Assembly: GCF_019968605.1 (NCBI RefSeq)
Contig: NZ_CP082966.1
Location: 186,001 to 250,000, forward strand
Reading direction: 5' to 3'
DNA length: 64,000 nt
From: Polaribacter litorisediminis
GTDB lineage: Bacteria > Bacteroidota > Bacteroidia > Flavobacteriales > Flavobacteriaceae
The translations under genes were made by a program, and so were the position numbers. Positions within the stretch are counted from its first letter, which is position 1; each line of letters begins with the position of its first letter. The notes under the pieces are model-generated. The model did no database searches and had not been told where the DNA came from. It was given only the letters and a program-made list of their open reading frames with translations. Positions 1 to 64,000 of the stretch are shown here, piece after piece.

Positions 1-432
1 TGTTTGTTTGGTATAATTAAAAATATACACCCCAATTTTTATCCTATCTACATTTATTTTTAATTCAATTCTATTCAGTAAAGCTTTAATTCTAACAATT
101 AATTCTTCCATAGAAAAGGGTTTTTTTAAATAATCATTTCCACCATGCTTAAAACCTTCTAAAACATCGGAAGTTTGCGATTTTGCCGTGAGAAAAATAA
201 TCGGAATTCTTTTGTTTTCTAAACGGATTTCTTTCGCTAATGTAAAACCATCTTTTACGGGCATCATTACATCTAACACTAAAATATCGGGTGCTTCTTT
301 TTGGTATATTTCTAAGGCTTCTTCGCCGTTTTCAGCATGAAAAACCTCGAAATTTCTAGATTCTAGACTCTCTTTTACAATCATGCCTAAACTAGCTTCA
401 TCTTCTGCTAAAAGTACTTTTATCTTACTCAT
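1..432 (-). CDS. Response regulator, OmpR-type receiver (3' part off the window)
   Basis: Only the first 144 codons are present; the gene runs off the left edge. Translating the minus strand from the ATG at 432 gives a complete receiver domain: acidic pair E10/D11, phospho-acceptor D54 in the motif LVLDVMMP, a switch threonine near 82 and the conserved lysine before PF at about 104. Its ATG overlaps the stop of the upstream kinase by 8 bases, so the two are translationally coupled and almost certainly cognate partners. The output domain is not visible. A winged-helix OmpR/PhoB domain is likely, because residues after the receiver start a typical linker and three 10-bp-phased direct repeats lie upstream of the kinase, but this is inference. 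Confidence 0.88.
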   Translation of the reverse strand, partial: MSKIKVLLAEDEASLGMIVKESLESRNFEVFHAENGEEALEIYQKEAPDILVLDVMMPVKDGFTLAKEIRLENKRIPIIFLTAKSQTSDVLEGFKHGGNDYLKKPFSMEELIVRIKALLNRIELKINVDRIKIGVYIFNYTKQT

Positions 433-2035
433 TGGGCATTGTTATTTTAAAAACGGTTTGTTTTTTATCAGAATTTAAAGTGATGTTTCCAGCATGTTTA
501 TCGATTATTTTTTTACAGTAATACAAGCCAATTCCAAAACCTTTTACATCATGTGTGTTTCCTTTTGATACTCTGTAAAATTTATCAAAAATCTTTTCTT
601 GTTGATTTTTTTCAATGCCATTTCCATCATCAGCAATCGTTATTTCTGTAGATTTTAAAATGGAATTTATATTGATTTCAATCCTATTTCCACCATATTT
701 AATAGCATTATCAATTAAGTTAGAAATCACATTTTCAAAATGAAAAACATCAATATGCAAATAAATAGGTTTTAAATTTGATGAAAAAACAAGCTCTTTT
801 TGATTGGCTAACATTTTATGCTTGTTTACCAATCTTTCGGTCATTTCAACAACATCAATCGTTTCTTTTTTTAAGAGTAATTGTTCACTATCTAAAGTTG
901 CGGTTTCTAGTAATTTTTCCACCATTTGATGCAGTTTTTTCAACTGAACACCAGACATTGCCAAGTATTTTTTTGTTTTTTCTTTATCCTCTAAAACATT
1001 AAAATTTTCGATGGCTTCAATAGCTGTAGAAACGGTGGCAATTGGTGTTTTAAATTCGTGTGTAATATTGCTAATTAAATCGTTTTTTATGATGGCCAGT
1101 TCTTTTTGCTGATTGATAATTTTTAACAAATAAAACAAGCTAGAAATAATTAAGAGTGATAACAAAAGAGAAAGTGAAATGCCACCAAAACTTCTTTGTA
1201 AAGCCTCAAAATTCGGGTTATTATAGACCAATTCAAATCCTTGATCATCTTTCACATAAGTAGATTTTGATGTTACCACAAAGGTTTCCGAATCTAAAAC
1301 TGAATCTTTGGTTTGATGAAAAAGTGTATCTTTTTTTATGTGGTGAAAACTTGTTTTTACGTCAATTCCTTTTTGTTTTAGTTGTAATGTTATTAAAGAA
1401 TCTACTTTCTTATAGTTTATAGAATTATTAAAATAAGAAATAAACATGGGTTTTAAATTTTTAATCAACTTTAAACTATCCGCAGATTTTTTTCCTTTAA
1501 AATATTTTACAGAATTTTTTTTACCATTTTTATGAAGGTTAAACCCGTTTCTTGCATCTATAAACTGTGTAAATAGCAACGTAGAATCGCTTTTCTTTTT
1601 AGTATGATTTTTGGCAAACTCATCAGAATTTAATTCAATCGCCAATTTTTTCATATCAATCATCATCGAATCTAACTGCTTTTGAGATAGGTTTTCATCC
1701 GAAGTCATTTTAATACTATTAATGGTGAATTTTGGTTTTACACCTTCATTTTTCCCATTTTTAATATTCTTCATTAAAGAATCGAAAGGTGTCTCAGCAG
1801 AAAATTTAATGTCGATATTATCTTTACCAGGTTGTAAAATTGTTAAAAAGTCTTTTTTAGCCAAAGTTGCATAATATTCTTCTACAGCATTGTCTAAACT
1901 TAACTGAATTTCATTCCTAACTCGTTGTTTATTTTCTTCGTAATTTTTGAAGTTCCAATAGAATTGCACGCCAATTGTTGCAACTACTGTAACAGCAATT
2001 AAATAGAAAATCCAAGTATATTTTTTGTTTTTCAT
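425..2035 (-). CDS. Two-component sensor histidine kinase
   Basis: A 536-residue inner-membrane sensor kinase. A first membrane helix (about 7-28) and a second (about 284-306) enclose a periplasmic sensor region of about 250 residues that I cannot assign to a family. The HisKA dimerisation helix follows with the phospho-accepting H326 in ISNITHEFKTP. The ATPase domain has the N box (NVISNLIDNAIKYGG), the G1 box (DDGNGIE), the F box (FDKFYR) and the G2 box (GFGIGLYYCK), so it should be catalytically competent. No HAMP domain is obvious between the second helix and HisKA. It overlaps the downstream regulator and is divergent from a GLPGLI/TonB-receptor operon, its likely target. A TAnnTTTG element ends only a few bases before the ATG, so the mRNA may be nearly leaderless. 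Confidence 0.92.
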   Translation of the reverse strand: MKNKKYTWIFYLIAVTVVATIGVQFYWNFKNYEENKQRVRNEIQLSLDNAVEEYYATLAKKDFLTILQPGKDNIDIKFSAETPFDSLMKNIKNGKNEGVKPKFTINSIKMTSDENLSQKQLDSMMIDMKKLAIELNSDEFAKNHTKKKSDSTLLFTQFIDARNGFNLHKNGKKNSVKYFKGKKSADSLKLIKNLKPMFISYFNNSINYKKVDSLITLQLKQKGIDVKTSFHHIKKDTLFHQTKDSVLDSETFVVTSKSTYVKDDQGFELVYNNPNFEALQRSFGGISLSLLLSLLIISSLFYLLKIINQQKELAIIKNDLISNITHEFKTPIATVSTAIEAIENFNVLEDKEKTKKYLAMSGVQLKKLHQMVEKLLETATLDSEQLLLKKETIDVVEMTERLVNKHKMLANQKELVFSSNLKPIYLHIDVFHFENVISNLIDNAIKYGGNRIEININSILKSTEITIADDGNGIEKNQQEKIFDKFYRVSKGNTHDVKGFGIGLYYCKKIIDKHAGNITLNSDKKQTVFKITMPNE

Positions 2036-2039
2036 GGGT

Positions 2040-2047
2040 CAAATATA
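2040..2047 (-). promoter_or_regulatory. Promoter -7 element of the kinase/regulator operon
   Basis: Read on the minus strand this is TATATTTG, a perfect match to the Bacteroidota -7 consensus TAnnTTTG. It ends 5 bases before the kinase ATG at 2035, which would place the transcription start at or beside the start codon. Confidence 0.45.
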
Positions 2048-2073
2048 GGTAGTAATTTTAATAAAATTACTTG

Positions 2074-2099
2074 GTTAACACTCGTTAACGTTCGTTAAC
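2074..2099. promoter_or_regulatory. Three GTTAAC direct repeats at 10-bp phase (probable response-regulator operator)
   Basis: GTTAAC occurs at 2074, 2084 and 2094, exactly 10 bp apart and therefore on one helical face. Repeats two and three share the 8-mer form CGTTAAC plus one base. The array lies midway between the leftward -7 element (2040-2047) and the rightward one (2122-2129), centred about 40-43 bp from each. This is the layout expected for an OmpR-type activator acting on two divergent promoters. OmpR/PhoB proteins are known to bind direct repeats of 10-11 bp; binding by this regulator is inferred. Confidence 0.6.
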
Positions 2100-2121
2100 T
2101 TTAAAAAGTAAGTTGATGTTG

Positions 2122-2129
2122 CATCTTTG
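2122..2129 (+). promoter_or_regulatory. Probable -7 promoter element of the GLPGLI/TonB operon
   Basis: CATCTTTG matches TAnnTTTG at all but the first position. It lies 28 bp before the ATG at 2158 and about 22 bp after the GTTAAC repeats, whose last copy overlaps the -33 region. Confidence 0.4.
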
Positions 2130-2157
2130 TAGTGTAATCAAATGAAAACAATATATC

Positions 2158-2541
2158 ATGAAAAAAGTAACAACAGTATTCCTTTTATTATGTACCTCAA
2201 TAGTATTAGCACAACATAAAAGTGTTGCAATAAATGAGTCTATAAAAAATACGAATACAGAGGTAAAAGTAACTTCTATGTCTTATAAAGTAGATTCTGT
2301 TAAAGAATTAAAAAATATAGATTGGGATGAGGTAAAAACGATCTTTGAAACAAATAAAGATGAGGAACTTATTAAAATGAGTTTTGGAATCGATTTAAAA
2401 AAAACTGAAAATCAAAAAGTTTCTATTGCTGGTAAATTTACTGTGGAAGGAAAATCAAAAAATTTAGATGATTTAATAGCTAAATCTAAAAAAGGAATTA
2501 ATGGACTAATAAAATTATATAAAAAATACGAAAACGAATAA
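2158..2541 (+). CDS. Small secreted protein of unknown function
   Basis: A 127-residue protein with a clean signal peptide (MKKVTTVFLLLCTSIVLAQ, cleavage near residue 19) and a charged lysine- and glutamate-rich mature part without recognisable domain, transmembrane helix or cysteine. I do not recognise the family. It is the first gene of a rightward run; the next gene begins 3 bases after its stop, so co-transcription with the two GLPGLI proteins and the TonB receptor is likely. Its position directly behind the phased GTTAAC repeats suggests it is a target of the divergent two-component system and a candidate envelope sensor accessory or cargo-related protein; that role is a guess. Confidence 0.75.
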   Translation: MKKVTTVFLLLCTSIVLAQHKSVAINESIKNTNTEVKVTSMSYKVDSVKELKNIDWDEVKTIFETNKDEELIKMSFGIDLKKTENQKVSIAGKFTVEGKSKNLDDLIAKSKKGINGLIKLYKKYENE

Positions 2542-2544
2542 ATT

Positions 2545-3387
2545 ATGAGAGCAATTATAACAACACTGGCATTAGTATTTGCAACAGCCTTAAGTGCACA
2601 AAATTTTAACGGAAAAGCTACCTATAAAACAAGTAGAAAGTCCAATATACGTTTTGGCGATAACCAAAAAGGTGTTACCGATAAAATGCAAGAAGAGCTG
2701 CAAAAAAGAATGCAGAAGATGAATCAGAAAACTTTTATCTTAGAGTTTGATAAAACTACATCAATGTATAAAGAAGATGTAAAACTAGACGATCCTACTC
2801 CTCGAGCAGGTAGTCGTAAAATGGTTGTAATGTCTTTTGGTGGTTCAGGAAGTGCAGATTTATATTATAAGGATATAAAGGAAAATAGATTTGCCAACAA
2901 AACTGAAATTATGGGAAAACCATTTTTAGTGAAAGATGCATTAGAAAAATATGAGTGGGAATTATCTTCAGAAACAAAGAGTATTGGTACTTATACTTGC
3001 TATAAAGCTACTTTTTCTAAAGAGGTAGAAAATATTAACATGAGTATGATTAATGGCGAATCAAAAGAAACCAAAACGACAGAAAATGTTACTACGACTG
3101 CTTGGTACACTACTGAAGTGCCAATAAGTAATGGACCTGCCGATTACCAAGGGTTGCCAGGTTTAATTTTAGAAATAAATGATGGTAAAAATTTAATTGT
3201 CTGTACAGAAATTATCTTAAATCCAGAGAAAACAATAACCATAGAAGAGCCCACAAAAGGTAAAGAAGTTTCTAAGAAAAAATTTGATAAAATTCAGAAA
3301 CAAAAAAATCAAGAAATGATGGAAAAAATGAAAGGTAGAAAAGGAATTGATTTAGGAAATGGCATTAATATAAAGATGGGCGGATAG
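2545..3387 (+). CDS. GLPGLI family exported protein
   Basis: A 280-residue protein with signal peptide (cleavage near residue 18, after SAQ) and the family signature GLPGLI at about residues 203-208, in the context YQGLPGLILEIND. GLPGLI proteins are common in Bacteroidota and usually sit beside TonB-dependent receptors; their biochemical role is not established. The C-terminus is rich in Lys and Met (repeated KEVSKKKF- and EMMEKMKG-like stretches). It follows the small secreted protein by 3 bases and precedes a paralogue with the same fold, suggesting a local duplication. Confidence 0.9.
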   Translation: MRAIITTLALVFATALSAQNFNGKATYKTSRKSNIRFGDNQKGVTDKMQEELQKRMQKMNQKTFILEFDKTTSMYKEDVKLDDPTPRAGSRKMVVMSFGGSGSADLYYKDIKENRFANKTEIMGKPFLVKDALEKYEWELSSETKSIGTYTCYKATFSKEVENINMSMINGESKETKTTENVTTTAWYTTEVPISNGPADYQGLPGLILEINDGKNLIVCTEIILNPEKTITIEEPTKGKEVSKKKFDKIQKQKNQEMMEKMKGRKGIDLGNGINIKMGG

Positions 3388-3457
3388 ATATGTTAAACTT
3401 TTCCCAAAGCCTTTAAACTTTTATGTTTTTTTTAAGTCCTACAGAGTATTAAAAAGA

Positions 3458-3465
3458 TAATTTTG
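3458..3465 (+). promoter_or_regulatory. Possible internal -7 promoter element
   Basis: TAATTTTG fits TAnnTTTG and lies 26 bp before the second GLPGLI gene. Upstream, TTTAAACTT-like words at 3391 and 3411 are spaced exactly 20 bp, perhaps a degenerate relative of the phased repeats at 2074-2099. The -33 region is a run of T without a clear TTTG. Confidence 0.3.
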
Positions 3466-3491
3466 TCTCAAACTAATCTAAATTAAACTTA

Positions 3492-4319
3492 ATGAAATCA
3501 ATTATTACTGTATTAATCGCGCTGGTTGTTACCCTTACAACGTTTGCTCAAAAAGATTTTCAGGGGAAAGCCACTTATATGTCTAAAACAACAATGGACA
3601 TGAGTGTGTTTGGCGATCAAATGAGCGAGCAACAAAAAAAACAAAGGATGGCTCGTATGAAAAACTTCTTAGAAAAAACATATACATTAACTTTTACGAA
3701 ATCAACTTCTTCTTTCAAAGAAAATGTTGCTTTAGAAGCTCCTGGAGCTTCTGGTCCAAGTTGGGGAAGAAGCAATGGACAAGGTTCTATTTATAAAAGT
3801 ACAAAAGATAAAAAAATGATTGAGGACGTAGAGCAATTTAGCAAACGTTTTTTAATTGTTGAAGAAATGGAGCAACCTCAATGGGAAATGGGTACAGAAA
3901 CTAAAAAAATAGGAAACTATACTTGTTATAAAGCAACCTTAGTTATAGAAGATAAAAGTATAGATTGGGGAGGTATGTTTAGAAGAGGAAATCAAAAAGA
4001 AAAAGATTCTACCAATACTAAAAAGGATGAGAAAAAAATGCTAAACGTTACCGCTTGGTATTCTCCACAAATTCCTATAAGCGCAGGTCCGGATAAATAC
4101 TATGGTTTGCCAGGTTTAATTTTAGAAATCAATGCAGGTAGAACAACCATGCTTTGCACCGAAGTTTCAATTAGTTCTGATGAGGTTTTAGAAATAGAAG
4201 AGCCAACCAAAGGAAAAGAAGTTTCTAGAGAAGAGTATAATGAAATCATTAGAGTAAAAACAGAAGAACTAAGAGAGCGCTTTCAGAACAACAGAAGAAG
4301 TGGCAGAGGTAGATTCTAA
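3492..4319 (+). CDS. GLPGLI family exported protein (paralogue)
   Basis: A 275-residue paralogue of the preceding gene. It has a signal peptide (cleavage near residue 20 after TFAQ), the shared opening FQGKATYMSK, a conserved GNYTCYKATL segment and the signature YYGLPGLILEINAG near residues 200-214, followed by an EEPTKGKEVS motif also present in its neighbour. The C-terminus is Arg-rich. The 104-bp gap before it may hold its own promoter, whereas the TonB receptor starts 25 bp after its stop. Function is unknown; the context suggests an envelope protein working with the receptor. Confidence 0.9.
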   Translation: MKSIITVLIALVVTLTTFAQKDFQGKATYMSKTTMDMSVFGDQMSEQQKKQRMARMKNFLEKTYTLTFTKSTSSFKENVALEAPGASGPSWGRSNGQGSIYKSTKDKKMIEDVEQFSKRFLIVEEMEQPQWEMGTETKKIGNYTCYKATLVIEDKSIDWGGMFRRGNQKEKDSTNTKKDEKKMLNVTAWYSPQIPISAGPDKYYGLPGLILEINAGRTTMLCTEVSISSDEVLEIEEPTKGKEVSREEYNEIIRVKTEELRERFQNNRRSGRGRF

Positions 4320-4344
4320 TCTTACAAAATAACCAAATAATAAC

Positions 4345-7098
4345 ATGAAAAAAATACTACTTATCGCCATTTTTATGGTGACATTCATTACTAGTGCTCA
4401 AATTAAACTTTCCGGAATTGTAAAAGACTCTATCGGAGCGCCTTTAGAAATGGCAAACGTAATAGCTATAGACACCGTAGCAAAAAGAATTAGTTCTTTT
4501 GGTTTTACAGATGCTAATGGGAATTTTAAATTAGATTTACAGAAAAATAAAGTCTATAACATTAAAATTAGTTATGTTGGCTTTAAAGAAATAAGCGAAT
4601 TTATAAAATCAAAATCAGAGAATATTACAAAAGACTATATCATGTTAGAAGATAACATGTTAGATGGTATAAATATAGTGTCTAAAATGCCAGTTACTAT
4701 TAAAGGGGATACCATAATTTATAACGCAGATTCTTTTAAAAATGGTTCAGAAAGAAAGTTAAAAGATGTGCTTGAAAAATTACCTGGAGTAGAAATTAAT
4801 GATCAAGGGCAAATAGAAGTAGAAGGTAAAGCTGTTGAAAAAATTATGGTGGATGGAAAAGAATTCTTTAGTGGTGATACAAAATTAGCTACAGAAAACA
4901 TTCCTTCCAACGCTGTTGATAAAATTCAGGTTTTAAGAAACTACTCGAATGTTAGTCAATTAAGTGGCGTTCAAAATAATCAAGATCGAGTTGCTATCAA
5001 TATTAAATTAAAAGAAGGTAAAAAGAACTTTTGGTTTGGAGATGTTTCTTTTGGTGGAGGTCAATCTCAAGATGAAACCCTTTATTTATTTCAACCTAAA
5101 TTATTTTATTACACACCAAAATACACCATTAATATCATTGGTGATGTTAATAATTTAGGTGATGTTGTAATCAGTAGGAGAGATGCAAGAAGTTTTGGTG
5201 GTAGTTTTCAAAGTCAAAGTCCATCTAACGGAACAAATATTAACATTGCAGATGCCGGAATTGGGTTTTTAAATGCTGGAGCGAGAAATGCAAACAGAAT
5301 AGAAAGTAAATTATCTGCTTTAAACTTTAGCTACTCACCAAATAAAAAATTAGATTTAAGTGGTTTCTTAATTTGGTCTGGTAATAGTAACGGCCAAAGA
5401 AATATATCTGATATTGATTATGTAGACCCTAATATTCCAGATGAATTTAGAGATACTAAAACAGACCAAACGAGTAATACAGGTTTGTTTCGTTTTAGCT
5501 CTATCTATAAAAAAGATTTTAACAATCAATTGAATTATAATGTTGCAGGACGTTTTTCGAATGAGTTTAGCAACCAAAGTATAGAGTCTAGAGTTTTAAG
5601 CGATATTGTTCAAGATGAAAATGCAACACCTTACACTATTAATCAAGACTTTAGTTATTTCTACACAGCAAGTGAAAAAAGTATTTTTGCCTTAGAAGTA
5701 AAGCATTTGCTACAAGACGAAGATCCGTTTTATGTAGCTTCTTTAGAAAATGACCCGAACAATAATGATGATGCCGATAATGATGGCTTTGATGATGCCG
5801 CAGAAAATTTAGGTTTAGACAGAACAAATATGTTCTATACATTAGAGCAAGATCGTAAGGTGAAAACCAATCAATTAGACGCAAAATTGGACTACTATTA
5901 TATCTTAAATCAAAAAAGTAATTTAAACTTTGTGACAGGTACTATTTTAAGTTCGCAAAATTTTAATTCACGTTTTTTCCAAATTTTGGATAATGGTGCG
6001 GAATTAGATCCAAACCCAACAAATATAACCGGAATCGAAAATCCGGAAATAACAAACGATACCCAATATAATTTTACGGATATTTATGCAGGATTAAGAT
6101 ATCGTTTAAAAGCAGGTATTTTTACTTTTACACCTGGTTTTACTGTACATTCTTATAATTCGAATAACACACAATATGGTTTAGAAACTTTTACTGATGA
6201 ATTTTTTAAATTTCTTCCAGAATTTGAAACGATTGCTCAATTTAAGAGAAGTGAAAGTTTAACGTTTACCTATAGACAAGAGGTTAATTTTACAGATGTA
6301 AATCAAATAGCTAGAGGTATTGTGGCAAATAATTATGATTCTTTTTTTGCAGGAAATCCAGAATTAATAAATTCAAGTTTTCATAATGTAAGTTTAAGAT
6401 ACAGTAGCTTTAATTTGTTTAACAATAGTAATGTATTTTCTAGAATTAATTACAGAAGAACGATTGATCAAGTAAATAGAAATACAAATTTTGCGCCAGG
6501 TTCTGTAGTTGCTAGTAGTACATCTATTAACTCTCCATTAGATAATGAAAGTTTTTCTGCGTCTTTATTTGCTGGCAAAAGAATTGGTAAAATACAAACT
6601 CGTTTAGGAGGTAGTTATAATTACAATAAGAGCTATCAATTCATTAATGAAGATGAAAACACAAACATTAATACGGGTTATGGTTTTAACACCAGAATTG
6701 GTACGAACTTTACAAAAGCACCAAATGTGACTTTAAGTTACAATGTAAACTTTAGTAATCAAGAAAACAGCTCAAGAGCGCAAGTTTTCAAGTCTGTAAA
6801 TCATAGGCCCTCTATAAATTTTGATGCGTATATCTGGAATTCTGTAACCTTAACTTCAGATTTTTCTTTTAATGAACAAAGACAAAATGGCGTAACTACA
6901 AATACCTTTAGTATTTGGAATGCTAAATTAGCGTATAGAAAAGACAGAGATGCAAAATTGGAATATGAAGTTGTGGGTAACAACTTATTAGCAACAGGAT
7001 CTGAAGCAGCTGTAAGTCAAAGCGTTTTTGCTTTTACTTTAAATGAACGTTTTATTTTACCAAGATTTATAAGTTTTAGAATTCGTTATCAATTGTAA
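4345..7098 (+). CDS. TonB-dependent receptor-like outer-membrane protein
   Basis: A 917-residue outer-membrane beta-barrel protein. A signal peptide (about 1-18) is followed by a carboxypeptidase-regulatory-like domain (about 20-95, IKLSGIVKDSIGAPLEMANV), then a plug-like segment (about 120-220) containing LEKLPGVEIND and MVDGKEFFSGD, which are typical of the CarboxypepD_reg/outer-membrane-barrel proteins that accompany GLPGLI genes. The remainder is an aromatic-rich barrel ending in SFRIRYQL. An Asp/Asn-rich loop near residues 470-490 (NNDDADNDGFDD) resembles a calcium-binding extracellular loop. The substrate cannot be read from sequence. It is the last gene of the operon and is followed by a hairpin terminator. 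Confidence 0.88.
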   Translation: MKKILLIAIFMVTFITSAQIKLSGIVKDSIGAPLEMANVIAIDTVAKRISSFGFTDANGNFKLDLQKNKVYNIKISYVGFKEISEFIKSKSENITKDYIMLEDNMLDGINIVSKMPVTIKGDTIIYNADSFKNGSERKLKDVLEKLPGVEINDQGQIEVEGKAVEKIMVDGKEFFSGDTKLATENIPSNAVDKIQVLRNYSNVSQLSGVQNNQDRVAINIKLKEGKKNFWFGDVSFGGGQSQDETLYLFQPKLFYYTPKYTINIIGDVNNLGDVVISRRDARSFGGSFQSQSPSNGTNINIADAGIGFLNAGARNANRIESKLSALNFSYSPNKKLDLSGFLIWSGNSNGQRNISDIDYVDPNIPDEFRDTKTDQTSNTGLFRFSSIYKKDFNNQLNYNVAGRFSNEFSNQSIESRVLSDIVQDENATPYTINQDFSYFYTASEKSIFALEVKHLLQDEDPFYVASLENDPNNNDDADNDGFDDAAENLGLDRTNMFYTLEQDRKVKTNQLDAKLDYYYILNQKSNLNFVTGTILSSQNFNSRFFQILDNGAELDPNPTNITGIENPEITNDTQYNFTDIYAGLRYRLKAGIFTFTPGFTVHSYNSNNTQYGLETFTDEFFKFLPEFETIAQFKRSESLTFTYRQEVNFTDVNQIARGIVANNYDSFFAGNPELINSSFHNVSLRYSSFNLFNNSNVFSRINYRRTIDQVNRNTNFAPGSVVASSTSINSPLDNESFSASLFAGKRIGKIQTRLGGSYNYNKSYQFINEDENTNINTGYGFNTRIGTNFTKAPNVTLSYNVNFSNQENSSRAQVFKSVNHRPSINFDAYIWNSVTLTSDFSFNEQRQNGVTTNTFSIWNAKLAYRKDRDAKLEYEVVGNNLLATGSEAAVSQSVFAFTLNERFILPRFISFRIRYQL

Positions 7099-7120
7099 TA
7101 CGTACTTTTTTGTATTTGTT

Positions 7121-7153
7121 AAAAATGGCTCAATTTTTTTGAGTCATTTTTTA
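7121..7153 (+). terminator. Intrinsic terminator after the TonB receptor
   Basis: The stem AATGGCTCAA / TTGAGTCATT (one G-T wobble) has a five-T loop and is followed by a T-rich tail. It lies 22 bp after the receptor stop and 24 bp before the next start codon. Confidence 0.8.
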
Positions 7154-7176
7154 TTTACTTTATTTATTTTAGCCAA

Positions 7177-7947
7177 ATGAGTGCAGTAACTTCACAAACT
7201 TTTTTTTCAGCATTCTTTAAAACGCTAGGAGTTTTATTTTTCTACATATTTTTCGGTCTTCTTATAGACAGTGTTTTTATGGTAGAGAATTATCAAGACT
7301 TGCAATGGTTTGCAAATTGGCTGATGGTGGTTATTTTTTCAATTACCTTTTTTAAAGGAAGTCCAAGAATTAAAGAGCAAATGCTGTATATTGTACTTAT
7401 TGCAATCATCGTAGAATATACTTTTTCTATAGGAACGGGTATGTATACATATCGATTAGAAAATGTACCCCATTATATCCCTATGGGACATGCTTTGGTC
7501 TATGCAGCGGTTATCTATTTTACAAAAACACCCTACGCTAAAAACAATAAAAGGTTCTTAGAAAAAGTATTTACACTATTAATTATTGTAATCGCTACTA
7601 CTTTTTTAATTTTTAAAAATGATGTTTTCGGATTTGTTTTAACAATCGCTACTTTACTGATATTAAGAAAGAAACCCAGAGAGAGAATGTTTTACTTAAC
7701 CATGTTTATAGCCGTATCGTATTTAGAAATTGTCGGTACCGCTTTTGAATGTTGGTGGTGGCCAACTACCGCTTGGGATAACATTCCTTTTTTACCAAGT
7801 GCAAACCCACCAAGCGGTATTAGTTTTTTCTATTTTGGTTTTGATTTAGTTACTTTATGGTTGTATAAAAAGCGTCATAAAATAGCATGGCGAAGAATGA
7901 AAAATATTCGGAAGATGAGGTTACAAACATTAAAAATTGTAAACTAA
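7177..7947 (+). CDS. Multi-spanning membrane protein of unknown function
   Basis: A 256-residue hydrophobic protein with about seven predicted membrane helices (roughly 12-31, 45-60, 68-86, 100-116, 132-148, 150-163 and 172-190) and a basic cytoplasmic C-terminal tail (KKRHKIAWRRMKNIRKMR). Notable conserved-looking residues are a Trp cluster FECWWWPTTAWDNIPFLP near 194-211 and HYIPMGHALVY near 103-113. I do not recognise a named family; similar conserved hypothetical proteins are common in Flavobacteriia. It stands alone between the receptor terminator and the GldA-like gene. Confidence 0.75.
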   Translation: MSAVTSQTFFSAFFKTLGVLFFYIFFGLLIDSVFMVENYQDLQWFANWLMVVIFSITFFKGSPRIKEQMLYIVLIAIIVEYTFSIGTGMYTYRLENVPHYIPMGHALVYAAVIYFTKTPYAKNNKRFLEKVFTLLIIVIATTFLIFKNDVFGFVLTIATLLILRKKPRERMFYLTMFIAVSYLEIVGTAFECWWWPTTAWDNIPFLPSANPPSGISFFYFGFDLVTLWLYKKRHKIAWRRMKNIRKMRLQTLKIVN

Positions 7948-7980
7948 ATCAGCATAAAAAACGTTAATTACAAAACCAAA

Positions 7981-8030
7981 TGTCAGGTTGAACCTTTCGC
8001 CTAAGCTAAATATATACGCTGTCGAAACCT
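7981..8030. repeat. Possible dispersed-repeat relic
   Basis: The stretch from TGTCAGGTTGAACC to GTCGAAACCT has imperfectly inverted ends (GGTTGA against TCGAAACC). It resembles short repeats of the TGTCAGGTTGAG...GTCGAAACC type that I recall between genes in Flavobacteriaceae. Only one copy is in this window, so the assignment rests on memory. Confidence 0.35.
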
Positions 8031-8048
8031 AAAATATAAATAATTAAA

Positions 8049-8945
8049 ATGTCTATAAAAGTTTCATCTCTTAGTAAAATTTACAACACTCAAAAAGCAG
8101 TATCGAACGTTTCTTTTTCTGCGGATAAAGGACAAATAATTGGTTTTCTAGGTCCCAATGGTGCTGGAAAATCAACCATAATGAAAATTCTAACAGGTTT
8201 TATACAACCCAACGAAGGTGAGGTTTTTGTGGATGAGATTGATGTTTTAAAAAACCCCATTGAAGCAAAAAGAATTATTGGGTATTTACCAGAACACAAT
8301 CCTTTGTATAAGGAGATGTATGTGCGCGAATATTTGCAATTTCAGGCGGCTATTTATAAAGTCGATAAAAGTCAAATAGAAATTTGTATTGAAAAAGTGG
8401 GTTTAACGTCAGAAGCCCATAAAAAAATACATCAATTATCTAAAGGATATCAGCAAAGAGTAGGCTTAGCAGCAGCGATTTTGCACAATCCATCAGTATT
8501 AATTTTAGATGAACCTACAACAGGCTTAGATCCTAATCAATTGGTTGAAATTAGAGAACTAATTAAAGAGTTAGGTAAAGACAAAACAGTGTTGTTTTCT
8601 ACGCATATTATGCAAGAAGTAGAAGCGGTTTGCGATCGTGTCATCATCATTAAAAAAGGAGAAATTTTGGTGGATAAAAAACTATCTGAACTCCAAAATA
8701 AGCAACAACAAATCATTGAAGTTACTTTGAATACTGGGGTTGATAAAAAGATATTCAATCAATTTAAGCATTTAGTTTTAGCAACAAATAGCGCGGAAAA
8801 TACTTGGCAGTTAACGTTTAATTCTAAAGAAGATATGCGATCTACAATTTTTGATTTTGCTCAAGAAAACAATTTGAAAATTTTAGGATTAACGGCACAA
8901 ACTAAAAATCTAGAGACCCTTTTTCGGGAGGTAACGACATTATAG
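8049..8945 (+). CDS. gldA: ABC transporter ATP-binding protein, GldA-like
   Basis: A 298-residue ABC ATPase with Walker A GPNGAGKST near 35-43, Q-loop region near 80 (GYLPEHNPLY), signature LSKGYQQRVGLA near 133, Walker B VLILDEPTTGLDPNQ near 155 and the H-loop STHIMQEVEAV near 190. A C-terminal extension of about 80 residues is typical of GldA, the ATPase that works with GldF and GldG membrane subunits in Bacteroidota gliding motility. The LPEHNPLY.EMYVREYL segment closely resembles GldA as I remember it. No GldF/GldG lies beside it, which is normal for gldA in this group. A multidrug-type ABC ATPase is the alternative. Confidence 0.75.
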   Translation: MSIKVSSLSKIYNTQKAVSNVSFSADKGQIIGFLGPNGAGKSTIMKILTGFIQPNEGEVFVDEIDVLKNPIEAKRIIGYLPEHNPLYKEMYVREYLQFQAAIYKVDKSQIEICIEKVGLTSEAHKKIHQLSKGYQQRVGLAAAILHNPSVLILDEPTTGLDPNQLVEIRELIKELGKDKTVLFSTHIMQEVEAVCDRVIIIKKGEILVDKKLSELQNKQQQIIEVTLNTGVDKKIFNQFKHLVLATNSAENTWQLTFNSKEDMRSTIFDFAQENNLKILGLTAQTKNLETLFREVTTL

Positions 8946-9001
8946 TTTTTAAAATATTTCAATGCAGATTTGGTGTTATCTAGAAAGTAGAAAATAAAAA
9001 G

Positions 9002-9031
9002 AAACCTCTACAAATATATTTGCAGAGGTTT
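9002..9031. terminator. Bidirectional terminator
   Basis: The stem AAACCTCT / AGAGGTTT encloses a secondary CAAA/TTTG pairing. It is flanked by A-runs on the left and T-runs on the right, so it can end the rightward gldA-like gene and the leftward HAD operon. Confidence 0.75.
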
Positions 9032-9057
9032 TACTTTTAATACTTACGAAAAAAACA

Positions 9058-9717
9058 TTATTTTGATAAATACTGATAGGCTTCCAAAAGGGTTGGAAAA
9101 ACCATTGTGCTTCCCGCTTCTTTTAATTCTTGTTCATCATATTGTGTTAGAATTCCAATGGGGTTCATGCCTGCTAATTTTGCTGCGGTTGTGCCGGTTA
9201 AACTATCTTCAAAAACCCATAGATTTTTAAAATCATCTTCTATAAAATCTAAAGCTTTTGCTAACGATATATAAGCTTCTGGCGCAGGTTTAGGTTTTTC
9301 ATAATCTTGAAGTCCGAAAACAGTATTAAAATCTAATTCTAAATGATGAATGCTATTTTTTAAAAATTGTTTCGTGGCATTGCTTGCAATTCCATTAGGT
9401 ATTTTGTTTTTATTTAAAAAAGCAACAATTTCATGCACACCTGGCAATAGCTTCGGAGTTTTAAAATAAATATCTAAATGGTTATCTTTTAATAAAAATA
9501 AATCTTCGGTTTGATTTCCTTTGCCAATAACACTGCAAAAATAATTCGCAATCACCATAGGTGATTTTCCTGACAAACTTTTAGGAAATGATGCGATCGG
9601 CTGCTTAAACAATTCTATAAAAGCAGAAGACCAAGCACTATTATGGCTTTCTGCACTGTCTACAACTACCCCATCAAAATCAAATAATACTCCTTTAGGC
9701 AATGACTTTTCTTGCAT
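9058..9717 (-). CDS. HAD-superfamily phosphatase (beta-phosphoglucomutase-like subfamily)
   Basis: A 219-residue cytosolic hydrolase. Motif I is DFDGVVVDS (nucleophile D13, acid/base D15), motif II SNAT near 117, motif III lysine in EKPKPAPEAY and motif IV FEDSLTG near 170. The helical cap between motifs I and II puts it in the HAD-IA group with sugar-phosphate phosphatases and phosphoglucomutases. Its start overlaps the upstream FAD oxidoreductase by 23 bp, so the pair is translationally coupled and may act on the same sugar or polyol substrate. The exact substrate is not determinable. The alternative start at residue 1 is kept because motif I begins only 12 residues later. Confidence 0.85.
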   Translation of the reverse strand: MQEKSLPKGVLFDFDGVVVDSAESHNSAWSSAFIELFKQPIASFPKSLSGKSPMVIANYFCSVIGKGNQTEDLFLLKDNHLDIYFKTPKLLPGVHEIVAFLNKNKIPNGIASNATKQFLKNSIHHLELDFNTVFGLQDYEKPKPAPEAYISLAKALDFIEDDFKNLWVFEDSLTGTTAAKLAGMNPIGILTQYDEQELKEAGSTMVFPTLLEAYQYLSK

Positions 9718-11029
9718 TCATTTTGCTTTTTTCGTTAACTAATTTGGCCAAATACGGATTTAAAAACTTATTAGTGGGATCTAATTCTCTTCTTAATTCT
9801 TTAAAAGCTTCCCATTTTGGATAAATTTTAGACAATTGTGCATCTTTTGCCTCAAAGCGTTTTCCCCAATGTGGCCTTCCGCCGTGCTTTAAGAAAACTT
9901 TTTCTACACTTTTAAAGGCTTCATAAGTATCTGCAGTGGCTGCATTTCTAGAAACACAACCCATGGTAACCGTGTCTTGCTGGTAAGCGTAACTTAACCA
10001 AGAATTATCTTTTTGTACAAAACGCACATCCATAGGAATATGAATAAAAGATTTATTAGACCATTTGTTAATTTCTGTTTTTAGTTCCTCAAAAACTTGT
10101 GGAAATTTATCTAAGGCGATGGTCCATTCTGCCAATTCTAAAGTAGAACCTCTAGATTTTGTAACCGTTGCTTGGTATAAAGATCCTTTATGCTCTTTTT
10201 TAGAGTTAAAAAATCCTCTGTATAGTAATTTATTGGCTATGGCAGTAATCCAAGGAAAAACGTGTGTGTACTTGTATAAAATTTTTGATGCCGTTCTTCG
10301 ATGTTTCAAATAACTTGGCCCCATATTTTCTATAACTTCTTTGTTAGGATCAATTTTATCACCTGTAATTACATAGCCTTTATCTGTATGAGGTAACCAT
10401 AAAATTCTTAAGAAATCATGTGTTTTAAGACGCTCTTTAATTTTTGGTAACCATTCTGAATCAGATTCTGGTCTTTCTTTTACATGCAGAGTGTATTCGG
10501 TTTCACACTTAAAAGTGATGGTAGACATAACTCCTAACATCCCCAGAGAAACACGAACAGCATCCATTAATTCATCTTTATCCGTAATTTTTTTTATGCT
10601 GCCATCCGCTAAAACCAAAGTACATTCCGTCATATACTCACAAAGTAACTTTCCACTTGTTCCATGAGTTCCCGTTGCTAGAGCACCACCAATTGTTATT
10701 GTATTGATGTCTGGTAAACACGGAATACACCAGCCAACCGCCTCGATTGCCTCTAATAATTCTCCTAATATCAATCCAGATTGAACAGTAATTGTTTTTT
10801 CATCATCATCATAGGACACAATTTTATTATATCCTGTCATGTCAATTAAAGAGTCTGTGCCCGCTGCAATATCAGATGAGGACTGTTTACTTCCAAAAAA
10901 TCGAATTTTATCGTTTGTTGCTATTACTTCGCGAAGTTCTTCTTCTGATTTTATCTTGTAAAGCTTGTCGTAGTTATATTTTAAATTCTCATTCCAACTA
11001 ACCCAAGTATTTTCTTTTTTTTGTTTCAT
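9695..11029 (-). CDS. FAD-linked oxidase, aldonolactone/alditol oxidase type
   Basis: A 444-residue protein with a VAO-type FAD-binding domain (about 25-190, including GWCIPCLPDINTITIGGALATGTHG) and a C-terminal sugar-lactone-oxidase domain ending with the typical HWGKRF motif near 398 and LDPTNKFLNPYL. The family oxidises sugar acid lactones or alditols, passing electrons to oxygen or another acceptor. The position that in many members carries covalent FAD (GSGHS) reads GSKQS at residues 46-50, so this enzyme should bind FAD non-covalently. A TAnnTTTG element lies 21 bp upstream. It is followed by an overlapping HAD phosphatase gene. No signal peptide. Confidence 0.85.
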   Translation of the reverse strand: MKQKKENTWVSWNENLKYNYDKLYKIKSEEELREVIATNDKIRFFGSKQSSSDIAAGTDSLIDMTGYNKIVSYDDDEKTITVQSGLILGELLEAIEAVGWCIPCLPDINTITIGGALATGTHGTSGKLLCEYMTECTLVLADGSIKKITDKDELMDAVRVSLGMLGVMSTITFKCETEYTLHVKERPESDSEWLPKIKERLKTHDFLRILWLPHTDKGYVITGDKIDPNKEVIENMGPSYLKHRRTASKILYKYTHVFPWITAIANKLLYRGFFNSKKEHKGSLYQATVTKSRGSTLELAEWTIALDKFPQVFEELKTEINKWSNKSFIHIPMDVRFVQKDNSWLSYAYQQDTVTMGCVSRNAATADTYEAFKSVEKVFLKHGGRPHWGKRFEAKDAQLSKIYPKWEAFKELRRELDPTNKFLNPYLAKLVNEKSKMNARKVIA

Positions 11030-11049
11030 GGTAACTTTAAATTGTTAAA

Positions 11050-11057
11050 CAAAAGTA
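11050..11057 (-). promoter_or_regulatory. Promoter -7 element of the FAD-oxidase/HAD operon
   Basis: Read on the minus strand this is TACTTTTG (TAnnTTTG), ending 21 bp before the ATG at 11029. Confidence 0.45.
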
Positions 11058-11135
11058 AATATTTATCTCGTTTAATCTTTACAAGATCTTGCTTTATTTT
11101 CTTTTTTAAAGTGAATTTAACGTATAATTAACTAG

Positions 11136-11330
11136 GAAAACGTTTTCGTAACAACTCTCAAGGTGCGTGTTTTCTTAAATGACAATAAGTTTTTAGAAAT
11201 TATTGATGTTTCTGAGATGGAATCTTTATCAATTTAAATTTGGTAACGCAGAAAATTGAATTTGAATGGCTGATTTTACGGAATTCAATTTTTAGACAGA
11301 CTCTTTAAAGCTATGGATAAATAAAAACAA
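11136..11330 (+). pseudogene. Possible decayed coding fragment in an otherwise empty gap
   Basis: The 408-bp gap 11030-11437 has no intact gene. In it, 11136-11237 reads open for 33 codons with protein-like composition (VRVFLNDNKFLEIIDVSEME) but lacks a start codon and ends in TAA. A second open stretch in another frame continues to about 11307. This could be a frameshifted remnant on the plus strand or chance. I cannot name a family. Confidence 0.2.
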
Positions 11331-11437
11331 AAATATAAGGACTCTAATAACCAAAATAAGAAAAAAACCTACTCATGGTATGATATCCATAAGAAGATCA
11401 TTAACCGCAGTAGTAAAAGTTCATCTTTAGTTCAGTT

Positions 11438-14400
11438 TTAGTTTAGTTTAAAATTTATTTGCTGATTCTCTAACGTTGCCAACAATTCATTAGACACTTT
11501 TATTTTTGTATTTCTACTAGGCAAGCTTACTTCAATTTTTTCTTTGGCATCCCAAACGGTAAAGTTTAGAGATTGCTTTCCTGGATTATTTTTTAAAATG
11601 GTTTCTAAATTTAAAATCGTATTTTCCTGAAGGTCCTGTAATTGAATTTTAATGGTTATTTTTTTGCAGAGTTCATCCATAATATCGTGCAATAGTTTCA
11701 TTTCTGTAAATTTCATTCTTGGTTCTCCAGCAATTCCTGTTTCTTTATTTGTCCATCCAGGCTGAATGGTGCAGCGCACAAATAAGAAGGAATTTGGCAC
11801 TAAAAAGTGTTTCATTCTTAAATATTCTTCGCCAAAAATTCTAAATTCATGACTGTCACCATAATCTTCAATCGTAAACATTGCCCAACCTTTTCCGGCT
11901 TTAGAAACTCGATGTTGTACATCAGAAATTATACCTGCAAAAGACAAATTCATGTTCACATATTTACCAATATCACCCTTAAAATGTTTTAAGGAAGCGT
12001 TGCAGAAAATCATTTCATTTTTAAAATCGTCTAAAGGATGCGCAGAAATATAAATTCCGATGACTTCTTTTTCTTGTGATAAAAGTTCCATGGTTCCCCA
12101 AGTTTCACATTCAGGAATGTCTGGTTCTGGAAATTGTACGGTAGATGTTTCGCCAAACATAGAAACCTGTGCAGAATTTTTGTTTTCTTGATATTTACTT
12201 CCGAATTTCATGGCACGTTCTAAGAAAGTCAATCCCTTTTCATCGATATGAAAATATTGTGCTCTATGTGTGTCTGCAAAAGAATCAAAAGCACCAGCTT
12301 TTATCAAACTATCAAAAGATTTTTTGTTTGCAGCACGTAAATCTACTCTTTTTGCCAAATCAAAAATGGACGTATAATTGCCATTTTCTTCTCGTTCCTT
12401 AATAATAGCTCTTACCGCACCAGCACCCACACCTTTTACTGCCGCCATTCCAAAACGAACAGCACCATCATTATTTACAGAGAATTTTAAGAAAGATTCA
12501 TTTAAGTCGGGTCCTAAAACTTGCAAGCCCATTCGTTTACATTCTTCCATAAAAAAGGAAACCGATTTAATGTCATTCATATTATTAGAAAGCACAGAAG
12601 CCATATATTCTGCAGGATAATGTGCTTTTAAGTAGGCTGTTTGATAGGCAATCCAAGCATAACAAGTAGAGTGAGATTTGTTAAAAGCATAACTTGCAAA
12701 AGCCTCCCAATCTTTCCATATTTTTTCTAACTTTTTTTCATCATGCCCATTTTCACCTGCTTGCTCTATGAATTTTGGTTTCATTTTATCTAAAACCGCA
12801 ATTTGTTTTTTACCCATGGCTTTTCGTAAAACATCGGCTTCACCTTTGGTGAAATTTGCCAACTTTTGTGAGAGCAACATTACTTGCTCTTGGTACACTG
12901 TAATTCCGTAGGTTTCTGCCAAATATTCTTCCATGGCAGGTAAATCATATTCAATATCTTCAGTACCGTGTTTTCTGTTGATAAAACTCGGAATATATTC
13001 CATAGGTCCGGGTCTATACAAGGCGTTCATGGCAATTAAATCAGCAAAAACAGTTGGTTTTAGAGAGCGCATATGTTTTTGCATTCCTGGAGATTCGTAT
13101 TGAAAAATACCCACTGTTTCTCCTTTTTGGAATAGTTCATACGTTTTTTCATCATCCAAAGGAAAACTATCCGGATCTAAATCTATATCATGTTTTGCTT
13201 TTACAATTTTAACAGTGTCTTTAATTAAAGTCAGCGTTTTTAATCCCAAGAAATCCATTTTTAACAAACCTGCAGATTCCACGACAGAGTTGTCAAATTG
13301 CGTAACATACATGTCAGAATCTTTTGCGAGTGCAACAGGAACATAATTGGTAATATCTCCTGGAGTAATGATAACACCACAAGCGTGAATTCCTGTATTT
13401 CGAACAGAGCCTTCTAAAATAGTTGCTTTGTTGATGGTTTCTGAAGTTAGATCATTTCCATAAGATAAATTTTTTAACTCTTCGACCAATTGTTTTTCTT
13501 CTGCTCTTAAATCAGCAACTTTACCTTTACTTTTTGCATCCTCCCCAAAAATATTTTTAAGTTTAATTAACGGAATTAATTTGGCAATTCTATCTGCTTC
13601 GAACAGTGGTAAATCTAGAACTCTAGCCGTATCTCTTATAGAAGATTTTGCAGCCATGGTGCCATAGGTAATAATTTGTGCAACCTGATTGGCACCATAT
13701 TTATCGATGACATAATCCATGACTCGGCTTCGGCCTTCATCATCAAAATCAATATCGATATCGGGCATGGAAACACGTTCTGGATTTAAGAAACGCTCAA
13801 AAAGTAAATCGTATTTAATAGGGTCTATATTGGTAATCCACAAGCAGTACGCAACCACAGAACCCGCGGCAGAACCACGACCAGGACCTACGGAAACATC
13901 CATTTTTCTGGCTTCTCGAATAAAGTCTTCAACAATTAAAAAATAACCAGGATACCCAGTTTTTTCAATCACAGAGAGCTCAAAATCTAAACGTTCTTTG
14001 ATACTTTCGGTAATTTCTCCGTAACGTTTCTTAGCACCCTCGAACGTTAAGTGTTTTAAGAAATTATTTTCACCACGTTTACCTTTGTCTTCCTCATCTT
14101 TTGCATCTTTAAATTTATCAGGAATATCAAAAGCAGGTAGCAAAACGTCTCTTGCCAAAGTGAAAATCTCAATTTTATCAACAATTTCTTGAATGTTACT
14201 AATGGCTTCGGGCAAATCAGCAAAAAGCGTTTTCATTTCAGCCGTCGACTTGAAGTAATACTCATCATTAGGCAAACCATATCGATAACCACGGCCTTTA
14301 CCAATAGGAGTTGCTTGCTTCTCACCATCTTTTACACACAATAAAATATCGTGGGCATTGGCATCTTTTTTCTCTAAATAAAAGGTGTTGTTGGTCGCAA

Positions 14401-15778
14401 TAATTTTAACATCGTGCTTTTTAGAAAATTTTAATAAAGTTTCATTGACAATATTTTCGTCTTGTTGATGATGGCGCATCAATTCAATATAAAAATCATC
14501 TTTAAATTGCTCTTTCCACCAAATTAAAGAATCTTCTGCTTGTTTTTCTCCAAGATTTAGAATTTTACTCGGAACTTCACCATATAAATTTCCCGTTAAA
14601 ACAATAATATCTTCTTTGTATTTTTTGATTATTTCGCGATCAATTCTTGGAACATAGTAAAATCCGTCAACAAAAGCAATCGAAGACATTTTAGCTAAAT
14701 TATGATACCCTTTTTTGTTTTTCGCTAATAAAACAACTTGATATCCATTGTCTTTTACGGATTTGTTCTTGTGATCTTCACACACATTAAACTCGCAACC
14801 CACAATCGGTTTCATGGGAGTTGCTGCAGTTTTATTATGGTTTAAAACAGCACTCACAAAATGAAAAGACGCCATCATATTCGCAGTATCTGTCATGGCA
14901 ACTGCTGGCATATTATCTTTGGCAGCGGCTGCTACAATATGACCAATTTGCATGGTAGATTGTAAAACAGAATATTGTGTATGATTATGCAAATGCGAAA
15001 ATTGTACGTTTTCTAATTCCGCTAAACCTACAGAAGTAGATTTAGTCGTTACGTTGTCTTTTAATTTTTCTAGACGTTTGCGAATTTTGTCACTTTCTTT
15101 CTTTAGGTTGATATGTTTTAAACCAATAACCTGAATCGGTTTTGGATTGATTTCAGAGAAATTTTTAAAATAATCTGCATCAACATCTAATTGTTCTTTG
15201 GTAAATTCTCGAAGACGAATTAACTCTAAAAAACAGCGGGTAGTTGCCTCTACATCGGCGGTTGCATTATGAGCTTCACCAAAATTAGTACCGAATAAAT
15301 GTTTGTGTAATTCTGTTAAGGTTGGTAATTTAAATTTGCCGCCACGACCTCCAGGAATCTGACACATGGATGCCGTTTTTTCTGTACACGTATCTAAAAT
15401 TGGGAGGGAGGTTAGGGTGTTTTCAATGCCTAGTCTATGAAATTCACAGCCCATAATATTGATGTCGAAATTCAAATTCTGACCTACAATAAATTTGGTC
15501 TTGCTTAAAACTTCATTAAATAAGCGTAAACTTTCGTCTAAAGTAATTCCTTGTTCTTCAGCTAATTCAGTAGAAATTCCGTGAATTCTCTCGGCATCAT
15601 AAGGAATGTTATAGCCTTTTGGTTTAATGAGAAAATCATTGTGTTCTAAAACATTTCCCATTTCATCATGCAATTGCCAAGCAATTTGCACACACCTTGG
15701 CCAGTTATCTGTATTTGTTATAGGAGCGTTCCAACTTTTGGGTAAACCAGTAGTTTCAGTATCGAAAATTAAGTACAT
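11438..15778 (-). CDS. dnaE: DNA polymerase III alpha subunit with fused N-terminal proofreading exonuclease
   Basis: A 1446-residue replicative polymerase. Residues 1-185 form a DnaQ-like 3'-5' exonuclease of the DEDDh type (FDTETTG, NLNFDINIMG, HNATADVEAT). A PHP domain starts near 258 with an intact HxH metal motif (HLHNHTQYS). The C-family polymerase core carries the catalytic PDIDIDFDDEGR near 672. A beta-clamp-binding motif QVSMF lies near 1203, followed by an OB-fold near 1260-1340. The usual separate alpha and epsilon functions are thus on one polypeptide, as I recall for Bacteroidota DnaE. It stands alone on the minus strand. No good TAnnTTTG was found close upstream. This is the housekeeping copy; a second, shorter alpha subunit lies at 25627-28584. 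Confidence 0.95.
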   Translation of the reverse strand: MYLIFDTETTGLPKSWNAPITNTDNWPRCVQIAWQLHDEMGNVLEHNDFLIKPKGYNIPYDAERIHGISTELAEEQGITLDESLRLFNEVLSKTKFIVGQNLNFDINIMGCEFHRLGIENTLTSLPILDTCTEKTASMCQIPGGRGGKFKLPTLTELHKHLFGTNFGEAHNATADVEATTRCFLELIRLREFTKEQLDVDADYFKNFSEINPKPIQVIGLKHINLKKESDKIRKRLEKLKDNVTTKSTSVGLAELENVQFSHLHNHTQYSVLQSTMQIGHIVAAAAKDNMPAVAMTDTANMMASFHFVSAVLNHNKTAATPMKPIVGCEFNVCEDHKNKSVKDNGYQVVLLAKNKKGYHNLAKMSSIAFVDGFYYVPRIDREIIKKYKEDIIVLTGNLYGEVPSKILNLGEKQAEDSLIWWKEQFKDDFYIELMRHHQQDENIVNETLLKFSKKHDVKIIATNNTFYLEKKDANAHDILLCVKDGEKQATPIGKGRGYRYGLPNDEYYFKSTAEMKTLFADLPEAISNIQEIVDKIEIFTLARDVLLPAFDIPDKFKDAKDEEDKGKRGENNFLKHLTFEGAKKRYGEITESIKERLDFELSVIEKTGYPGYFLIVEDFIREARKMDVSVGPGRGSAAGSVVAYCLWITNIDPIKYDLLFERFLNPERVSMPDIDIDFDDEGRSRVMDYVIDKYGANQVAQIITYGTMAAKSSIRDTARVLDLPLFEADRIAKLIPLIKLKNIFGEDAKSKGKVADLRAEEKQLVEELKNLSYGNDLTSETINKATILEGSVRNTGIHACGVIITPGDITNYVPVALAKDSDMYVTQFDNSVVESAGLLKMDFLGLKTLTLIKDTVKIVKAKHDIDLDPDSFPLDDEKTYELFQKGETVGIFQYESPGMQKHMRSLKPTVFADLIAMNALYRPGPMEYIPSFINRKHGTEDIEYDLPAMEEYLAETYGITVYQEQVMLLSQKLANFTKGEADVLRKAMGKKQIAVLDKMKPKFIEQAGENGHDEKKLEKIWKDWEAFASYAFNKSHSTCYAWIAYQTAYLKAHYPAEYMASVLSNNMNDIKSVSFFMEECKRMGLQVLGPDLNESFLKFSVNNDGAVRFGMAAVKGVGAGAVRAIIKEREENGNYTSIFDLAKRVDLRAANKKSFDSLIKAGAFDSFADTHRAQYFHIDEKGLTFLERAMKFGSKYQENKNSAQVSMFGETSTVQFPEPDIPECETWGTMELLSQEKEVIGIYISAHPLDDFKNEMIFCNASLKHFKGDIGKYVNMNLSFAGIISDVQHRVSKAGKGWAMFTIEDYGDSHEFRIFGEEYLRMKHFLVPNSFLFVRCTIQPGWTNKETGIAGEPRMKFTEMKLLHDIMDELCKKITIKIQLQDLQENTILNLETILKNNPGKQSLNFTVWDAKEKIEVSLPSRNTKIKVSNELLATLENQQINFKLN

Positions 15779-16463
15779 TTCTATGGGTAATTATTGAAGT
15801 GATTAATTGTATAAATGTTCTGTAAAAATAGGAATTTGTTGTTAAGAATGGTACAAGATTTTTTGGTTGTTGTTAACAACGTGCTTTTTAATTTTGTCAT
15901 TTAATTTTGTCATTTTTAATGTAGAGAGAAATCTTTTAAAGTTCCTAAGCTTTGTGCTGGCCTCTTTATGAGATTTTTCCTATTGTAGAAGTGACAGTTT
16001 TGTAGAATTTTCTTGTTTAGTATTTGCATTCAATTTTGCCGTTTAGTGTAATCATTTCTAAGTTTTTCAAATAAAATAGTAGCAACCATAAAATTCTAAT
16101 TGACAACAGTATTGATATGGCGTTAAAATGAAACAGATAAAATGGAATTCAAATTTGAAATGCTAGAAAATTAGGAAAAGTAAATCCAATTCTAAAGTTA
16201 GACTTGAAGTATTTAATCAGTCTGGTATAAACATTTATTTTATATTTGTTTGAAAAAAAGAAAGTTGTTAAATCAAAAATCCATAGCAGTACTTCCCTTT
16301 GTTAATATAAGACCCAAGAAAAAAATTTTTATAAGCGTAGAAGATGACGTAAATTGGTTTTAAATATACTGAATTGCAAAATAATCGTAAAAATAATCGT
16401 GTTTTTATACCTGTGTTTGAGTATGATTTCCAAAAAAGAGTAAGCGAATTTAGTACTCAATTT
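15779..16463. other. Gene-free stretch upstream of dnaE
   Basis: No supportable gene in 685 bp on either strand. It contains a 12-bp perfect palindrome GTTGTTAACAAC at 15869-15880, about 90 bp upstream of dnaE, and a 13-bp exact tandem duplication TTTAATTTTGTCA at 15887-15912. The rest is AT-rich with frequent stops, consistent with insertion-element scar tissue. Confidence 0.5.
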
Positions 16464-16874
16464 CTAAGTACATGACAAAAATTGATAGATTTCTACATTT
16501 GTTTTATTTTCAGAGTTTAAAAGCGTTTTTGCTAAGAAGTTAAGCCCATATTTGAATATAGATTTGGCTTTTCTTCCGGGTTTTTTAATTGGTATAGGCT
16601 TTTTTAGATGCAGATATATTCCAATTTTATAGCACCATACAAAAGCAATCATTACCAGTAAAATTAAGTTTTCAATTCTTTGAATATCTTTTAAATGGGT
16701 GTTTTCTATATCAAATCCACTAGATTTCATCGCTTTAAAACACATTTCAATTTGCCCTCTTTGCGCATAATTTTGTTGTGCTTTTTCAGGTTGATTAAAA
16801 GAGATAAGAATTAAAAAATCAAGTTTTCCATTTTTATTTTTTAGTTTACATCCATATAATTTGTTTATTGTCAA
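16464..16874 (-). pseudogene. IS4-family transposase, C-terminal remnant
   Basis: A 136-codon open frame corresponding to the C-terminal part of an IS4-type DDE transposase. The family YREK signature is intact: Y-x2-R-x3-E-x6-K is seen in YAQRGQIEMCFKAMK, followed by the typical SSGFDIENTHLKDIQRIE segment and KPGRKAKSIFKYGL. The N-terminal two-thirds, with the first two catalytic aspartates, is absent, so it cannot be an active transposase. The stop codon abuts the left terminal repeat. The ATG at 16874 is probably internal to the parental gene or a fusion created by the deletion. Confidence 0.85.
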
Positions 16875-16898
16875 TTAATTATATTTTTTTCATGTACT
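16467..16898. mobile_element. Internally deleted IS4-type element with both terminal inverted repeats
   Basis: The left end AGTACATGACAAAAAT (16467-16482) and the reverse complement of the right end at 16883-16898 match at 15 of 16 positions. Between them, 432 bp total, lies only the C-terminal transposase fragment, so the middle and 5' part of the gene were lost while both ends were kept. No direct target duplication is visible in the flanks. It would be mobile only if a full-length relative elsewhere supplies transposase. Confidence 0.65.
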
Positions 16899-16949
16899 AA
16901 AAAGGATGTTTTACAAATTCCTAAAAAGTAATACCACATAATCTTTAAA

Positions 16950-17060
16950 ATTAGGCATAGGCTTCGTTACGGTTTGTTCTTATATTCAAATAGAAAGGAA
17001 AAAAAGGGCGTTTTATTACGGTTATTTCAATGCAGCATTGGTATTAATTGTGATTGTAGA
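16950..17060. repeat. Diverged copy of a ~110-bp non-coding element
   Basis: This stretch resembles 20572-20692. Both read GC(A/G)TAG(G/C)CTTC(G/A)TT(A/G)CG, then a T/A-rich spacer, then a GAAAAA-rich segment and TTTATTACGG at equivalent spacing (about 63-67 bp), followed by an ATTGG-containing hairpin-like end. No open frame is shared, so it is a dispersed repeat or decayed element. This copy is the more degenerate. Confidence 0.4.
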
Positions 17061-17146
17061 TTAAAATATATAATTACTAAAAGTTGCATCTTAAAATTGT
17101 AGTGTAAAGTATTTTTTTATTTTTGATGAGCTTCTTATTTTTAAAA

Positions 17147-19999
17147 TTATTCCTTAAGAAATCTTAAATTTCTTAAATCTCCAGATTCATGAAGTATGGA
17201 CATGATGTAGACTCCCTTTATTTTTGGTAACTGAAAATTAGTAAGCTCAAGAAAAGGATTTTGCTCACTAATTAATAGTTGTTGATGATACAATGTTTTC
17301 CCTAAGAGATCCTTGATGAGCAAATTACTTTTTCCGGTCATTTTAAGAGGAAACTTTAGGTATAATTTCTGATTTACAGGATTTGGATACAGTACAATGT
17401 TTTCAGAATTAAATACTACAATATTGTCAGGGTTAGAAAGAGGTGCGTCGCAATTGATAACCTCAACTGTTTTTCTATTTGCTGATTTTGATACTATTGG
17501 ACGGCCGAAAATATAAATTTCGTTTACTGATACAAATTCGTTTTGATCCATAGAAAAACGTAAATACCTTGTTGAAATAGCTGTTTTAGTTTCATTCTGA
17601 TGATTAAAATTAGTATATGGGTCTATAAATAAAGTGGTCCAATTTGATGCAGAGCCATAGGCTAGAGTAAATTTTTTTGTTTGCTGCATATCATGTAAAT
17701 TTATTTTAGAGATATAATATTCTTTTCCTAAATCAAAAATTATATCATGGGATTCATTATTGACTGCATCGGCTAGTTTCCAAGAATTACTGGATGCGTT
17801 CATTTCTGATGTATACTCTAAATGCTCCTCATTAAATAAAAGTCTGGCGGAACGTACACTACCTTCTTTAACAGAATTTTTTATCATATTTGATGTGATG
17901 ATGATCTGCTTATCTTCGCTACTTTTTTTTTTACTTACTTTCAGGAAATCAATTAAAGGATATCCATAAATTATGATTTCATTTACGGCTGCATAAGGAT
18001 TTTCTAACATCGATAAACGTAAATATTGTGTAGAAATATCTGTATTATGTGTATTCCAAGACTGAAAATTATCTAAAGAATCCACGAACAAAGGAGACCA
18101 ATAATTGGGATTTCCATATTCTACGGTAAAATCTTGTTTATCATTCATATCATGAAGATTGAATTCAGAAATGTAATATTCTTTTCCTAAATCTATAATA
18201 GCATAATATGGAGCATTTAAGGCATCATTGGCTGGTTTCCAAGAATTACTTACAGCAGATTCTTCTGCCACTAAATTCAAATCTTGTTCATCAAACAAAA
18301 ATAAAGGTGAATTTAAGCTTCCTCCTTGCACCAGATCGGTTACCATAGTGGGTAAAATAACAATTTGTTTAGATTCTTTAACTACTGGATATCCATAAAT
18401 AATGATTTCATTAACAAACGCAAAAACATTTTGATACATGGAAAATCGTAGGAATCTTGTGGTTACATCAGTTTCATTTTTACTCCAAGTATTATAAGTG
18501 TCACAAGGGTCGGTAAATAAAGTTTCCCAATTTGTTTCATTGCCATATTCTACTGTAAAATCAGCACTATTATCCATATCATGTAAATTTATTTCTGATA
18601 TGTAATAGTGTTTTCCTAAATCTATCACTACATGATACGAAGAATTATTCATTGCGTTAGCAGGCTTCCATGAAACACTTTGGGCATGTTCATCGATTGT
18701 TATATTTAAATTTTGTTCATCAAATAAAAATAAAGGCGAATTTATACTGCCTCCTTCAACTAAATCGGTTACCATTTCAGAGGTAATTTTAATTTGTTGA
18801 GGTGCTGTTTCAAAATATTCGGGTCCGCTCGGTGCTCCTATTTGCTGATATTCAGTCGGATTATTATTTGTAACGGAATAATCATTCTTAGAAGGATCTT
18901 CAAATTCAATTTCTGGAATACGTGCTAAACAATTATTTGCTACCGTAAAGTTATTTGCATTGCCAGATTCATTTAGGAAGAAGGTAATATCTGTATCATA
19001 GTAATTATTTTCAGCAGTTATATAATTAATTTCATTATAATTTTTTATAATTTCGGTACCATTAATTTCTCTAAAATAATTTTGGTTAATATTCACAGGA
19101 GCTAGTTGATCACTTACAGACCGGTTATCAACAAAAACTCCTAAATTGGAAGCGATATAGTTATTGGTAAATGTGCAATCTCCTTTTCCTAAAGCAATAA
19201 TTCCATTAGAAGGTGCGCCTATGAGAATATTATTATAGGCATTTACAACACTGTTGTTCCCTATTTGAAGTATATTGGTTTGGTGGGGTATATTTTCTAA
19301 TCCTGCATTTAAAAGTGTGTTATTATAAATTTCTATATCTTCTACCATATTGGCTATTTGTATAGATTCTCTTAAAGTGTTTCGCACAATATTATTGTAA
19401 ATTCTTACCTGCTTAAACTCCATTCCGGGTGTTTGAGTTTCACCTAAATACATTCCTTCAGATACATTTTCAATAAAACAATCATGAATTATTAAATTTT
19501 TAAAAACCGGATATGGAAAAGGAGGATTTCCTTCATAATCTTTTTTAGCCACGATACCGAAAAAACCATCGTGATCTATTTTTATGAATTCGGCTTCACA
19601 ATCAGAACTCAAATCTGCAAAAGCCAAACCAGATTCAACAGCCGAGAGTTTAAATCCGTATTTATAATTTGGATGCCCAGCTCCGCTAATTTTAATGTAT
19701 CTACAATTTTCAAAGGTTATGGCACCCCAGATACCAGTATCGCCACTATCAATTTTTACTTGCCCGCCTTTATTAATAATCACAAGCGGGGTATTGGCAT
19801 CTCCATTTACAAATTGAAATCTTAACGGATTGGTTCTAGAAGAAGAAATAAATATAGTGTCTCCGCCAATAGTTGCGCTACCTAAAGTTTCTTCATTTAC
19901 ATGATAAGGAAAAGTATGATCAATAATAAAGTTTTGGTTTTGACAAAACGCTAGAGAACTAATACACAAAGTTATAAGGAATAAACAAAACTTTTTCAT
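17147..19999 (-). CDS. Large secreted beta-helix / discoidin-like protein, type IX secretion cargo
   Basis: A 950-residue exported protein. The ATG at 19999 is chosen over one 13 codons upstream because it starts a proper signal peptide (MKKFCLFLITLCISSLAFCQ). Residues about 40-390 have the N/I-rich periodicity of a right-handed parallel beta-helix (repeated IYNN, IANN, VANN turns). Three tandem modules of about 140-150 residues follow, near 405-535, 548-680 and 703-835, each with (V)TDLV.GGS.(N)SPLFLFDE, SWKPA, IDLGK.YYIS..NLHDM and RFLRFSM-like blocks; they look like F5/8-type C (discoidin) carbohydrate-binding folds. A C-terminal sorting domain (VLYPNPVNQKLYLKFP ... LKDLLGKTLY-like) marks type IX secretion. 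Possibly a polysaccharide-binding or -degrading surface protein; no catalytic motif is identified. Confidence 0.82.
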   Translation of the reverse strand: MKKFCLFLITLCISSLAFCQNQNFIIDHTFPYHVNEETLGSATIGGDTIFISSSRTNPLRFQFVNGDANTPLVIINKGGQVKIDSGDTGIWGAITFENCRYIKISGAGHPNYKYGFKLSAVESGLAFADLSSDCEAEFIKIDHDGFFGIVAKKDYEGNPPFPYPVFKNLIIHDCFIENVSEGMYLGETQTPGMEFKQVRIYNNIVRNTLRESIQIANMVEDIEIYNNTLLNAGLENIPHQTNILQIGNNSVVNAYNNILIGAPSNGIIALGKGDCTFTNNYIASNLGVFVDNRSVSDQLAPVNINQNYFREINGTEIIKNYNEINYITAENNYYDTDITFFLNESGNANNFTVANNCLARIPEIEFEDPSKNDYSVTNNNPTEYQQIGAPSGPEYFETAPQQIKITSEMVTDLVEGGSINSPLFLFDEQNLNITIDEHAQSVSWKPANAMNNSSYHVVIDLGKHYYISEINLHDMDNSADFTVEYGNETNWETLFTDPCDTYNTWSKNETDVTTRFLRFSMYQNVFAFVNEIIIYGYPVVKESKQIVILPTMVTDLVQGGSLNSPLFLFDEQDLNLVAEESAVSNSWKPANDALNAPYYAIIDLGKEYYISEFNLHDMNDKQDFTVEYGNPNYWSPLFVDSLDNFQSWNTHNTDISTQYLRLSMLENPYAAVNEIIIYGYPLIDFLKVSKKKSSEDKQIIITSNMIKNSVKEGSVRSARLLFNEEHLEYTSEMNASSNSWKLADAVNNESHDIIFDLGKEYYISKINLHDMQQTKKFTLAYGSASNWTTLFIDPYTNFNHQNETKTAISTRYLRFSMDQNEFVSVNEIYIFGRPIVSKSANRKTVEVINCDAPLSNPDNIVVFNSENIVLYPNPVNQKLYLKFPLKMTGKSNLLIKDLLGKTLYHQQLLISEQNPFLELTNFQLPKIKGVYIMSILHESGDLRNLRFLKE

Positions 20000-20035
20000 G
20001 GGAGAAATGATCATTGTAAATAAACAATTAAGATA

Positions 20036-20043
20036 CAAATTTA
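20036..20043 (-). promoter_or_regulatory. Possible -7 promoter element of the beta-helix gene
   Basis: Minus strand reads TAAATTTG (TAnnTTTG), 36 bp before the chosen ATG at 19999. It overlaps the end of the upstream cupin gene. Confidence 0.35.
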
Positions 20044-20388
20044 TTCTTTAGTATCGGTGGCAATTCCAAAATAAATCCAAGTTGTATCGATTTTATAGGG
20101 GTTATTCATGGAATGATATTCTCCGGGTTCAATGGTTATACAGTCACCCGAAACTACGATGTTCTTTTTATTGTTTATCATAAAGTCGGCTTTACCAGAT
20201 TGAATATAAAAAACTTCGGTCATGGTTTCGTGTTGATGGGTTGCTACCGTTTGGCCAGGCTTAAAAGTGGTAGTGCCGAACATCATTAAATTAGGGACGC
20301 TTCCCTTGCCTATAAAGACTTTCTTTTTGATATCTGTATTATGACTTACTCCAATTTCTGGAAGTAATTGAGTATGTGTTAGTTTCAT
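20041..20388 (-). CDS. Small cupin-domain protein
   Basis: A 115-residue single-domain cupin. Motif 1 is HQHETMTEVFYIQSG (metal ligands His, His, Glu) near 52-66, and motif 2 is GDCITIEPGEYHSMNN near 81-96 with the third His, so the metal site is complete. Such small cupins bind ligands or act as isomerases or dioxygenases; the substrate is unknown. It lies upstream of the secreted beta-helix gene on the same strand with a 41-bp gap and may be co-transcribed. A TAnnTTTG element lies 16 bp before its ATG. Confidence 0.85.
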   Translation of the reverse strand: MKLTHTQLLPEIGVSHNTDIKKKVFIGKGSVPNLMMFGTTTFKPGQTVATHQHETMTEVFYIQSGKADFMINNKKNIVVSGDCITIEPGEYHSMNNPYKIDTTWIYFGIATDTKE

Positions 20389-20404
20389 TATAAAATGATG
20401 CTTT

Positions 20405-20412
20405 CAAAATTA
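20405..20412 (-). promoter_or_regulatory. Promoter -7 element of the cupin gene
   Basis: Minus strand reads TAATTTTG (TAnnTTTG), ending 17 bp before the ATG at 20388. Confidence 0.4.
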
Positions 20413-20571
20413 TGTAAAATCGCTAAAAAAAAAATGAATGCCATTTTTGTTAAAAGTAGGCATTTTAGATAAATTCTATCAGATGTTTTAGAAATCCTTT
20501 TCACACCAATTTATACGTACAATTTCGTGTACATAAATTGAATTATTTTTTGATTCATTGAAATTAAAAAA

Positions 20572-20692
20572 GAATTAGCGTAGCCTTCATTGCGATCATT
20601 TTTTTTAAAAAGTAAGCGAAAAAGGAAACGATTTATTACGGCATTAGATGTCTATAACGGTATCAGTCCCAATTTTATAGCATTGGGGCTTG
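20572..20692. repeat. ~120-bp non-coding element with terminal hairpin
   Basis: The better-preserved partner of 16950-17060. It contains the shared AGCGTAGCCTTC opening, TTTATTACGG at 20632-20641 and ends in a hairpin with TCCCAAT paired to ATTGGGG. It occupies the 465-bp gap between the divergent cupin and kinase genes, which otherwise shows no gene. Confidence 0.45.
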
Positions 20693-20853
20693 TCATGTAA
20701 ATACAAATTTTGTAAAAAAGAAATCAATTATAAAAACTTAGTTAACAATTAACTTTACCAATATTTTTAATGGATGGGGTACAACTTAATGGCAATCTAT
20801 AATTCCTAAAAATAGTGCGGAGTATATTGAGATATTTATGGTATTTTCGACAA

Positions 20854-22782
20854 ATGAAACAGGTGAAAATTGTGCCCCTCTTTTTTCTGGTAATATTCTT
20901 TTTATCTTGTAAAGAAGAAGTTCTGAAAAATGATGGGCTTCCGAATCAAAAAACTCAAGAAGAAAAATTTGTTCCTGTCGATTTTTCTCAATTTAAAAAT
21001 CTTAACAATAAAGAACAGCTTCAACTATCAAAAAAAATACTTAACAAAAGAGCGATTAATAGTTCAGACAAATACAGGCTTTTTAATCTCAATAGATTTT
21101 TATATAGCAAGCTTAACGAACCCGATAGTGCTATTGGTGCTTGTAAAAAGATGTTAAATTTAGAGATTACCAAAGAGAGTGATGCCTATTTAGGTCATGT
21201 TAATTTTAGATTAGGCTTATATTTTAATCAAATAAATTTAAGAGATAGTGCTTTTTATTATTACAATATCGCAAAAAAACATTTTTTTAAGACAAAAGAC
21301 AGTCTGCAATTGGGAGCCTCTTTTCTAAACATTGCATACATAGAATCTAATTTTGGAGATTATACAAAAAGTGATTCTTCGGCAGTAGCTTCTATAAAAT
21401 TTATCAACGGAAAAAAAGCAACCACCACGGCATCTGCTTATAATATTTTAGCTATAAATTCAAAACAGAGATCAATCTATCAGGATGCCGTAAACTATTA
21501 TAAAAAAGGGATTGCAATAACAACAAGGAAAAGCTCTAAGATTATTTATAAAAATAATTTGGCAAACGTTTATAAAGAATTTAAAGACTATTCTAAAGCT
21601 ATTTTAATTCTTGAAAACTTGCTAAAGGATTCTATCGTTAATTTAAAAACAAAGGCAAGAGTTATAGATAATTTGGCATATATAAAATGGTTAAATAATG
21701 CTAATGAGCCGGTTGAAAAAGATTTATTATTTGCCAAATCCATTCGAATTCAAGAAAAAGACACATACGGACTTGCGGCAAGTTACACTCATTTATCAGA
21801 TTTTTTTAAAGAAAAGGATACTGAAAAGGCTTTATTGTATGCAATGAAGATGTACGATGCTACAAAAGAATTAGTGAACCCAAAAGGGCAAATTGAAGCG
21901 ATAGAAAAAATTACAGCTCTCGTAACACCCTTAAAAGCAATTAAATATTATGAAGAGAGTATTCGTTTAAGTGATAGTTTACAGAAAGTAGAAACCAATA
22001 GACAATATAAGTTTGCTAAAATTAAATATGATTACGAAGAAGAAGAGAAAAAAAAGCTAAAATTTAAAACACTTGCAACAGAAAACAAACTAATTGCAGA
22101 GCAAGAAAATAATCAAAAGAAAAATATTTTAATCATTACTGTTATTTTGGCTTCTAGCTTACTGTTTTTATTGTATCGAAGAAAACAGCAACACAAAAAA
22201 CAAGTTTTACAGGAAAAATATAATACGGAAACCAGGATTGCTAAAAAATTACATGACGAATTAGGGAATGATATCTTTAAAATTCTTACTAAAGTTCAGG
22301 CTTCAACGTATAAACCAACGGATATTATAAACGATTTAGATAAAATATATCTCCAAACTCGAGCTATTTCTCATGAAAATGATACTATTGAAACAGGTGG
22401 AGATTTTGAAAATCATTTTAGAGAACTCGTAGCTAGTTATAATTCAGATACTTGTAAAATTATTCTAAAAGATTTGGCTTCTATAGAGTTAAATAAATTA
22501 GATAAAGAAAAGCAAATTGTAATTTATAGGGTGTTTAATGAGTTTTTTGTGAATATGAAAAAGCATAGCGAGGCTACTTTAGTTGTTGTTGCTTGCAAAA
22601 GAATAAAAAATGAGTATCAAATAATTTATTCGGATAATGGAGTTGGATTTAAAGAAAATAAAATTATTTATAAAAATGGACTCAAGAATACGAAAATCCG
22701 TATAAAGAATATGAATGGAACTCTTAATTTTGAAAATAATCCTATAAGAGGGATAAAAATTATTTTTAATTTTAAAAATTAA
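20854..22782 (+). CDS. TPR-repeat sensor histidine kinase (lipoprotein-type N-terminus)
   Basis: About 642 residues from the ATG at 20854; an in-frame ATG 13 codons upstream is less likely, because this start gives an immediate lipoprotein signal (VIFFLSCKEE, lipid-modified Cys at 19). Residues about 50-390 form tetratricopeptide-like helical repeats. A membrane helix near 425-445 (NILIITVILASSLLFLLYR) is followed by a coiled stretch and a HisKA_3-like phospho-acceptor motif (RIAKKLHDELGND, His near 468). The ATPase domain has a recognisable N box (NEFFVNMKKHSEA), the G1 box SDNGVGF and a short G2 region NGLKNTKIRIKNMNG. This is the Bacteroidota NarX-like class that pairs with LuxR/NarL-type regulators, and a regulator array follows directly. 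The last 100 bp contain a dyad and a TAnnTTTG element and are duplicated downstream as relics. Confidence 0.88.
   Translation: MKQVKIVPLFFLVIFFLSCKEEVLKNDGLPNQKTQEEKFVPVDFSQFKNLNNKEQLQLSKKILNKRAINSSDKYRLFNLNRFLYSKLNEPDSAIGACKKMLNLEITKESDAYLGHVNFRLGLYFNQINLRDSAFYYYNIAKKHFFKTKDSLQLGASFLNIAYIESNFGDYTKSDSSAVASIKFINGKKATTTASAYNILAINSKQRSIYQDAVNYYKKGIAITTRKSSKIIYKNNLANVYKEFKDYSKAILILENLLKDSIVNLKTKARVIDNLAYIKWLNNANEPVEKDLLFAKSIRIQEKDTYGLAASYTHLSDFFKEKDTEKALLYAMKMYDATKELVNPKGQIEAIEKITALVTPLKAIKYYEESIRLSDSLQKVETNRQYKFAKIKYDYEEEEKKKLKFKTLATENKLIAEQENNQKKNILIITVILASSLLFLLYRRKQQHKKQVLQEKYNTETRIAKKLHDELGNDIFKILTKVQASTYKPTDIINDLDKIYLQTRAISHENDTIETGGDFENHFRELVASYNSDTCKIILKDLASIELNKLDKEKQIVIYRVFNEFFVNMKKHSEATLVVVACKRIKNEYQIIYSDNGVGFKENKIIYKNGLKNTKIRIKNMNGTLNFENNPIRGIKIIFNFKN
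22688..22732 (+). promoter_or_regulatory. Dyad plus -7 element embedded in the kinase 3' end
   Basis: ATACGAAAATCCGTAT (22688-22703) matches 13 of 16 bases of the downstream TTACGG...CCGTAA dyad. A TAATTTTG element begins at 22725, 22 bp after the dyad, exactly the spacing of the three downstream copies. It could drive the first regulator position. The bases also encode kinase residues, so chance or protein constraint is possible. Confidence 0.4.
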
Positions 22783-22805
22783 GAAGGTTTTAAAAAGGGC
22801 TAGTT

Positions 22806-23379
22806 AGAAGATTTTGATTTTTTTAACAGTGCTATAAGTCTCAATTTAAAGAGATTTCTTTAAACGAAGAACCTTATCATTTAATATTTTCTGATTTATC
22901 ATTTAAAAATGATGGAAGCCTGAGAAGATTAAAATTCAGAAAAGATTTAATCCAAAAAATTCAGGTGATTTTCCTGATTTAAAAATAATTATTTTTTCAA
23001 TCGAAGATAAATCGTATCGAATGCAGCACCTATATAGCAATCTGAAAATTCAGAGATATGTTTAGAAAAACAGCAACGGATTGCAAAAATTCAAAAAAGC
23101 AATTCATTCAATTTTTACTTCGGATGAGTTTTCTACTTCACCAGATTTAAACATGACCATTCATCTCAGAAAGTCTTTATAAATTGCAGATTGTAAGTTT
23201 TTTAAAATTTATTCAAAGATTTTCTTCAAAAAAAATAGTAAAAAATTAAAGCAAAACGGGGATTAAATTTTCAAGTATAAGTGTTGTAGAAAAAAGAGTA
23301 AGATTTTTTGAGAGTACATTTTTAGGTCAAAAATTCTACACATTTTGTGTCTATTGCTAAAAATTTAGGAGTTATTTAA
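22806..23379 (+). pseudogene. Decayed response-regulator gene, first copy of the tandem array
   Basis: Nucleotide similarity to the two intact regulators downstream is clear throughout (for example ACCTTATCATTTAAT, GATTTATCATTT, TTTTTACTTCGGATGAGTTTT), but the gene is dead. It has no start codon, has lost about 65 bp after the first residues, is frameshifted several times, and has TAG where the intact copies read Trp in GYVWKN. Its middle resembles the 24513 copy (sequence for SIEDKS) and its 3' part the 23614 copy (NMTIH), which suggests mosaic ancestry or gene conversion. It sits directly behind the kinase, where a cognate regulator would be expected. Confidence 0.85.
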
Positions 23380-23405
23380 GGGATTTTTTAATTTTTTTTG
23401 CCAGA

Positions 23406-23450
23406 TTACGGAAATCCGTAAAGTTTTTCCATTTTTTGGGTTTAGTTTTG
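23406..23450 (+). promoter_or_regulatory. Dyad operator and promoter, copy A
   Basis: TTACGGAAATCCGTAA at 23406-23421 (7-bp perfect arms) is followed by TAGTTTTG at 23443-23450, a TAnnTTTG -7 element. The dyad centre is about 40 bp upstream of the predicted transcription start, the usual place for a class II activator. The start codon of the next regulator is about 160 bp further on. Confidence 0.65.
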
Positions 23451-23504
23451 GCAAAAAAGAAATAATAGGAGGATAAAAAAACGAATATACAATATAATTT
23501 TAGA

Positions 23505-23605
23505 AATGTACTCAAAAAGTGGAAGCCCTCATAAAGTTAACGAAAGGAGTTCTTAATTTCGAAAATATACTAGGTAGAAGGTTAAAAGTTATTTTCATTT
23601 TTAAA
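23505..23605 (+). pseudogene. Relic of the kinase 3' end, copy A
   Basis: The segment matches the last about 100 bp of the kinase gene (compare GGAGTTCTTAATTTCGAAAAT with GGAACTCTTAATTTTGAAAAT, and the shared TTTTCATTTTTAAAAA-like end). It has no open frame. It shows that the duplicated unit included the kinase tail and explains the long leader before the regulator. Confidence 0.7.
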
Positions 23606-23613
23606 AAGAAAAG

Positions 23614-24282
23614 ATGTTTGAAAAAGTTTTAGTTGTAGAAGATTTTGATTTAATGAATAGTGGAATAGAAGCTGCTTTATATGAACTTTCCATAAGAGTA
23701 GTAGATTCTATTGCTTATTGTGATGAAGCTTTTTTAAAAATTAAAGAAGCGTCTTTAAAAGGAGAACCTTATCATTTAATAATTTCTGATTTATCATTTC
23801 AAAATGGTGGACCTCCGCAAAAATTAAAATGCGGAGAAGATTTCATTAAAAAAATACGCTATGATTTTCCTGATTTAAAAATAATTATTTTCTCAATAGA
23901 AGACGCATTGCATCGAATTCAGTATTTATATAACAATCTAAAAATTCAGGGATATGTTTGGAAAAATAGAAACGGATTGCAAGAACTCAAAAAAGCAGTG
24001 CATTCAATTTTTACTTCGGATGAGTTTTATGTTTCACCAGATTTAAACATGACCATTCATCCTAGAAAAGCTTTAGAAATTACAGATTTTGATGTTTTTT
24101 TAATTTTAAATTTATCCAAAGGTTTTCCTCAAGAAGAAATTAGTAAAAAATTAAAGCAAAACGGAATTAAACCTTCAAGTATAAGTGTTGTAGAAAAGAG
24201 GTTAAAATTTTTAAAAGGACATTTTAATGCCAAAAATCCTACACATTTAGTATCTATTGCCAAAGATTTAGGAGTTATTTAA
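23614..24282 (+). CDS. LuxR/NarL-type response regulator, array copy 1
   Basis: A 222-residue regulator with a receiver domain (acidic pair E9/D10, phospho-acceptor D59 in IISDLSF, switch S94, lysine K117 in GYVWKNRNG) and a C-terminal helix-turn-helix (about 155-215, SKGFPQEEISKKLKQNGIKPSSISVVEKRL). All phosphorylation residues are present, so it should be functional. The HTH is LuxR-like but divergent, with KLKQNGIKPSS in place of the usual LNLSPKTV. It is preceded by dyad/promoter copy A and a kinase-tail relic and followed by copy B. The upstream TPR kinase is the probable partner. About 75% identical to copy 2 by eye. Confidence 0.88.
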   Translation: MFEKVLVVEDFDLMNSGIEAALYELSIRVVDSIAYCDEAFLKIKEASLKGEPYHLIISDLSFQNGGPPQKLKCGEDFIKKIRYDFPDLKIIIFSIEDALHRIQYLYNNLKIQGYVWKNRNGLQELKKAVHSIFTSDEFYVSPDLNMTIHPRKALEITDFDVFLILNLSKGFPQEEISKKLKQNGIKPSSISVVEKRLKFLKGHFNAKNPTHLVSIAKDLGVI

Positions 24283-24307
24283 AGAATTTTTGATTTTTTT
24301 TTTCAAA

Positions 24308-24352
24308 TTACGGAAACCCGTAAAATTTTTCCATTTTTTGGGTTTAGTTTTG
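24308..24352 (+). promoter_or_regulatory. Dyad operator and promoter, copy B
   Basis: TTACGGAAACCCGTAA at 24308-24323 is followed by TAGTTTTG at 24345-24352, with the same 22-bp interval as the other copies. It lies 26 bp after regulator copy 1 and should drive copy 2. Confidence 0.65.
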
Positions 24353-24404
24353 ACATGAAAGAAATAAAAAAGGAAAGTAGCTAAAATACAATATCCTTTT
24401 AGAA

Positions 24405-24507
24405 AGAGACTCAAAAATACGAAAACCCTTTTAAAATCAACAAAAGGAGGTCTTAATTTCGAAAATAAACTTAGCTAAAGATTAAAAGTTATTTCATTTT
24501 TAAAAAG
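24405..24507 (+). pseudogene. Relic of the kinase 3' end, copy B
   Basis: Second decayed copy of the kinase tail (GACTCAAAAATACGAAAA followed by GGAGGTCTTAATTTCGAAAAT). Its version of the embedded promoter reads TAATTTCG and the dyad is lost. Confidence 0.7.
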
Positions 24508-24512
24508 CAAAG

Positions 24513-25181
24513 ATGTTTGAAAAAGTTTTAGTTGTAGAAGATTTTGATTTTATTAATAGCGGTATACAAGCGGCTTTAGATGAGATTTCCATGAAAGAAG
24601 TAGACTCTATTACGTATTGTGATGAAGCGTTCTATAAAATTAAAAAGGCTTCTTTAAACGGAGAGCCTTATCATTTAATGATTACTGATTTATCATTTCA
24701 AAATGATGGAACGCCACAAAAATTAAAATCTGGAGAAGAATTAATAGAAAAAGTACGCGAAGAATTTCCTGATTTAAAAATAATTGTTTTTTCAATCGAA
24801 GATAAATCGCATCGAATTCAGCATTTGCATAGCAATCTAAAAATTCAGGGATATGTTTGGAAAAATAGAAACGGACTGCAAGAACTCAAAAAAGCAATTC
24901 ATTCAATTTTTACTTCGGATGAGTTTTATATTTCACCAGATTTAAACACTGCCATTCACCCTAGAAAAACTGTAGAAATTACAGAGTTTGATATTTTTAT
25001 AATTGTAGGTTTATCTAAAGGTTTACTTCAAGAAGAAATTAGTAAAAAATTAAAGAAAAATGGAATTAAACCTTCCAGTAGAAGTGTTGTAGAAAAAAGA
25101 TTAAGATTTCTGAAAGAACATTTTAATGCTAAAAACCCTGCGCATTTAGTTGCGATTGCTAAGGATTTTGGACTTATTTAA
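24513..25181 (+). CDS. LuxR/NarL-type response regulator, array copy 2
   Basis: A 222-residue paralogue of array copy 1 with the same length and layout: receiver (E9/D10, D59 in MITDLSF, K117) and a C-terminal HTH. Differences cluster on the receiver surface (for example GTPQKLKSGEELIEKVREE against GPPQKLKCGEDFIKKIRYD) and in the recognition-helix area (SSRSVVEKRLRF against SSISVVEKRLKF), so the two could differ in partner or DNA preference. Both start with identical MFEKVLVVEDFD. It is followed at 26 bp by dyad/promoter copy C. Confidence 0.88.
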   Translation: MFEKVLVVEDFDFINSGIQAALDEISMKEVDSITYCDEAFYKIKKASLNGEPYHLMITDLSFQNDGTPQKLKSGEELIEKVREEFPDLKIIVFSIEDKSHRIQHLHSNLKIQGYVWKNRNGLQELKKAIHSIFTSDEFYISPDLNTAIHPRKTVEITEFDIFIIVGLSKGLLQEEISKKLKKNGIKPSSRSVVEKRLRFLKEHFNAKNPAHLVAIAKDFGLI

Positions 25182-25206
25182 AATTTTTTTGGTTTTTTTT
25201 ACCAAA

Positions 25207-25251
25207 TTACGGAAACCCGTAAAGTTTTTCCATTTTTTGGATTTAGTTTTG
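25207..25251 (+). promoter_or_regulatory. Dyad operator and promoter, copy C (orphan)
   Basis: TTACGGAAACCCGTAA at 25207-25222 is followed by TAGTTTTG at 25244-25251, again at 22 bp. No gene follows on the plus strand; the next signal is a strong terminator at 25424-25450. Confidence 0.6.
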
Positions 25252-25255
25252 CTGA

Positions 25256-25455
25256 AAGATAAATAGTAGTAAAGAAAATGAAATTTTTTAATCAATTACT
25301 AAAGAAATATTAGCCGAGATTTCTTTAGAAAAATTTAATAAAGATATAAATACTTATGATGTTCAAAGGTATTGAGCTCATAAAGTTTTTTAATAATATT
25401 ATGGAAAAGAAGGATGTTGTTTTAAAACCTTACAGTGTTTGTAAGGTTTTAATTT
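25256..25455 (+). ncRNA. Candidate short RNA from the orphan promoter
   Basis: A transcript from promoter copy C to the terminator would be about 200 nt. It has no credible open frame; the longest is an uninitiated 26-codon stretch ending DINTYDVQRY at about 25374. Whether this is a regulatory RNA, the scar of a lost target gene or a silent promoter cannot be decided here. Confidence 0.25.
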
Positions 25456-25457
25456 TT
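25424..25457 (+). terminator. Intrinsic terminator
   Basis: An 11-bp perfect stem AAACCTTACA-type (25424-25434 with 25440-25450) has a 5-base loop and a TTTTAATTTTTATT tail. It closes the regulator array. Because the left side begins with AAAA it may also work leftward. Confidence 0.8.
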
Positions 25458-25626
25458 ATTGAATTGCTTTTCTGATAACAAAAATAATGGATACCAAGTA
25501 TTTCAAATAGTATGAAATACATTTTTAAACGTTTATAAATTTAACTTCATTTATTATAATTGTCAGTTTTTTTCTTGTTGGGGGGCAAGCTTCAAAAAAC
25601 TACATTATTTTATTTGAAGTTATTTT
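25458..25626. other. Gap between regulator array and dnaE2-like gene
   Basis: No gene is seen. The stretch holds a second stem, CTTCAAA (25590-25596) with TTTGAAG (25613-25619), and a G-run flanked by CTTG/CAAG at 25574-25589. Either may help end leftward transcription of the polymerase cassette. Confidence 0.4.
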
Positions 25627-28584
25627 TTATTGCCTAGGATCAATAGCAATACTCATCTTTTTAGATTTGATGATATTCATACTGCAAAACCCAAAACGAT
25701 TGGTAATTTTACCGTAACAAGCATAAATTCCTATTCCGTTTATTGGATATAAATGAACAACATCTGTAAAATGAACTGCATCAAAATAAAAACCATCTTG
25801 GTCTATAAAAGTGCTTAAACGCATGAGTTTTCCTTGTGAAGTTTTGTTAAATCTAGTAGTGACTAATTTACCATACAACAATATATTTTTATTAGAATAG
25901 GCTTCCATTTCTTTTGCTTTTGTATGGGGAAGAAATTCTTCGGTAACCAAAGAAAAATAATCGTGAATAGTAAACCCTAACAGTGCTATTTCATCATAAA
26001 CATTTTCTAACCAATGGGTATGTAATGCTGGAATTTCAAATTTTTGATGTTGCAAGCGAAACAGCTTTTCTTGTGTTGTTTGATGTTTTATTTTTGTGGC
26101 ATTCAATTTAAAAGTAGCTTGCCAAAGTAGCGCTGTTTTTGGTTTTAGTGTAAAACGGAACGCATCAATACGAATTAAAATGGTGAGTTGCTCTATCGAA
26201 ATGGTTACTCGATCGATAAAATCATCCAAAGAAAAAAAAGCACCTTGTATTTGACGTTCTGTTAAAATTCGTTGAATCACCAAATCTTCTAAATTTTTTA
26301 GGTAACCAAAACCCAAATAAATAGTTTTTCCTTCTACGGTATTTGCATGATCGCTTTTGTTGATGCAAGGCAAGGCTATTTTTGCACCACACATTTTAGC
26401 TTCATGAATATAATGTTCAGCCGAATAAAAGCCACCACCATTATTTAAAACTGCGGTCATAAATTCAATAGGGTAGTAGCATTTTAAAAATAAACTCTGG
26501 TAACTTTCTACTGCGTAAGAGGCAGAATGTCCTTTTGCAAACGCGTAGCCTGCAAAACTTTTAATTTGATTCCACACTTCAAAAATTAATTCGTCTTGGT
26601 ATTCTTTTTTTCTACAATTTGTAATAAATTTATGTTCAACGGCTTTAAATTCTTCTACAGAGCGGTACTTTCCGCTCATTCCTCTTCGTAAAACATCGGC
26701 TTCTCCCAAGGTTAAATCGGCAAACTGATTGGCAACTTTCATCACATCTTCTTGATAGACCATTACGCCGTAAGTTTCGGGCATAATTTGTAATAAAATA
26801 GGATGTGCTTCTTTTCTTTTTTCAGGAAAACGATGCCGTTTTATAAACTCCTCTTTCATTCCAGAACCCGACACGCCTGGCCTAATAATAGAACTTGCAG
26901 CAACCAAACCCAAATAATCTTGCGTTTGTAATTTTTGCATTAAGCCACGCATGGCAGGCGACTCTACATAATATGCACCAATAGCACCACCTGTTTTTAG
27001 CAAGTTGTTAATGTTTTTATCATTCTTAAAACGCTCCACATTGGTAATATCAATTTCAGGAGCTGTCGGATTATTTTCTTTGATAATTGCTAACGCATCT
27101 TTAATTTTTGCCAGACCCCGTTGTCCTAAAATATCAAATTTAAAAACACCTACATCATCAGCAATATTCATATCAAACTGAACGGTAGCAAAGCCTTTTG
27201 GAGGTAAATGAGTAGCGGAATAATAATGAATGGGTTTGTCTAAAATTAAAATACCGGCAGAATGAACACTCACATAATTCGGAAACCCTTCAATGAGTTT
27301 TCCGTATTTTAGAACCAGTTTAGAGATGTCGTCTAATTGTGTATCGGCAACTTTTTTGCTTAGTTTATCAATTTCTTCTTTTGGCAATCCAAATACTTTA
27401 CCTAATTCGCGTACAACGGCTCTGTATTTAAAAGTATTATAGGTTGCTAATAAGGCAACATTGTCAAAACGATTAAAAATATATTGGGTTACTGTATTTC
27501 TATCTTTCCAAGAAAAATCAATATCAAAATCGGGTGGAGAAGCTCTAAACGGATTGATAAATCGTTCAAAATACAAGTCTAATTCAATAGGATCTACATC
27601 GGTAATGCCTATAATATAGGCTACAATACTATTGGCGCCACTTCCTCTACCTACATGAAAAAAGTTGTTTTCTTTCGCATAGCGGATGATATCATAATTG
27701 ATTAAAAAGAAGGAGACAAATTTCAAATCGATAATTACTTTTAGTTCTTTTTGAAGTCGTGCCTTTACTTTTTCTGTAGGATTTTGGTAGCGTTTATGCA
27801 TGTTATCATCACACAATTGTAGCAACATTTTACAATCTTCCTCAAAACTATTGCAATACAAATTCAGATTCTGATTTTTACGTTCATTGTTAAATCCGAA
27901 GTAGATTGTACAGTTTTGTAAGAGCTTTTTTGTGTTGGCTATGATATGGGGGAATTCTTTAAACGATTCTTCTAGTTTTTCTGTAGCATGCATGCTATCA
28001 GTGGCTAAGCATTCTTCGGTAGTGGGTAGTTTGCTTAATAATGTGTTGTTATCAATGGCTCGTAAAAGTCTGTGTGCATTAAAATCTTTCTTATTTCGGA
28101 TGGTAACTTGTTGCTGAATGACCAATTTGTCTTTGTATTTTTTTAGATAAGAAAAACGGAGTTTATTAATTTCTGCAATCGAAATTCCGATACATTCGTT
28201 TTCAGCAAAAGAAGTTAAATTTAATTCCAGTACTTTTTCAAAAGGATAAATAATATAGGTGTTTTCTAACGTTTTGGGTTGATCCGGAATTTTAGTTTTA
28301 GCGGTTAAAAAAGAAGACAAATACCGATTGATGTTTTCAAAACCGTCATTATTTTTTGCGATAGCCACAAATTGCTGTGTGTTACCATTTCTAAAATCAA
28401 TGCCGACAATCGGTTTTATATTAAATTTTTTAGCTTGCTGCACAAAATTCATACAAGCAGAGGTATTGTTGATGTCTGTAAGTGCAATACCATCGACATT
28501 ATTTTCTACAGCAAGTTGCAATAAGGCAACTTCAGAGAAGGTACCATAACGCAATGAATAATAGCTATGACAATTTAAATACAT
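25627..28584 (-). CDS. dnaE2: Second DNA polymerase III alpha subunit (DnaE2-like, probably error-prone)
   Basis: A 985-residue C-family polymerase, about 460 residues shorter than the housekeeping DnaE at 11438-15778 and without the exonuclease domain. The N-terminal PHP domain has lost the first metal histidine (LNCHSYYSLRYG instead of HxH), so PHP-linked proofreading is unlikely. The polymerase core keeps GRGSGANSIVAY and the catalytic PDFDIDF near 350. A beta-clamp motif QEKLF occurs near 838 and a C-terminal OB-fold near 885-960. It starts 7 bp after the Y-family polymerase on the same strand and so forms an operon with it, divergent from a LexA-like repressor. That is the layout of damage-induced mutasomes, here without a recognisable ImuA. 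Confidence 0.88.
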   Translation of the reverse strand: MYLNCHSYYSLRYGTFSEVALLQLAVENNVDGIALTDINNTSACMNFVQQAKKFNIKPIVGIDFRNGNTQQFVAIAKNNDGFENINRYLSSFLTAKTKIPDQPKTLENTYIIYPFEKVLELNLTSFAENECIGISIAEINKLRFSYLKKYKDKLVIQQQVTIRNKKDFNAHRLLRAIDNNTLLSKLPTTEECLATDSMHATEKLEESFKEFPHIIANTKKLLQNCTIYFGFNNERKNQNLNLYCNSFEEDCKMLLQLCDDNMHKRYQNPTEKVKARLQKELKVIIDLKFVSFFLINYDIIRYAKENNFFHVGRGSGANSIVAYIIGITDVDPIELDLYFERFINPFRASPPDFDIDFSWKDRNTVTQYIFNRFDNVALLATYNTFKYRAVVRELGKVFGLPKEEIDKLSKKVADTQLDDISKLVLKYGKLIEGFPNYVSVHSAGILILDKPIHYYSATHLPPKGFATVQFDMNIADDVGVFKFDILGQRGLAKIKDALAIIKENNPTAPEIDITNVERFKNDKNINNLLKTGGAIGAYYVESPAMRGLMQKLQTQDYLGLVAASSIIRPGVSGSGMKEEFIKRHRFPEKRKEAHPILLQIMPETYGVMVYQEDVMKVANQFADLTLGEADVLRRGMSGKYRSVEEFKAVEHKFITNCRKKEYQDELIFEVWNQIKSFAGYAFAKGHSASYAVESYQSLFLKCYYPIEFMTAVLNNGGGFYSAEHYIHEAKMCGAKIALPCINKSDHANTVEGKTIYLGFGYLKNLEDLVIQRILTERQIQGAFFSLDDFIDRVTISIEQLTILIRIDAFRFTLKPKTALLWQATFKLNATKIKHQTTQEKLFRLQHQKFEIPALHTHWLENVYDEIALLGFTIHDYFSLVTEEFLPHTKAKEMEAYSNKNILLYGKLVTTRFNKTSQGKLMRLSTFIDQDGFYFDAVHFTDVVHLYPINGIGIYACYGKITNRFGFCSMNIIKSKKMSIAIDPRQ

Positions 28585-28591
28585 ACATGCG

Positions 28592-29806
28592 TTATTGTTT
28601 TCTATGCGCTAAAACCAGTGGAGGTTCGCCGTTAAACGGATTGCTAAATCTGCCAATCGATTTTGCGCCCATGGCGGATGCTCTCATAATACTCAATTCG
28701 CCATACTTATTCCGAACGGTGTCCATGGCGTTGTATAGCGATAATAGTTGTTCGGTATCATCAAAAAGATTTATTTGATAATTTCCGCTAACAAGGTCTG
28801 ATACTTTTACACCGACCAATCGGATTAATAATCTTCGTTGATATAATTTTGTAAAGAGTTCTAAAACCTTAGGGATAATAATATGGTCTGCACTTGTATA
28901 CGGAATTTTAAGTTGTTTGCTGTAGGTATTGAAATCTGAATAGCGAATTTTTACACTGATGGTTCCTGTTAATTTATCGCCTTTTCTTAATTGATAAGCC
29001 AAGTTTTCTGCCATGGCAAACAAGGTTGCTTTTAGTTTTACCATATCAATCGTGTCTTTATTATAGGTTCTTTCTGTAGATAAAGATTTACGTTCATGAA
29101 AAGCAATAATAGGCGGATTGTCAATTCCGTTTGCCCGTTTCCAAATTGTTTTTCCATTGGCACCTAAAACGCTGATCATCATTTCTAAAGGCATTTCTTG
29201 AATTACTTTTACTTTATCTACGCCAAGATTTCTTAAAATTTGATAGGTTTTATTTCCTACAGACGGAATTTTACGAATCGATAAGGGTGCTAAAAAATCT
29301 TTCTCAAAACCTACATTGATCAATAATTGATTGTTAGGTTTTGCTTCGCCAGTGGCAACTTTAGAAACTATTTTATTTTGAGACATTCCAAAAGAGATGG
29401 GCAATCCGCTTTCTTTAATAATTCGCTGACGCAATTCTGAAGCATATTTATAACTTCCAAAAAAAGCATCCATACCAGAAAGGTCGGCATAGAATTCATC
29501 AATACTAGCTTTTTCGAAAATGGGTACTTTTTCTTTGATGATTTCCGTAACAAGATTAGAGTATTTAGAATAGGTACTGGTATTGCCTCTAATGATAATA
29601 GCTTCTGGACACAATTTTTTGGCAATTTTCATAGACATCCCAGAGTGCACTCCAAAACGTCTCGTTTCGTAGCTACAAGCGGCAACAACCCCTCGGTCTC
29701 CTGTTCCGCCAACTAACAAGGGCTTTTTTTGCAACCTGCTATCAATCAAACGCTCACAAGAGACAAAAAAAGTATCCAAATCGAGATGTAAAATATTTTT
29801 TTTCAC
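28592..29806 (-). CDS. dinB: Y-family DNA polymerase (DinB / Pol IV type)
   Basis: A 404-residue translesion polymerase. The catalytic residues are intact: DLDTFF at 7-12 and the SIDEFY motif near 102, so unlike ImuB it should polymerise. The palm and fingers are followed by a helix-hairpin-helix region (RKIPSVGNKTYQILRNLG near 178), the little-finger domain and a beta-clamp-binding motif QINLF near 343. The conserved YSIDEF is here ASIDEFY. It is the first gene of a two-gene operon with the DnaE2-like polymerase and starts 52 bp from the divergent LexA-like repressor gene; inverted repeats in that gap suggest DNA-damage control. Confidence 0.92.
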   Translation of the reverse strand: MKKNILHLDLDTFFVSCERLIDSRLQKKPLLVGGTGDRGVVAACSYETRRFGVHSGMSMKIAKKLCPEAIIIRGNTSTYSKYSNLVTEIIKEKVPIFEKASIDEFYADLSGMDAFFGSYKYASELRQRIIKESGLPISFGMSQNKIVSKVATGEAKPNNQLLINVGFEKDFLAPLSIRKIPSVGNKTYQILRNLGVDKVKVIQEMPLEMMISVLGANGKTIWKRANGIDNPPIIAFHERKSLSTERTYNKDTIDMVKLKATLFAMAENLAYQLRKGDKLTGTISVKIRYSDFNTYSKQLKIPYTSADHIIIPKVLELFTKLYQRRLLIRLVGVKVSDLVSGNYQINLFDDTEQLLSLYNAMDTVRNKYGELSIMRASAMGAKSIGRFSNPFNGEPPLVLAHRKQ

Positions 29807-29818
29807 AGTGTAAAATTA

Positions 29819-29857
29819 GCTACAAATTCATACATTTGTTGCTTATTATTGTAGCAA
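29819..29857. promoter_or_regulatory. Overlapping operators and divergent promoters of the mutagenesis cassette
   Basis: Three inverted repeats overlap: GCTACAA (29819-29825) with TTGTAGC (29849-29855), ACAAAT (29822-29827) with ATTTGT (29834-29839), and TTGCT (29839-29843) with AGCAA (29853-29857). A perfect rightward -7 element TACATTTG (29831-29838) and a near-match leftward one (TGAATTTG, 29830-29823) sit inside them. A repressor bound here would block both directions, giving autoregulation and coordinate induction. Confidence 0.55.
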
Positions 29858-29858
29858 T

Positions 29859-30632
29859 ATGAAAAATTTATCAAAAAACATCAAACATTTAAGATCTCTT
29901 AAAAAATTAACACAAGAAGCTTTAGCAGAAGAATTATTAGTAACAAGATCTAGAATAAGTTCTTACGAAGAAAATAGATCTTCACCAACTATTGAGTTTT
30001 TAGTGGCGTTTTCAGCGTATTTTAAAATCCCTATTGACATTATTATTAAAAATGATTTAACAAAGGCTAAAGATGTTTCTTTTATTGAAGTTGGTAATAA
30101 AAGAGTCTTGTTTCCGATTACCGTTGATAGTGAGAATGAGAATTTAATTGAAGTGATTTCGGCAAAAGCATCCGCAGGGTATTTATTGGGTTATGACGAT
30201 CCTGAATATATAGAACAATTAGAAAAAATAAAGCTGCCTTTTTTACCTACCGGAAAACATAGGGCTTTCCCGATAAAAGGAGATTCTATGTTGCCCATGA
30301 AAGATGGCTCTTATGTGGTGGCAGAATTTGTGGAGGACATTAAAGAGGCAAAAAGTGGATGCTCTTATATTGTAGTTACTAAAGATGACGGAATGACGTA
30401 CAAAAGAATCTACAATCAAGTAGAAGAAAAACAATCTTTTTTGTTAAAACCAGACAATACAAGTTATCAATCTTATGAGGTTCCTGTTACTGAAATCTTA
30501 GAGTTATGGAAATTTACATGTAGTATTAACACACAAGAATATGAAGAGCACGAATTAAAATTAAGTAGCATCATAGAAATGTTTCGTGGTTTAGGAGTAG
30601 AGTTGGAGGCTTTGAAAAAATCACTAATTTAA
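29859..30632 (+). CDS. LexA-like repressor: XRE helix-turn-helix plus S24 self-cleaving peptidase
   Basis: A 257-residue regulator. Residues 1-62 are an XRE/Cro-type HTH (LTQEALAEELLVTRSRISSYEENR). Residues about 85-225 form an S24/LexA peptidase domain: probable cleavage site Ala106-Gly107 (KASAGYL), catalytic Ser143 in GDSMLP and catalytic Lys182 in MTYKRIY, with spacing like LexA and CI repressors. It thus resembles lambda CI in architecture rather than classical LexA, whose HTH is winged. Divergence from the dinB-dnaE2 operon, with operators in the shared gap, points to a damage-responsive switch that it also controls itself. A C-terminal tail of about 30 residues (EMFRGLGVELEALKKSL) may aid dimerisation. 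Confidence 0.9.
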   Translation: MKNLSKNIKHLRSLKKLTQEALAEELLVTRSRISSYEENRSSPTIEFLVAFSAYFKIPIDIIIKNDLTKAKDVSFIEVGNKRVLFPITVDSENENLIEVISAKASAGYLLGYDDPEYIEQLEKIKLPFLPTGKHRAFPIKGDSMLPMKDGSYVVAEFVEDIKEAKSGCSYIVVTKDDGMTYKRIYNQVEEKQSFLLKPDNTSYQSYEVPVTEILELWKFTCSINTQEYEEHELKLSSIIEMFRGLGVELEALKKSLI

Positions 30633-30809
30633 ATTATAACTCTTAGATAAAGCTATTATGAACATACTTTTTCTAGTTTCATTTTCGCCGAAAAGTCGTT
30701 TTTGGGAATAATTATTTTACAATTTTAAACAATCATAAAAGAATATTAAATCAGTTTAGTATTTATGTTAAAACTGTACGTTTAAAAGGAATTATTCTTT
30801 TTAAATCAA

Positions 30810-30817
30810 TATATTTG
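30810..30817 (+). promoter_or_regulatory. Promoter -7 element of the PorP/SprF gene
   Basis: TATATTTG, a perfect TAnnTTTG, ends 25 bp before the ATG at 30843. The rest of the 210-bp gap shows no gene. Confidence 0.5.
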
Positions 30818-30842
30818 GGAACTTAAATTTTATGAGGTTTTA

Positions 30843-31835
30843 ATGGAGCTATTCTATGTTAGATTTTATGTGTTATTGCTACTTCTTTTTTCATTAAAGG
30901 GAATATCTCAAGAGACTTTACCCATTTATCAAGATTATCTGTCGGATAATGTGTACCTATTACATCCATCAGCCGCTGGTATTGGTAACACAAGTAAGTT
31001 AAGGTTTACATCAAGACAACAATGGGCGGGTATTCCAGATGCACCTTCTTTGCAAACGTTAAGTTTTCATTCAAGGTTTGGAGAGTATTCTAATGGTGCT
31101 TATGGTCTTGTTTTGTTTAATGATAAAAACGGATTTCATTCTCAGAAAGGTTTTCAAGGAAGTTATGCTTATCATTTGCCTATGAGTGATGGTAAAATAT
31201 TTAATCAGCTTTCTTTTGGTTTGGCATTTACACTTGTTCAGAACCAATCAGATCAAAGATCTTTTACAGGAGACGCTGCCGTATCTTCAATTATTGAAAG
31301 TACAAGTTACTACAATTCAGATTTTAGTGTTGCTTATCATTTACGCGGATTATCTTCTTATTTTACCATTAAAAATTTATTACTAACGCCTAAAAACAAT
31401 TTAAATCTTCAAGAGCCTTTAGACTTAAGAAATTACATTGTATCCTTAGGATATTATTTTGACAAGAATCGTTTTGGGCAGGATTTATTTGTTCAATTTG
31501 AGCCTTCAATAATGTTACAATTTAAACAGGGAACAGGAGAACGTGTAGCTGATTTTAATTTAAAAGCATATAAAGACTTTTATAAAACGCAATTATGGGC
31601 GGCTATTTCATATAGAAGAAATTTTGATGTAAATGCCATAGAAAATGCCCAGTATTTAACACCAATAATAGGGATTAACTATAAAAATTTAATGTTTTCT
31701 TATACCTATACAAATCAAATGAATGAAACTGTTTTAACAAATTCAGGATTTCATCAAATCTCTTTAGGGATCAACTTATGGACAAGAGAGCCTAGAGCAG
31801 CAGGTTCTCCTAATCTTAATCAATTATGGTTTTGA
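30843..31835 (+). CDS. Type IX secretion system outer-membrane protein, PorP/SprF family
   Basis: A 330-residue outer-membrane protein with a signal peptide (cleavage near residue 22, ISQ) and the family opening (YQDYLSDNVYLLHPSAAGI, then RQQWAGIPDAPSLQTLSFH) and an antiparallel beta-barrel pattern ending in LNQLWF. PorP/SprF proteins anchor or assist particular type IX cargo proteins, often adhesins with type B sorting domains; no such cargo lies beside this copy. It is convergent with murI, whose stop lies only 7 bp away, and no clear terminator is visible between them. Confidence 0.88.
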   Translation: MELFYVRFYVLLLLLFSLKGISQETLPIYQDYLSDNVYLLHPSAAGIGNTSKLRFTSRQQWAGIPDAPSLQTLSFHSRFGEYSNGAYGLVLFNDKNGFHSQKGFQGSYAYHLPMSDGKIFNQLSFGLAFTLVQNQSDQRSFTGDAAVSSIIESTSYYNSDFSVAYHLRGLSSYFTIKNLLLTPKNNLNLQEPLDLRNYIVSLGYYFDKNRFGQDLFVQFEPSIMLQFKQGTGERVADFNLKAYKDFYKTQLWAAISYRRNFDVNAIENAQYLTPIIGINYKNLMFSYTYTNQMNETVLTNSGFHQISLGINLWTREPRAAGSPNLNQLWF

Positions 31836-31841
31836 TCGTTT

Positions 31842-32636
31842 TTAAAAATCTCTTTCATCAATTTTTATAAACTTTTTTTCTTTAAGAATAAGCTTTTCTA
31901 AAACCCTTTTATTTTTATTGATGTAAAATTGATGTGTTCCTTTTTTATGATCCATATTTAATAATTGATATTTTTCTAAAATAGCGTTGGTTTGCTTTGC
32001 AACCGCTTGTCCAGAATCTATGATCTGTATTTTATTACCCACTATTTCTCTAATTTGAGGTATTAAATAGGGATAATGCGTACATCCTAAAACCAAACAA
32101 TCTACTCCCTTTTTTAGCATAGGATTAAGGTATAGATGAAGTAGTTTTTTTATTTCTATAGAATCAATTTTGCCTTCTTCAATAAGTTCTACCAAGTCTT
32201 TACCAATAGCTTCTACAATTGTTATTTGTTTATTGATTGTCTTTGAAGTTTTTTCGAATAATTGGCTGTTTAAAGTCCCTTTTGTAGCGAGAATACCAAT
32301 CTTATTTGTTTTTGTTTTTAGGGCAGCAGGTTTTATTGCGGGTTCTATGCCAATAAAAGGAATACTATAATTTGCTCTTAAAAAATTAATGGCATTTGTG
32401 GTGGCTGTGTTACAAGCAACAACAATTATTTTGCAATTTTTATTGATTAGAAAATCGGTGTTTTTAATCGATAAATTAATAATTTGTTGGCTACTTTTCT
32501 CACCATAAGGCGCGTGTTTACTATCAGAAAGATAGATGCTATTTTCGTGAGGTAAAAGTTCAGTAATTTCATTCCAGATAGAAGTGCCCCCAATACCCGA
32601 ATCAAAAATACCAATAGGAAAATTGTTTGATTTCAT
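31842..32636 (-). CDS. murI: Glutamate racemase
   Basis: A 264-residue cytosolic enzyme making D-glutamate for peptidoglycan. The conserved opening PIGIFDSGIGG carries the catalytic Asp, VACNTATTN near 71 holds the first catalytic Cys and VLGCTHYPYL near 182 the second, with the His in the same motif. Length and motifs are standard. It follows the terminator after the ompH genes and so is probably transcribed separately from the bamA block. Confidence 0.95.
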   Translation of the reverse strand: MKSNNFPIGIFDSGIGGTSIWNEITELLPHENSIYLSDSKHAPYGEKSSQQIINLSIKNTDFLINKNCKIIVVACNTATTNAINFLRANYSIPFIGIEPAIKPAALKTKTNKIGILATKGTLNSQLFEKTSKTINKQITIVEAIGKDLVELIEEGKIDSIEIKKLLHLYLNPMLKKGVDCLVLGCTHYPYLIPQIREIVGNKIQIIDSGQAVAKQTNAILEKYQLLNMDHKKGTHQFYINKNKRVLEKLILKEKKFIKIDERDF

Positions 32637-32650
32637 ATACCTGTAAAAAT

Positions 32651-32678
32651 AAAAAAACCTACTTGAAAAAGTAGGTTT
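32651..32678 (-). terminator. Intrinsic terminator after the envelope operon
   Basis: A 10-bp perfect stem AAACCTACTT / AAGTAGGTTT with a 4-base loop. On the minus strand it is followed by a run of T. It separates ompH from murI. Confidence 0.85.
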
Positions 32679-32702
32679 AAGATAATTTTAAAAAGGGTTT
32701 TT

Positions 32703-33209
32703 TTAGAATCCTAATTTAGCTTTTACTGCCGCATAAAGATCTTCTCCTTTTTTAACTAGTAATCCTTTACCCATAGATGCATCAAATACATATAAAATAC
32801 TTTTACTAGCAGCAACCTCGTCTATTGCTTTTTGTGCTGTTTCAATGATTGGTTGTAACCCTTCAGCCTGTTTTTTCTGCATGTCTTGATAAGCAGTTTG
32901 TCTTAACTGCTCGTATCTTGCATTTTCTTGTTGTACCTCTTGCGCTCTAATTTCGTTAATCTCTTTAGTTTGCGAAGGTTGCTCTGCAGTATACTTTTTC
33001 ATTTTGGCATCTAATTTCTTAGCCATTCCTTCAACTTCATCTTGGTAAGTTTTTCCTAACTTCTCAATATCTAACTTTAATTTTGTTGTTTGCGGCATTT
33101 CAGCTACTAGTTTTTCAAAGTCAATATGACCCATCTTTTGTGCATTTGCAACACCACCTAGCCCTAAAGTAAATACAGCAATTAATAGTAACGTTTTAAA
33201 ATTCTTCAT
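32703..33209 (-). CDS. ompH: OmpH/Skp-family periplasmic chaperone (short copy)
   Basis: A 168-residue Skp-like protein: signal peptide (cleavage near residue 23, NAQ), then GHIDFEKLVAEMPQTTKLKLDIEKL and long charged coiled-coil arms (about 40-130), ending with a small beta cap (SILYVFDASMGKGLLVKKGEDLYAAV). Skp trimers hold unfolded outer-membrane proteins in the periplasm for the Bam complex. It is the second of two adjacent ompH genes immediately downstream of bamA, the standard Bacteroidota order. Its terminator follows. Confidence 0.9.
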   Translation of the reverse strand: MKNFKTLLLIAVFTLGLGGVANAQKMGHIDFEKLVAEMPQTTKLKLDIEKLGKTYQDEVEGMAKKLDAKMKKYTAEQPSQTKEINEIRAQEVQQENARYEQLRQTAYQDMQKKQAEGLQPIIETAQKAIDEVAASKSILYVFDASMGKGLLVKKGEDLYAAVKAKLGF

Positions 33210-33244
33210 TTTTGTTTTAATTTAATTTAATTATTGTTCTTTGT

Positions 33245-34078
33245 TTAATTGTTTTCTTTTTGATTCGCTTTTTTTTCTTCTTCTTTTTTCTTTTTAGCAG
33301 CTTCTTGTTTTGCTCTTAATATTTTTCTTGCTTCTTCTCGTTGCTTTAAACGTTCTTTTCTTTTCTCTTGAATTATCTTTTGTTGTGCTTCTTTTTCTGC
33401 TATTTTTTTTGCTAAAGCTGCTGCTTTTTTGTTTTTGCTATCTTCAATTAGCTCTTTTTTATCAGCAATTGCTTCTTTCTGTGCTTCGGTTAACTCTTTT
33501 TTAGGAGTGTTTGTCTTGTTTCTTTTTTTATTTAATTGCTCCTTTTTTTGTTCTGATAATCTTGTTCTGTCTATGGTAGATAAAACGAGGTCGCTAATAT
33601 CGTATTTTTTATTTGAATAGAGCATTACTAAATCACTAGATTTTTCAAAAACAAAATCGTATTTTTTTCTTGCTGCGATGCTTTGAATGGCATTATAAAC
33701 TTGATCTTGAATTGGTTTTACTAATTGCTTTCTTACCAAAAAAAGATCACCATTTGAGCCAAAATACAGAGATTCTAATCTTCTTAACTCTTCTTGTTTA
33801 AGCGTAATTTCTTCCTCTTTTTCTTCAATTAAATCTTTCGTTAAAATTGCCTTTTCGTTTGCTAGATCAGATTTTAAAACTTCTATAAAGCGCGCCTGTT
33901 CGTCTAATTTTTTTCTCCATTTTGCAACTTTTGAGTCTAAGGTATTTTGTGCTTGTATGTATTCTGGAACATTTTCTAAAATATATTCCATATCTACATA
34001 GGCAATAATTTGACTTCTTTGTGACCAAGAAGATACACCGATAAATAAAAGAACGACTAATAAAAATATTTTTTTCAT
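33245..34078 (-). CDS. ompH: OmpH/Skp-family periplasmic chaperone with long basic tail
   Basis: A 277-residue relative of the next gene. It has a signal peptide (cleavage near 19, SWSQ), the Skp-like core (IAYVDMEYILENVPEYIQAQNTLDSK, coiled coil about 45-125, then KYDFVFEKSSDLVMLY) and an additional low-complexity C-terminal region (about 180-277) made almost entirely of Lys, Glu, Ala and Gln, predicted as one long charged helix. Such a tail is absent from the shorter paralogue; it might lengthen the chaperone arms or bind anionic envelope components, which is speculation. A TAnnTTTG element in the gap after bamA could serve the two ompH genes. Confidence 0.88.
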   Translation of the reverse strand: MKKIFLLVVLLFIGVSSWSQRSQIIAYVDMEYILENVPEYIQAQNTLDSKVAKWRKKLDEQARFIEVLKSDLANEKAILTKDLIEEKEEEITLKQEELRRLESLYFGSNGDLFLVRKQLVKPIQDQVYNAIQSIAARKKYDFVFEKSSDLVMLYSNKKYDISDLVLSTIDRTRLSEQKKEQLNKKRNKTNTPKKELTEAQKEAIADKKELIEDSKNKKAAALAKKIAEKEAQQKIIQEKRKERLKQREEARKILRAKQEAAKKKKEEEKKANQKENN

Positions 34079-34126
34079 TTGTATATTGTATTTAGAAAAA
34101 ACCGTGCCAAAAAAACTTTGACATCA

Positions 34127-34134
34127 CAAATGTA
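34127..34134 (-). promoter_or_regulatory. Possible -7 promoter element for the ompH pair
   Basis: Minus strand reads TACATTTG (TAnnTTTG), 49 bp before the ATG at 34078, in the 64-bp gap after bamA. Confidence 0.4.
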
Positions 34135-34142
34135 CAGTTTCT

Positions 34143-36674
34143 CTAGAATTGTCTTCCGATAATAAAATGTGTTTGCCAGCCAGATTTCTCAGTAAAACCA
34201 GGCAATGGGTCAAAACCATGTGCAAAGTCGATACCTAATAATCCAAAGGCAGGCATAAAGATTCTAACACCTACGCCCGCTGAACGTTTTAATTCAAACG
34301 GATTAAATGTGTCAAAATTGTCATAAGAATTACCTGCTTCTAAAAAACCTAAAGTATAAATCGAAGCAGAAGGCGCATCTGTAATAGAGTATCGCAATTC
34401 TAATTGGAATTTATTATAGATAGAACCTCCTTCTAAAGGAGATAATCTATTATTTTCATATCCTCTTAAACCTACAACTTCTCTACCATCTAATTGAAAA
34501 ACGGCAATACCATCTCCACCAACAAAATATCTTTCAAAAGGAGATAGCCCTACTTCAGAATTATAAAAGCCTAAATAACCCATTTCTGCATTAGACATTA
34601 AAACTAATTTGTCTGTAAATGCGGTATACCATTTTCCTTTAAAACTTAATTTATAATATTCTAACCATTTATATTTTTCTGCAATTCTCGCGCTAGTTTC
34701 TGCTGCCGATAAACCACCAGGAATGGTATAATCTTTATCGTTTACCAAAGAATATGGAAAGGTTGCCTTTACGCCAATGGTAAATTCTGATCCATACGTT
34801 GGAAAAATTAAACTAGGTCCTGCAGAATTTCTGGTTAAAGTTGCGTTATAGGCTAAATTGTTTAAAGTACCATTATCTAAAATATCTGCACCAACTCTAA
34901 AGCCATAATCATTTAATTTAAAGCTCTGGTAACTTATGGTTTGTGATAATTGGAAATAATCATCGGGCCATTTTAAACGTTTTCCTAAACCGATAGAGGC
35001 TCCGATGATTCCTAAACTTCGATCTCTATCAACATCAAATGTTTGTGGATTTAATTGATATTGATTTGATGAATAGATAGAAAAGGACAAAGATTGAGGA
35101 GTTTTACCGCCCAACCAAGGTTCTGTAAACGAAAAACTATACGTACTAAAGGTTCTACTTGTTTGTAAACGTAGCGCTAAATTTTGACCATCTCCCATGG
35201 GTAACGGTTTATAAGCTTCTTTATTAAAGAGGTTTCTGATAGAAAAATTATTAAATGATAAACCTAAAGTACCAATAAAGGCACCACCACCGTAACCCCC
35301 TTGTAATTCTATTTGACTTCCTCCTTTTTCAATAACAGTAAAGTCGATGTCTGCAGTTTTATTTTGATAATCTGGAATTACATCTGGAGATACATTTTGA
35401 TCAAAGAAACCTAATTGACCGATTTCTCTAATAGATCTTATGATATTGCTTCTACTAAATAAATCTCCTGGTTTTACACGTAATTCTCTAAAGATTACAT
35501 GGTCATTTGTTTTGTCATTACCAGATACCGTTACTTTTCTAATTCTTGCTTTTTCATCTTCTCGAATTCTAATTTCTACAGTAATAGAATCATTTTCAAC
35601 TTTTGTTTCTACTGCATTTACTTGCGAAAATAAAAATCCTGTATCTTGATACATGGTTGATAAATCTTCCGATGTTGGTGAACCATCACCTTTCACTCTT
35701 TCTTTTAAGACAGCTCCATTATAGACATCTCCTTTATCAATTCTTAAAACTGCCATTAATTGTTCGTCAGTATATTCTTTATTTCCGACAAATAAAATTT
35801 CTGCAAATCGATATTGTTTTCCTTCTTCTAAATCGATGTTTACATTAATTGTATTATCGTCATTCCAACTAATGCCTTCACTTAAAATACGTGCATCTCT
35901 ATAACCAAGTCTGCTATATTTATCGAGAATAGCTTCTAAATCTTCTTGATAATCTTCTTCTATATATTTTGATCCTTTCCAAAAACGACCTATTAATTTT
36001 TCTTTGGTGTTTTTCATCGCTTTTCTGAGTTTTTTACCAGAAAGTGCTTGATTACCCGTAAAAACGATTTCTTTTACTTTTATTTTAGAACCCTTGTCAA
36101 TATAAATATTCATATTAACAATATTAATATCCGAAGTATCTTTTTGAATATCTAAATTCACTTTTGTTTTTAGAAAACCTTTATCTGTGTATTTTTTTGT
36201 AAAATAGTTTTTGGTCGTTACAATTAAATTGTCTGTCACCATGGCGCCTAATTTTAATTCGGCTTCTTTTTTTAATTCTTTGGCTTTAGATTTTTTAATT
36301 CCGGTAATTTTTATCTCATTTAATTGAGGTAGTTCTTGTACATCAAATTGAAGATATACAGAGTTACCATCTAATTTGGCTAAATAAACATCTACATTGC
36401 TAAATTGTTTACTTTCGTATAGTTTTTTGATAGCACTCGTAAGTTTATCACCCGGTAATTTAATTACTTGACCATTTCTAAGACCCGTAAATACTTTTAC
36501 TGTTTCTTCACTAAATTTCTTTAAACCCGTAACGGTAATACCCCCTAAAATGTACTCTTTTCCTCTTTCAAAGGAAGTGTTTGTTTTAGAAATAGTATCT
36601 TGTTTTGTTTGTGCATTTGCACTAAAAGTAAAAAATAGTGCAAATAGCACTACTGTTGCAGAAATTAATTTCAT
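34143..36674 (-). CDS. bamA: Outer-membrane protein assembly factor BamA
   Basis: An 843-residue essential insertase. The ATG at 36674 is preferred over one 13 codons upstream, because it starts the signal peptide (MKLISATVVLFALFFTFSANA) and leaves a 7-bp gap to uppS instead of a 32-bp overlap. Five POTRA domains span about 40-440 (starting ILGGITVTGLKKFSEETVKVF). A 16-strand barrel follows, with the VRGF-equivalent loop motif GLRGYENNRLSP near 710 and a C-terminal aromatic strand ending IIGRQF. Genes for UppS upstream and two Skp chaperones downstream form the conserved envelope operon. Confidence 0.94.
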   Translation of the reverse strand: MKLISATVVLFALFFTFSANAQTKQDTISKTNTSFERGKEYILGGITVTGLKKFSEETVKVFTGLRNGQVIKLPGDKLTSAIKKLYESKQFSNVDVYLAKLDGNSVYLQFDVQELPQLNEIKITGIKKSKAKELKKEAELKLGAMVTDNLIVTTKNYFTKKYTDKGFLKTKVNLDIQKDTSDINIVNMNIYIDKGSKIKVKEIVFTGNQALSGKKLRKAMKNTKEKLIGRFWKGSKYIEEDYQEDLEAILDKYSRLGYRDARILSEGISWNDDNTINVNIDLEEGKQYRFAEILFVGNKEYTDEQLMAVLRIDKGDVYNGAVLKERVKGDGSPTSEDLSTMYQDTGFLFSQVNAVETKVENDSITVEIRIREDEKARIRKVTVSGNDKTNDHVIFRELRVKPGDLFSRSNIIRSIREIGQLGFFDQNVSPDVIPDYQNKTADIDFTVIEKGGSQIELQGGYGGGAFIGTLGLSFNNFSIRNLFNKEAYKPLPMGDGQNLALRLQTSRTFSTYSFSFTEPWLGGKTPQSLSFSIYSSNQYQLNPQTFDVDRDRSLGIIGASIGLGKRLKWPDDYFQLSQTISYQSFKLNDYGFRVGADILDNGTLNNLAYNATLTRNSAGPSLIFPTYGSEFTIGVKATFPYSLVNDKDYTIPGGLSAAETSARIAEKYKWLEYYKLSFKGKWYTAFTDKLVLMSNAEMGYLGFYNSEVGLSPFERYFVGGDGIAVFQLDGREVVGLRGYENNRLSPLEGGSIYNKFQLELRYSITDAPSASIYTLGFLEAGNSYDNFDTFNPFELKRSAGVGVRIFMPAFGLLGIDFAHGFDPLPGFTEKSGWQTHFIIGRQF

Positions 36675-36681
36675 GTAAAAC

Positions 36682-37425
36682 TTATTCTGTAATTTGTTCG
36701 CTTGTTTTTCCAAATCGTCTTTCTCTATTCTGGTACTCTATGATTGCATCATAGAAATGTTCTTGTCTAAAATCTGGCCAAAGTATCTCTGTAAAATACA
36801 ATTCGGCATATGCTATTTGCCATAATAAGAAGTTACTAATGCGTTGTTCTCCACTAGTTCTTATCAATAAATCTACGTCGGGCAAATTAAATGTATATAA
36901 ATGGTTATTTATAGTATTTTCGTCTATTTTTTCTAAATCGAGCTCTTTATTAACAACTTTTTTAGATATGTTTTTGAATGCGTTAACAATTTCTTCTCTT
37001 GAGCCATAGCTCAGCGCAAAAGTTAGCACAATATCCGTGTTGTTTTTAGTTTTATAAATAACATCATTTAAAACATTTTGAGCATTTTTTGGTAAATTTT
37101 CTATAGATCCAATAGAATTTACTTTGACTCCATTTTTCATGAAGTCTGGCAGTTCTTTTTTTAATGAATTAATTAGTAAACTCATTAATGCATCCACTTC
37201 TAATTTAGGGCGATTCCAGTTTTCTGTAGAAAAGGCATATAAAGTAATGGCTTCTACATTTATTTGAGAGGCTGCTTTTACAGATTCTCTAACTGCAGTG
37301 AGTGCATTTCTGTGGCCAAAAATTCTACTCATGCCTCTACCTTTAGCCCAGCGCCCATTACCATCCATAATAATGGCAACGTGTTTAGGAACTCTCTGTA
37401 GATCGATAAGTAATTTTTTATCCAT
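36682..37425 (-). CDS. uppS: Undecaprenyl diphosphate synthase
   Basis: A 247-residue cis-prenyltransferase building the C55 lipid carrier for peptidoglycan. Signature segments: HVAIIMDGNGRWAKGRG (catalytic Asp near 21), GHRNALTAVRE, TLYAFSTENWNRP and, near the end, LLIRTSGEQRISNFLLWQIAYAE shared by all family members. It follows the DUF6089 gene by 3 bp and precedes bamA. Confidence 0.95.
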   Translation of the reverse strand: MDKKLLIDLQRVPKHVAIIMDGNGRWAKGRGMSRIFGHRNALTAVRESVKAASQINVEAITLYAFSTENWNRPKLEVDALMSLLINSLKKELPDFMKNGVKVNSIGSIENLPKNAQNVLNDVIYKTKNNTDIVLTFALSYGSREEIVNAFKNISKKVVNKELDLEKIDENTINNHLYTFNLPDVDLLIRTSGEQRISNFLLWQIAYAELYFTEILWPDFRQEHFYDAIIEYQNRERRFGKTSEQITE

Positions 37426-37428
37426 ATG

Positions 37429-38121
37429 CTAAAATCCTTTTGTGTAACAAGGAGGTCTACCAAATGTGTAGATTAGAGACACTCCTGTAAACATGTACCA
37501 ATCGCTATTATTACCTCCAAAATCTAAACTAGGAATTGTGTTTGTAGTATAATCTAAATCGTCATCAAAAGTATATCTAAATTTTGTTTCTACCGCAAAG
37601 GCGATGGGCCCAGTTAATTTAGATTTAAGTCCGATGCCAAAAGGTATCGCGAAAGAAGTTTTAGTGCCAAGTTCGTATTGATTTGCCAAGGTTTCTCTGG
37701 TAACATAATTATAGTTAAAGGCAGCCAATTCTATCAAGATATAGGGAGTCCAATATTTATCATCAGAAGAGATGTCGTACTCATAAAAATTATATTCTAT
37801 ACCTAGTGCCAATTCGTTTATTGTATTTGAGAATTTATAACCAATATTATTTGGTCCTCTAGTTCTTCTGTAATCTGTGTCTGCATCTAAATCATCTCCT
37901 TTTATAGGTAAATAACTATAAGTTGCTCTTACTGCTATTCTAGGATTCCAATTATATTTAAAAAAAATAGCACCAGCCATGGTATTTGGATATATATAAT
38001 TGGTTCTGCCAATATCCCCAACATAATTAGAGCCTCCAATAAATACGCCAGCTTCATATTCTTGCCCTAACAAAATGCTAGAGATGCTTATAAAAATGAG
38101 TAATGATATTTTTGTTTTCAT
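37429..38121 (-). CDS. DUF6089-type outer-membrane beta-barrel protein
   Basis: About 230 residues. The ATG at 38121 (MKTKISLLIFISISSILLG) is chosen because it starts a signal peptide and because an upstream ATG at 38139 overlaps a TAnnTTTG promoter element. The mature protein has alternating beta strands with the opening YEAGVFIGGSNYVGDIG and ends in a GRPPCYTKGF tail. Proteins of this type are found in the same place in many Bacteroidota (between nadK and uppS-bamA); function is unknown, but the position suggests a part in outer-membrane assembly. Confidence 0.8.
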   Translation of the reverse strand: MKTKISLLIFISISSILLGQEYEAGVFIGGSNYVGDIGRTNYIYPNTMAGAIFFKYNWNPRIAVRATYSYLPIKGDDLDADTDYRRTRGPNNIGYKFSNTINELALGIEYNFYEYDISSDDKYWTPYILIELAAFNYNYVTRETLANQYELGTKTSFAIPFGIGLKSKLTGPIAFAVETKFRYTFDDDLDYTTNTIPSLDFGGNNSDWYMFTGVSLIYTFGRPPCYTKGF

Positions 38122-38136
38122 CCTAAAAATAGCGAG

Positions 38137-38144
38137 CAAATATA
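38137..38144 (-). promoter_or_regulatory. Promoter -7 element of the DUF6089-uppS-bamA operon
   Basis: Minus strand reads TATATTTG (perfect TAnnTTTG), ending 16 bp before the ATG at 38121. It makes the longer start at 38139 untenable. Confidence 0.5.
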
Positions 38145-38226
38145 AGGTTTTCCATTTGCTTTTTAAAGTTAATATTTAGTCTTTTTTGAATAACTATTAT
38201 TTTAGAGATTTATTGCATTTTGAACG

Positions 38227-39126
38227 TTAAAGATTGGTTTCATTTCTGGTATCTTCTCCCCACAATAATTTAGTGCGAAGCGTTTTTAGAAAAGATTGAT
38301 TGTTTGGAATGATACTCTGAATGGTAAAGGTTGCTTTTTTAATAGAAACTAGCGTGTTCTTAGGTACGGTTGTAATTCTAGAATCTAATGAAATTAAAAA
38401 ATCTTTTTCTCTAGAATCTATGGTTAGTTGAATAGTAGTTTCATCAGAGATTACCATGGGTCTTGCGTTTAAGTTGTGAGGTGCAATTGGTGTAATAATT
38501 AAGTTTTTAGAGTCTGGAGAAATTACAGGACCGTTGCAGCTTAAAGAATATCCTGTTGAACCCGTAGGAGTGGCTATAATTAAACCATCTGCCCAATAAT
38601 TAGTTAGATATTCGTTGTTTAAACTAGTTCTAACACCAATCATAGAAGTTGTGTTTTTTCTGGCAATAGTCACTTCATTTAAGGCAAAATTAAGTTCTTC
38701 AAATTTAGCGGTTTTTGGTGAAGTTTTTACAGCTAGTAAAGTTCTTTCTTGAATAGAGTATTCACCATTTAAAATCAAGGCAATGCTTTCTTTAATGGTT
38801 CTTTTGTTGATAGTTGCTAAGAATCCTAATCGACCCGTATTGATTCCTAAAATAGGAATGTCTAAATTTCTGATATAGGTTACAGCTCTTAAAATGGTGC
38901 CATCTCCACCTAAAGTGAAGAGTACATCAAAAGAATTATTTAAATCAGAAAAATGAGAAAAAGTTGGATATTTTTTAGCTAAAATATTACCTGCTACTAA
39001 TAAATTATAAAATTCTTGTTCAATAAAAATATCGATATTATTTTCATGAAGTACCTCCAATAAAATTTGAATTTCTTTTTCTGCAGAAATGGAATAAGAT
39101 TGACCGTAAATTGCAACTTTCTTCAT
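38227..39126 (-). CDS. nadK: NAD kinase
   Basis: A 299-residue cytosolic enzyme phosphorylating NAD to NADP. The nucleotide-binding motif GGDGTILRAV near 73 and the conserved GINTGRLGFLA near 98, followed by ALNEVTIARK near 150 and GLIIATPTGSTGYSLS near 188, are all present. The enzyme lies between the CBS-domain gene and DUF6089 on the same strand, the usual Flavobacteriia order. Confidence 0.95.
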   Translation of the reverse strand: MKKVAIYGQSYSISAEKEIQILLEVLHENNIDIFIEQEFYNLLVAGNILAKKYPTFSHFSDLNNSFDVLFTLGGDGTILRAVTYIRNLDIPILGINTGRLGFLATINKRTIKESIALILNGEYSIQERTLLAVKTSPKTAKFEELNFALNEVTIARKNTTSMIGVRTSLNNEYLTNYWADGLIIATPTGSTGYSLSCNGPVISPDSKNLIITPIAPHNLNARPMVISDETTIQLTIDSREKDFLISLDSRITTVPKNTLVSIKKATFTIQSIIPNNQSFLKTLRTKLLWGEDTRNETNL

Positions 39127-39191
39127 TTTGTTTTAGATTTTACTATTTTAAAAATACACAAGTTGGTTTTTAATATAACCAATTGAAATGG

Positions 39192-39851
39192 CTACATTTC
39201 TAAGTATTTTTGTAAGTATTCAGATCTATTTTTTAAATCTTCTAGGTAGATATCATTTTCGTGCATAGAAATAACTTTATAATTATAACGTCTAAAGGTA
39301 TGCATCATTTCATTAATTTCTTTCGTTACAATTTTTAAGGTTATTTGCACAAAGTCGCTCCTTTTTTCTGAAATATACAAGCCTAATAATTGCCCGCCAT
39401 TAGATTCTACAATCTGTGCTACTTCACTCATAGAATAATCATCTTCTAATTTTTCTATAATTAAAGTTTCACTTTCTTCAATCATAAAAGGGCTTGTAGA
39501 AAAAGCGTCTAAAACATCTCGTAAATCATAATAACCAATATAATTTTTATCATCATTTATCACAGGGATTATGGTGGTGTCGTTATCAGCAAAAATTTTT
39601 AACAATTCTAAAACAGTTGCTTTTTCATCCGCAAAAAAAGAATTTAATAAATGTACATAATTTACTAGCTTATTTTCTTTATGTTCTATAGTTTGTAGAT
39701 CATTTTCAGCAAAAGACCCTAGTAGTTTTCCGTTTTCAATTAATGGAAAATGTGTTATAGGATAATTTTTAAACAGTTTTTGAGCACTCTTTACAGTGTT
39801 TTTAAGTGTTAATGCTTTAATTTCTTTTAGGATGTAATCGTTTATGTTCAT
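39192..39851 (-). CDS. CBS-domain protein
   Basis: A 219-residue protein with two CBS modules (about 5-60, ending PLIENGKLLGSFAENDL, and about 70-130, VPVINDDKNYIGYYDLRDVL-like), which together would form one Bateman nucleotide-binding module. The C-terminal about 75 residues resemble an ACT-like alpha/beta fold (GQLLGLYISEKRSDFVQITLK). Such proteins sense adenine nucleotides or SAM. The partner is not evident; nadK downstream suggests a nucleotide-linked role, but that is context only. Confidence 0.85.
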   Translation of the reverse strand: MNINDYILKEIKALTLKNTVKSAQKLFKNYPITHFPLIENGKLLGSFAENDLQTIEHKENKLVNYVHLLNSFFADEKATVLELLKIFADNDTTIIPVINDDKNYIGYYDLRDVLDAFSTSPFMIEESETLIIEKLEDDYSMSEVAQIVESNGGQLLGLYISEKRSDFVQITLKIVTKEINEMMHTFRRYNYKVISMHENDIYLEDLKNRSEYLQKYLEM

Positions 39852-39886
39852 TCTGCACGAATATAGGATAAAATGATTAAATGAAT

Positions 39887-39894
39887 TATCTTTG
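39887..39894 (+). promoter_or_regulatory. Promoter -7 element of pdxJ
   Basis: TATCTTTG, a perfect TAnnTTTG, ends 17 bp before the pdxJ ATG. Confidence 0.5.
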
Positions 39895-39911
39895 CCAGCT
39901 AATTTTATACA

Positions 39912-40625
39912 ATGACAAAGTTAAGCGTAAATATTAATAAAATTGCAACTTTACGAAATTCTAGAGGAGGTAATGTACCTAATTTATTAAAAGTAGCAGC
40001 AGATATTGAAGATTTTGGGGCACAGGGAATTACCATACACCCAAGGCCAGACGAACGTCATATTCGGTATCAAGATGCTAGAGATTTAAAAAATACGGTA
40101 AGTACAGAATTTAATATCGAAGGCAATCCGATACAATCTTTTATGGATTTAGTGTTAGAAATAAAGCCAACCCAAGTTACTTTAGTGCCAGATGCTGTAG
40201 ATGCAATTACCTCAAATGCAGGATGGGATACCATTACACATCAATCTTTTTTACAAGAGGTTATCAAAGAATTTCAAAACAACGGAATTAGAACTTCTAT
40301 TTTTATTGATACCGATGTAAACTTGATAGAAGCCGCGGCAAAAACAGGGACCGATAGAATAGAATTATACACAGAATATTTTGCTAGTGAGTTTGATAAA
40401 GGCAATAAAAATGCTGTAAAACCCTATACCGAAGCAGCTATTTTAGCACACAAATTAGGATTAGGAATTAACGCAGGGCATGATTTAAGCTTGGATAATA
40501 TCAAATTTTTTAAAGAGAACATTCCTAATTTAGCCGAAGTTTCTATTGGACATGCATTGATTGCAGAAAGTTTGTATTTAGGATTAGAGAATGTCGTAAA
40601 CATGTATTTACATCGACTAAAATAA
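39912..40625 (+). CDS. pdxJ: Pyridoxine 5'-phosphate synthase
   Basis: A 237-residue TIM-barrel enzyme that joins 1-deoxyxylulose 5-phosphate and 3-amino-2-oxopropyl phosphate to make pyridoxine 5'-phosphate. Conserved opening [34 protein letters not shown] near 36 with the active-site His residues, [16 protein letters not shown] near 93, and [12 protein letters not shown] and [12 protein letters not shown] near the end. Divergent from the CBS gene. Its stop is followed at once by an inverted pair of hairpin repeats. Confidence 0.95.
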
Positions 40626-40627
40626 AA

Positions 40628-40750
40628 ATCCCATCCTAACCTTCCCAAAGGGAAGGAACAAAAATCAAAAAAATAGAAATGAATAATAAATTAAATTCAG
40701 ATCAAAAAAAACACAACAGTTCCCCTCTTTTGGAGGGGTTCGGGGAGGCT
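40628..40750. repeat. Inverted pair of hairpin repeats (REP-doublet-like element)
   Basis: A 32-base module at 40628-40659 (hairpin CCTTCCC-AAA-GGGAAGG) and the reverse complement of one at 40719-40750 (hairpin CCCCTC-TTTTG-GAGGGG) have the same length and outline and match at 20 of 32 positions. Most stem differences compensate, keeping the pairing. They flank 59 bp of AT-rich spacer. The right module lies inside the start of the next gene. Confidence 0.6.
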
Positions 40751-41515
40751 CTACATTCAAAAATTTTAGGAGAAGGAAAGCCTTTATTAATCTTACATGG
40801 TTATTTTGGTGCAAGCGATAATTGGAAAACGTTAGGAAATCAATTTGCTGATAATTTTCAAGTTCACTTAATAGATCAAAGAAACCACGGACGTAGTTTT
40901 CATTCTGATGAATTTAGTTATGAGCTTTTAGTGAATGATCTCTACAATTATATTCAATATCATCACTTAGAAAATATATATTTAATGGGGCATTCTATGG
41001 GCGGAAAAACTGCGATGCTGTTTGCTGTTACTTATCCAGATTTAGTGGATAAATTAATCGTTGTAGATATTTCACCAAAAGAATATAAACCACATCATCA
41101 TACAATTTTAGCAGGCTTAAATTCGGTCGATTTCTCAAAACAAAATTCAAGAAAGTTGGTAGATGCACAAATTGCAAAATACATTCCAGAAGTTGGGGTT
41201 CGCCAGTTTTTATTAAAGAATGTATATTGGAAAGAAAAAGGAGTTTTAGACTATCGTTTTAATCTTAAATCGCTAACAGATAATAACCCAGAAGTTGGCA
41301 AGCCATTGCCGAAAAACGCAAGATTTACAAAAGAAACATTGTTTTTAAAAGGTGAAAAATCGGGGTATATTATTCCTTCTGAATACGCGATTATTGATGC
41401 TCATTTCCCTCAAAATAAAATTGTAGAAATTAAGAATGCAGGCCATTGGTTGCATGCAGAAAATCCGAAGCAATTTTATAAAGAAGTTTGTGAGTTTTTA
41501 GGGGAATCTTCTTGA
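40679..41515 (+). CDS. Alpha/beta-hydrolase (YbfF-like esterase) with repeat-derived N-terminus
   Basis: A 278-residue hydrolase with nucleophile elbow GHSMGGKTA near 104, oxyanion-hole segment LHGYFGASDNW near 39, DQRNHGRS near 65 and the catalytic His in AGHWLHAENP near 260. It is related to YbfF-type thioesterases/esterases; the substrate is unknown. Similar proteins normally begin shortly before the LHSKILGEG stretch. Here about 25 extra residues precede it, of which 14-24 (SSPLLEGFGEA) are encoded by a hairpin repeat. The original start seems to have been overwritten and an upstream ATG used; I found no other start codon nearer the domain. Confidence 0.82.
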   Translation: MNNKLNSDQKKHNSSPLLEGFGEALHSKILGEGKPLLILHGYFGASDNWKTLGNQFADNFQVHLIDQRNHGRSFHSDEFSYELLVNDLYNYIQYHHLENIYLMGHSMGGKTAMLFAVTYPDLVDKLIVVDISPKEYKPHHHTILAGLNSVDFSKQNSRKLVDAQIAKYIPEVGVRQFLLKNVYWKEKGVLDYRFNLKSLTDNNPEVGKPLPKNARFTKETLFLKGEKSGYIIPSEYAIIDAHFPQNKIVEIKNAGHWLHAENPKQFYKEVCEFLGESS

Positions 41516-41574
41516 ATCGTTTAAATTTACTTTTTTCAATTATTAAAAAAGGAGTAATTTTATAACCAAATAGC

Positions 41575-42333
41575 ATGAAAAAAATTATATACTATTTTTT
41601 GTTTGTTCCTTTTTGTCTTGCTGCGCAAATTAATGAAAGTGATACGCTTAACCTAAGAGCTAACCTTTCTTTAACAGGTTTTTGGCAAGGCGGAAATGTA
41701 GAAACTTTAATTTTTAGGGCAAAATCAGAAGTTAGTTTTAAGCCTTCAAAAAAAATGGTTTTCAAAACGATGAACTCATATGTGTATCAAGCATTCGGAA
41801 AAACAAAGGCCGACGAAGATATTTTAAGTCTTAACTTTTTATACTTTAATCCAAAGAGGAAATTGTATCCCTTAGTATTGGGTTTTGTGAGTACCAATTT
41901 TAGAAGAGAAATTAATTTGAGGTCTCTTTTAGGGGTTGGCGTTACGTATCAAGTTTTAGAAAATAAGGAGTATTGGCTTAAGTTTTCGATTTCAAGTGAA
42001 TATGAACAAACAAAATTTGATAAAACAAGATTTAATATTTCCGAATATAATGGGAACCAATCAATCAATACCTTTCGGAGTACTTTTTGGGTAAATGGAA
42101 AGTATAACTTGTTTAAGAAAAAAGTAATTATCAATCATGAAATTTATTTTCAACCTTCTTTAGAGCAGCGTGATAATTTTCGCTGGCAAGCAGATGTAGG
42201 TTTAGAACTGCCTGTTTGGAAGTTCTTAAATTTTAAAATAAATTACCGACATACTTTTGAAAGTATCGTTATTGAAAGTCAAAAACAAGAAGATGGTATG
42301 ATGTCTTTTGGCTTTACCTTAAAAAGTTATTGA
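41575..42333 (+). CDS. DUF481 family outer-membrane protein
   Basis: A 252-residue protein with a signal peptide (cleavage near 17, LAAQ) and a beta-barrel pattern typical of DUF481 (SLTGFWQGGNVETLIFRAKSEV, VYQAFGKTKADEDI-like, ending NYRHTFESIV...SFGFTLKSY). Function is unknown in the family; salt- or envelope-stress induction has been reported for some members. It lies 59 bp after the hydrolase and may be co-transcribed. Confidence 0.8.
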   Translation: MKKIIYYFLFVPFCLAAQINESDTLNLRANLSLTGFWQGGNVETLIFRAKSEVSFKPSKKMVFKTMNSYVYQAFGKTKADEDILSLNFLYFNPKRKLYPLVLGFVSTNFRREINLRSLLGVGVTYQVLENKEYWLKFSISSEYEQTKFDKTRFNISEYNGNQSINTFRSTFWVNGKYNLFKKKVIINHEIYFQPSLEQRDNFRWQADVGLELPVWKFLNFKINYRHTFESIVIESQKQEDGMMSFGFTLKSY

Positions 42334-42535
42334 TGAGGATTTTATCATTTTTGATGTTTTAAGTCCATTTATTTACACAAGATTTAAAATTAAATGGATG
42401 TTAGGTTCTGTTGCTTAAAATCATATATTTCTGTAAGTTAAACTATAAATTGCCATCAACTTAAAATAGGTGCTAAGTTGTTGATACAGTATTATTTAAA
42501 AAATGAACTACACATTACAATAAAATTACACGCCA

Positions 42536-42940
42536 TTATTTTCTTAACCTATTAATAATTTCTTCTAATACACTTACTTTCATGGGCTTTGTAATAAAAT
42601 CTGAAATTTCAGCATATTGCTTAGAACGTTCAAGATCTATCGGGTCTATAGAAGAGGTAACCATAAAAATAGTAATTTTCTTTTTGATGGCTTTATGTAT
42701 GTTCATGTATTCATCCATAAACTGAAAACCATCCATAATTGGCATGTTAATATCTAAAAAAATAAGATCGGGCAGATTTTCGGGTATTTCTTTGTTTTTA
42801 TTTATAAACTCATAAGCTTCTTCGCCATCAGCAAATGTTATAACATTATCTGCTAATTTCTTTTTATTCAAGACTCCTTGCATAAAGAATTTATAAACCC
42901 CGTCGTCGTCTATAAAACAGATGCTATATTTTTGTTGCAT
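42536..42940 (-). CDS. Single-domain response regulator (receiver only)
   Basis: A 134-residue CheY-like receiver: acidic pocket D11/D12, phospho-acceptor D63 in LIFLDINMPIMDG, switch Thr/Ser near 95 (FMVTSSID) and conserved Lys in ITKPMKV. There is no output domain, so it acts by protein contact or as a phosphate relay. It begins 10 bp after the PAS-histidine kinase ends, on the same strand, and is its obvious partner. This receiver subtype usually follows hybrid or PAS kinases in Bacteroidota. Confidence 0.92.
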   Translation of the reverse strand: MQQKYSICFIDDDGVYKFFMQGVLNKKKLADNVITFADGEEAYEFINKNKEIPENLPDLIFLDINMPIMDGFQFMDEYMNIHKAIKKKITIFMVTSSIDPIDLERSKQYAEISDFITKPMKVSVLEEIINRLRK

Positions 42941-42950
42941 AATTTTAATT

Positions 42951-45074
42951 TTAAAATAGTATGGTAAACGTTGTTCCTTTATCTACTTCGCTGGTGCAAG
43001 TGATTGTTCCTTTTAAAGATGTAATTTGATTTTTTAGAATATACAAACCAACACCTTTTGAGTCTTTATGTCGATGGAAAACTTTATTGAGTCCAAATAA
43101 TTTATGACCATGTCTTTTCAAATCAATGCCAAGGCCATTATCTGTAACTATTAATTGAGTTCTACCTTCTTTTATCGAAGTTTTTATTTCTATTCTTGGT
43201 GTTCTTTCTGGTGATGCGTATCGCAAAGAATTACTAATCAAATTAAAAATGATACTTTCTAAATAAGGTTCATTATATTTTATGGTATCTGTCGCAGAGA
43301 AATCTGTGTAAATTACTGCCTTTTTTTTAAGGATCTCTTCGGATATTACTTCTTCTATTTTCTTTAATATTTTACTAAAAGATAACGTTTTGGTTTCTAT
43401 TTCAGATCCTTTTTTTCCTCGTATTTTTATGGCTTCAATTAAAGTATTAAGCGTTTCAGATAAATGAGCAATTACAGTTTTGAATTTATCAAATATAAAT
43501 TTTTTCTCTTCTGGCGTATCACATAGATCATAAAACTCTAATAAAGAACTTAAATTAGCAACGGGGGCTCTTAAGTTATGTGAGGCAATTTGAGCAAAAT
43601 TTGCCAATTGTTGGTTTTGTTCTGTAACTTTTGTAATGTCTGCACCTACTGCCAAAAAAGCAACGATATCGCCATTATCATTTTTGATGGCATTCATATT
43701 AAGTTGCACATAAAAGTAACTTCCGTCTTTTCTTATATACGTCCATTCTCTGGAATCTTCTTTGCCTTCTTTTGCTAGTTTGGTAAAGATGTCAATACCA
43801 CTAATTTCTTCGTTGTATTCTATAGAAAGTTCTTTTCCTCTTTTTCTAACTTCTTCTTTATTATGAAATATGGCAGGTGTTTTTTTATTGATTAATTCTT
43901 CACTTTTATATCCTAACAACGTTTCTGCACCTTCATTAAAATAGGTAATAATACCATTTGTATCTGTTCGTATAATTGAAATGGTCACTGAATTAAAAAT
44001 AGCGCTCAACTCTTCATTTACGTTCTTTAATTTAATTTGTGCTGTTTTAACAGTATTAATATCTTGAAAAGTTCCGTACATTCTAACGCATTCGCCGTTT
44101 ACAAATTCAGGCTGACCAATGGTTCTAATCCATATTAGATTTCCTTTTCCTGTTACTATCTGTAATTCCTCGTCCCAAGAAGTGTTGTTTTTAATAGAAT
44201 TAGCCACAACCTCTTTAATTTTATCTCTGCTGTAACCTTCTCGGTAGAAATCTATTCCGGTTTCTAATTCGGGAACAAAGTCATCATCAGTATCATGAAT
44301 TTCTCTGGTTACTTTACTCCAAAAAACATTTTGATTTACTAAATCGAGTTCCCAGGTTCCAATTCGTGCTATTGAGTTTGTTCTTTCTAAAATTTCCTCA
44401 ACCGTTTTTTTATCTTCTTCTTTTTGTTTTACTTTTTTTTTGAATTTTTCTAATTCAATATTTAAAGAAGTTAGTTCCTTATTTTTTCTAAATATGGGTA
44501 AAAACATAAAGAAAATCATGCCTAAAAGTAAAAAGGATGTTAGCGTGATAAAAAAGTATTGCATTTTTTTTAGAAAGATTAATTTTCTTTCAGAAATTTG
44601 TTGATACTCATTTACGATGGCATCCATTGTTTTTAAAAACGGAGCTTCGTTACTTTTAACAGTTTCTAAAAATTGATTAAAAACAGCTTTATTTTCTGGG
44701 TTTTCTATGAATTTGTAAGAAGAATTAATAATTTTATTAAAATAAGATGTGTTTTTTTTAAAAAGAAGATCTATAGATTCATCATTATAGTTTAATCTAT
44801 TTTTTTCCTTAAGATACGTGTCGGCTTTTTTAAAACTATCGACAACCTTTTTTAAGGGTTCAATATTTTTAATAAAAGAAGGAGTGTTTTTTGCTTCATT
44901 AGCGTATAACGCCATTTTGGTAATCTGCTGGCTATACATTCTCTGTTTGCCTGCAACGTTTATCGTTTTTGCATCAGAACTTTGTATAGAAATAGCATTT
45001 TCAATGATTATTTGACCAGAAATAATGATCAAAATAAAAATAATAATTAATATTCTAAATTTGTTATTTAACAA
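42951..45074 (-). CDS. Membrane PAS-domain sensor histidine kinase with PilJ-like sensor
   Basis: A 707-residue kinase. Two membrane helices (about 5-25 and 168-192) enclose a sensor resembling the type IV pilus methyl-accepting PilJ N-terminal domain (NVAGKQRMYSQQITKMALYANEAK). A coiled coil (200-230) is followed by two PAS/PAC modules (about 235-350 and 355-480, second with TNGIITYFNEGAETLLGY). The HisKA motif ASHNLRAPVANLSSLL carries the phospho-acceptor His near 500. The ATPase domain has NLISNSLRYAS, DNGLGIDL and GVGLYILKNQI. It pairs with the receiver gene downstream. Signal specificity is unknown. Confidence 0.9.
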   Translation of the reverse strand: MLNNKFRILIIIFILIIISGQIIIENAISIQSSDAKTINVAGKQRMYSQQITKMALYANEAKNTPSFIKNIEPLKKVVDSFKKADTYLKEKNRLNYNDESIDLLFKKNTSYFNKIINSSYKFIENPENKAVFNQFLETVKSNEAPFLKTMDAIVNEYQQISERKLIFLKKMQYFFITLTSFLLLGMIFFMFLPIFRKNKELTSLNIELEKFKKKVKQKEEDKKTVEEILERTNSIARIGTWELDLVNQNVFWSKVTREIHDTDDDFVPELETGIDFYREGYSRDKIKEVVANSIKNNTSWDEELQIVTGKGNLIWIRTIGQPEFVNGECVRMYGTFQDINTVKTAQIKLKNVNEELSAIFNSVTISIIRTDTNGIITYFNEGAETLLGYKSEELINKKTPAIFHNKEEVRKRGKELSIEYNEEISGIDIFTKLAKEGKEDSREWTYIRKDGSYFYVQLNMNAIKNDNGDIVAFLAVGADITKVTEQNQQLANFAQIASHNLRAPVANLSSLLEFYDLCDTPEEKKFIFDKFKTVIAHLSETLNTLIEAIKIRGKKGSEIETKTLSFSKILKKIEEVISEEILKKKAVIYTDFSATDTIKYNEPYLESIIFNLISNSLRYASPERTPRIEIKTSIKEGRTQLIVTDNGLGIDLKRHGHKLFGLNKVFHRHKDSKGVGLYILKNQITSLKGTITCTSEVDKGTTFTILF

Positions 45075-45384
45075 TATTAGGGGGTTGGAGTTAAACTAAA
45101 ATTATAATTTTCGCTACTATATACTCGTTGCCGATTCTAAAAAAACAGAGAGTATGTAAATGTAAATCTATTTTAAACGAATAACAATTTTTTTTATTAA
45201 AAAATAGTGATTGCCTACTGATGTAAGAGAAAGAAAAACAGCACCAATGCAAGGAGACTTCGTTATTTTTTAGGTGACCCTTTTTAAGGTATTTAGAGCA
45301 ATGTTTTTGATTGTATAACGTATAGAGTTTGTTCTTTGCTTTGTTTTTTAAATTCATAATCGAACCAAATAATTTCAGAAACTA
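45075..45384. other. Intergenic region between divergent kinase and MazG-like operon
   Basis: No supportable gene; an 88-codon minus-strand frame at 45091-45357 is Cys/Phe-rich and unconvincing. The stretch is AT-rich with T-runs. Confidence 0.5.
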
Positions 45385-45392
45385 TATCTTTG
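45385..45392 (+). promoter_or_regulatory. Promoter -7 element of the MazG-like operon
   Basis: TATCTTTG, a perfect TAnnTTTG. The predicted transcription start falls around 45399, which excludes an ATG at 45403 as a practical start and supports the one at 45430. Confidence 0.5.
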
Positions 45393-45429
45393 AATTTTTT
45401 AAATGCTACAATCTTTTAATACAGTAAAA

Positions 45430-45756
45430 ATGAACATAGAAAATGCACAACAGCAAGTAGATGATTGGATTAAAAATCATGGAGTTCGGTACTTTAATGA
45501 GTTGACCAATATGGCGCAATTAACCGAAGAGGTTGGTGAAGTTGCCCGAATTATAGCAAGACGTTATGGTGAGCAAAGCGAAAAAGAATCGGATAAAAAT
45601 AAAGACTTAGGAGAAGAATTAGCAGATGTACTATTTGTTGTTTTGTGTTTGGCAAACCAAACGGGAATTAATTTGCAAGATGCTTTTGAAAAAAAATTAG
45701 ATCTTAAAACAAAACGCGATCATGAGCGTCATCATAACAACCAAAAATTAAAATAA
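45430..45756 (+). CDS. MazG-like nucleotide pyrophosphohydrolase
   Basis: A 108-residue all-alpha NTP pyrophosphatase. The metal-binding motif EEVGEVARIIARR then DLGEELADVLFVV gives EExxE...ExxD. Such single-domain MazG/dCTPase-like enzymes hydrolyse non-canonical NTPs to NMP and pyrophosphate. The start at 45430 is chosen because an ATG 9 codons earlier would leave almost no leader after the -7 element. Its stop overlaps the ATG of the next gene (TAATG), coupling them. Confidence 0.88.
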   Translation: MNIENAQQQVDDWIKNHGVRYFNELTNMAQLTEEVGEVARIIARRYGEQSEKESDKNKDLGEELADVLFVVLCLANQTGINLQDAFEKKLDLKTKRDHERHHNNQKLK

Positions 45757-46037
45757 TGAGTTTTATTAAGAATTTTATAAAAGGCGCAAAAATTGTTTTT
45801 TCCAAAATGCAAACTAAAGAATTTTGGGTAAGTTTTCTAAAAGTAGCGCTTCCTTTTTTTGTTGTGGTTACTTTAATTTCATTATTTTTAAATAGCTGGC
45901 GAGATATTTTTGAAGGTGATTTTGCAGCGGTTTCAGAATTAAATTTTAAAGGAGATCAATGGAAATCCTTTTGGGGAATAAAAATATTTATTAGCGTTTT
46001 TTATGGGTTATATATGACTATTAAAAATATAAAGTGA
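45756..46037 (+). CDS. Small two-helix membrane protein of unknown function
   Basis: A 93-residue protein with a basic N-terminus, a first membrane helix at about 27-50 (VSFLKVALPFFVVVTLISLFL), a polar loop near 51-68 and a second helix near 70-90. I do not recognise a family. Its start overlaps the MazG-like stop and its end overlaps the next gene by 4 bp (ATGA), so the three genes form a tight operon. Confidence 0.75.
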   Translation: MSFIKNFIKGAKIVFSKMQTKEFWVSFLKVALPFFVVVTLISLFLNSWRDIFEGDFAAVSELNFKGDQWKSFWGIKIFISVFYGLYMTIKNIK

Positions 46038-46312
46038 TGAGCCTAAAAAATATAAATGATCAGTTGAATAAAAATGTAAATGAAGAAACTGAGTTGATAA
46101 ACTCTTTATCTTTAGGTAAATATTTATTGATATACATTCCTGTTCTTTTTGCAATGTTTGCTTTTGGTCAATTTATAGCCAGTTTCTTTTTGGATTTTGA
46201 ATTTGATTGGCGAATGATTTTATTTCAAGCTGTGAGTTTTTCTGTCTTTTTTAGAGTTTTTCATAAAGTTCGAAAAGCAATCCACAAGAATTGGAAAAAT
46301 AAACACAATTAA
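46034..46312 (+). CDS. Small two-helix membrane protein of unknown function
   Basis: A 92-residue protein with a polar N-terminal part (about 1-28), a first membrane helix near 29-52 (YLLIYIPVLFAMFAFGQFIASFF) and a second near 58-75, then a basic tail KAIHKNWKNKHN. No family recognised. It is the last gene of the operon begun by the MazG-like gene and is followed directly by a terminator; it may form a complex with the preceding small protein. Confidence 0.72.
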   Translation: MMSLKNINDQLNKNVNEETELINSLSLGKYLLIYIPVLFAMFAFGQFIASFFLDFEFDWRMILFQAVSFSVFFRVFHKVRKAIHKNWKNKHN

Positions 46313-46340
46313 AAAAAGCGACTCAAAAGTCGCTTTTTTT
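46311..46340. terminator. Terminator between convergent operons
   Basis: A stem AGCGACT (46317-46323) paired with AGTCGCT, with a CAAA loop, A-run before and T-run after; it can serve both directions. Confidence 0.85.
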
Positions 46341-46359
46341 ATGATTTAAAAGATATTGA

Positions 46360-49300
46360 TTAGTCCAATTGAATCAAATCAATAGTACTTTCTTTTACTT
46401 TTTGATTTAATTCTTTTACGCCGTTATCAAAAAGTGCGTATAATTTCTTTAATTCGATGTCTATTTCTTTGGTTATTTCTCTTTTAAAATCAATGGCTTG
46501 TTGTGTTGGAGCATAATTTCCAATTCTTGTTAACGAATTTAAATGCGCTAATTTGTTGTTTAGTCTAATAGGATAATTTAAAGGATCTTGCCCGCTTTTA
46601 GATTTTGTTTGATATAAAGTTTCTTCGATTTTCGTCATATCTTTTACTAAATTAGAAGCTACATCTAACAAGGCTTTATGCTTCTCTTTATCTTTGATAG
46701 CTTTCTTTAAAACACCAACTTGAGCTCTCACTTTTTTCACATTTTTCAATGCTTTGTGTATTTCAGTCATCTTTTTATTGATGTCGTTAATAAAATCAAA
46801 CTGAGCTTTCATTTCATTTTCCGATACTTCAGAAACAGGATTGTTGATAATTCTAAAAGTTTGAGTTTGTTTTGCATCATTTACAGCTAACTCTACTTTA
46901 TAATTACCAGGTAATGCCATCGGTCCGCTTAAAGAAGCCCACCATAAAATCATTCCTTTTACAGATTCTGCTCCAGGATACATCATATTCCAATTAAAAA
47001 TATTGTTTCCATCCTCGATTTTCAGAGTTTCTTCTTTGTTTTCTTTATTGGGTTTTGTCGAATATTTTTTAATCAAATTATTGTTTGCGTCATAAAAAGA
47101 GAGTGTAATCGTATCTTTCTTGTTTGCTGTTTTGATAAAATAATTGACAGCAACACCACCTGCATGATTGGTTCCTGCAGTTCTAGAAGTTCTTCCGTTT
47201 CCGCCAGATAGATTATAGGCATCTTTTGGCTTGTATAAAACGACCTCTTGTTTTAAAATGTTGGCGTTTAATTGATGCAACGGAGTTAAATCGTCAATAA
47301 TCCATAGGGAACGACCTTGCGTTGCGGCAATTAAGTTATCATCTTTAATGGTTAAATCTGTAATCGGAACAATCGGTAGATTTTGTTGGAAAGTTTGCCA
47401 GTTTTTTCCATCATCAAAAGAAATATACATCCCTCTCTCGGTTCCGGCATATAACAAACCTTTTCTTTTAGGATCAGCTCTTAAGGCTCTTGTAAAATCT
47501 TCATTTCCAATGCCGTTCACTAGTAGTTCCCAAGATTTTCCATAGTTTTCAGTTTTGTAGATGTACGGTGCATAATCGCCAGACTTATATTTTGTTCCTA
47601 CAATGTAAGCACCACCTTTGGTAAAAGGATCCACTTCAATACAGTTAATCATCATCCATTCTGGCATTTTTTTAGGAGTGATATTGTCCCAAGTTTCACC
47701 ATTATTTTTGCTGATGTGTACCAAGCCATCATCAGAACCTGTATAAATTAAACCAGGTTCAAAAGCCGATTCTGTGGCAGCAAAAATAGTTCCGTAATAC
47801 TCAACACCTGTATTATCCTGAGTGATGGGTCCACCAGAAGATTTTAAAGTTTCAGGATCGTTTCTTGTTAAATCAGGACTGATTAACTTCCAGGTTTGCC
47901 CCTCATCTTCGGTCGTATGCAAGTGGTTAGAAGCCGCATATAATTTCTTCTTATTGTTGGGTGAAAAGAAAATAGGAAAATTCCACTGAAAACGATATTT
48001 AAAATCTTCAGCGCCATGTCCCATTGGGTCATCTGGCCAAACATTAATAGCTCTTGTTTCATTTGTTTTATGATTAACTCTCGTTAACAAACCACCATAA
48101 CTACCACCATATACAATATCATCATTTAAAGGGTCTACAGCAATATGGGCACTTTCTCCACCAGCAGTAGATTCCCAATCAGACTCCGTGATAAATCTCC
48201 CTGAAGTTCTATGAGAAATTCGCACGGTTGAATTATCCTGCTGTGCAGCTAAAATTCTATACGGAAAATGATTGTCTGTTGTGACTCTGTAAAATTGTGA
48301 AGTTGGCTGATTCATATAAGTACTCCAATTTTCGCCAGCATCAAAAGAAATTTGAGCGCCACCATCATCACCAATAATCATTCTTTGGTTATCTTCTGGT
48401 GCAATCCATAAATCATGATGATCTCCATGCGGCGCATTGTAGGTTGAGTATGTTTTTCCGCCATCGGTAGATTTATGATAACGTACATTTAAAACATATA
48501 AAATATCTTCATCTTGTGTATCTGCATATAAACGTGTGTAATACCAAGCTCTTTGGCGTAATTTACGTTCAGCATTGATCAATTTCCAGGTTTTACCAGC
48601 ATCCGTAGATTTATAGATACCTCCTTTTTCGTTTTCAATTAAAGCCCAAACGATATCAGAATTTACTGGCGAAACAGTAACGCCACTAATCCCCCAAATT
48701 CCGCTTGGCAACCCTTTGTGAGTAGATATATTTGACCAAGTTTCACCTTCATCTGTACTTTTCCACATCGCAGAACCTTTTCCGCCAGAAGACAAACTAT
48801 ACGGAGTTCTTCTTACATCCCAAGTAGTGGCATATAAAATTCTTGGATTATTAGGGTCGATGATTAAATCGACAACGCCAGAATTTTCATCAGAAAACAA
48901 TACTTTTTTCCAATTTTCGCCACCATCAACAGATTTATAAACGCCTCTTTCTTGGGTGGGTTTGTATAAATCGCCCATGACGCCTGCAAAAACGATGTCT
49001 GAATTTTTTGGATGAATTCTCATTCTTGGAATATGCCTAGAGTTTTTTAAACCCATATGTTTCCATGTTTTTCCTGCATTTTCAGATTTCCAAATTCCAT
49101 CACCAGAAGAAACATTTCCACGAACAGTTTTTTCTCCCATTCCAACATAGATTACATTGTTATCAGATTCAGAAACTGCGACAGCGCCTACAGAACCGCC
49201 AAAAAATCCGTCAGAAATATTTTGCCAAGTATTACCAGCATCCGTAGTTTTCCATACACCACCGCCAGTAGAACCCATATAAAAAAGGTTTGCTTTGCCA

Positions 49301-49467
49301 GAAACTCCAGTAACTGCGGCGCTTCTTCCCCCTCTAAAAGGACCAATATTTCGCCATTTTATGGCACTAAAATATTCGTCAGAAACTTGGGTAGCTTTTT
49401 TTTGTGCATTAACTTTGACGTTTGCAGATAAAAAAATACAAATCGTCAGAAAAAGAATTTTTTTCAT
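46360..49467 (-). CDS. Exported BNR/sortilin-like repeat protein (annotated in relatives as glycosyl hydrolase)
   Basis: A 1035-residue protein with a signal peptide (cleavage near 21, VNAQ). The first about 680 residues are beta-propeller repeats carrying many Asp-box motifs S/T-x-D-x-G-x-T-W (TTDAGNTW, SENAGKTW, SVDGGENW, STDEGETW, STDAGKTW, STDGGKTY and more), the VPS10/sortilin type fold. A linker beta-domain (about 720-860) and a helical C-terminus (about 870-1035) follow. Such proteins are often called WD40/YVTN or glycosyl hydrolases, but no catalytic residues can be assigned here. It lies alone on the minus strand. Confidence 0.82.
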   Translation of the reverse strand: MKKILFLTICIFLSANVKVNAQKKATQVSDEYFSAIKWRNIGPFRGGRSAAVTGVSGKANLFYMGSTGGGVWKTTDAGNTWQNISDGFFGGSVGAVAVSESDNNVIYVGMGEKTVRGNVSSGDGIWKSENAGKTWKHMGLKNSRHIPRMRIHPKNSDIVFAGVMGDLYKPTQERGVYKSVDGGENWKKVLFSDENSGVVDLIIDPNNPRILYATTWDVRRTPYSLSSGGKGSAMWKSTDEGETWSNISTHKGLPSGIWGISGVTVSPVNSDIVWALIENEKGGIYKSTDAGKTWKLINAERKLRQRAWYYTRLYADTQDEDILYVLNVRYHKSTDGGKTYSTYNAPHGDHHDLWIAPEDNQRMIIGDDGGAQISFDAGENWSTYMNQPTSQFYRVTTDNHFPYRILAAQQDNSTVRISHRTSGRFITESDWESTAGGESAHIAVDPLNDDIVYGGSYGGLLTRVNHKTNETRAINVWPDDPMGHGAEDFKYRFQWNFPIFFSPNNKKKLYAASNHLHTTEDEGQTWKLISPDLTRNDPETLKSSGGPITQDNTGVEYYGTIFAATESAFEPGLIYTGSDDGLVHISKNNGETWDNITPKKMPEWMMINCIEVDPFTKGGAYIVGTKYKSGDYAPYIYKTENYGKSWELLVNGIGNEDFTRALRADPKRKGLLYAGTERGMYISFDDGKNWQTFQQNLPIVPITDLTIKDDNLIAATQGRSLWIIDDLTPLHQLNANILKQEVVLYKPKDAYNLSGGNGRTSRTAGTNHAGGVAVNYFIKTANKKDTITLSFYDANNNLIKKYSTKPNKENKEETLKIEDGNNIFNWNMMYPGAESVKGMILWWASLSGPMALPGNYKVELAVNDAKQTQTFRIINNPVSEVSENEMKAQFDFINDINKKMTEIHKALKNVKKVRAQVGVLKKAIKDKEKHKALLDVASNLVKDMTKIEETLYQTKSKSGQDPLNYPIRLNNKLAHLNSLTRIGNYAPTQQAIDFKREITKEIDIELKKLYALFDNGVKELNQKVKESTIDLIQLD

Positions 49468-49523
49468 GTTGGTTATTTATTGAGTTTGGGTGTTAAAAAT
49501 AAGAATTAAAATTAGTTTTTAGA

Positions 49524-50759
49524 ATGGACATATTGTTAAATGTTTTAGAGGATAAAAAAATAAAAGAAGAAATTACAATTTCTGGTTCTAAAAGTGAATC
49601 GAATCGATTACTGATTTTACAAAAATTATTTCCAGAAATTTCGATTGAAAATTTATCAGATTCTGATGATTCCATTCATATGCAGCATGCACTTTCTACA
49701 AATAATGAAACCGTAGATATTGGTCATGCAGGAACTGCGATGCGTTTTTTAACTTCTTATTTTGCTGCGAATGAGGGTAGAGAAACTGTTTTAACGGGTT
49801 CTGAAAGAATGCAAAATAGGCCGATTGAAATTTTAGTGAATGCACTGAATACCTTAGGCGCAGAAATATCCTACGAGGAAAAAATTGGATATCCGCCGAT
49901 AAGAATTAAAGGGAAAAAAATAACAAAAGACAAAGTTCAAGTACAAGGGAATGTAAGTAGTCAATATATTTCTTCGTTACTATTAATGGCATCGAAGTTA
50001 GAAAACGGATTAGAAATTGAACTTTTAGGTGCAATTACTTCGATTCCTTATATTAAGATGACATTGAGTTTATTAACCCAACTCGGAATCGAAAATAAAT
50101 TTGAAGGAAATTTTATTCAGGTATATCCGAAGAAAGAAATCGAAAAACAAACGGTTGTGGTAGAATCGGATTGGAGTTCTGCAAGTTATTTTTATTCGAT
50201 CATAGCATTATCAGAAATTGGTTCTAAAATTCAATTATCAGCGTATAAAAAAGAAAGTTTGCAGGGCGATTCTTGTTTGATAGAAATTTACAAACATTTT
50301 GGCGTGGAAACTACTTTTGGTGAATATTTTATCACCTTAAAAAAGAAAAAAAACAGTAGCAAAGAGGTTTTAGCAATCGATTTAAAAAATGCTCCAGATA
50401 TTGCACAAACGATTGCAGTTACTTGTTTTGCAGAGGGAATTGCCTGTAATTTGTTGGGTTTACATACTTTAAAAATAAAAGAAACAGATCGTTTACTGGC
50501 GCTGCATGACGAATTATCTAAATTGGGCGCTAATATTTCGGTTACTGATGATAGTTTACATTTAGAAAAATCATCAAAAATAAAAGAAAATATTGCCATC
50601 AAAACCTACAATGATCATAGAATGGCAATGGCTTTTGCACCTTTGGCTTTAAAGGTTCCTATTCAAATTTTAAATGCCGAGGTAGTGACCAAATCATATC
50701 AGAATTTTTGGAATGATATGCAACAAATAGGAATTAATATTACTGATTATCAAAGATAA
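49524..50759 (+). CDS. aroA: 3-phosphoshikimate 1-carboxyvinyltransferase (EPSP synthase)
   Basis: A 411-residue shikimate-pathway enzyme joining phosphoenolpyruvate to shikimate 3-phosphate. Recognised by SGSKSESNRLLIL near 20 (phosphate-binding Lys, Ser, Arg), the GHAGTAMRFLTSYFA motif near 72-86 and the DHRMAMAFAPLALK segment near 365. The active-site Lys/Glu/Arg (KIKETDRLLAL near 314) is present. It has the glycine-alanine motif GTAMR normal for this group. Its upstream 56 bp shows no clear promoter. Confidence 0.95.
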   Translation: MDILLNVLEDKKIKEEITISGSKSESNRLLILQKLFPEISIENLSDSDDSIHMQHALSTNNETVDIGHAGTAMRFLTSYFAANEGRETVLTGSERMQNRPIEILVNALNTLGAEISYEEKIGYPPIRIKGKKITKDKVQVQGNVSSQYISSLLLMASKLENGLEIELLGAITSIPYIKMTLSLLTQLGIENKFEGNFIQVYPKKEIEKQTVVVESDWSSASYFYSIIALSEIGSKIQLSAYKKESLQGDSCLIEIYKHFGVETTFGEYFITLKKKKNSSKEVLAIDLKNAPDIAQTIAVTCFAEGIACNLLGLHTLKIKETDRLLALHDELSKLGANISVTDDSLHLEKSSKIKENIAIKTYNDHRMAMAFAPLALKVPIQILNAEVVTKSYQNFWNDMQQIGINITDYQR

Positions 50760-50795
50760 ACACTCAAACACTTGACAACGCCTATTTGCATATCG

Positions 50796-50803
50796 TATCT
50801 TTG
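50796..50803 (+). promoter_or_regulatory. Promoter -7 element of queA
   Basis: TATCTTTG, a perfect TAnnTTTG, with a TTGACA-like word starting at 50772 as -33 candidate; it ends 23 bp before the ATG. Confidence 0.5.
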
Positions 50804-50826
50804 CAACTTTCACAGCAAATATATAT

Positions 50827-51876
50827 ATGAAATTATCACAATTTGATTTTGAATTGCCAAAAGAACTGTTAGCAAAATATCCGGCAGAACATAGAGATGA
50901 GTCTCGTTTAATGGTATTGAACAGAAAAGAGCAAACGATAGAACACAAAACATTTAAAGACCTTATTAATTATTTTGAAGAAGGCGATGTAATGATGTTG
51001 AATAACACCAAGGTTTTTCCTGCCAGAATGTATGGCAATAAAGAGAAAACGGGTGCAAGAATCGAGGTTTTCTTATTGAGAGAACTAAATGCAGAAAATA
51101 GATTATGGGATGTTTTAGTAGATCCTGCAAGAAAAATTAGAATAGGAAATAAATTATTTTTTGGAGATGACGATAGTTTAGTCGCAGAAGTAATCGATAA
51201 TACCACTTCTAGAGGAAGAACTTTACGTTTTTTATACGATGGAAGTTACGAAGCTTTTAGAGAAAAATTATTAGAACTAGGAGAAACTCCTTTACCAAAA
51301 GCTATTAATAGAGAGGTGGAAGCTTCAGATGAAGAACGCTATCAAACTATTTATGCAAAACACGAAGGAGCAGTGGCAGCACCAGCTGCGGGCCTCCATT
51401 TTTCTAAACATTTATTAAAGCGTTTAGAAATTAAAGGAGTCGATTTTGCAGAGATGACTTTGCATATTGGTTTGGGAACTTTTAGTGCTGTTGAAGTTGA
51501 AGATTTGTCGAAACATAAAATGGACTCTGAACAAATTGTAATTCCTGAAGCTACAGCAGATAAAATAAACAAAGCTAAAAAGGAAAAAAGAAGAATTTGT
51601 GCGGTAGGAACTACAGTAATGAGAACTGTAGAATCTTCTGTTTCTTCAAAACAAGAGCTAAATGCTTTTGAAGGTTGGACAAATAAATTTATTTTCCCTC
51701 CTTTTGAGTTTAGTATTGCAAATGCTATGATTACAAATTTTCATGAACCAAAATCTACCTTAATGATGCAGGGAGCTGCTTTTGCCGGATATGATTTTTT
51801 AATGGAAGCGTACAAACAAGCAATTAAAGAAGGTTATAAATTCTCTACCTATGGAGATGCCATGTTAATTATATAA
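50827..51876 (+). CDS. queA: S-adenosylmethionine:tRNA ribosyltransferase-isomerase
   Basis: A 349-residue enzyme of queuosine synthesis that transfers ribose from SAM to preQ1 on tRNA. Conserved opening [31 protein letters not shown], the tRNA/SAM site motifs [15 protein letters not shown] near 178 and [16 protein letters not shown] near 212, and the C-terminal [21 protein letters not shown] are all present. It ends with a hairpin terminator followed by the promoter of rlmN. Confidence 0.94.
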
Positions 51877-51902
51877 TTACAAACTATTTATACAATCATG
51901 AG

Positions 51903-51950
51903 CCTCACTAGTATGTACTGAACTAAATTCAGTATTACGGTGAGGTTTTG
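51903..51950 (+). terminator. Two-level hairpin terminator after queA
   Basis: An outer stem CCTCAC/GTGAGG (51903-51908, 51940-51945) encloses an inner perfect stem TACTGAA/TTCAGTA (51916-51922, 51928-51934), followed by TTTTG. It sits directly in front of the next promoter. Confidence 0.65.
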
Positions 51951-51958
51951 TACTTTTG
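51951..51958 (+). promoter_or_regulatory. Promoter -7 element of rlmN
   Basis: TACTTTTG, a perfect TAnnTTTG, ends 6 bases before the rlmN ATG at 51965; the mRNA would be leaderless or nearly so. Confidence 0.5.
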
Positions 51959-51964
51959 CAAACA

Positions 51965-53005
51965 ATGGAAGTAAAAAAGAAAGATATTAGAGCCTTAACC
52001 AAAGAGCAATTACGTGATTTTTTTTTAGAAAATGGTGATAAAGCTTTTCGTGGAAACCAAGTGTATGAATGGTTATGGAGTAAATCTTTACACACTTTTG
52101 AGGCCATGACCAACATTTCTAAACAAACCCGAGAAATGTTAGAAGAAAACTTTGTGATTAATCACATAAAAGTAGATTCTATGCAAAAAAGTGAGGATGG
52201 TACGATTAAAAACGGAATTAAATTACATGATGGTTTAATTGTAGAATCTGTATTAATACCCACTAAAAAAAGAACAACAGCATGTGTTTCTAGTCAAGTG
52301 GGGTGCAGTTTAGATTGTAAATTCTGTGCAACTTCTCGCTTAAAAAGAATGCGTAATTTAAATCCTGATGAAATTTATGATCAAGTAGTAATTATTGATC
52401 AACAAAGTAGGTTGTATTACAATCATAAACTCTCAAATATTGTTTTTATGGGAATGGGAGAACCTCTCATGAACTATAAAAATGTCATGAAATCTATTGA
52501 AATGATTACTTCACCAGAAGGTTTAGGAATGTCATCAAAAAGAATTACCGTATCTACTTCTGGTGTGCCAAAAATGATTAAAAGGATGGCAGATGAAGAG
52601 GTGAAATTTAACTTAGCGGTTTCTTTACATTCTGCGGTAGATGAAGTTAGAACATCCATTATGCCTTTTAATACCACGTTTCCGTTAAAAGATTTACGCG
52701 AATCTTTAGAGTATTGGTATGAGAAAACTAAACGTGAAATCACCTACGAATATATTGTTTGGGAAGGAATTAATGATCAAAAGGAAGATATAAAAGCACT
52801 AGTCGATTTTTGTAAAGCTGTGCCTTGTAAAGTTAATTTAATAGAATATAATCCTATTGACGATGGTGAGTTTCAACAAGCAAGCTCGTCTGCAATTAAT
52901 AATTATATTTCTAATTTAGAAATGAACGATATTACCATCAATGTAAGAAGAAGTAGAGGTAAAGATATCGATGCTGCTTGTGGGCAATTGGCGAATAAAT
53001 CATAA
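51965..53005 (+). CDS. rlmN: Dual-specificity 23S rRNA/tRNA adenine C2 methyltransferase
   Basis: About 346 residues. The ATG at 51965 is chosen because earlier in-frame start codons lie within the -7 promoter element. A radical SAM enzyme methylating A2503 of 23S rRNA and A37 of some tRNAs. The cluster motif CSLDCKFC near 117 follows VSSQVGC, GMGEPLMNY marks the SAM region and the catalytic Cys in DAACGQL lies at the C-terminus. No ribosome-binding leader fits upstream. Confidence 0.94.
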   Translation: MEVKKKDIRALTKEQLRDFFLENGDKAFRGNQVYEWLWSKSLHTFEAMTNISKQTREMLEENFVINHIKVDSMQKSEDGTIKNGIKLHDGLIVESVLIPTKKRTTACVSSQVGCSLDCKFCATSRLKRMRNLNPDEIYDQVVIIDQQSRLYYNHKLSNIVFMGMGEPLMNYKNVMKSIEMITSPEGLGMSSKRITVSTSGVPKMIKRMADEEVKFNLAVSLHSAVDEVRTSIMPFNTTFPLKDLRESLEYWYEKTKREITYEYIVWEGINDQKEDIKALVDFCKAVPCKVNLIEYNPIDDGEFQQASSSAINNYISNLEMNDITINVRRSRGKDIDAACGQLANKS

Positions 53006-53044
53006 TTTAATTGAACGAAAATAAATAATAAAAGACCGTTATAA

Positions 53045-53536
53045 ATGCGAAAATATGTAATTGTAATCTTGCTTATTTTAACGACCATAAGTATCAATTC
53101 GCAAGAGAAAAAAAAATCTTTTTGGAAAATTTTAAAAGGGAAGCCATTAGAAACCTCCATAAGTTTTCTTCCGATAGGGAACCATGTAAACCCTATAGAT
53201 TTACTAGATACTTGGCTTACTGCCTTTAATTATAGAAGTGTAGAGGTTCTAGCATTTAAAAATTCAGTAGACGATTTAACCGTTGCTACCATGTATAAGA
53301 GAGAAATTGAGATATCAGAAAAATGGTCATTTATCTATGGTTTAGGTATTATGTATGGTTATGATGGTATTTTGGTAGATGTTCCAGGAATTCCTTTCAG
53401 AAAAACCTTTTTATTTCAAGGTCCTATTAACCCAATTACCGGTTTTACTTTTGATTATAGAGTTGCTAAAAAATTTAGTTTACAAGCCAGCATTTCTCCA
53501 GCGGTTTTTGTTTATGGAGTAAGATTTATTTTATAA
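53045..53536 (+). CDS. Exported beta-barrel-like protein of unknown function
   Basis: A 163-residue protein with a signal peptide (cleavage near 20, INSQ) and a mature part of alternating hydrophobic beta strands (SFLPIGNHVNPIDLLDTWL, WSFIYGLGIMYGYDGI, FSLQASISPAVFVYGVRFIL) that suggests a small outer-membrane barrel. I do not recognise a family. It begins 39 bp after rlmN and lies 21 bp before the prenyl synthase, so it may be in the same transcript. Confidence 0.75.
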   Translation: MRKYVIVILLILTTISINSQEKKKSFWKILKGKPLETSISFLPIGNHVNPIDLLDTWLTAFNYRSVEVLAFKNSVDDLTVATMYKREIEISEKWSFIYGLGIMYGYDGILVDVPGIPFRKTFLFQGPINPITGFTFDYRVAKKFSLQASISPAVFVYGVRFIL

Positions 53537-53557
53537 GATTAAAATATTTAGTAAACC

Positions 53558-54535
53558 ATGAAACCTGTAGAACAAATAAAACTTCCTATTAAAAGTGAGA
53601 TGGAACTTTTTGAAAAAAAGTTCAAAGACGCGATGCTCTCTAAAGCACCACTTTTAAATAGAATTACATATTATATTGTTCGCAGAAAAGGAAAACAAAT
53701 GCGACCCATGTTTGTTTTCTTAGTTGCTAAAATGGTTTCTGATGGCGGTTTTGATGAACGAACCTATAGAGGTGCTTCTGTGGTAGAATTAATCCATACT
53801 GCTACATTAGTGCATGATGATGTGGTAGATGATAGCAATAGAAGACGTGGTTTTTTCTCGGTAAATGCTTTATGGAAAAATAAAATTGCTGTTTTAGTGG
53901 GCGACTATTTGTTGTCAAAAGGATTGCTTTTATCCATAGATAATGAAGATTTTGATTTGTTAAAATTGATTTCAATTGCGGTTCGTGAAATGAGTGAGGG
54001 TGAACTGCTGCAAATAGAAAAAGCACGAAAACTAGACATTACAGAAGATATTTATTTTGATATTATTCGTCAGAAAACAGCTACTTTAATTGCAGCTTGT
54101 TGCGGAATAGGGGCAGCTTCTGTGGGTGCAAATCAAGATACAGTGCAACAAATGCGAAAATTTGGCGAATATATAGGAATCGCTTTTCAAATTAAAGACG
54201 ATTTGTTTGATTATTCTGATGAAAAAATAGGAAAACCTACCGGCATTGATATCAAAGAACAAAAAATGACATTGCCTTTAATTTATACGCTGAATAACTG
54301 CTCTAAAAAACAAAAATCTTGGATTATTAATTCTATCAAAAAATATAACAAAGATAAAGTTAGAGTTAAAGAAGTAATTGCCTTTGTTAAAGAAAATGGC
54401 GGTATAGCATATACCATTTCTAAAATGAACGACTATAAAAACAAAGCTTTGGTTATTTTAGAAAACTACCCAGAATCTGCCTATAAGAATTCTCTTGTGC
54501 AGATGATTGAATATGTTGTAGCGCGCAAGGTTTAA
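53558..54535 (+). CDS. Trans-polyprenyl diphosphate synthase
   Basis: A 325-residue E-type prenyltransferase making the side chain of menaquinone. The first aspartate-rich motif is DDVVDD near 88 (HDDVVDDSNRRRG), the second DDLFDYSD near 212; both are complete. Substrate chain length is not readable but is probably C30-C40 for menaquinone. It is convergent with the TonB receptor, the stops being one base apart, without a clear terminator. Confidence 0.9.
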   Translation: MKPVEQIKLPIKSEMELFEKKFKDAMLSKAPLLNRITYYIVRRKGKQMRPMFVFLVAKMVSDGGFDERTYRGASVVELIHTATLVHDDVVDDSNRRRGFFSVNALWKNKIAVLVGDYLLSKGLLLSIDNEDFDLLKLISIAVREMSEGELLQIEKARKLDITEDIYFDIIRQKTATLIAACCGIGAASVGANQDTVQQMRKFGEYIGIAFQIKDDLFDYSDEKIGKPTGIDIKEQKMTLPLIYTLNNCSKKQKSWIINSIKKYNKDKVRVKEVIAFVKENGGIAYTISKMNDYKNKALVILENYPESAYKNSLVQMIEYVVARKV

Positions 54536-54536
54536 T

Positions 54537-56945
54537 TTAAATAGTTGCTTTTAAAGAGATTACAAAGTTTCTTCCGGGAGAAACAATTCCAGAGCTATAA
54601 GGTCGGTAACGTTTGTCTTCCAAATTTTCTACTCCCGTAGAAATTAAAAAATTTTCTGTAAATCGATAAGACGTTTTTACATTTAAAGTGATCCAAGAAG
54701 GAGAATATGGATTTCCATTTTCATCAATTGCATACATAAACTCTTTAGATTTTTCGGTAATTGGTAAATCATTAAAAGCTACAGAACCGCTATAATCTGC
54801 ATAAAATTGCGCTTTTAATTTGCTTGCGTTATAGGTAACGCGCGTGGTGCCAAACCAAGGGGCGGCATGTCTAGAAGCACTTGTATCTCCATTGTCTAAT
54901 TCTTCTTCTCCTTTTTGGTAATTAAAGTCTGATGAAATGCCTAAACCTTTTCCTAATTCAGCTTCAAAACTTGTTTGAAACCCATATACATTTGCAGCTG
55001 CAGCGTTTTGCAACGCTTGTACATTGCTTAATTCGCCATCATACATAATTTCAGTAAGACCGTTTAAAGTATAATCTCTTCGCACGATAGCATTTTGTAA
55101 ATTGGTATAAAATCCTGTTACTTCAATTTTTAAGTAATCACCAAAAGTTTTTGCAATAGAAACATCTGTATTATAAGCATATTCTGCTTTTAAATTGGGA
55201 TTAGGCACTACTACAGAACCTGGTTCTGAATCAAAAACTTTACCAATATCATCTACATTCGGTGATCGAAAAGCTGTTGAAAAATTTGTACTTAGTAACC
55301 AATCTTTTGCAGGTTTAAAGACCAACCCCAAACTACCTGTCCAAGCACCGTCATTTATGGTTGTTTGTGTAAAAGGAAGCGGATAAAAAGTAGTATTAAA
55401 GGTAGCGTTTAAACTGTATAAATTATAACGTAAACCAGATTGTAACACCCATTTTTTAGAAAAATCATATTGATTAGATGCATAAAAACCTAAAGAAGAC
55501 CAATTGGCATCGGGGTATCGGCTAGGACCTTTCTGAGAAATATTTGTATCAATATTTGTTTGAACTCCTGTAGAATTTACATCGTTCAAAACATATTCTG
55601 TTCCGTAAAAGAACTTACTTTTTCTATTAAAACTTTTAACGAAATCTAAATTTGTAGAATAAGCATCTACTTTTTCTGTTCTTGTATTTCTGTTAGAATC
55701 GTTAAAATTTCTACTAATTCTGCTTTCTTCAAATTTTTGATAGGTTAACCTTAAAGTTACATAATCATAAAAAAGACTGTTTCCTTTTTTGTTGATCTCA
55801 AAATTATTCATCATCCATTTTTGTGGGCCGTATTTCCATTCACCATATCTCGGGTTGCCATTTCTTGTTCTTAAATGGCGATCATATCTGGCGTAGCTAG
55901 AGGTTTCGGATAAATGAAATCCATACTCAAAATTCCATTTTTCATTTGGTTTATACCTTACTTTTTGCATTAAATTTGTTTGGGTATAACCAGAGGGATT
56001 TTGAATTTTATTGTCTTTATTAGAGATGACAATATCTTGATTATTTTGTCTTTCTACATAAAAATTTCTTACATATTCGTCGGGTCCGTTGTTTCCCATT
56101 CGTAAATCGCCATAATCGTTGTAGCTTAAGCTTGTAACAAATGCCCATTTTTTATATCCTAAATTAAAATCTGTATGATATGTTTTTTCTTCGTTAGCAG
56201 ATGAAAATCTACTAAAAGCATTCCCCGTAATTAAGGTTTCTTCGTTTAAAGATAGGCTAGGAGACAGGGTTTTAAAACTCATAACAGCCCCAATAGCATC
56301 ACTTCCATAAATTACAGAACCTGGTCCAAAAATTATTTCTGTTTCTTCTAAGGCAAACGGATCTAAAGAAATTACATTCTGAATATTTCCTGCTCTAAAA
56401 ATTGCGTTATTCATTCTAACACCGTCAATTGTGTAGAGTAATCTGTTGGTTGCAAAGCCTCTAATCATTGGGCTTCCGCCACCTTGCTGGCTTTTTTGAA
56501 CAAATACTTTACCAGAAACCGTTAGCAGATCTGCGGCAGTTTGTGGGTTTATTAATGCGACTTCTTGAGGGGAGATTGCCTTGATTTTTGAGGCTAAGTC
56601 GGATGTTTTCTGTTGCCACTTTGTTGCAGAAATTACGATTTCATCAGTTCTTAAAACAGTAGGAATCAATTGAATTAGAAAGTTGTTTTTCTTTAAAATT
56701 TCATAGCTGAGATATTTTGTTTTAAAACCAAGAAAACGAATCTCTAGGATTTTTACGTTTATAAAGTCGCTAATATTTGCTTGGCCTTTTCCGTTAGTAG
56801 TTACATAGTTATTGGTGGCTCTGTTAAAAATAGTTACTTGTTCTAAGTTTTCTTTAGTTTCTTTGTTAATGATGGTTATTATTTGGGAGTGGGATGCGAA
56901 GCTAAAAGATAAGAATACTATAATTAAAATAACGTTTTTAATCAT
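54537..56945 (-). CDS. TonB-dependent receptor, haem/haemoglobin-receptor-like
   Basis: An 802-residue outer-membrane receptor: signal peptide (cleavage near 20, SHSQ), a short carboxypeptidase-regulatory-like domain (22-95), plug (about 115-225) with IRGFATNRLLYTIDGVRMNN and GPGSVIYGSDAIGAV, and a 22-strand barrel ending SPGRNFVISLKATI. The plug wording is like haem/haemoglobin or siderophore receptors of the TonB-hemoglobin group, but the ligand is inferred only. A convergent prenyl synthase ends one base away. No TonB or haem-uptake partner is adjacent. Confidence 0.86.
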   Translation of the reverse strand: MIKNVILIIVFLSFSFASHSQIITIINKETKENLEQVTIFNRATNNYVTTNGKGQANISDFINVKILEIRFLGFKTKYLSYEILKKNNFLIQLIPTVLRTDEIVISATKWQQKTSDLASKIKAISPQEVALINPQTAADLLTVSGKVFVQKSQQGGGSPMIRGFATNRLLYTIDGVRMNNAIFRAGNIQNVISLDPFALEETEIIFGPGSVIYGSDAIGAVMSFKTLSPSLSLNEETLITGNAFSRFSSANEEKTYHTDFNLGYKKWAFVTSLSYNDYGDLRMGNNGPDEYVRNFYVERQNNQDIVISNKDNKIQNPSGYTQTNLMQKVRYKPNEKWNFEYGFHLSETSSYARYDRHLRTRNGNPRYGEWKYGPQKWMMNNFEINKKGNSLFYDYVTLRLTYQKFEESRISRNFNDSNRNTRTEKVDAYSTNLDFVKSFNRKSKFFYGTEYVLNDVNSTGVQTNIDTNISQKGPSRYPDANWSSLGFYASNQYDFSKKWVLQSGLRYNLYSLNATFNTTFYPLPFTQTTINDGAWTGSLGLVFKPAKDWLLSTNFSTAFRSPNVDDIGKVFDSEPGSVVVPNPNLKAEYAYNTDVSIAKTFGDYLKIEVTGFYTNLQNAIVRRDYTLNGLTEIMYDGELSNVQALQNAAAANVYGFQTSFEAELGKGLGISSDFNYQKGEEELDNGDTSASRHAAPWFGTTRVTYNASKLKAQFYADYSGSVAFNDLPITEKSKEFMYAIDENGNPYSPSWITLNVKTSYRFTENFLISTGVENLEDKRYRPYSSGIVSPGRNFVISLKATI

Positions 56946-57043
56946 TAGAGAGGTCGTTTTGTTTTTGATAAATTATCATATTAATGATCAAAAATCATGC
57001 CTAGTTAGGTAAGGTAAAAATAACAGTAGGAATTTTATCGGAA

Positions 57044-58552
57044 TTAGAGATTTAATAATTCATCAACAAAAGCTCTAGAATTGCTCAATCTTGGCACTTT
57101 ATGTTGTCCGCCTAATTTATCTCTTTTCTTTAACCAATCATAAAACAAATCTTTTTTAGCAACATGAATTTTAGGCATTGCCAATGCCATAGAATTATAT
57201 CTTTTAGCTTCATAATCAGAATTAATAGATTTTAAAGCATTGTCTAATAGTTCTGTAAAATAGCTCATGCTTTCAGGTTTTTCGTTAAACTCAATAATCC
57301 ATTCATGACCACCACTGTTTTTATCTTTCATAAAAATAGGACCCACTGTATAGTCGGTAATTGTTGCGGCTGTTTTTTCACATGCTAATTTTAAAGCATC
57401 TTCTACATTCTCAATATTTAGTTCTTCACCAAAAACATTAATATAGTGTTTTGTTCTTCCGGTAATTTTAATTCTATAAGGTTCTAAAGATGTAAACCGA
57501 ACCGTATCACCAATTAAATAACGCCACAAACCACTATTGGTTGTAATGACTAAAGCATAATTAACATCCGTTTTTACTTCGGATAGTGGAATTGTGGTAG
57601 AATTTTCTCCCTTATAATTTTTCATAGGGATAAACTCATAGAAAATTCCATAATCTAGCATCAACAATAACTCTTTAGAACCATTTCTATCTTGTATGGC
57701 GAAAAATCCTTCGGAAGCATTATAGGTTTCATAATATTGAAAATCCTTTTTAGGAATCAGTTTTTTATACTGTTCTCGATACGGATTAAAGTTAACGCCC
57801 CCATGAAAATAGACTTCTAAATTTGGCCAAACTTCTAAAATATTATCTTTTCCTGTGCGCTCTAAAACTCGGTTTAATAAGACCAACATCCAACTGGGTA
57901 CCCCTACTAAACTGGTAATATCTTCATAAATTGTTTCATCAATAATAGCTTCCATTTTCGTTTCCCATTCTGCCATTAAAGATACTTCTTGGCTAGGTGC
58001 AGAGCTATAATCTGCCCAAAAAGGCAAGTTTTCGGTAATAATTGCTGATAAATCTCCAAAATAGGAATTACCATCTTCATGAATATCAGAACTGCCGCCT
58101 AATTTTAAACCTTTACCGGTAAATAATTGTGTTTCTTCATTATTATTAATAAATAAACATAGCATATCTTTACCTGCTTTCATGTGGCAATATTCTAAAG
58201 CCTCATTGCTTACCGGAATAAATTTACTTTTAGCATTGGTAGTTCCGCTAGATTTAGCAAACCATTTTATCTGAGTGGGCCAAAATAAATTTTGTTCTCC
58301 TTTTCTGCAACGCTCAATTAAAGGTTCTATACTTTCGTATTTTTGAATCGGAACATGCTTTGCAAAATCGTTGTAATTTTTGATAGTATCAAAATGATGC
58401 GTTTGCCCAAATACTGTTTTTCTTGCCGTATACGTTAATTTCAGCAACAATTCTTGCTGAACATCAGAAGGGTATTTTAAAAATAGTTCAATCTGATGAA
58501 TCCGTTTTTTTAAAAACCAAGAAATGATTGAATTTACTATGGGAAATGCCAT
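57044..58552 (-). CDS. GH3-family acyl-adenylate synthetase-like protein
   Basis: A 502-residue protein of the GH3 auxin-responsive-promoter family. ANL-like adenylation motifs are visible: WFAKSSGTTNAKSKFIPVS near 107 (phosphate loop), YNASEGFFAIQDR near 278, and GLWRYLIGDTVRFT near 340, which are conserved with plant GH3 amido synthetases. Bacterial members are common in Bacteroidota and their substrates are mostly unknown; conjugation of a carboxylate to an amine is a reasonable guess. Standalone gene. Confidence 0.87.
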   Translation of the reverse strand: MAFPIVNSIISWFLKKRIHQIELFLKYPSDVQQELLLKLTYTARKTVFGQTHHFDTIKNYNDFAKHVPIQKYESIEPLIERCRKGEQNLFWPTQIKWFAKSSGTTNAKSKFIPVSNEALEYCHMKAGKDMLCLFINNNEETQLFTGKGLKLGGSSDIHEDGNSYFGDLSAIITENLPFWADYSSAPSQEVSLMAEWETKMEAIIDETIYEDITSLVGVPSWMLVLLNRVLERTGKDNILEVWPNLEVYFHGGVNFNPYREQYKKLIPKKDFQYYETYNASEGFFAIQDRNGSKELLLMLDYGIFYEFIPMKNYKGENSTTIPLSEVKTDVNYALVITTNSGLWRYLIGDTVRFTSLEPYRIKITGRTKHYINVFGEELNIENVEDALKLACEKTAATITDYTVGPIFMKDKNSGGHEWIIEFNEKPESMSYFTELLDNALKSINSDYEAKRYNSMALAMPKIHVAKKDLFYDWLKKRDKLGGQHKVPRLSNSRAFVDELLNL

Positions 58553-58610
58553 AATTTAAGTGCTGTTTTTTTGTAAGTTTGTTTACTGCTAAAAATACTA
58601 AAATTTCGTT

Positions 58611-59402
58611 ATGCAATATCAAGGAGTGTTAAAAAAAATGAAAACTGAAAATTTAGAGCAAATTCAGTATTATTTAGATATGAAAACTGATTTTTTAAAC
58701 ATGAATCAGTTGTTAAACAAGGAAATTTCTATCAGTTTTGTACAATACGAATGCTTAAACTGCCATTTAGATAAGACAGTTTATAGACAAGGTTTTTGTA
58801 AATCTTGTTTTTTTGACATCCCGCAAGCCGCAGATTGGATTCTAAAACCCGAATTAAGCCAAGCTCATTTAGATATTGAAGATAGAGATTTGGCTTATGA
58901 AAAAGTGGTTCAATTAAAACCACATATTGTGTATTTAGCAAACTCTAGTAATGTAAAAGTTGGTGTGACTAGAAAAGGACAAGTGCCCACAAGATGGATA
59001 GATCAAGGAGCTCACGAAGCCATTGAAATTGTAGAAACTCCAAATAGATATTTAGCCGGAATTACCGAAGTTGCTTTAAAAGCACATGTTGCCGATAAAA
59101 CGAATTGGCGTAAAATGTTAAAGAATGATATAGAAGATGTCGATTTAGTAGTATGGAGAGAACGATTGAAAGCTTTTATTCCCGAAGAAGCACAACAATA
59201 TTTTATTGAAAACAATTCTGAAACTAGTATGAATTTCCCTGTGCATAAATATCCTGAGAAACCTAAAAGTTTAAATTTGATAAAAACACCAAAATACATT
59301 GGAAAATTAGTTGGCATTAAAGGACAATACTTAATTTTTGATGATGAAACTGTTTTGAACATAAGATCTAATGAAGGTTTGGTCGTTTCTATTGAAGTAT
59401 AG
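58611..59402 (+). CDS. DUF2797 protein with four-cysteine zinc site
   Basis: A 263-residue protein with conserved opening MQYQGVLKKM and a probable zinc site near 46-64 (YECLNCHLDKTVYRQGFC then KSCF). A region near 110-180 (VKVGVTRKGQVPTRWIDQGA) resembles GIY-YIG-like or nucleic-acid-binding folds, as I recall from DUF2797 descriptions. The function is unknown. It starts near a divergent GH3 gene and ends 3 bp before a lipoprotein gene. Confidence 0.82.
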   Translation: MQYQGVLKKMKTENLEQIQYYLDMKTDFLNMNQLLNKEISISFVQYECLNCHLDKTVYRQGFCKSCFFDIPQAADWILKPELSQAHLDIEDRDLAYEKVVQLKPHIVYLANSSNVKVGVTRKGQVPTRWIDQGAHEAIEIVETPNRYLAGITEVALKAHVADKTNWRKMLKNDIEDVDLVVWRERLKAFIPEEAQQYFIENNSETSMNFPVHKYPEKPKSLNLIKTPKYIGKLVGIKGQYLIFDDETVLNIRSNEGLVVSIEV

Positions 59403-59405
59403 AAA

Positions 59406-59993
59406 ATGAAAAAAATGCTTCTTTTATTTCTTCTAGTTTCATCCTGTAAAAAAGAAATTTCATATTATCCTTCAAAGAAGTTTTTCAAAGAGAATAATCC
59501 TAAAGAAATTGTTATTGATGATTTAAATTATGAAGAAATTATAGATTCTATTTCTAACGAATTATTCAAAAAAAATAGACTTTTTATTGTTATCGAGGGG
59601 GATAAAGATATTTATAAAATATCACCATTTACGCATACTGGGAGCTTTATAAAAGAAAGGAATGGTTTAGAAATATGTAAGGATAGTATCGCTATTTTAG
59701 ATAAGAAATACCCAAAATCTGAAATACAAAAATATTTGAAACTTCATTATGAGAATACTGGTAAAATTGAATCTTTATCAACTTCACCTAAAGATGCATT
59801 TGTCAAACTTGTTTATGAAAGGAATAAAAAAGCTGTAGAATTAAAAAAAACAATTTTAAATTTAATTAGAAACTTTGAGAAGGTTTCAATTAAAGATAAA
59901 GAGAATATTGATTTAGGAATCATGTTGAGTTTTCCAATTGAAATTCAAAGAGAAATTTCACCACCACCAATTCCTTTAGAAACAGAAAATTAA
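59406..59993 (+). CDS. Lipoprotein of unknown function
   Basis: A 195-residue protein with a lipoprotein signal (MKKMLLLFLLVSSC, lipobox SSC with Cys at 14) and a Lys/Glu-rich helical mature part. No domain recognised. It starts 3 bp after DUF2797 and its stop overlaps the nitrilase start by one base (TAATGATG), so it probably belongs to the same operon, yet shows nothing that explains a link to nitrilase. Confidence 0.72.
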   Translation: MKKMLLLFLLVSSCKKEISYYPSKKFFKENNPKEIVIDDLNYEEIIDSISNELFKKNRLFIVIEGDKDIYKISPFTHTGSFIKERNGLEICKDSIAILDKKYPKSEIQKYLKLHYENTGKIESLSTSPKDAFVKLVYERNKKAVELKKTILNLIRNFEKVSIKDKENIDLGIMLSFPIEIQREISPPPIPLETEN

Positions 59994-60955
59994 TGATGAA
60001 AAACAACCTATTAAAAGTAGCCTTAGCACAAATTTCACCAGTTTGGTTAAGCAAAGAAAAAACAATCGAAAAAATTGAGAAATCAATTTTAGATGCGGCA
60101 AAAGAAAATTGTGAACTTATTGTATTTGGCGAAGCATTATTGCCTGGTTATCCTTTTTGGATTGGCTTAACAAATGGCGCAACATGGAACTCTAAAACTC
60201 AGAAAGAAATTCATGCGCATTATGTTCGTAATTCTGTAACGATAGAGAAAGGAGAATTGGATTCCATTTGCAAATTGGCAAAAGAACACAACATTGCTAT
60301 TTATTTAGGAATTATGGAACGTGCAGCAAATAGAGGCGGACATAGTATTTATGCTTCTTTGGTGTACATTAATCAAGAAGGAAACATAAAATCTGTTCAT
60401 AGAAAATTACAGCCTACATATGATGAACGGTTAACGTGGGCTCCAGGAGACGGAAATGGTTTGCAAGTACATCCTTTAAAAGAATTTACCGTTGGTGGTT
60501 TAAATTGTTGGGAAAATTGGATGCCTTTGCCTAGGACTGCCTTGTACGGTTTGGGCGAAAATTTACACGTAGCAGTTTGGCCAGGTTCTGATCATAATAC
60601 GAAAGATATTACACGTTTTATTGCAAGAGAATCTCGTTCTTTTGTAATTTCTGTTTCTTGCTTAATGGCAAAATCTGATTTTCCTTCGGATGTTCCTCAT
60701 TATGATGAAATTGTAAAAGATGCCCCACCTATTTTAGCAAACGGAGGTTCTTGTATTGCGGGTCCTGATGGAGAATGGATCATAGAGCCGGTTATCAATA
60801 AAGAAGGATTGCTTATAGAAACGTTAGATTTTAATCGAGTTTTAGAAGAACGTCAAAATTTTGATGTTGTAGGGCACTATTCGAGGCCAGACGTTACCAA
60901 ATTAACGGTAAATAGAGAACGACAAAGCACGGTTTCTTATGATGATATTTTATGA
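59993..60955 (+). CDS. Nitrilase / carbon-nitrogen hydrolase
   Basis: A 320-residue enzyme. The catalytic triad is visible: Glu in VFGEALLPGYPFW near 47, Lys in HRKLQPTYDERLTW near 131, and the nucleophilic Cys in GGLNCWENWMPL near 165 (CWEN is typical of true nitrilases). It likely hydrolyses an organic nitrile to the acid plus ammonia; the natural substrate is unknown. Two adjacent ATG codons give start choices (59993 or 59996). It overlaps the YjbQ gene by 4 bp. Confidence 0.88.
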   Translation: MMKNNLLKVALAQISPVWLSKEKTIEKIEKSILDAAKENCELIVFGEALLPGYPFWIGLTNGATWNSKTQKEIHAHYVRNSVTIEKGELDSICKLAKEHNIAIYLGIMERAANRGGHSIYASLVYINQEGNIKSVHRKLQPTYDERLTWAPGDGNGLQVHPLKEFTVGGLNCWENWMPLPRTALYGLGENLHVAVWPGSDHNTKDITRFIARESRSFVISVSCLMAKSDFPSDVPHYDEIVKDAPPILANGGSCIAGPDGEWIIEPVINKEGLLIETLDFNRVLEERQNFDVVGHYSRPDVTKLTVNRERQSTVSYDDIL

Positions 60956-61374
60956 TTTTTGAACAAAAAGAAATAGAACTGAAACCTTACAAAAGGGGTT
61001 TTCATTCCATTACAGAAAATATTGTGAAGGCATTACCAGAAATAAAAACTTTAGAAAAAGGATTTTTAAAAGTATTTATAAAACATACTTCGGCAAGTTT
61101 AACAATTAATGAAGATGCAGATCCTACGGTTAGAGTTGATTTTGAGAGTCATTTTAATAAAATGGTTCCAGAAAATGTGGCTTATTACATTCATACGTAT
61201 GAAGGCAGTGACGATATGCCTGCACATATAAAATCTTCTTTATTAGGAAGTTCAGTGGAGGTGCCAATTACAAAAGGAAAATTAAATATTGGAACTTGGC
61301 AAGGAATTTATCTATGTGAACACAGAAACTATGGAGGTTCTAGAAAGTTAGTACTTTCGGTTTTCGGAGTTTAG
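60952..61374 (+). CDS. yjbQ: YjbQ / UPF0047 family protein
   Basis: A 140-residue single-domain protein with the family residues HTSASLTINEDADPTVRVDFE near 42 and WQGIYLCEHRNYGGSRKLVLSVFG at the end. Members have been reported as secondary thiamine-phosphate synthases or phosphatase-like enzymes; the in vivo role is unclear. It overlaps nitrilase by 4 bp (ATGA). Its stop overlaps the stop of the convergent HAD gene by 4 bp, leaving no room for a terminator. Confidence 0.9.
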   Translation: MIFEQKEIELKPYKRGFHSITENIVKALPEIKTLEKGFLKVFIKHTSASLTINEDADPTVRVDFESHFNKMVPENVAYYIHTYEGSDDMPAHIKSSLLGSSVEVPITKGKLNIGTWQGIYLCEHRNYGGSRKLVLSVFGV

Positions 61375-62177
61375 TTTTTAACCAGTTTTTCTAAAATAAT
61401 CTCCACTCCAAAATTATCATTACTTTCAGTAGCATATTTAGCGAGTTCTGTAATGTCTTTATGTGCATTTTTCATCGCGAAACTAAAGTCTGCTTCTAGC
61501 ATCATTTCTATATCATTATGATAATCACCAAAAACCATCGTTTCTGCTTTGGTTACATTTAAAAGTTGTTGTACGGCTCTTAATGCATTTCCTTTATTGG
61601 CTTTTTCATCAGAAATATCGAGCCAATTTTTACCGGATACTTTGAGTAAAATTTCTTTGTTTAAATGTTTAATTACTGGGTAAATATAATTTTCAGAGGA
61701 TTCAAAGTGATAGACGGCAACCTTAAAAACAGGGATTGTTTTTGCAGTTTCAATTAAATTTTCGACTACTTCAAAGCTATGATAATATTCTTGGAATAGT
61801 TCAATAAAACGTTCGTCTTTACTTTCTATATAGGCGGCGTCATTGCAACATAGCACCATATTAGCGCCTTTAATTTCTCTTAAAATAGGAATCAGTTGTA
61901 ATACTTTTTCGGGCTTTAAAAAATTAGATAGTAATACTTCATTGCCTTTTTTAGCAATACCGCCATTTTCTGCAATTACGTAAATTTGTTCTTTAATAAC
62001 CTCTAACTTAGAAACAATGCTATTATGTTGCCTGCCACTTGCAGCACAAAAAATGATATTACGGTTTTGTAGCTCTTTAAAAAGATGAAAGAAACGATGA
62101 CTAACTTCTCCTTTTGAGTTGAGTAAAGTACCATCCATATCAGAAACCACTAATTTTACTTTAGAAAAATCAATCAT
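61371..62177 (-). CDS. HAD-superfamily phosphatase, Cof/YbjI-type
   Basis: A 268-residue enzyme of the HAD-IIB (Cof) group: motif I SDMDGTLLNSKG near 12, motif II ASGRQ near 48, motif III lysine near 191 (DEKANKGNALRAV) and motif IV GDYHNDIEM near 215. It dephosphorylates sugar phosphates or similar metabolites. It follows the LacI-type regulator by 2 bp on the same strand, so it probably belongs to a regulated sugar operon. Confidence 0.9.
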   Translation of the reverse strand: MIDFSKVKLVVSDMDGTLLNSKGEVSHRFFHLFKELQNRNIIFCAASGRQHNSIVSKLEVIKEQIYVIAENGGIAKKGNEVLLSNFLKPEKVLQLIPILREIKGANMVLCCNDAAYIESKDERFIELFQEYYHSFEVVENLIETAKTIPVFKVAVYHFESSENYIYPVIKHLNKEILLKVSGKNWLDISDEKANKGNALRAVQQLLNVTKAETMVFGDYHNDIEMMLEADFSFAMKNAHKDITELAKYATESNDNFGVEIILEKLVKN

Positions 62178-62179
62178 AT

Positions 62180-63193
62180 TTACTTGGTAGAATCTCTTAT
62201 TACTAAATCGGTGGTAATGACTTTGGTTAGGGTGTCTGTATTTTTATTTTCTAATTTATCAATTAAAATTTTAGCTGCAGATGCTCCCATCTGTTCTCCA
62301 TGCTGACTAATGGTTGTCATTTTAGGACTAGAATGTCTCGCTAAAATTCCGTTAGAAAATGCAATGACAGATAAGTCTTGTGGAATTTTACGTCCTGTTT
62401 TTATTCCTGCTTTCATAGAGGCAACTGCGGCAGATTCGCCTGTAGTAATAATACTATCAATCTTATTTTTTTCTAAAAAAGGAATTAAAATAGTCTCATA
62501 TTGCTTGTAATCTCTGTCAAATATATTAACGACTAAATCATCATTATACGGTAAACCAACATTTTCTAATCCTTTCTTATATCCCATAAAACGCTGTTTT
62601 CCGATATGAAAATCACTCATTGTAGAAACAAAAGCAATATTTTTATGACCACTTTTGTATAGAAACTCCACCGTATTTTCTACAGCATTCAAATCATCTG
62701 TAATTATTTTATCACAATCTAAGGTTTGCGCAACCCGGTCGAACATCACAATGGGCGTTCCGTTTTTTATAGTGTCTTGAAGGTGCTTATAATCTTCTTT
62801 CAGTTCTGTTTCTTTAGCTAAAGAAACAAGAAATCCGTCGATACTGCCGTTAGAAAGCATTTCAATAATTTCAACTTCCTTGTCAAAAGATTCATTAGAA
62901 ATACAAGTAATTACTTTATATCCTCTTTCTAATGCTGTTTTTTCTATCCCTTTAAAAACTTGTGCAAAAAAATACTTTAACATAGTAGGAATTATAATCC
63001 CTATAGTTTTTGTACTTCTGTTTTTTAAGCTTAATGCATTAAAATTGGGTTTGTAGTTGTTTTCTTTGGCGTATTTTTGAATTTTATTCTTAGTTGTTTC
63101 ACTTATTTCGTAGCTATCATTTAAAGCTTTTGAAACCGTAGATATTGAAACATTAAACTCTTTAGCGATATCTTTTATAGTAAGTTTTTTCAT
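62180..63193 (-). CDS. LacI-family transcriptional regulator
   Basis: A 337-residue repressor with an N-terminal LacI HTH (LTIKDIAKEFNVSISTVSKALN, hinge KPNFNALSLKNRSTKTIGIIIP) and a periplasmic-binding-protein-like sensor (residues about 60-335, IDGFLVSLAKE, STMSDFHIGKQRFMGYKKGL). The hinge lacks the usual LacI AARxL and reads NALSLK, which is normal for this subgroup. Ligand is probably a sugar; the adjacent Cof phosphatase is a natural partner. Confidence 0.92.
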   Translation of the reverse strand: MKKLTIKDIAKEFNVSISTVSKALNDSYEISETTKNKIQKYAKENNYKPNFNALSLKNRSTKTIGIIIPTMLKYFFAQVFKGIEKTALERGYKVITCISNESFDKEVEIIEMLSNGSIDGFLVSLAKETELKEDYKHLQDTIKNGTPIVMFDRVAQTLDCDKIITDDLNAVENTVEFLYKSGHKNIAFVSTMSDFHIGKQRFMGYKKGLENVGLPYNDDLVVNIFDRDYKQYETILIPFLEKNKIDSIITTGESAAVASMKAGIKTGRKIPQDLSVIAFSNGILARHSSPKMTTISQHGEQMGASAAKILIDKLENKNTDTLTKVITTDLVIRDSTK

Positions 63194-63250
63194 AGTTTAA
63201 AGTTATTGGGCAAGATATAAAAATATAACCACTCTGTTTTTAAGAAATTA

Positions 63251-64000
63251 TTAAATTATCCTATTTTGGTTCTTTGTATCCTTTATTTCATAAATTAAAT
63301 ACAAAAATACAACCAAATACTCAATAAAAACAAACCATAAGTTTTCTTGCCAAGGCGAATTTGCATACGCTTGATAACTTAAAATAATGACCAAGCTCCA
63401 GACAACAGGAAACCTATATTTTGTAAAAATAGATAGTATTAAGGGGGTTGCCAAATACCAAGGATGTAAGGTTGTGGTGGTAAAATAATAAAAACATAAT
63501 ACAAATAACATTGCTGTAAATAATTGTTTTAAAGGGGTGTTTTTTCTGAAAAAAGTTACCATAAGTAGGAAAATAATAGTCAGAATGGGGGTTATTTTTC
63601 CAATAATAGCAATTTCATTATATCCTCTAAATAAATAGCCGATTTCTCTAAAAAGATAATAGAAACTTGCATTAAACTCAAAAGTCTTAAACCATAAACC
63701 CACGGAATTACTATAGTTTGTAATTAATTCGGGTGAATAAAAAGGAAGGAATAGAAGAATATTTATGAGGAAAACAATTCCGTAAAAAGTAATTAGTTTG
63801 CTGATTCCTATATCGTTAAGAGTCCATTTTTCTTTCTTTATATTCGTCTTGTTTTTAGAAGAAAGAGAGGGCTTCACTTCTTTTAAAATAACCTTAGGCT
63901 TCACAAACCATTGAAAAAATAAAGGTAAAAATAACAGCGGAATTAATTTTACAGCAATAGAACAAGCAATAAGAATTGCAGCCAAAATCCATTTTTGTTG
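63251..64000 (-). CDS. Membrane glycosyltransferase-like protein, 5' part off the window
   Basis: At least 249 residues, open to the right edge (reading QQKWILAAILIACSIAVKLIP from 64000). About seven membrane helices are visible, and KLIPLLFLPLF followed by a basic cytosolic loop and an LFLPF.SPELI segment resembles GT-C-type mannosyl- or glucosyltransferases (GT87/DUF2029-like), which use lipid-linked sugars. The N-terminal catalytic loop is not in the window, so the family is a guess. It is on the same strand as the LacI gene but 57 bp upstream of it. Confidence 0.6.
   Translation of the reverse strand, partial: QQKWILAAILIACSIAVKLIPLLFLPLFFQWFVKPKVILKEVKPSLSSKNKTNIKKEKWTLNDIGISKLITFYGIVFLINILLFLPFYSPELITNYSNSVGLWFKTFEFNASFYYLFREIGYLFRGYNEIAIIGKITPILTIIFLLMVTFFRKNTPLKQLFTAMLFVLCFYYFTTTTLHPWYLATPLILSIFTKYRFPVVWSLVIILSYQAYANSPWQENLWFVFIEYLVVFLYLIYEIKDTKNQNRII

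Follow-up and report, generated by a model that had tools for sequence, protein, structure and literature searches.

Tandem response-regulator genes of Polaribacter litorisediminis lie among copies of an operator–promoter module that probably serves a defence-rich regulon in Bacteroidota

A two-component system of Bacteroidota probably activates a defence-rich regulon directly, and in Polaribacter litorisediminis a duplication appears to have put copies of its response regulator (RR) gene behind their own operator. The operator belongs to a module, i.e., the dyad TTACGGN4CCGTAA followed by 21 bp and a TAnnTTTG box, which is likely a conserved operator–promoter, widespread in Flavobacteriia and Sphingobacteriia. 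In related bacteria the same switch, with its spacing nearly always unchanged, also precedes numerous virus-defence genes that are unrelated to one another, which suggests a shared immune control circuit. The array described here, located in a window of 64,000 nucleotides (the whole stretch of DNA analysed), is best interpreted as a duplicate of this widespread regulon operator; autoregulation would be a consequence of the duplication, and may have been kept.

An earlier sequence-only reading of the window had proposed one decayed and two intact 222-residue RRs behind a TPR histidine kinase, which was borne out by the open frames and alignments, and the same dyad and TAGTTTTG block was indeed seen 3' of every RR copy (Table 1). 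The period, given as about 900 bp, measures 902 and 899 bp; the dyad–box spacer, given as 22 bp, is actually 21 bp in all three modules. Two features had been overlooked. The kinase 3' end has matches within the repeat at 22685, 23514 and 24414, and the ~900-bp repeat is a tandem duplication that includes a remnant of this 3' end. Furthermore, dyad 3 faces the relic of a gene for a small target protein (tblastn with the 43-aa protein of locus L248, 2.7e-5), which ends in a strong terminator. The sole match of an Rfam search over 20400–25700, to isrJ, fell on the terminator palindrome below the gathering score and was rejected as chance.

Table 1. Features of the array (window coordinates)
Feature	Position	Strand	Basis
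TPR sensor histidine kinase, 642 aa	20854..22782	+	open frame
RR copy 1, decayed	22788..23380 (limits approximate)	+	alignment, stop codons
Dyad 1 (candidate operator)	23406..23421	+	exact motif match
TAGTTTTG box, promoter 1, facing RR copy 2	23443..23450	+	sequence match
Kinase 3'-end remnant in repeat 2	23514..23611	+	repeat analysis, family D6
RR copy 2, intact, 222 aa	23614..24282	+	open frame, Pfam, alignments
Dyad 2 (candidate operator)	24308..24323	+	exact motif match
TAGTTTTG box, promoter 2, facing RR copy 3	24345..24352	+	sequence match
Kinase 3'-end remnant in repeat 3	24414..24511	+	repeat analysis, family D6
RR copy 3, intact, 222 aa	24513..25181	+	open frame, Pfam, alignments
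Dyad 3 (candidate operator)	25207..25222	+	exact motif match
TAGTTTTG box, promoter 3	25244..25251	+	sequence match
Small-protein target relic, pieces in two frames	25328..25433	+	tblastn
Intrinsic terminator, 14 pairs, then T run	25422..25452	+	terminator scan, fold z -4.54

The repeat copies have diverged unevenly. RR copy 1 aligns to copy 2 with 78 gap positions and carries four stops in one matched stretch, whereas copies 2 and 3 share 86% of their DNA and 172/222 residues, with dN 0.11 and dS 0.34 (NG86) or 0.11 and 0.62 (YN00), i.e., a dN/dS of about 0.17–0.33, below 1. The dyad, spacer and box are identical at 43/45 positions in every pair against 0.81–0.86 of the coding DNA (P = 0.008 against 0.82), in line with the earlier claim of a better conserved promoter block. 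RR copies 2 and 3 sit behind modules 1 and 2 and, since copy 1 is decayed, both intact RRs are now placed behind their own operator. Among 53 RR-positive congeners, intact RRs in tandem were found in this genome only; the RR–module–RR order is also present in Weeksellaceae (L019/L251, L101, L175), hence the array is not the only case of an RR located behind its own operator.

The kinase and the NarL/FixJ-type RR probably constitute a two-component system. The kinase features a lipobox-like start, TPRs, one membrane segment (topology assigned by eye), an LHDELG motif as candidate H-box and a putative HATPase domain; its Pfam matches to TPR and HATPase_c (3.4e-4) are under the cut-offs, and its matches to UhpB (2.8e-13) and LiaS (2.6e-10) far under the curated cut-offs of those models. 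The receiver domains of the intact RRs match Response_reg at 1e-5 (below the cut-off) and 3.5e-7 (above it). Both retain the putative phospho-acceptor Asp59 and Lys117, the former present in at least 90% of a 51-row RR alignment and the latter invariant in it. The profile built from this alignment matches RcsB over positions 4–188 (1e-11), DesR over 87–210, and also VraR and NarL; at E<=1, Pfam revealed neither GerE in the C-terminal domain nor Response_reg_2. NarL/FixJ regulators (NarL, LuxR, RcsB, VraR) bind inverted repeats near -42. The present RRs resemble them in the profile matches and in the dyad at activator distance, and differ in the missing GerE match and in the coupling of the dyad to a TAnnTTTG box.

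The three dyads of the window are all exact, and no further site appears when up to two mismatches are allowed; at this tolerance, shuffled windows harbor 1.14 sites on average, 13/100 of them reaching three. The 4.34-Mb genome contains five exact dyads, and the scan suggested by the sequence-only reading, run as the dyad, N19-24 and TAnnTTTG, recovered 5/5 of them, the reversed pattern giving 0. Promoters of Bacteroidota comprise TAnnTTTG as the -7 box and a -33 element. Module column counts display no strongly conserved TTTG at the -33 place, and the dyad adjoins this region.

The spacer is exactly 21 bp in 185/205 modules (search with N19-24) and in 56/62 matches when N8-38 is allowed, and the next start codon lies a median of 27 nt past the predicted transcription start. 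Such a fixed gap fits an activator, as the distance of the dyad had been read before. The exact module occurs in 38/53 RR-positive vs 1/93 other congeners (p 1.2e-21) and in 38/75 RR-positive vs 2/124 other genomes of the family (p 1.6e-17; nearly one genome per genus), with the cut-offs for a strong RR match (1e-45, 1e-60) chosen after the E-value gap was seen; it is absent from 15/53 RR-positive congeners and 37/75 RR-positive family genomes. Flavobacterium johnsoniae CI04 (L114) carries both the RR and the module. A same-strand RR gene is immediately upstream in 61/197 modules, and within the genus an RR lies within 10 kb of 42/57 modules, on the same strand in 42/42 and with the module downstream of it in 40/42. 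The outer dyad bases are TT/TT in 184, CT/CT in 19, AT/AT in 16 and asymmetric in 14 cases (n=233); since most module sequences were fetched by matching TTACGG...CCGTAA, this covariation rests on the neighbouring sites. Taken together, co-occurrence, adjacency and symmetric covariation indicate that the dyad is very probably the site of the present RR family. Five loci with non-Bacteroidota titles (L067, L099, L105, L180, L183) were dropped from most module counts and kept in the column counts, the 205-module spacing set and the 61/197 adjacency count; modules with spacing outside 20–22 were dropped from the target-gene sets, and those with spacing other than 21 from the covariation and terminator counts.

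The genes behind the module are diverse. Of the two distant modules in the same genome, one precedes a motor/tubulin operon resembling Zorya and the other a GHKL ATPase. The operon encodes weak matches to ZorA2 (1.3e-10, in a protein also weakly matching other models) and ZorB (1.6e-13 and 8.9e-11) along with Tubulin_2 (5e-6) and FtsA (3e-5), both below the cut-off; ZorC, ZorD and ZorE found no match among the eight proteins scanned, and the ATPase matched no PADLOC family. Elsewhere, the first operon past the module includes Cas9, Gabija, Shango, Zorya, IetAS and R-M genes as well as recurrent nuclease-rich small-protein cassettes. An individual PADLOC match at <=1e-20 was obtained for 12/58 trans operons, based on two hand-picked ten-protein tables, and five more were deduced from container counts and clustering; the matches include Cas9 (7e-73), GajA (4e-213), SngB (2e-164), SngC (4e-211), ZorB2 (4e-81), IetS (E=0), MzaC (3e-98), HsdR (2e-47) and PDC-M38A (5e-293). 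Shango operons stand behind the module three times vs about 0.003 expected from a rough base rate. Many other targets are lipoproteins or small proteins, TM2, DUF4177, DUF4236 and DUF1508 among them.

The strength of this association depends on how the neighbours are compared, pooled PADLOC scans counting families, not proteins. At 1e-5, the first downstream genes matched 196 families (149 proteins) and the upstream non-RR genes 17 (104 proteins); these sets are what remained of 174 downstream and 197 upstream proteins once near-identical sequences, RRs and anything shorter than 50 aa had been taken out. The contrast shrinks when the largest gene per side is taken at 1e-20: 82 families for 52 downstream proteins (seven of 59 removed: six known defence positives and one RR) vs 63 for 64 upstream proteins (seven of 71 removed as duplicates or genes behind another module). 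The upstream families, among 25 listed, comprise Cas1, Cas9, AbiEii, reverse transcriptases and DpdF; the surrounding islands are hence defence-rich themselves. Nor is the module inherent to Gabija or Shango, since most tested copies lack it: a full module was upstream of GajA in 0/10 cases (one had a near-module, one only 168 bp of upstream sequence), and upstream of SngB it was found at 1/5 loci, 3.3 kb away and with one mismatch, 4/5 being without it. The near-dyad excess upstream of these systems is not significant, three of the five one-mismatch dyads counted over 203.6 kb being theirs.

These data bear on several alternatives. A regulon for envelope stress, competence or lifestyle in general, with defence genes drawn in through the defence-rich variable islands hosting the modules, is conceivable but somewhat doubtful: the richness of the upstream genes, the numerous lipoprotein, TM2 and DUF targets and the likeness of the RR profile to the envelope-stress regulators RcsB and VraR would suit it, whereas the complete, unrelated defence systems that immediately follow it in the genomes (Cas9, Gabija, Shango, Zorya, IetAS, R-M), each next to a module, and the recurrence of nuclease-rich cassettes argue against it. 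A plausible, if not favoured, view is that the array is merely a decaying tandem duplication with functionless feedback. The broken copy 1 and dyad-3 target and the restriction of tandem intact RRs to this genome among the 53 RR-positive congeners point this way; the low dN/dS, the nearly invariant promoter blocks and the Weeksellaceae arrangements speak against it.

The dyads themselves invite two further readings. As intrinsic terminators of the RR genes followed by an incidental TAnnTTTG, they are very improbable: all three in the window do scan as weak terminators (six pairs and a T run), and in 23/182 modules the dyad forms part of a longer stem with a T run, mostly behind co-directional genes (22/136 vs 1/46), yet the 21-bp gap is fixed, a run of >=4 T within 8 nt follows only 11/58 cis and 32/125 trans dyads, and many dyads precede genes far from any RR. 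Termination was rejected as a general explanation and kept as a dual use for a subset. Binding of the dyad by another transcription factor, with the RR co-occurring through linkage, is also unlikely; RR binding is a prediction and half of the RR-positive family genomes carry no exact module, but the genome-level association extends to modules far from the RR, and RR–module adjacency and strand are constant.

In the favoured model of an RR-activated defence regulon, phosphorylated RR dimers would occupy TTACGGN4CCGTAA, whose centre lies near -42, and bring RNA polymerase to the TAnnTTTG promoter exactly 21 bp downstream. Often, one module copy 3' of the RR gene would drive nuclease-rich small-protein cassettes, with further modules driving anti-phage systems in trans; in the present genome, the putative trans targets are the operon of ZorA/B-like, tubulin-like and FtsA-like genes and the GHKL ATPase. 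The array may have originated by tandem duplication of a unit comprising the kinase 3' end, the RR and the module, the target of the last module being a relic, and both intact RRs might act on their own operator in positive feedback. The signal could be envelope- or phage-linked and perceived at the presumably periplasmic TPR domain. The earlier idea of a self- or cross-regulating array is supported in part: RR copies do lie behind dyads, but as the main meaning of the array it is not supported, since in relatives the module usually precedes another gene and only 4/174 modules have an RR next downstream, two of them in this array. The full scenario, in which the TPR kinase senses an envelope threat, the RR turns on any defence system that has gained the portable module (CRISPR-Cas9, Gabija, Shango, Zorya, IetAS, R-M or others yet to be described), and capture of the RR genes by the module creates a self-reinforcing switch, is tentative, at slightly below an even chance.

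Searches of the open-licence literature returned no account of the operator or of its regulon. Among the closest parallels is Gac/Rsm of Pseudomonas, a coordinated defence regulon where GacA works via small RNAs and RsmA; like the proposed system, it places one two-component system over many unlinked defence factors, including anti-phage ones. The differences are the phylum, the proposed RR site inside the defence-operon promoters and one fixed operator–promoter geometry, GacA being reported absent outside gammaproteobacteria (PMC11888443). PpoS/PpoR of Marinomonas mediterranea, a BarA/UvrY-type cascade over two CRISPR systems, likewise pairs a histidine kinase with an RR and controls CRISPR-Cas expression and phage resistance; unlike here, no shared operator is mentioned in the available part of PMC8523701. 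Response_reg_2/HEF_HK TCS-like pairs accompany R-M systems and paraMORC ATPases, a similar association with restriction-modification genes and GHKL ATPases, (PMC8011034); here, by contrast, the kinase carries TPRs, the RR is of the NarL type and putative operators lie at operons elsewhere in the genome.

If the module reading is true, a 45-bp signature would list the genes that one kinase–RR pair assigns to immunity across much of the phylum. New defence systems would become predictable by promoter instead of homology, with the tubulin/FtsA/ZorAB-like operon and the small nuclease cassettes as candidates, and the inducing signal would become testable in a tractable laboratory strain.

The module, i.e., the dyad TTACGG-N4-CCGTAA followed, after a 21-bp spacer, by a TAnnTTTG box, is real and widespread. 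In the 4.34-Mb genome of P. litorisediminis, TAnnTTTG comes after each of the five exact dyads in forward orientation. The module was found in 39 of 146 genomes of the genus (reversed-pattern control, 0) and, with gaps of 8–38 allowed, in 40 of 199 genomes representing the family at nearly one per genus (reversed control matches in 2). The gap is exactly 21 in 56 of the 62 family matches, as it is in 185 of the 205 distinct modules of the pooled set. Among named genomes, at least 119 stretches carried the module, with Bacteroidota titles on 114 of the matches listed, these being chiefly Flavobacteriia and Sphingobacteriia. The outer dyad positions co-vary (TT/TT 184, CT/CT 19, AT/AT 16, asymmetric 14), and the downstream start codon follows the predicted transcription start at a median of 27 nt in the pooled modules. 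Taken together, the dyad symmetry and the near-constant spacing suggest an activator that acts as a dimer and would contact RNA polymerase near -42.

Variants of this geometry occur in relatives. At L248 (genome G168), CTACGGAAACCCGTAG with compensating outer bases lies 21 bp ahead of a TAGTTTTG box, behind a single-copy response regulator (RR) 75% identical to that of the window; at L250, one RR precedes three serial modules, each with its own small-gene cassette. At seven loci (L243, L244, L246, L247, L249, L055, L060), a second dyad about 50–75 nt past the box sits within an extended terminator stem; here, an RR-controlled short RNA or leader between the box and the second dyad is possible.

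The regulator of the module is very probably the NarL/FixJ-type RR family encoded behind the TPR histidine kinase. With strong-match cut-offs (1e-45, 1e-60) placed at the gap observed in the E-values, the module is present in 38 of 53 RR-positive congeners vs. 1 of 93 others (Fisher 1.2e-21), and in 38 of 75 RR-positive family genomes vs. 2 of 124 others (1.6e-17); the exact module is absent from the other 37 RR-positive family genomes. The immediate upstream gene is an RR in 61 of 197 modules, always on the same strand (61/61), and 42 of 57 modules in the genus have an RR no more than 10 kb away; for the other 15, the RR is farther off or on a different contig. The RR profile resembles RcsB, DesR, VraR and NarL, with putative Asp59 and Lys117 conserved; no Pfam GerE match was obtained for the DNA-binding domain. 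Named homologues are mostly from Polaribacter, with some from Tenacibaculum. As read from its sequence, the kinase begins with a lipobox-like stretch and carries a single membrane segment beyond the TPRs, which presumably places the TPR portion in the periplasm.

Features of the array, its surroundings and related loci (plain numbers, window positions)
Feature	Position	Strand	Remark
L237 trans operon	L237:5345-16237		lipoprotein, tubulin-like, 1124-aa FtsA-like, ZorA-like, two ZorB-like
Transposase gene piece	16464-16874	-	named by eye
963-aa secreted protein	17147-20038	-	similar repeats, sorting-domain-like C terminus, by eye
TPR histidine kinase	20854-22782		first gene of array
Decayed RR (copy 1)	about 22788-23380		after kinase
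Intact RR copy 2	23614-24282		222 aa
Intact RR copy 3	24513-25181		222 aa
Mutagenesis-cassette-like genes (named by eye)	25627-30632		adjoining and convergent with array; DnaE-type polymerase (-), DNA polymerase IV-like (-), XRE/S24 LexA-like regulator (+); no exact dyad within
L238 trans target (own genome)			GHKL ATPase, then zinc-ribbon protein
Variant module behind RR	L248:8040-8900
RR with three serial modules	L250:9347-12228		genome G020

The sequence-only reading had placed the array correctly and made the spacer one base too long: behind each of the three RR copies, the dyad is followed by 21 bp and then TAGTTTTG. The repeat unit measures 902 and 899 bp, and inside it each intact RR is preceded by a leftover piece of the kinase gene's 3' end (repeat family D6); therefore, the array arose by tandem duplication of the kinase tail, RR and module. 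Copies 2 and 3 share 86% of their coding DNA and 172 of 222 residues (dN 0.11, dS 0.34), and dyad, spacer and box are identical at 43 of 45 positions in all three pairwise comparisons. Given the decay of copy 1, transcription of the two intact RRs would come either from the kinase, by read-through, or from promoters 1 and 2; these promoters would depend on the RR itself. Positive feedback on the RR would thus be a natural consequence of the layout. The order RR-module-RR recurs in Weeksellaceae (L019/L251, L101, L175), hence an RR behind its own operator arose or was maintained elsewhere too; of the 53 RR-positive congeners, this genome alone has intact RRs in this order.

What follows the last array module is a relic: two frames hold fragments (2.7e-5) of the 43-aa protein whose frame is open behind the RR of L248. 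A strong terminator comes next. The window dyads also score as weak terminators. The dyad falls within an extended terminator stem in 22 of 136 modules whose upstream gene runs in the same direction vs. 1 of 46 others (p 0.01), so in some relatives a single dyad may terminate one transcript and start the next.

Away from RR genes, the module precedes trans operons. The P. litorisediminis genome has two trans modules, one ahead of the L237 operon and one ahead of the GHKL ATPase gene of L238. The L237 operon is possibly an undescribed Zorya-like system (ZorA-like 1.3e-10; ZorB-like 1.6e-13 and 8.9e-11; tubulin-like 5e-6 and FtsA-like 3e-5, both Pfam and below cut-off); relatives of its first gene (66–68% identity) follow modules at L060 and L127. 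Elsewhere, first operons behind the module contain, e.g., Cas9, GajA, ZorB/ZorA, SngB/SngC, a SIR2-like protein, IetS, MzaC with a DNA methylase, HsdR, PDC-M38A and C5 methylases. Recurrent cassettes, counted in loci as protein clusters and named by eye with Pfam support, are HSDR_N-like (17), DUF4236-like (12), TerB-like (10), secreted endonuclease (10), DUF1508-like (8) and DUF4177-like (8). Individual PADLOC matches at 1e-20 or better, from 20 proteins chosen by eye for scanning, were obtained for 12 of the 58 trans operons that include a gene of 150 aa or more, the RR of L167 excluded (L081, L083, L086, L093, L095, L096, L102, L108, L130, L135, L179, L181), those of L108 and L130 being to generic parts of models. 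Five further operons with such matches were inferred, L088 and L112 via clustering, and two type I methylases and one further methylase via counts in pooled protein sets.

In Proteobacteria, two-component systems are known to control defence, as described for PpoS/PpoR (PMC8523701) and Pseudomonas Gac/Rsm (PMC11888443). In the open-licence literature searched, no description was found of a conserved operator-promoter common to many unrelated defence systems together with a Bacteroidota TPR kinase/RR.

The module regions are defence islands in general. At 1e-5, the 149 first downstream genes yielded 196 PADLOC families vs. 17 from 104 upstream non-RR genes, in tallies where a single protein can match dozens of families; for the largest gene per side at 1e-20, the contrast is smaller (82 families from 52 downstream proteins, known positives excluded, vs. 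63 from 64 upstream). The upstream families include, among 25 listed, Cas1, Cas9, AbiEii, reverse transcriptases and DpdF, and small cassettes occur upstream as well (DUF1508 in 8 of 104). Three Shango operons behind modules are very unlikely by chance, at a rough base rate that takes 115 modules and genomes of 3,000 genes each. None of the 10 GajA genes has a full module upstream (168 bp of upstream sequence examined for L277); at L276, a dyad with one mismatch lies 251 bp upstream, and its box, at spacing 21, deviates by one base. A module accompanies one of five SngB loci, with one mismatch and 3.3 kb upstream. Thus, the module appears to be an occasional acquisition of defence systems, not a constant part of them.
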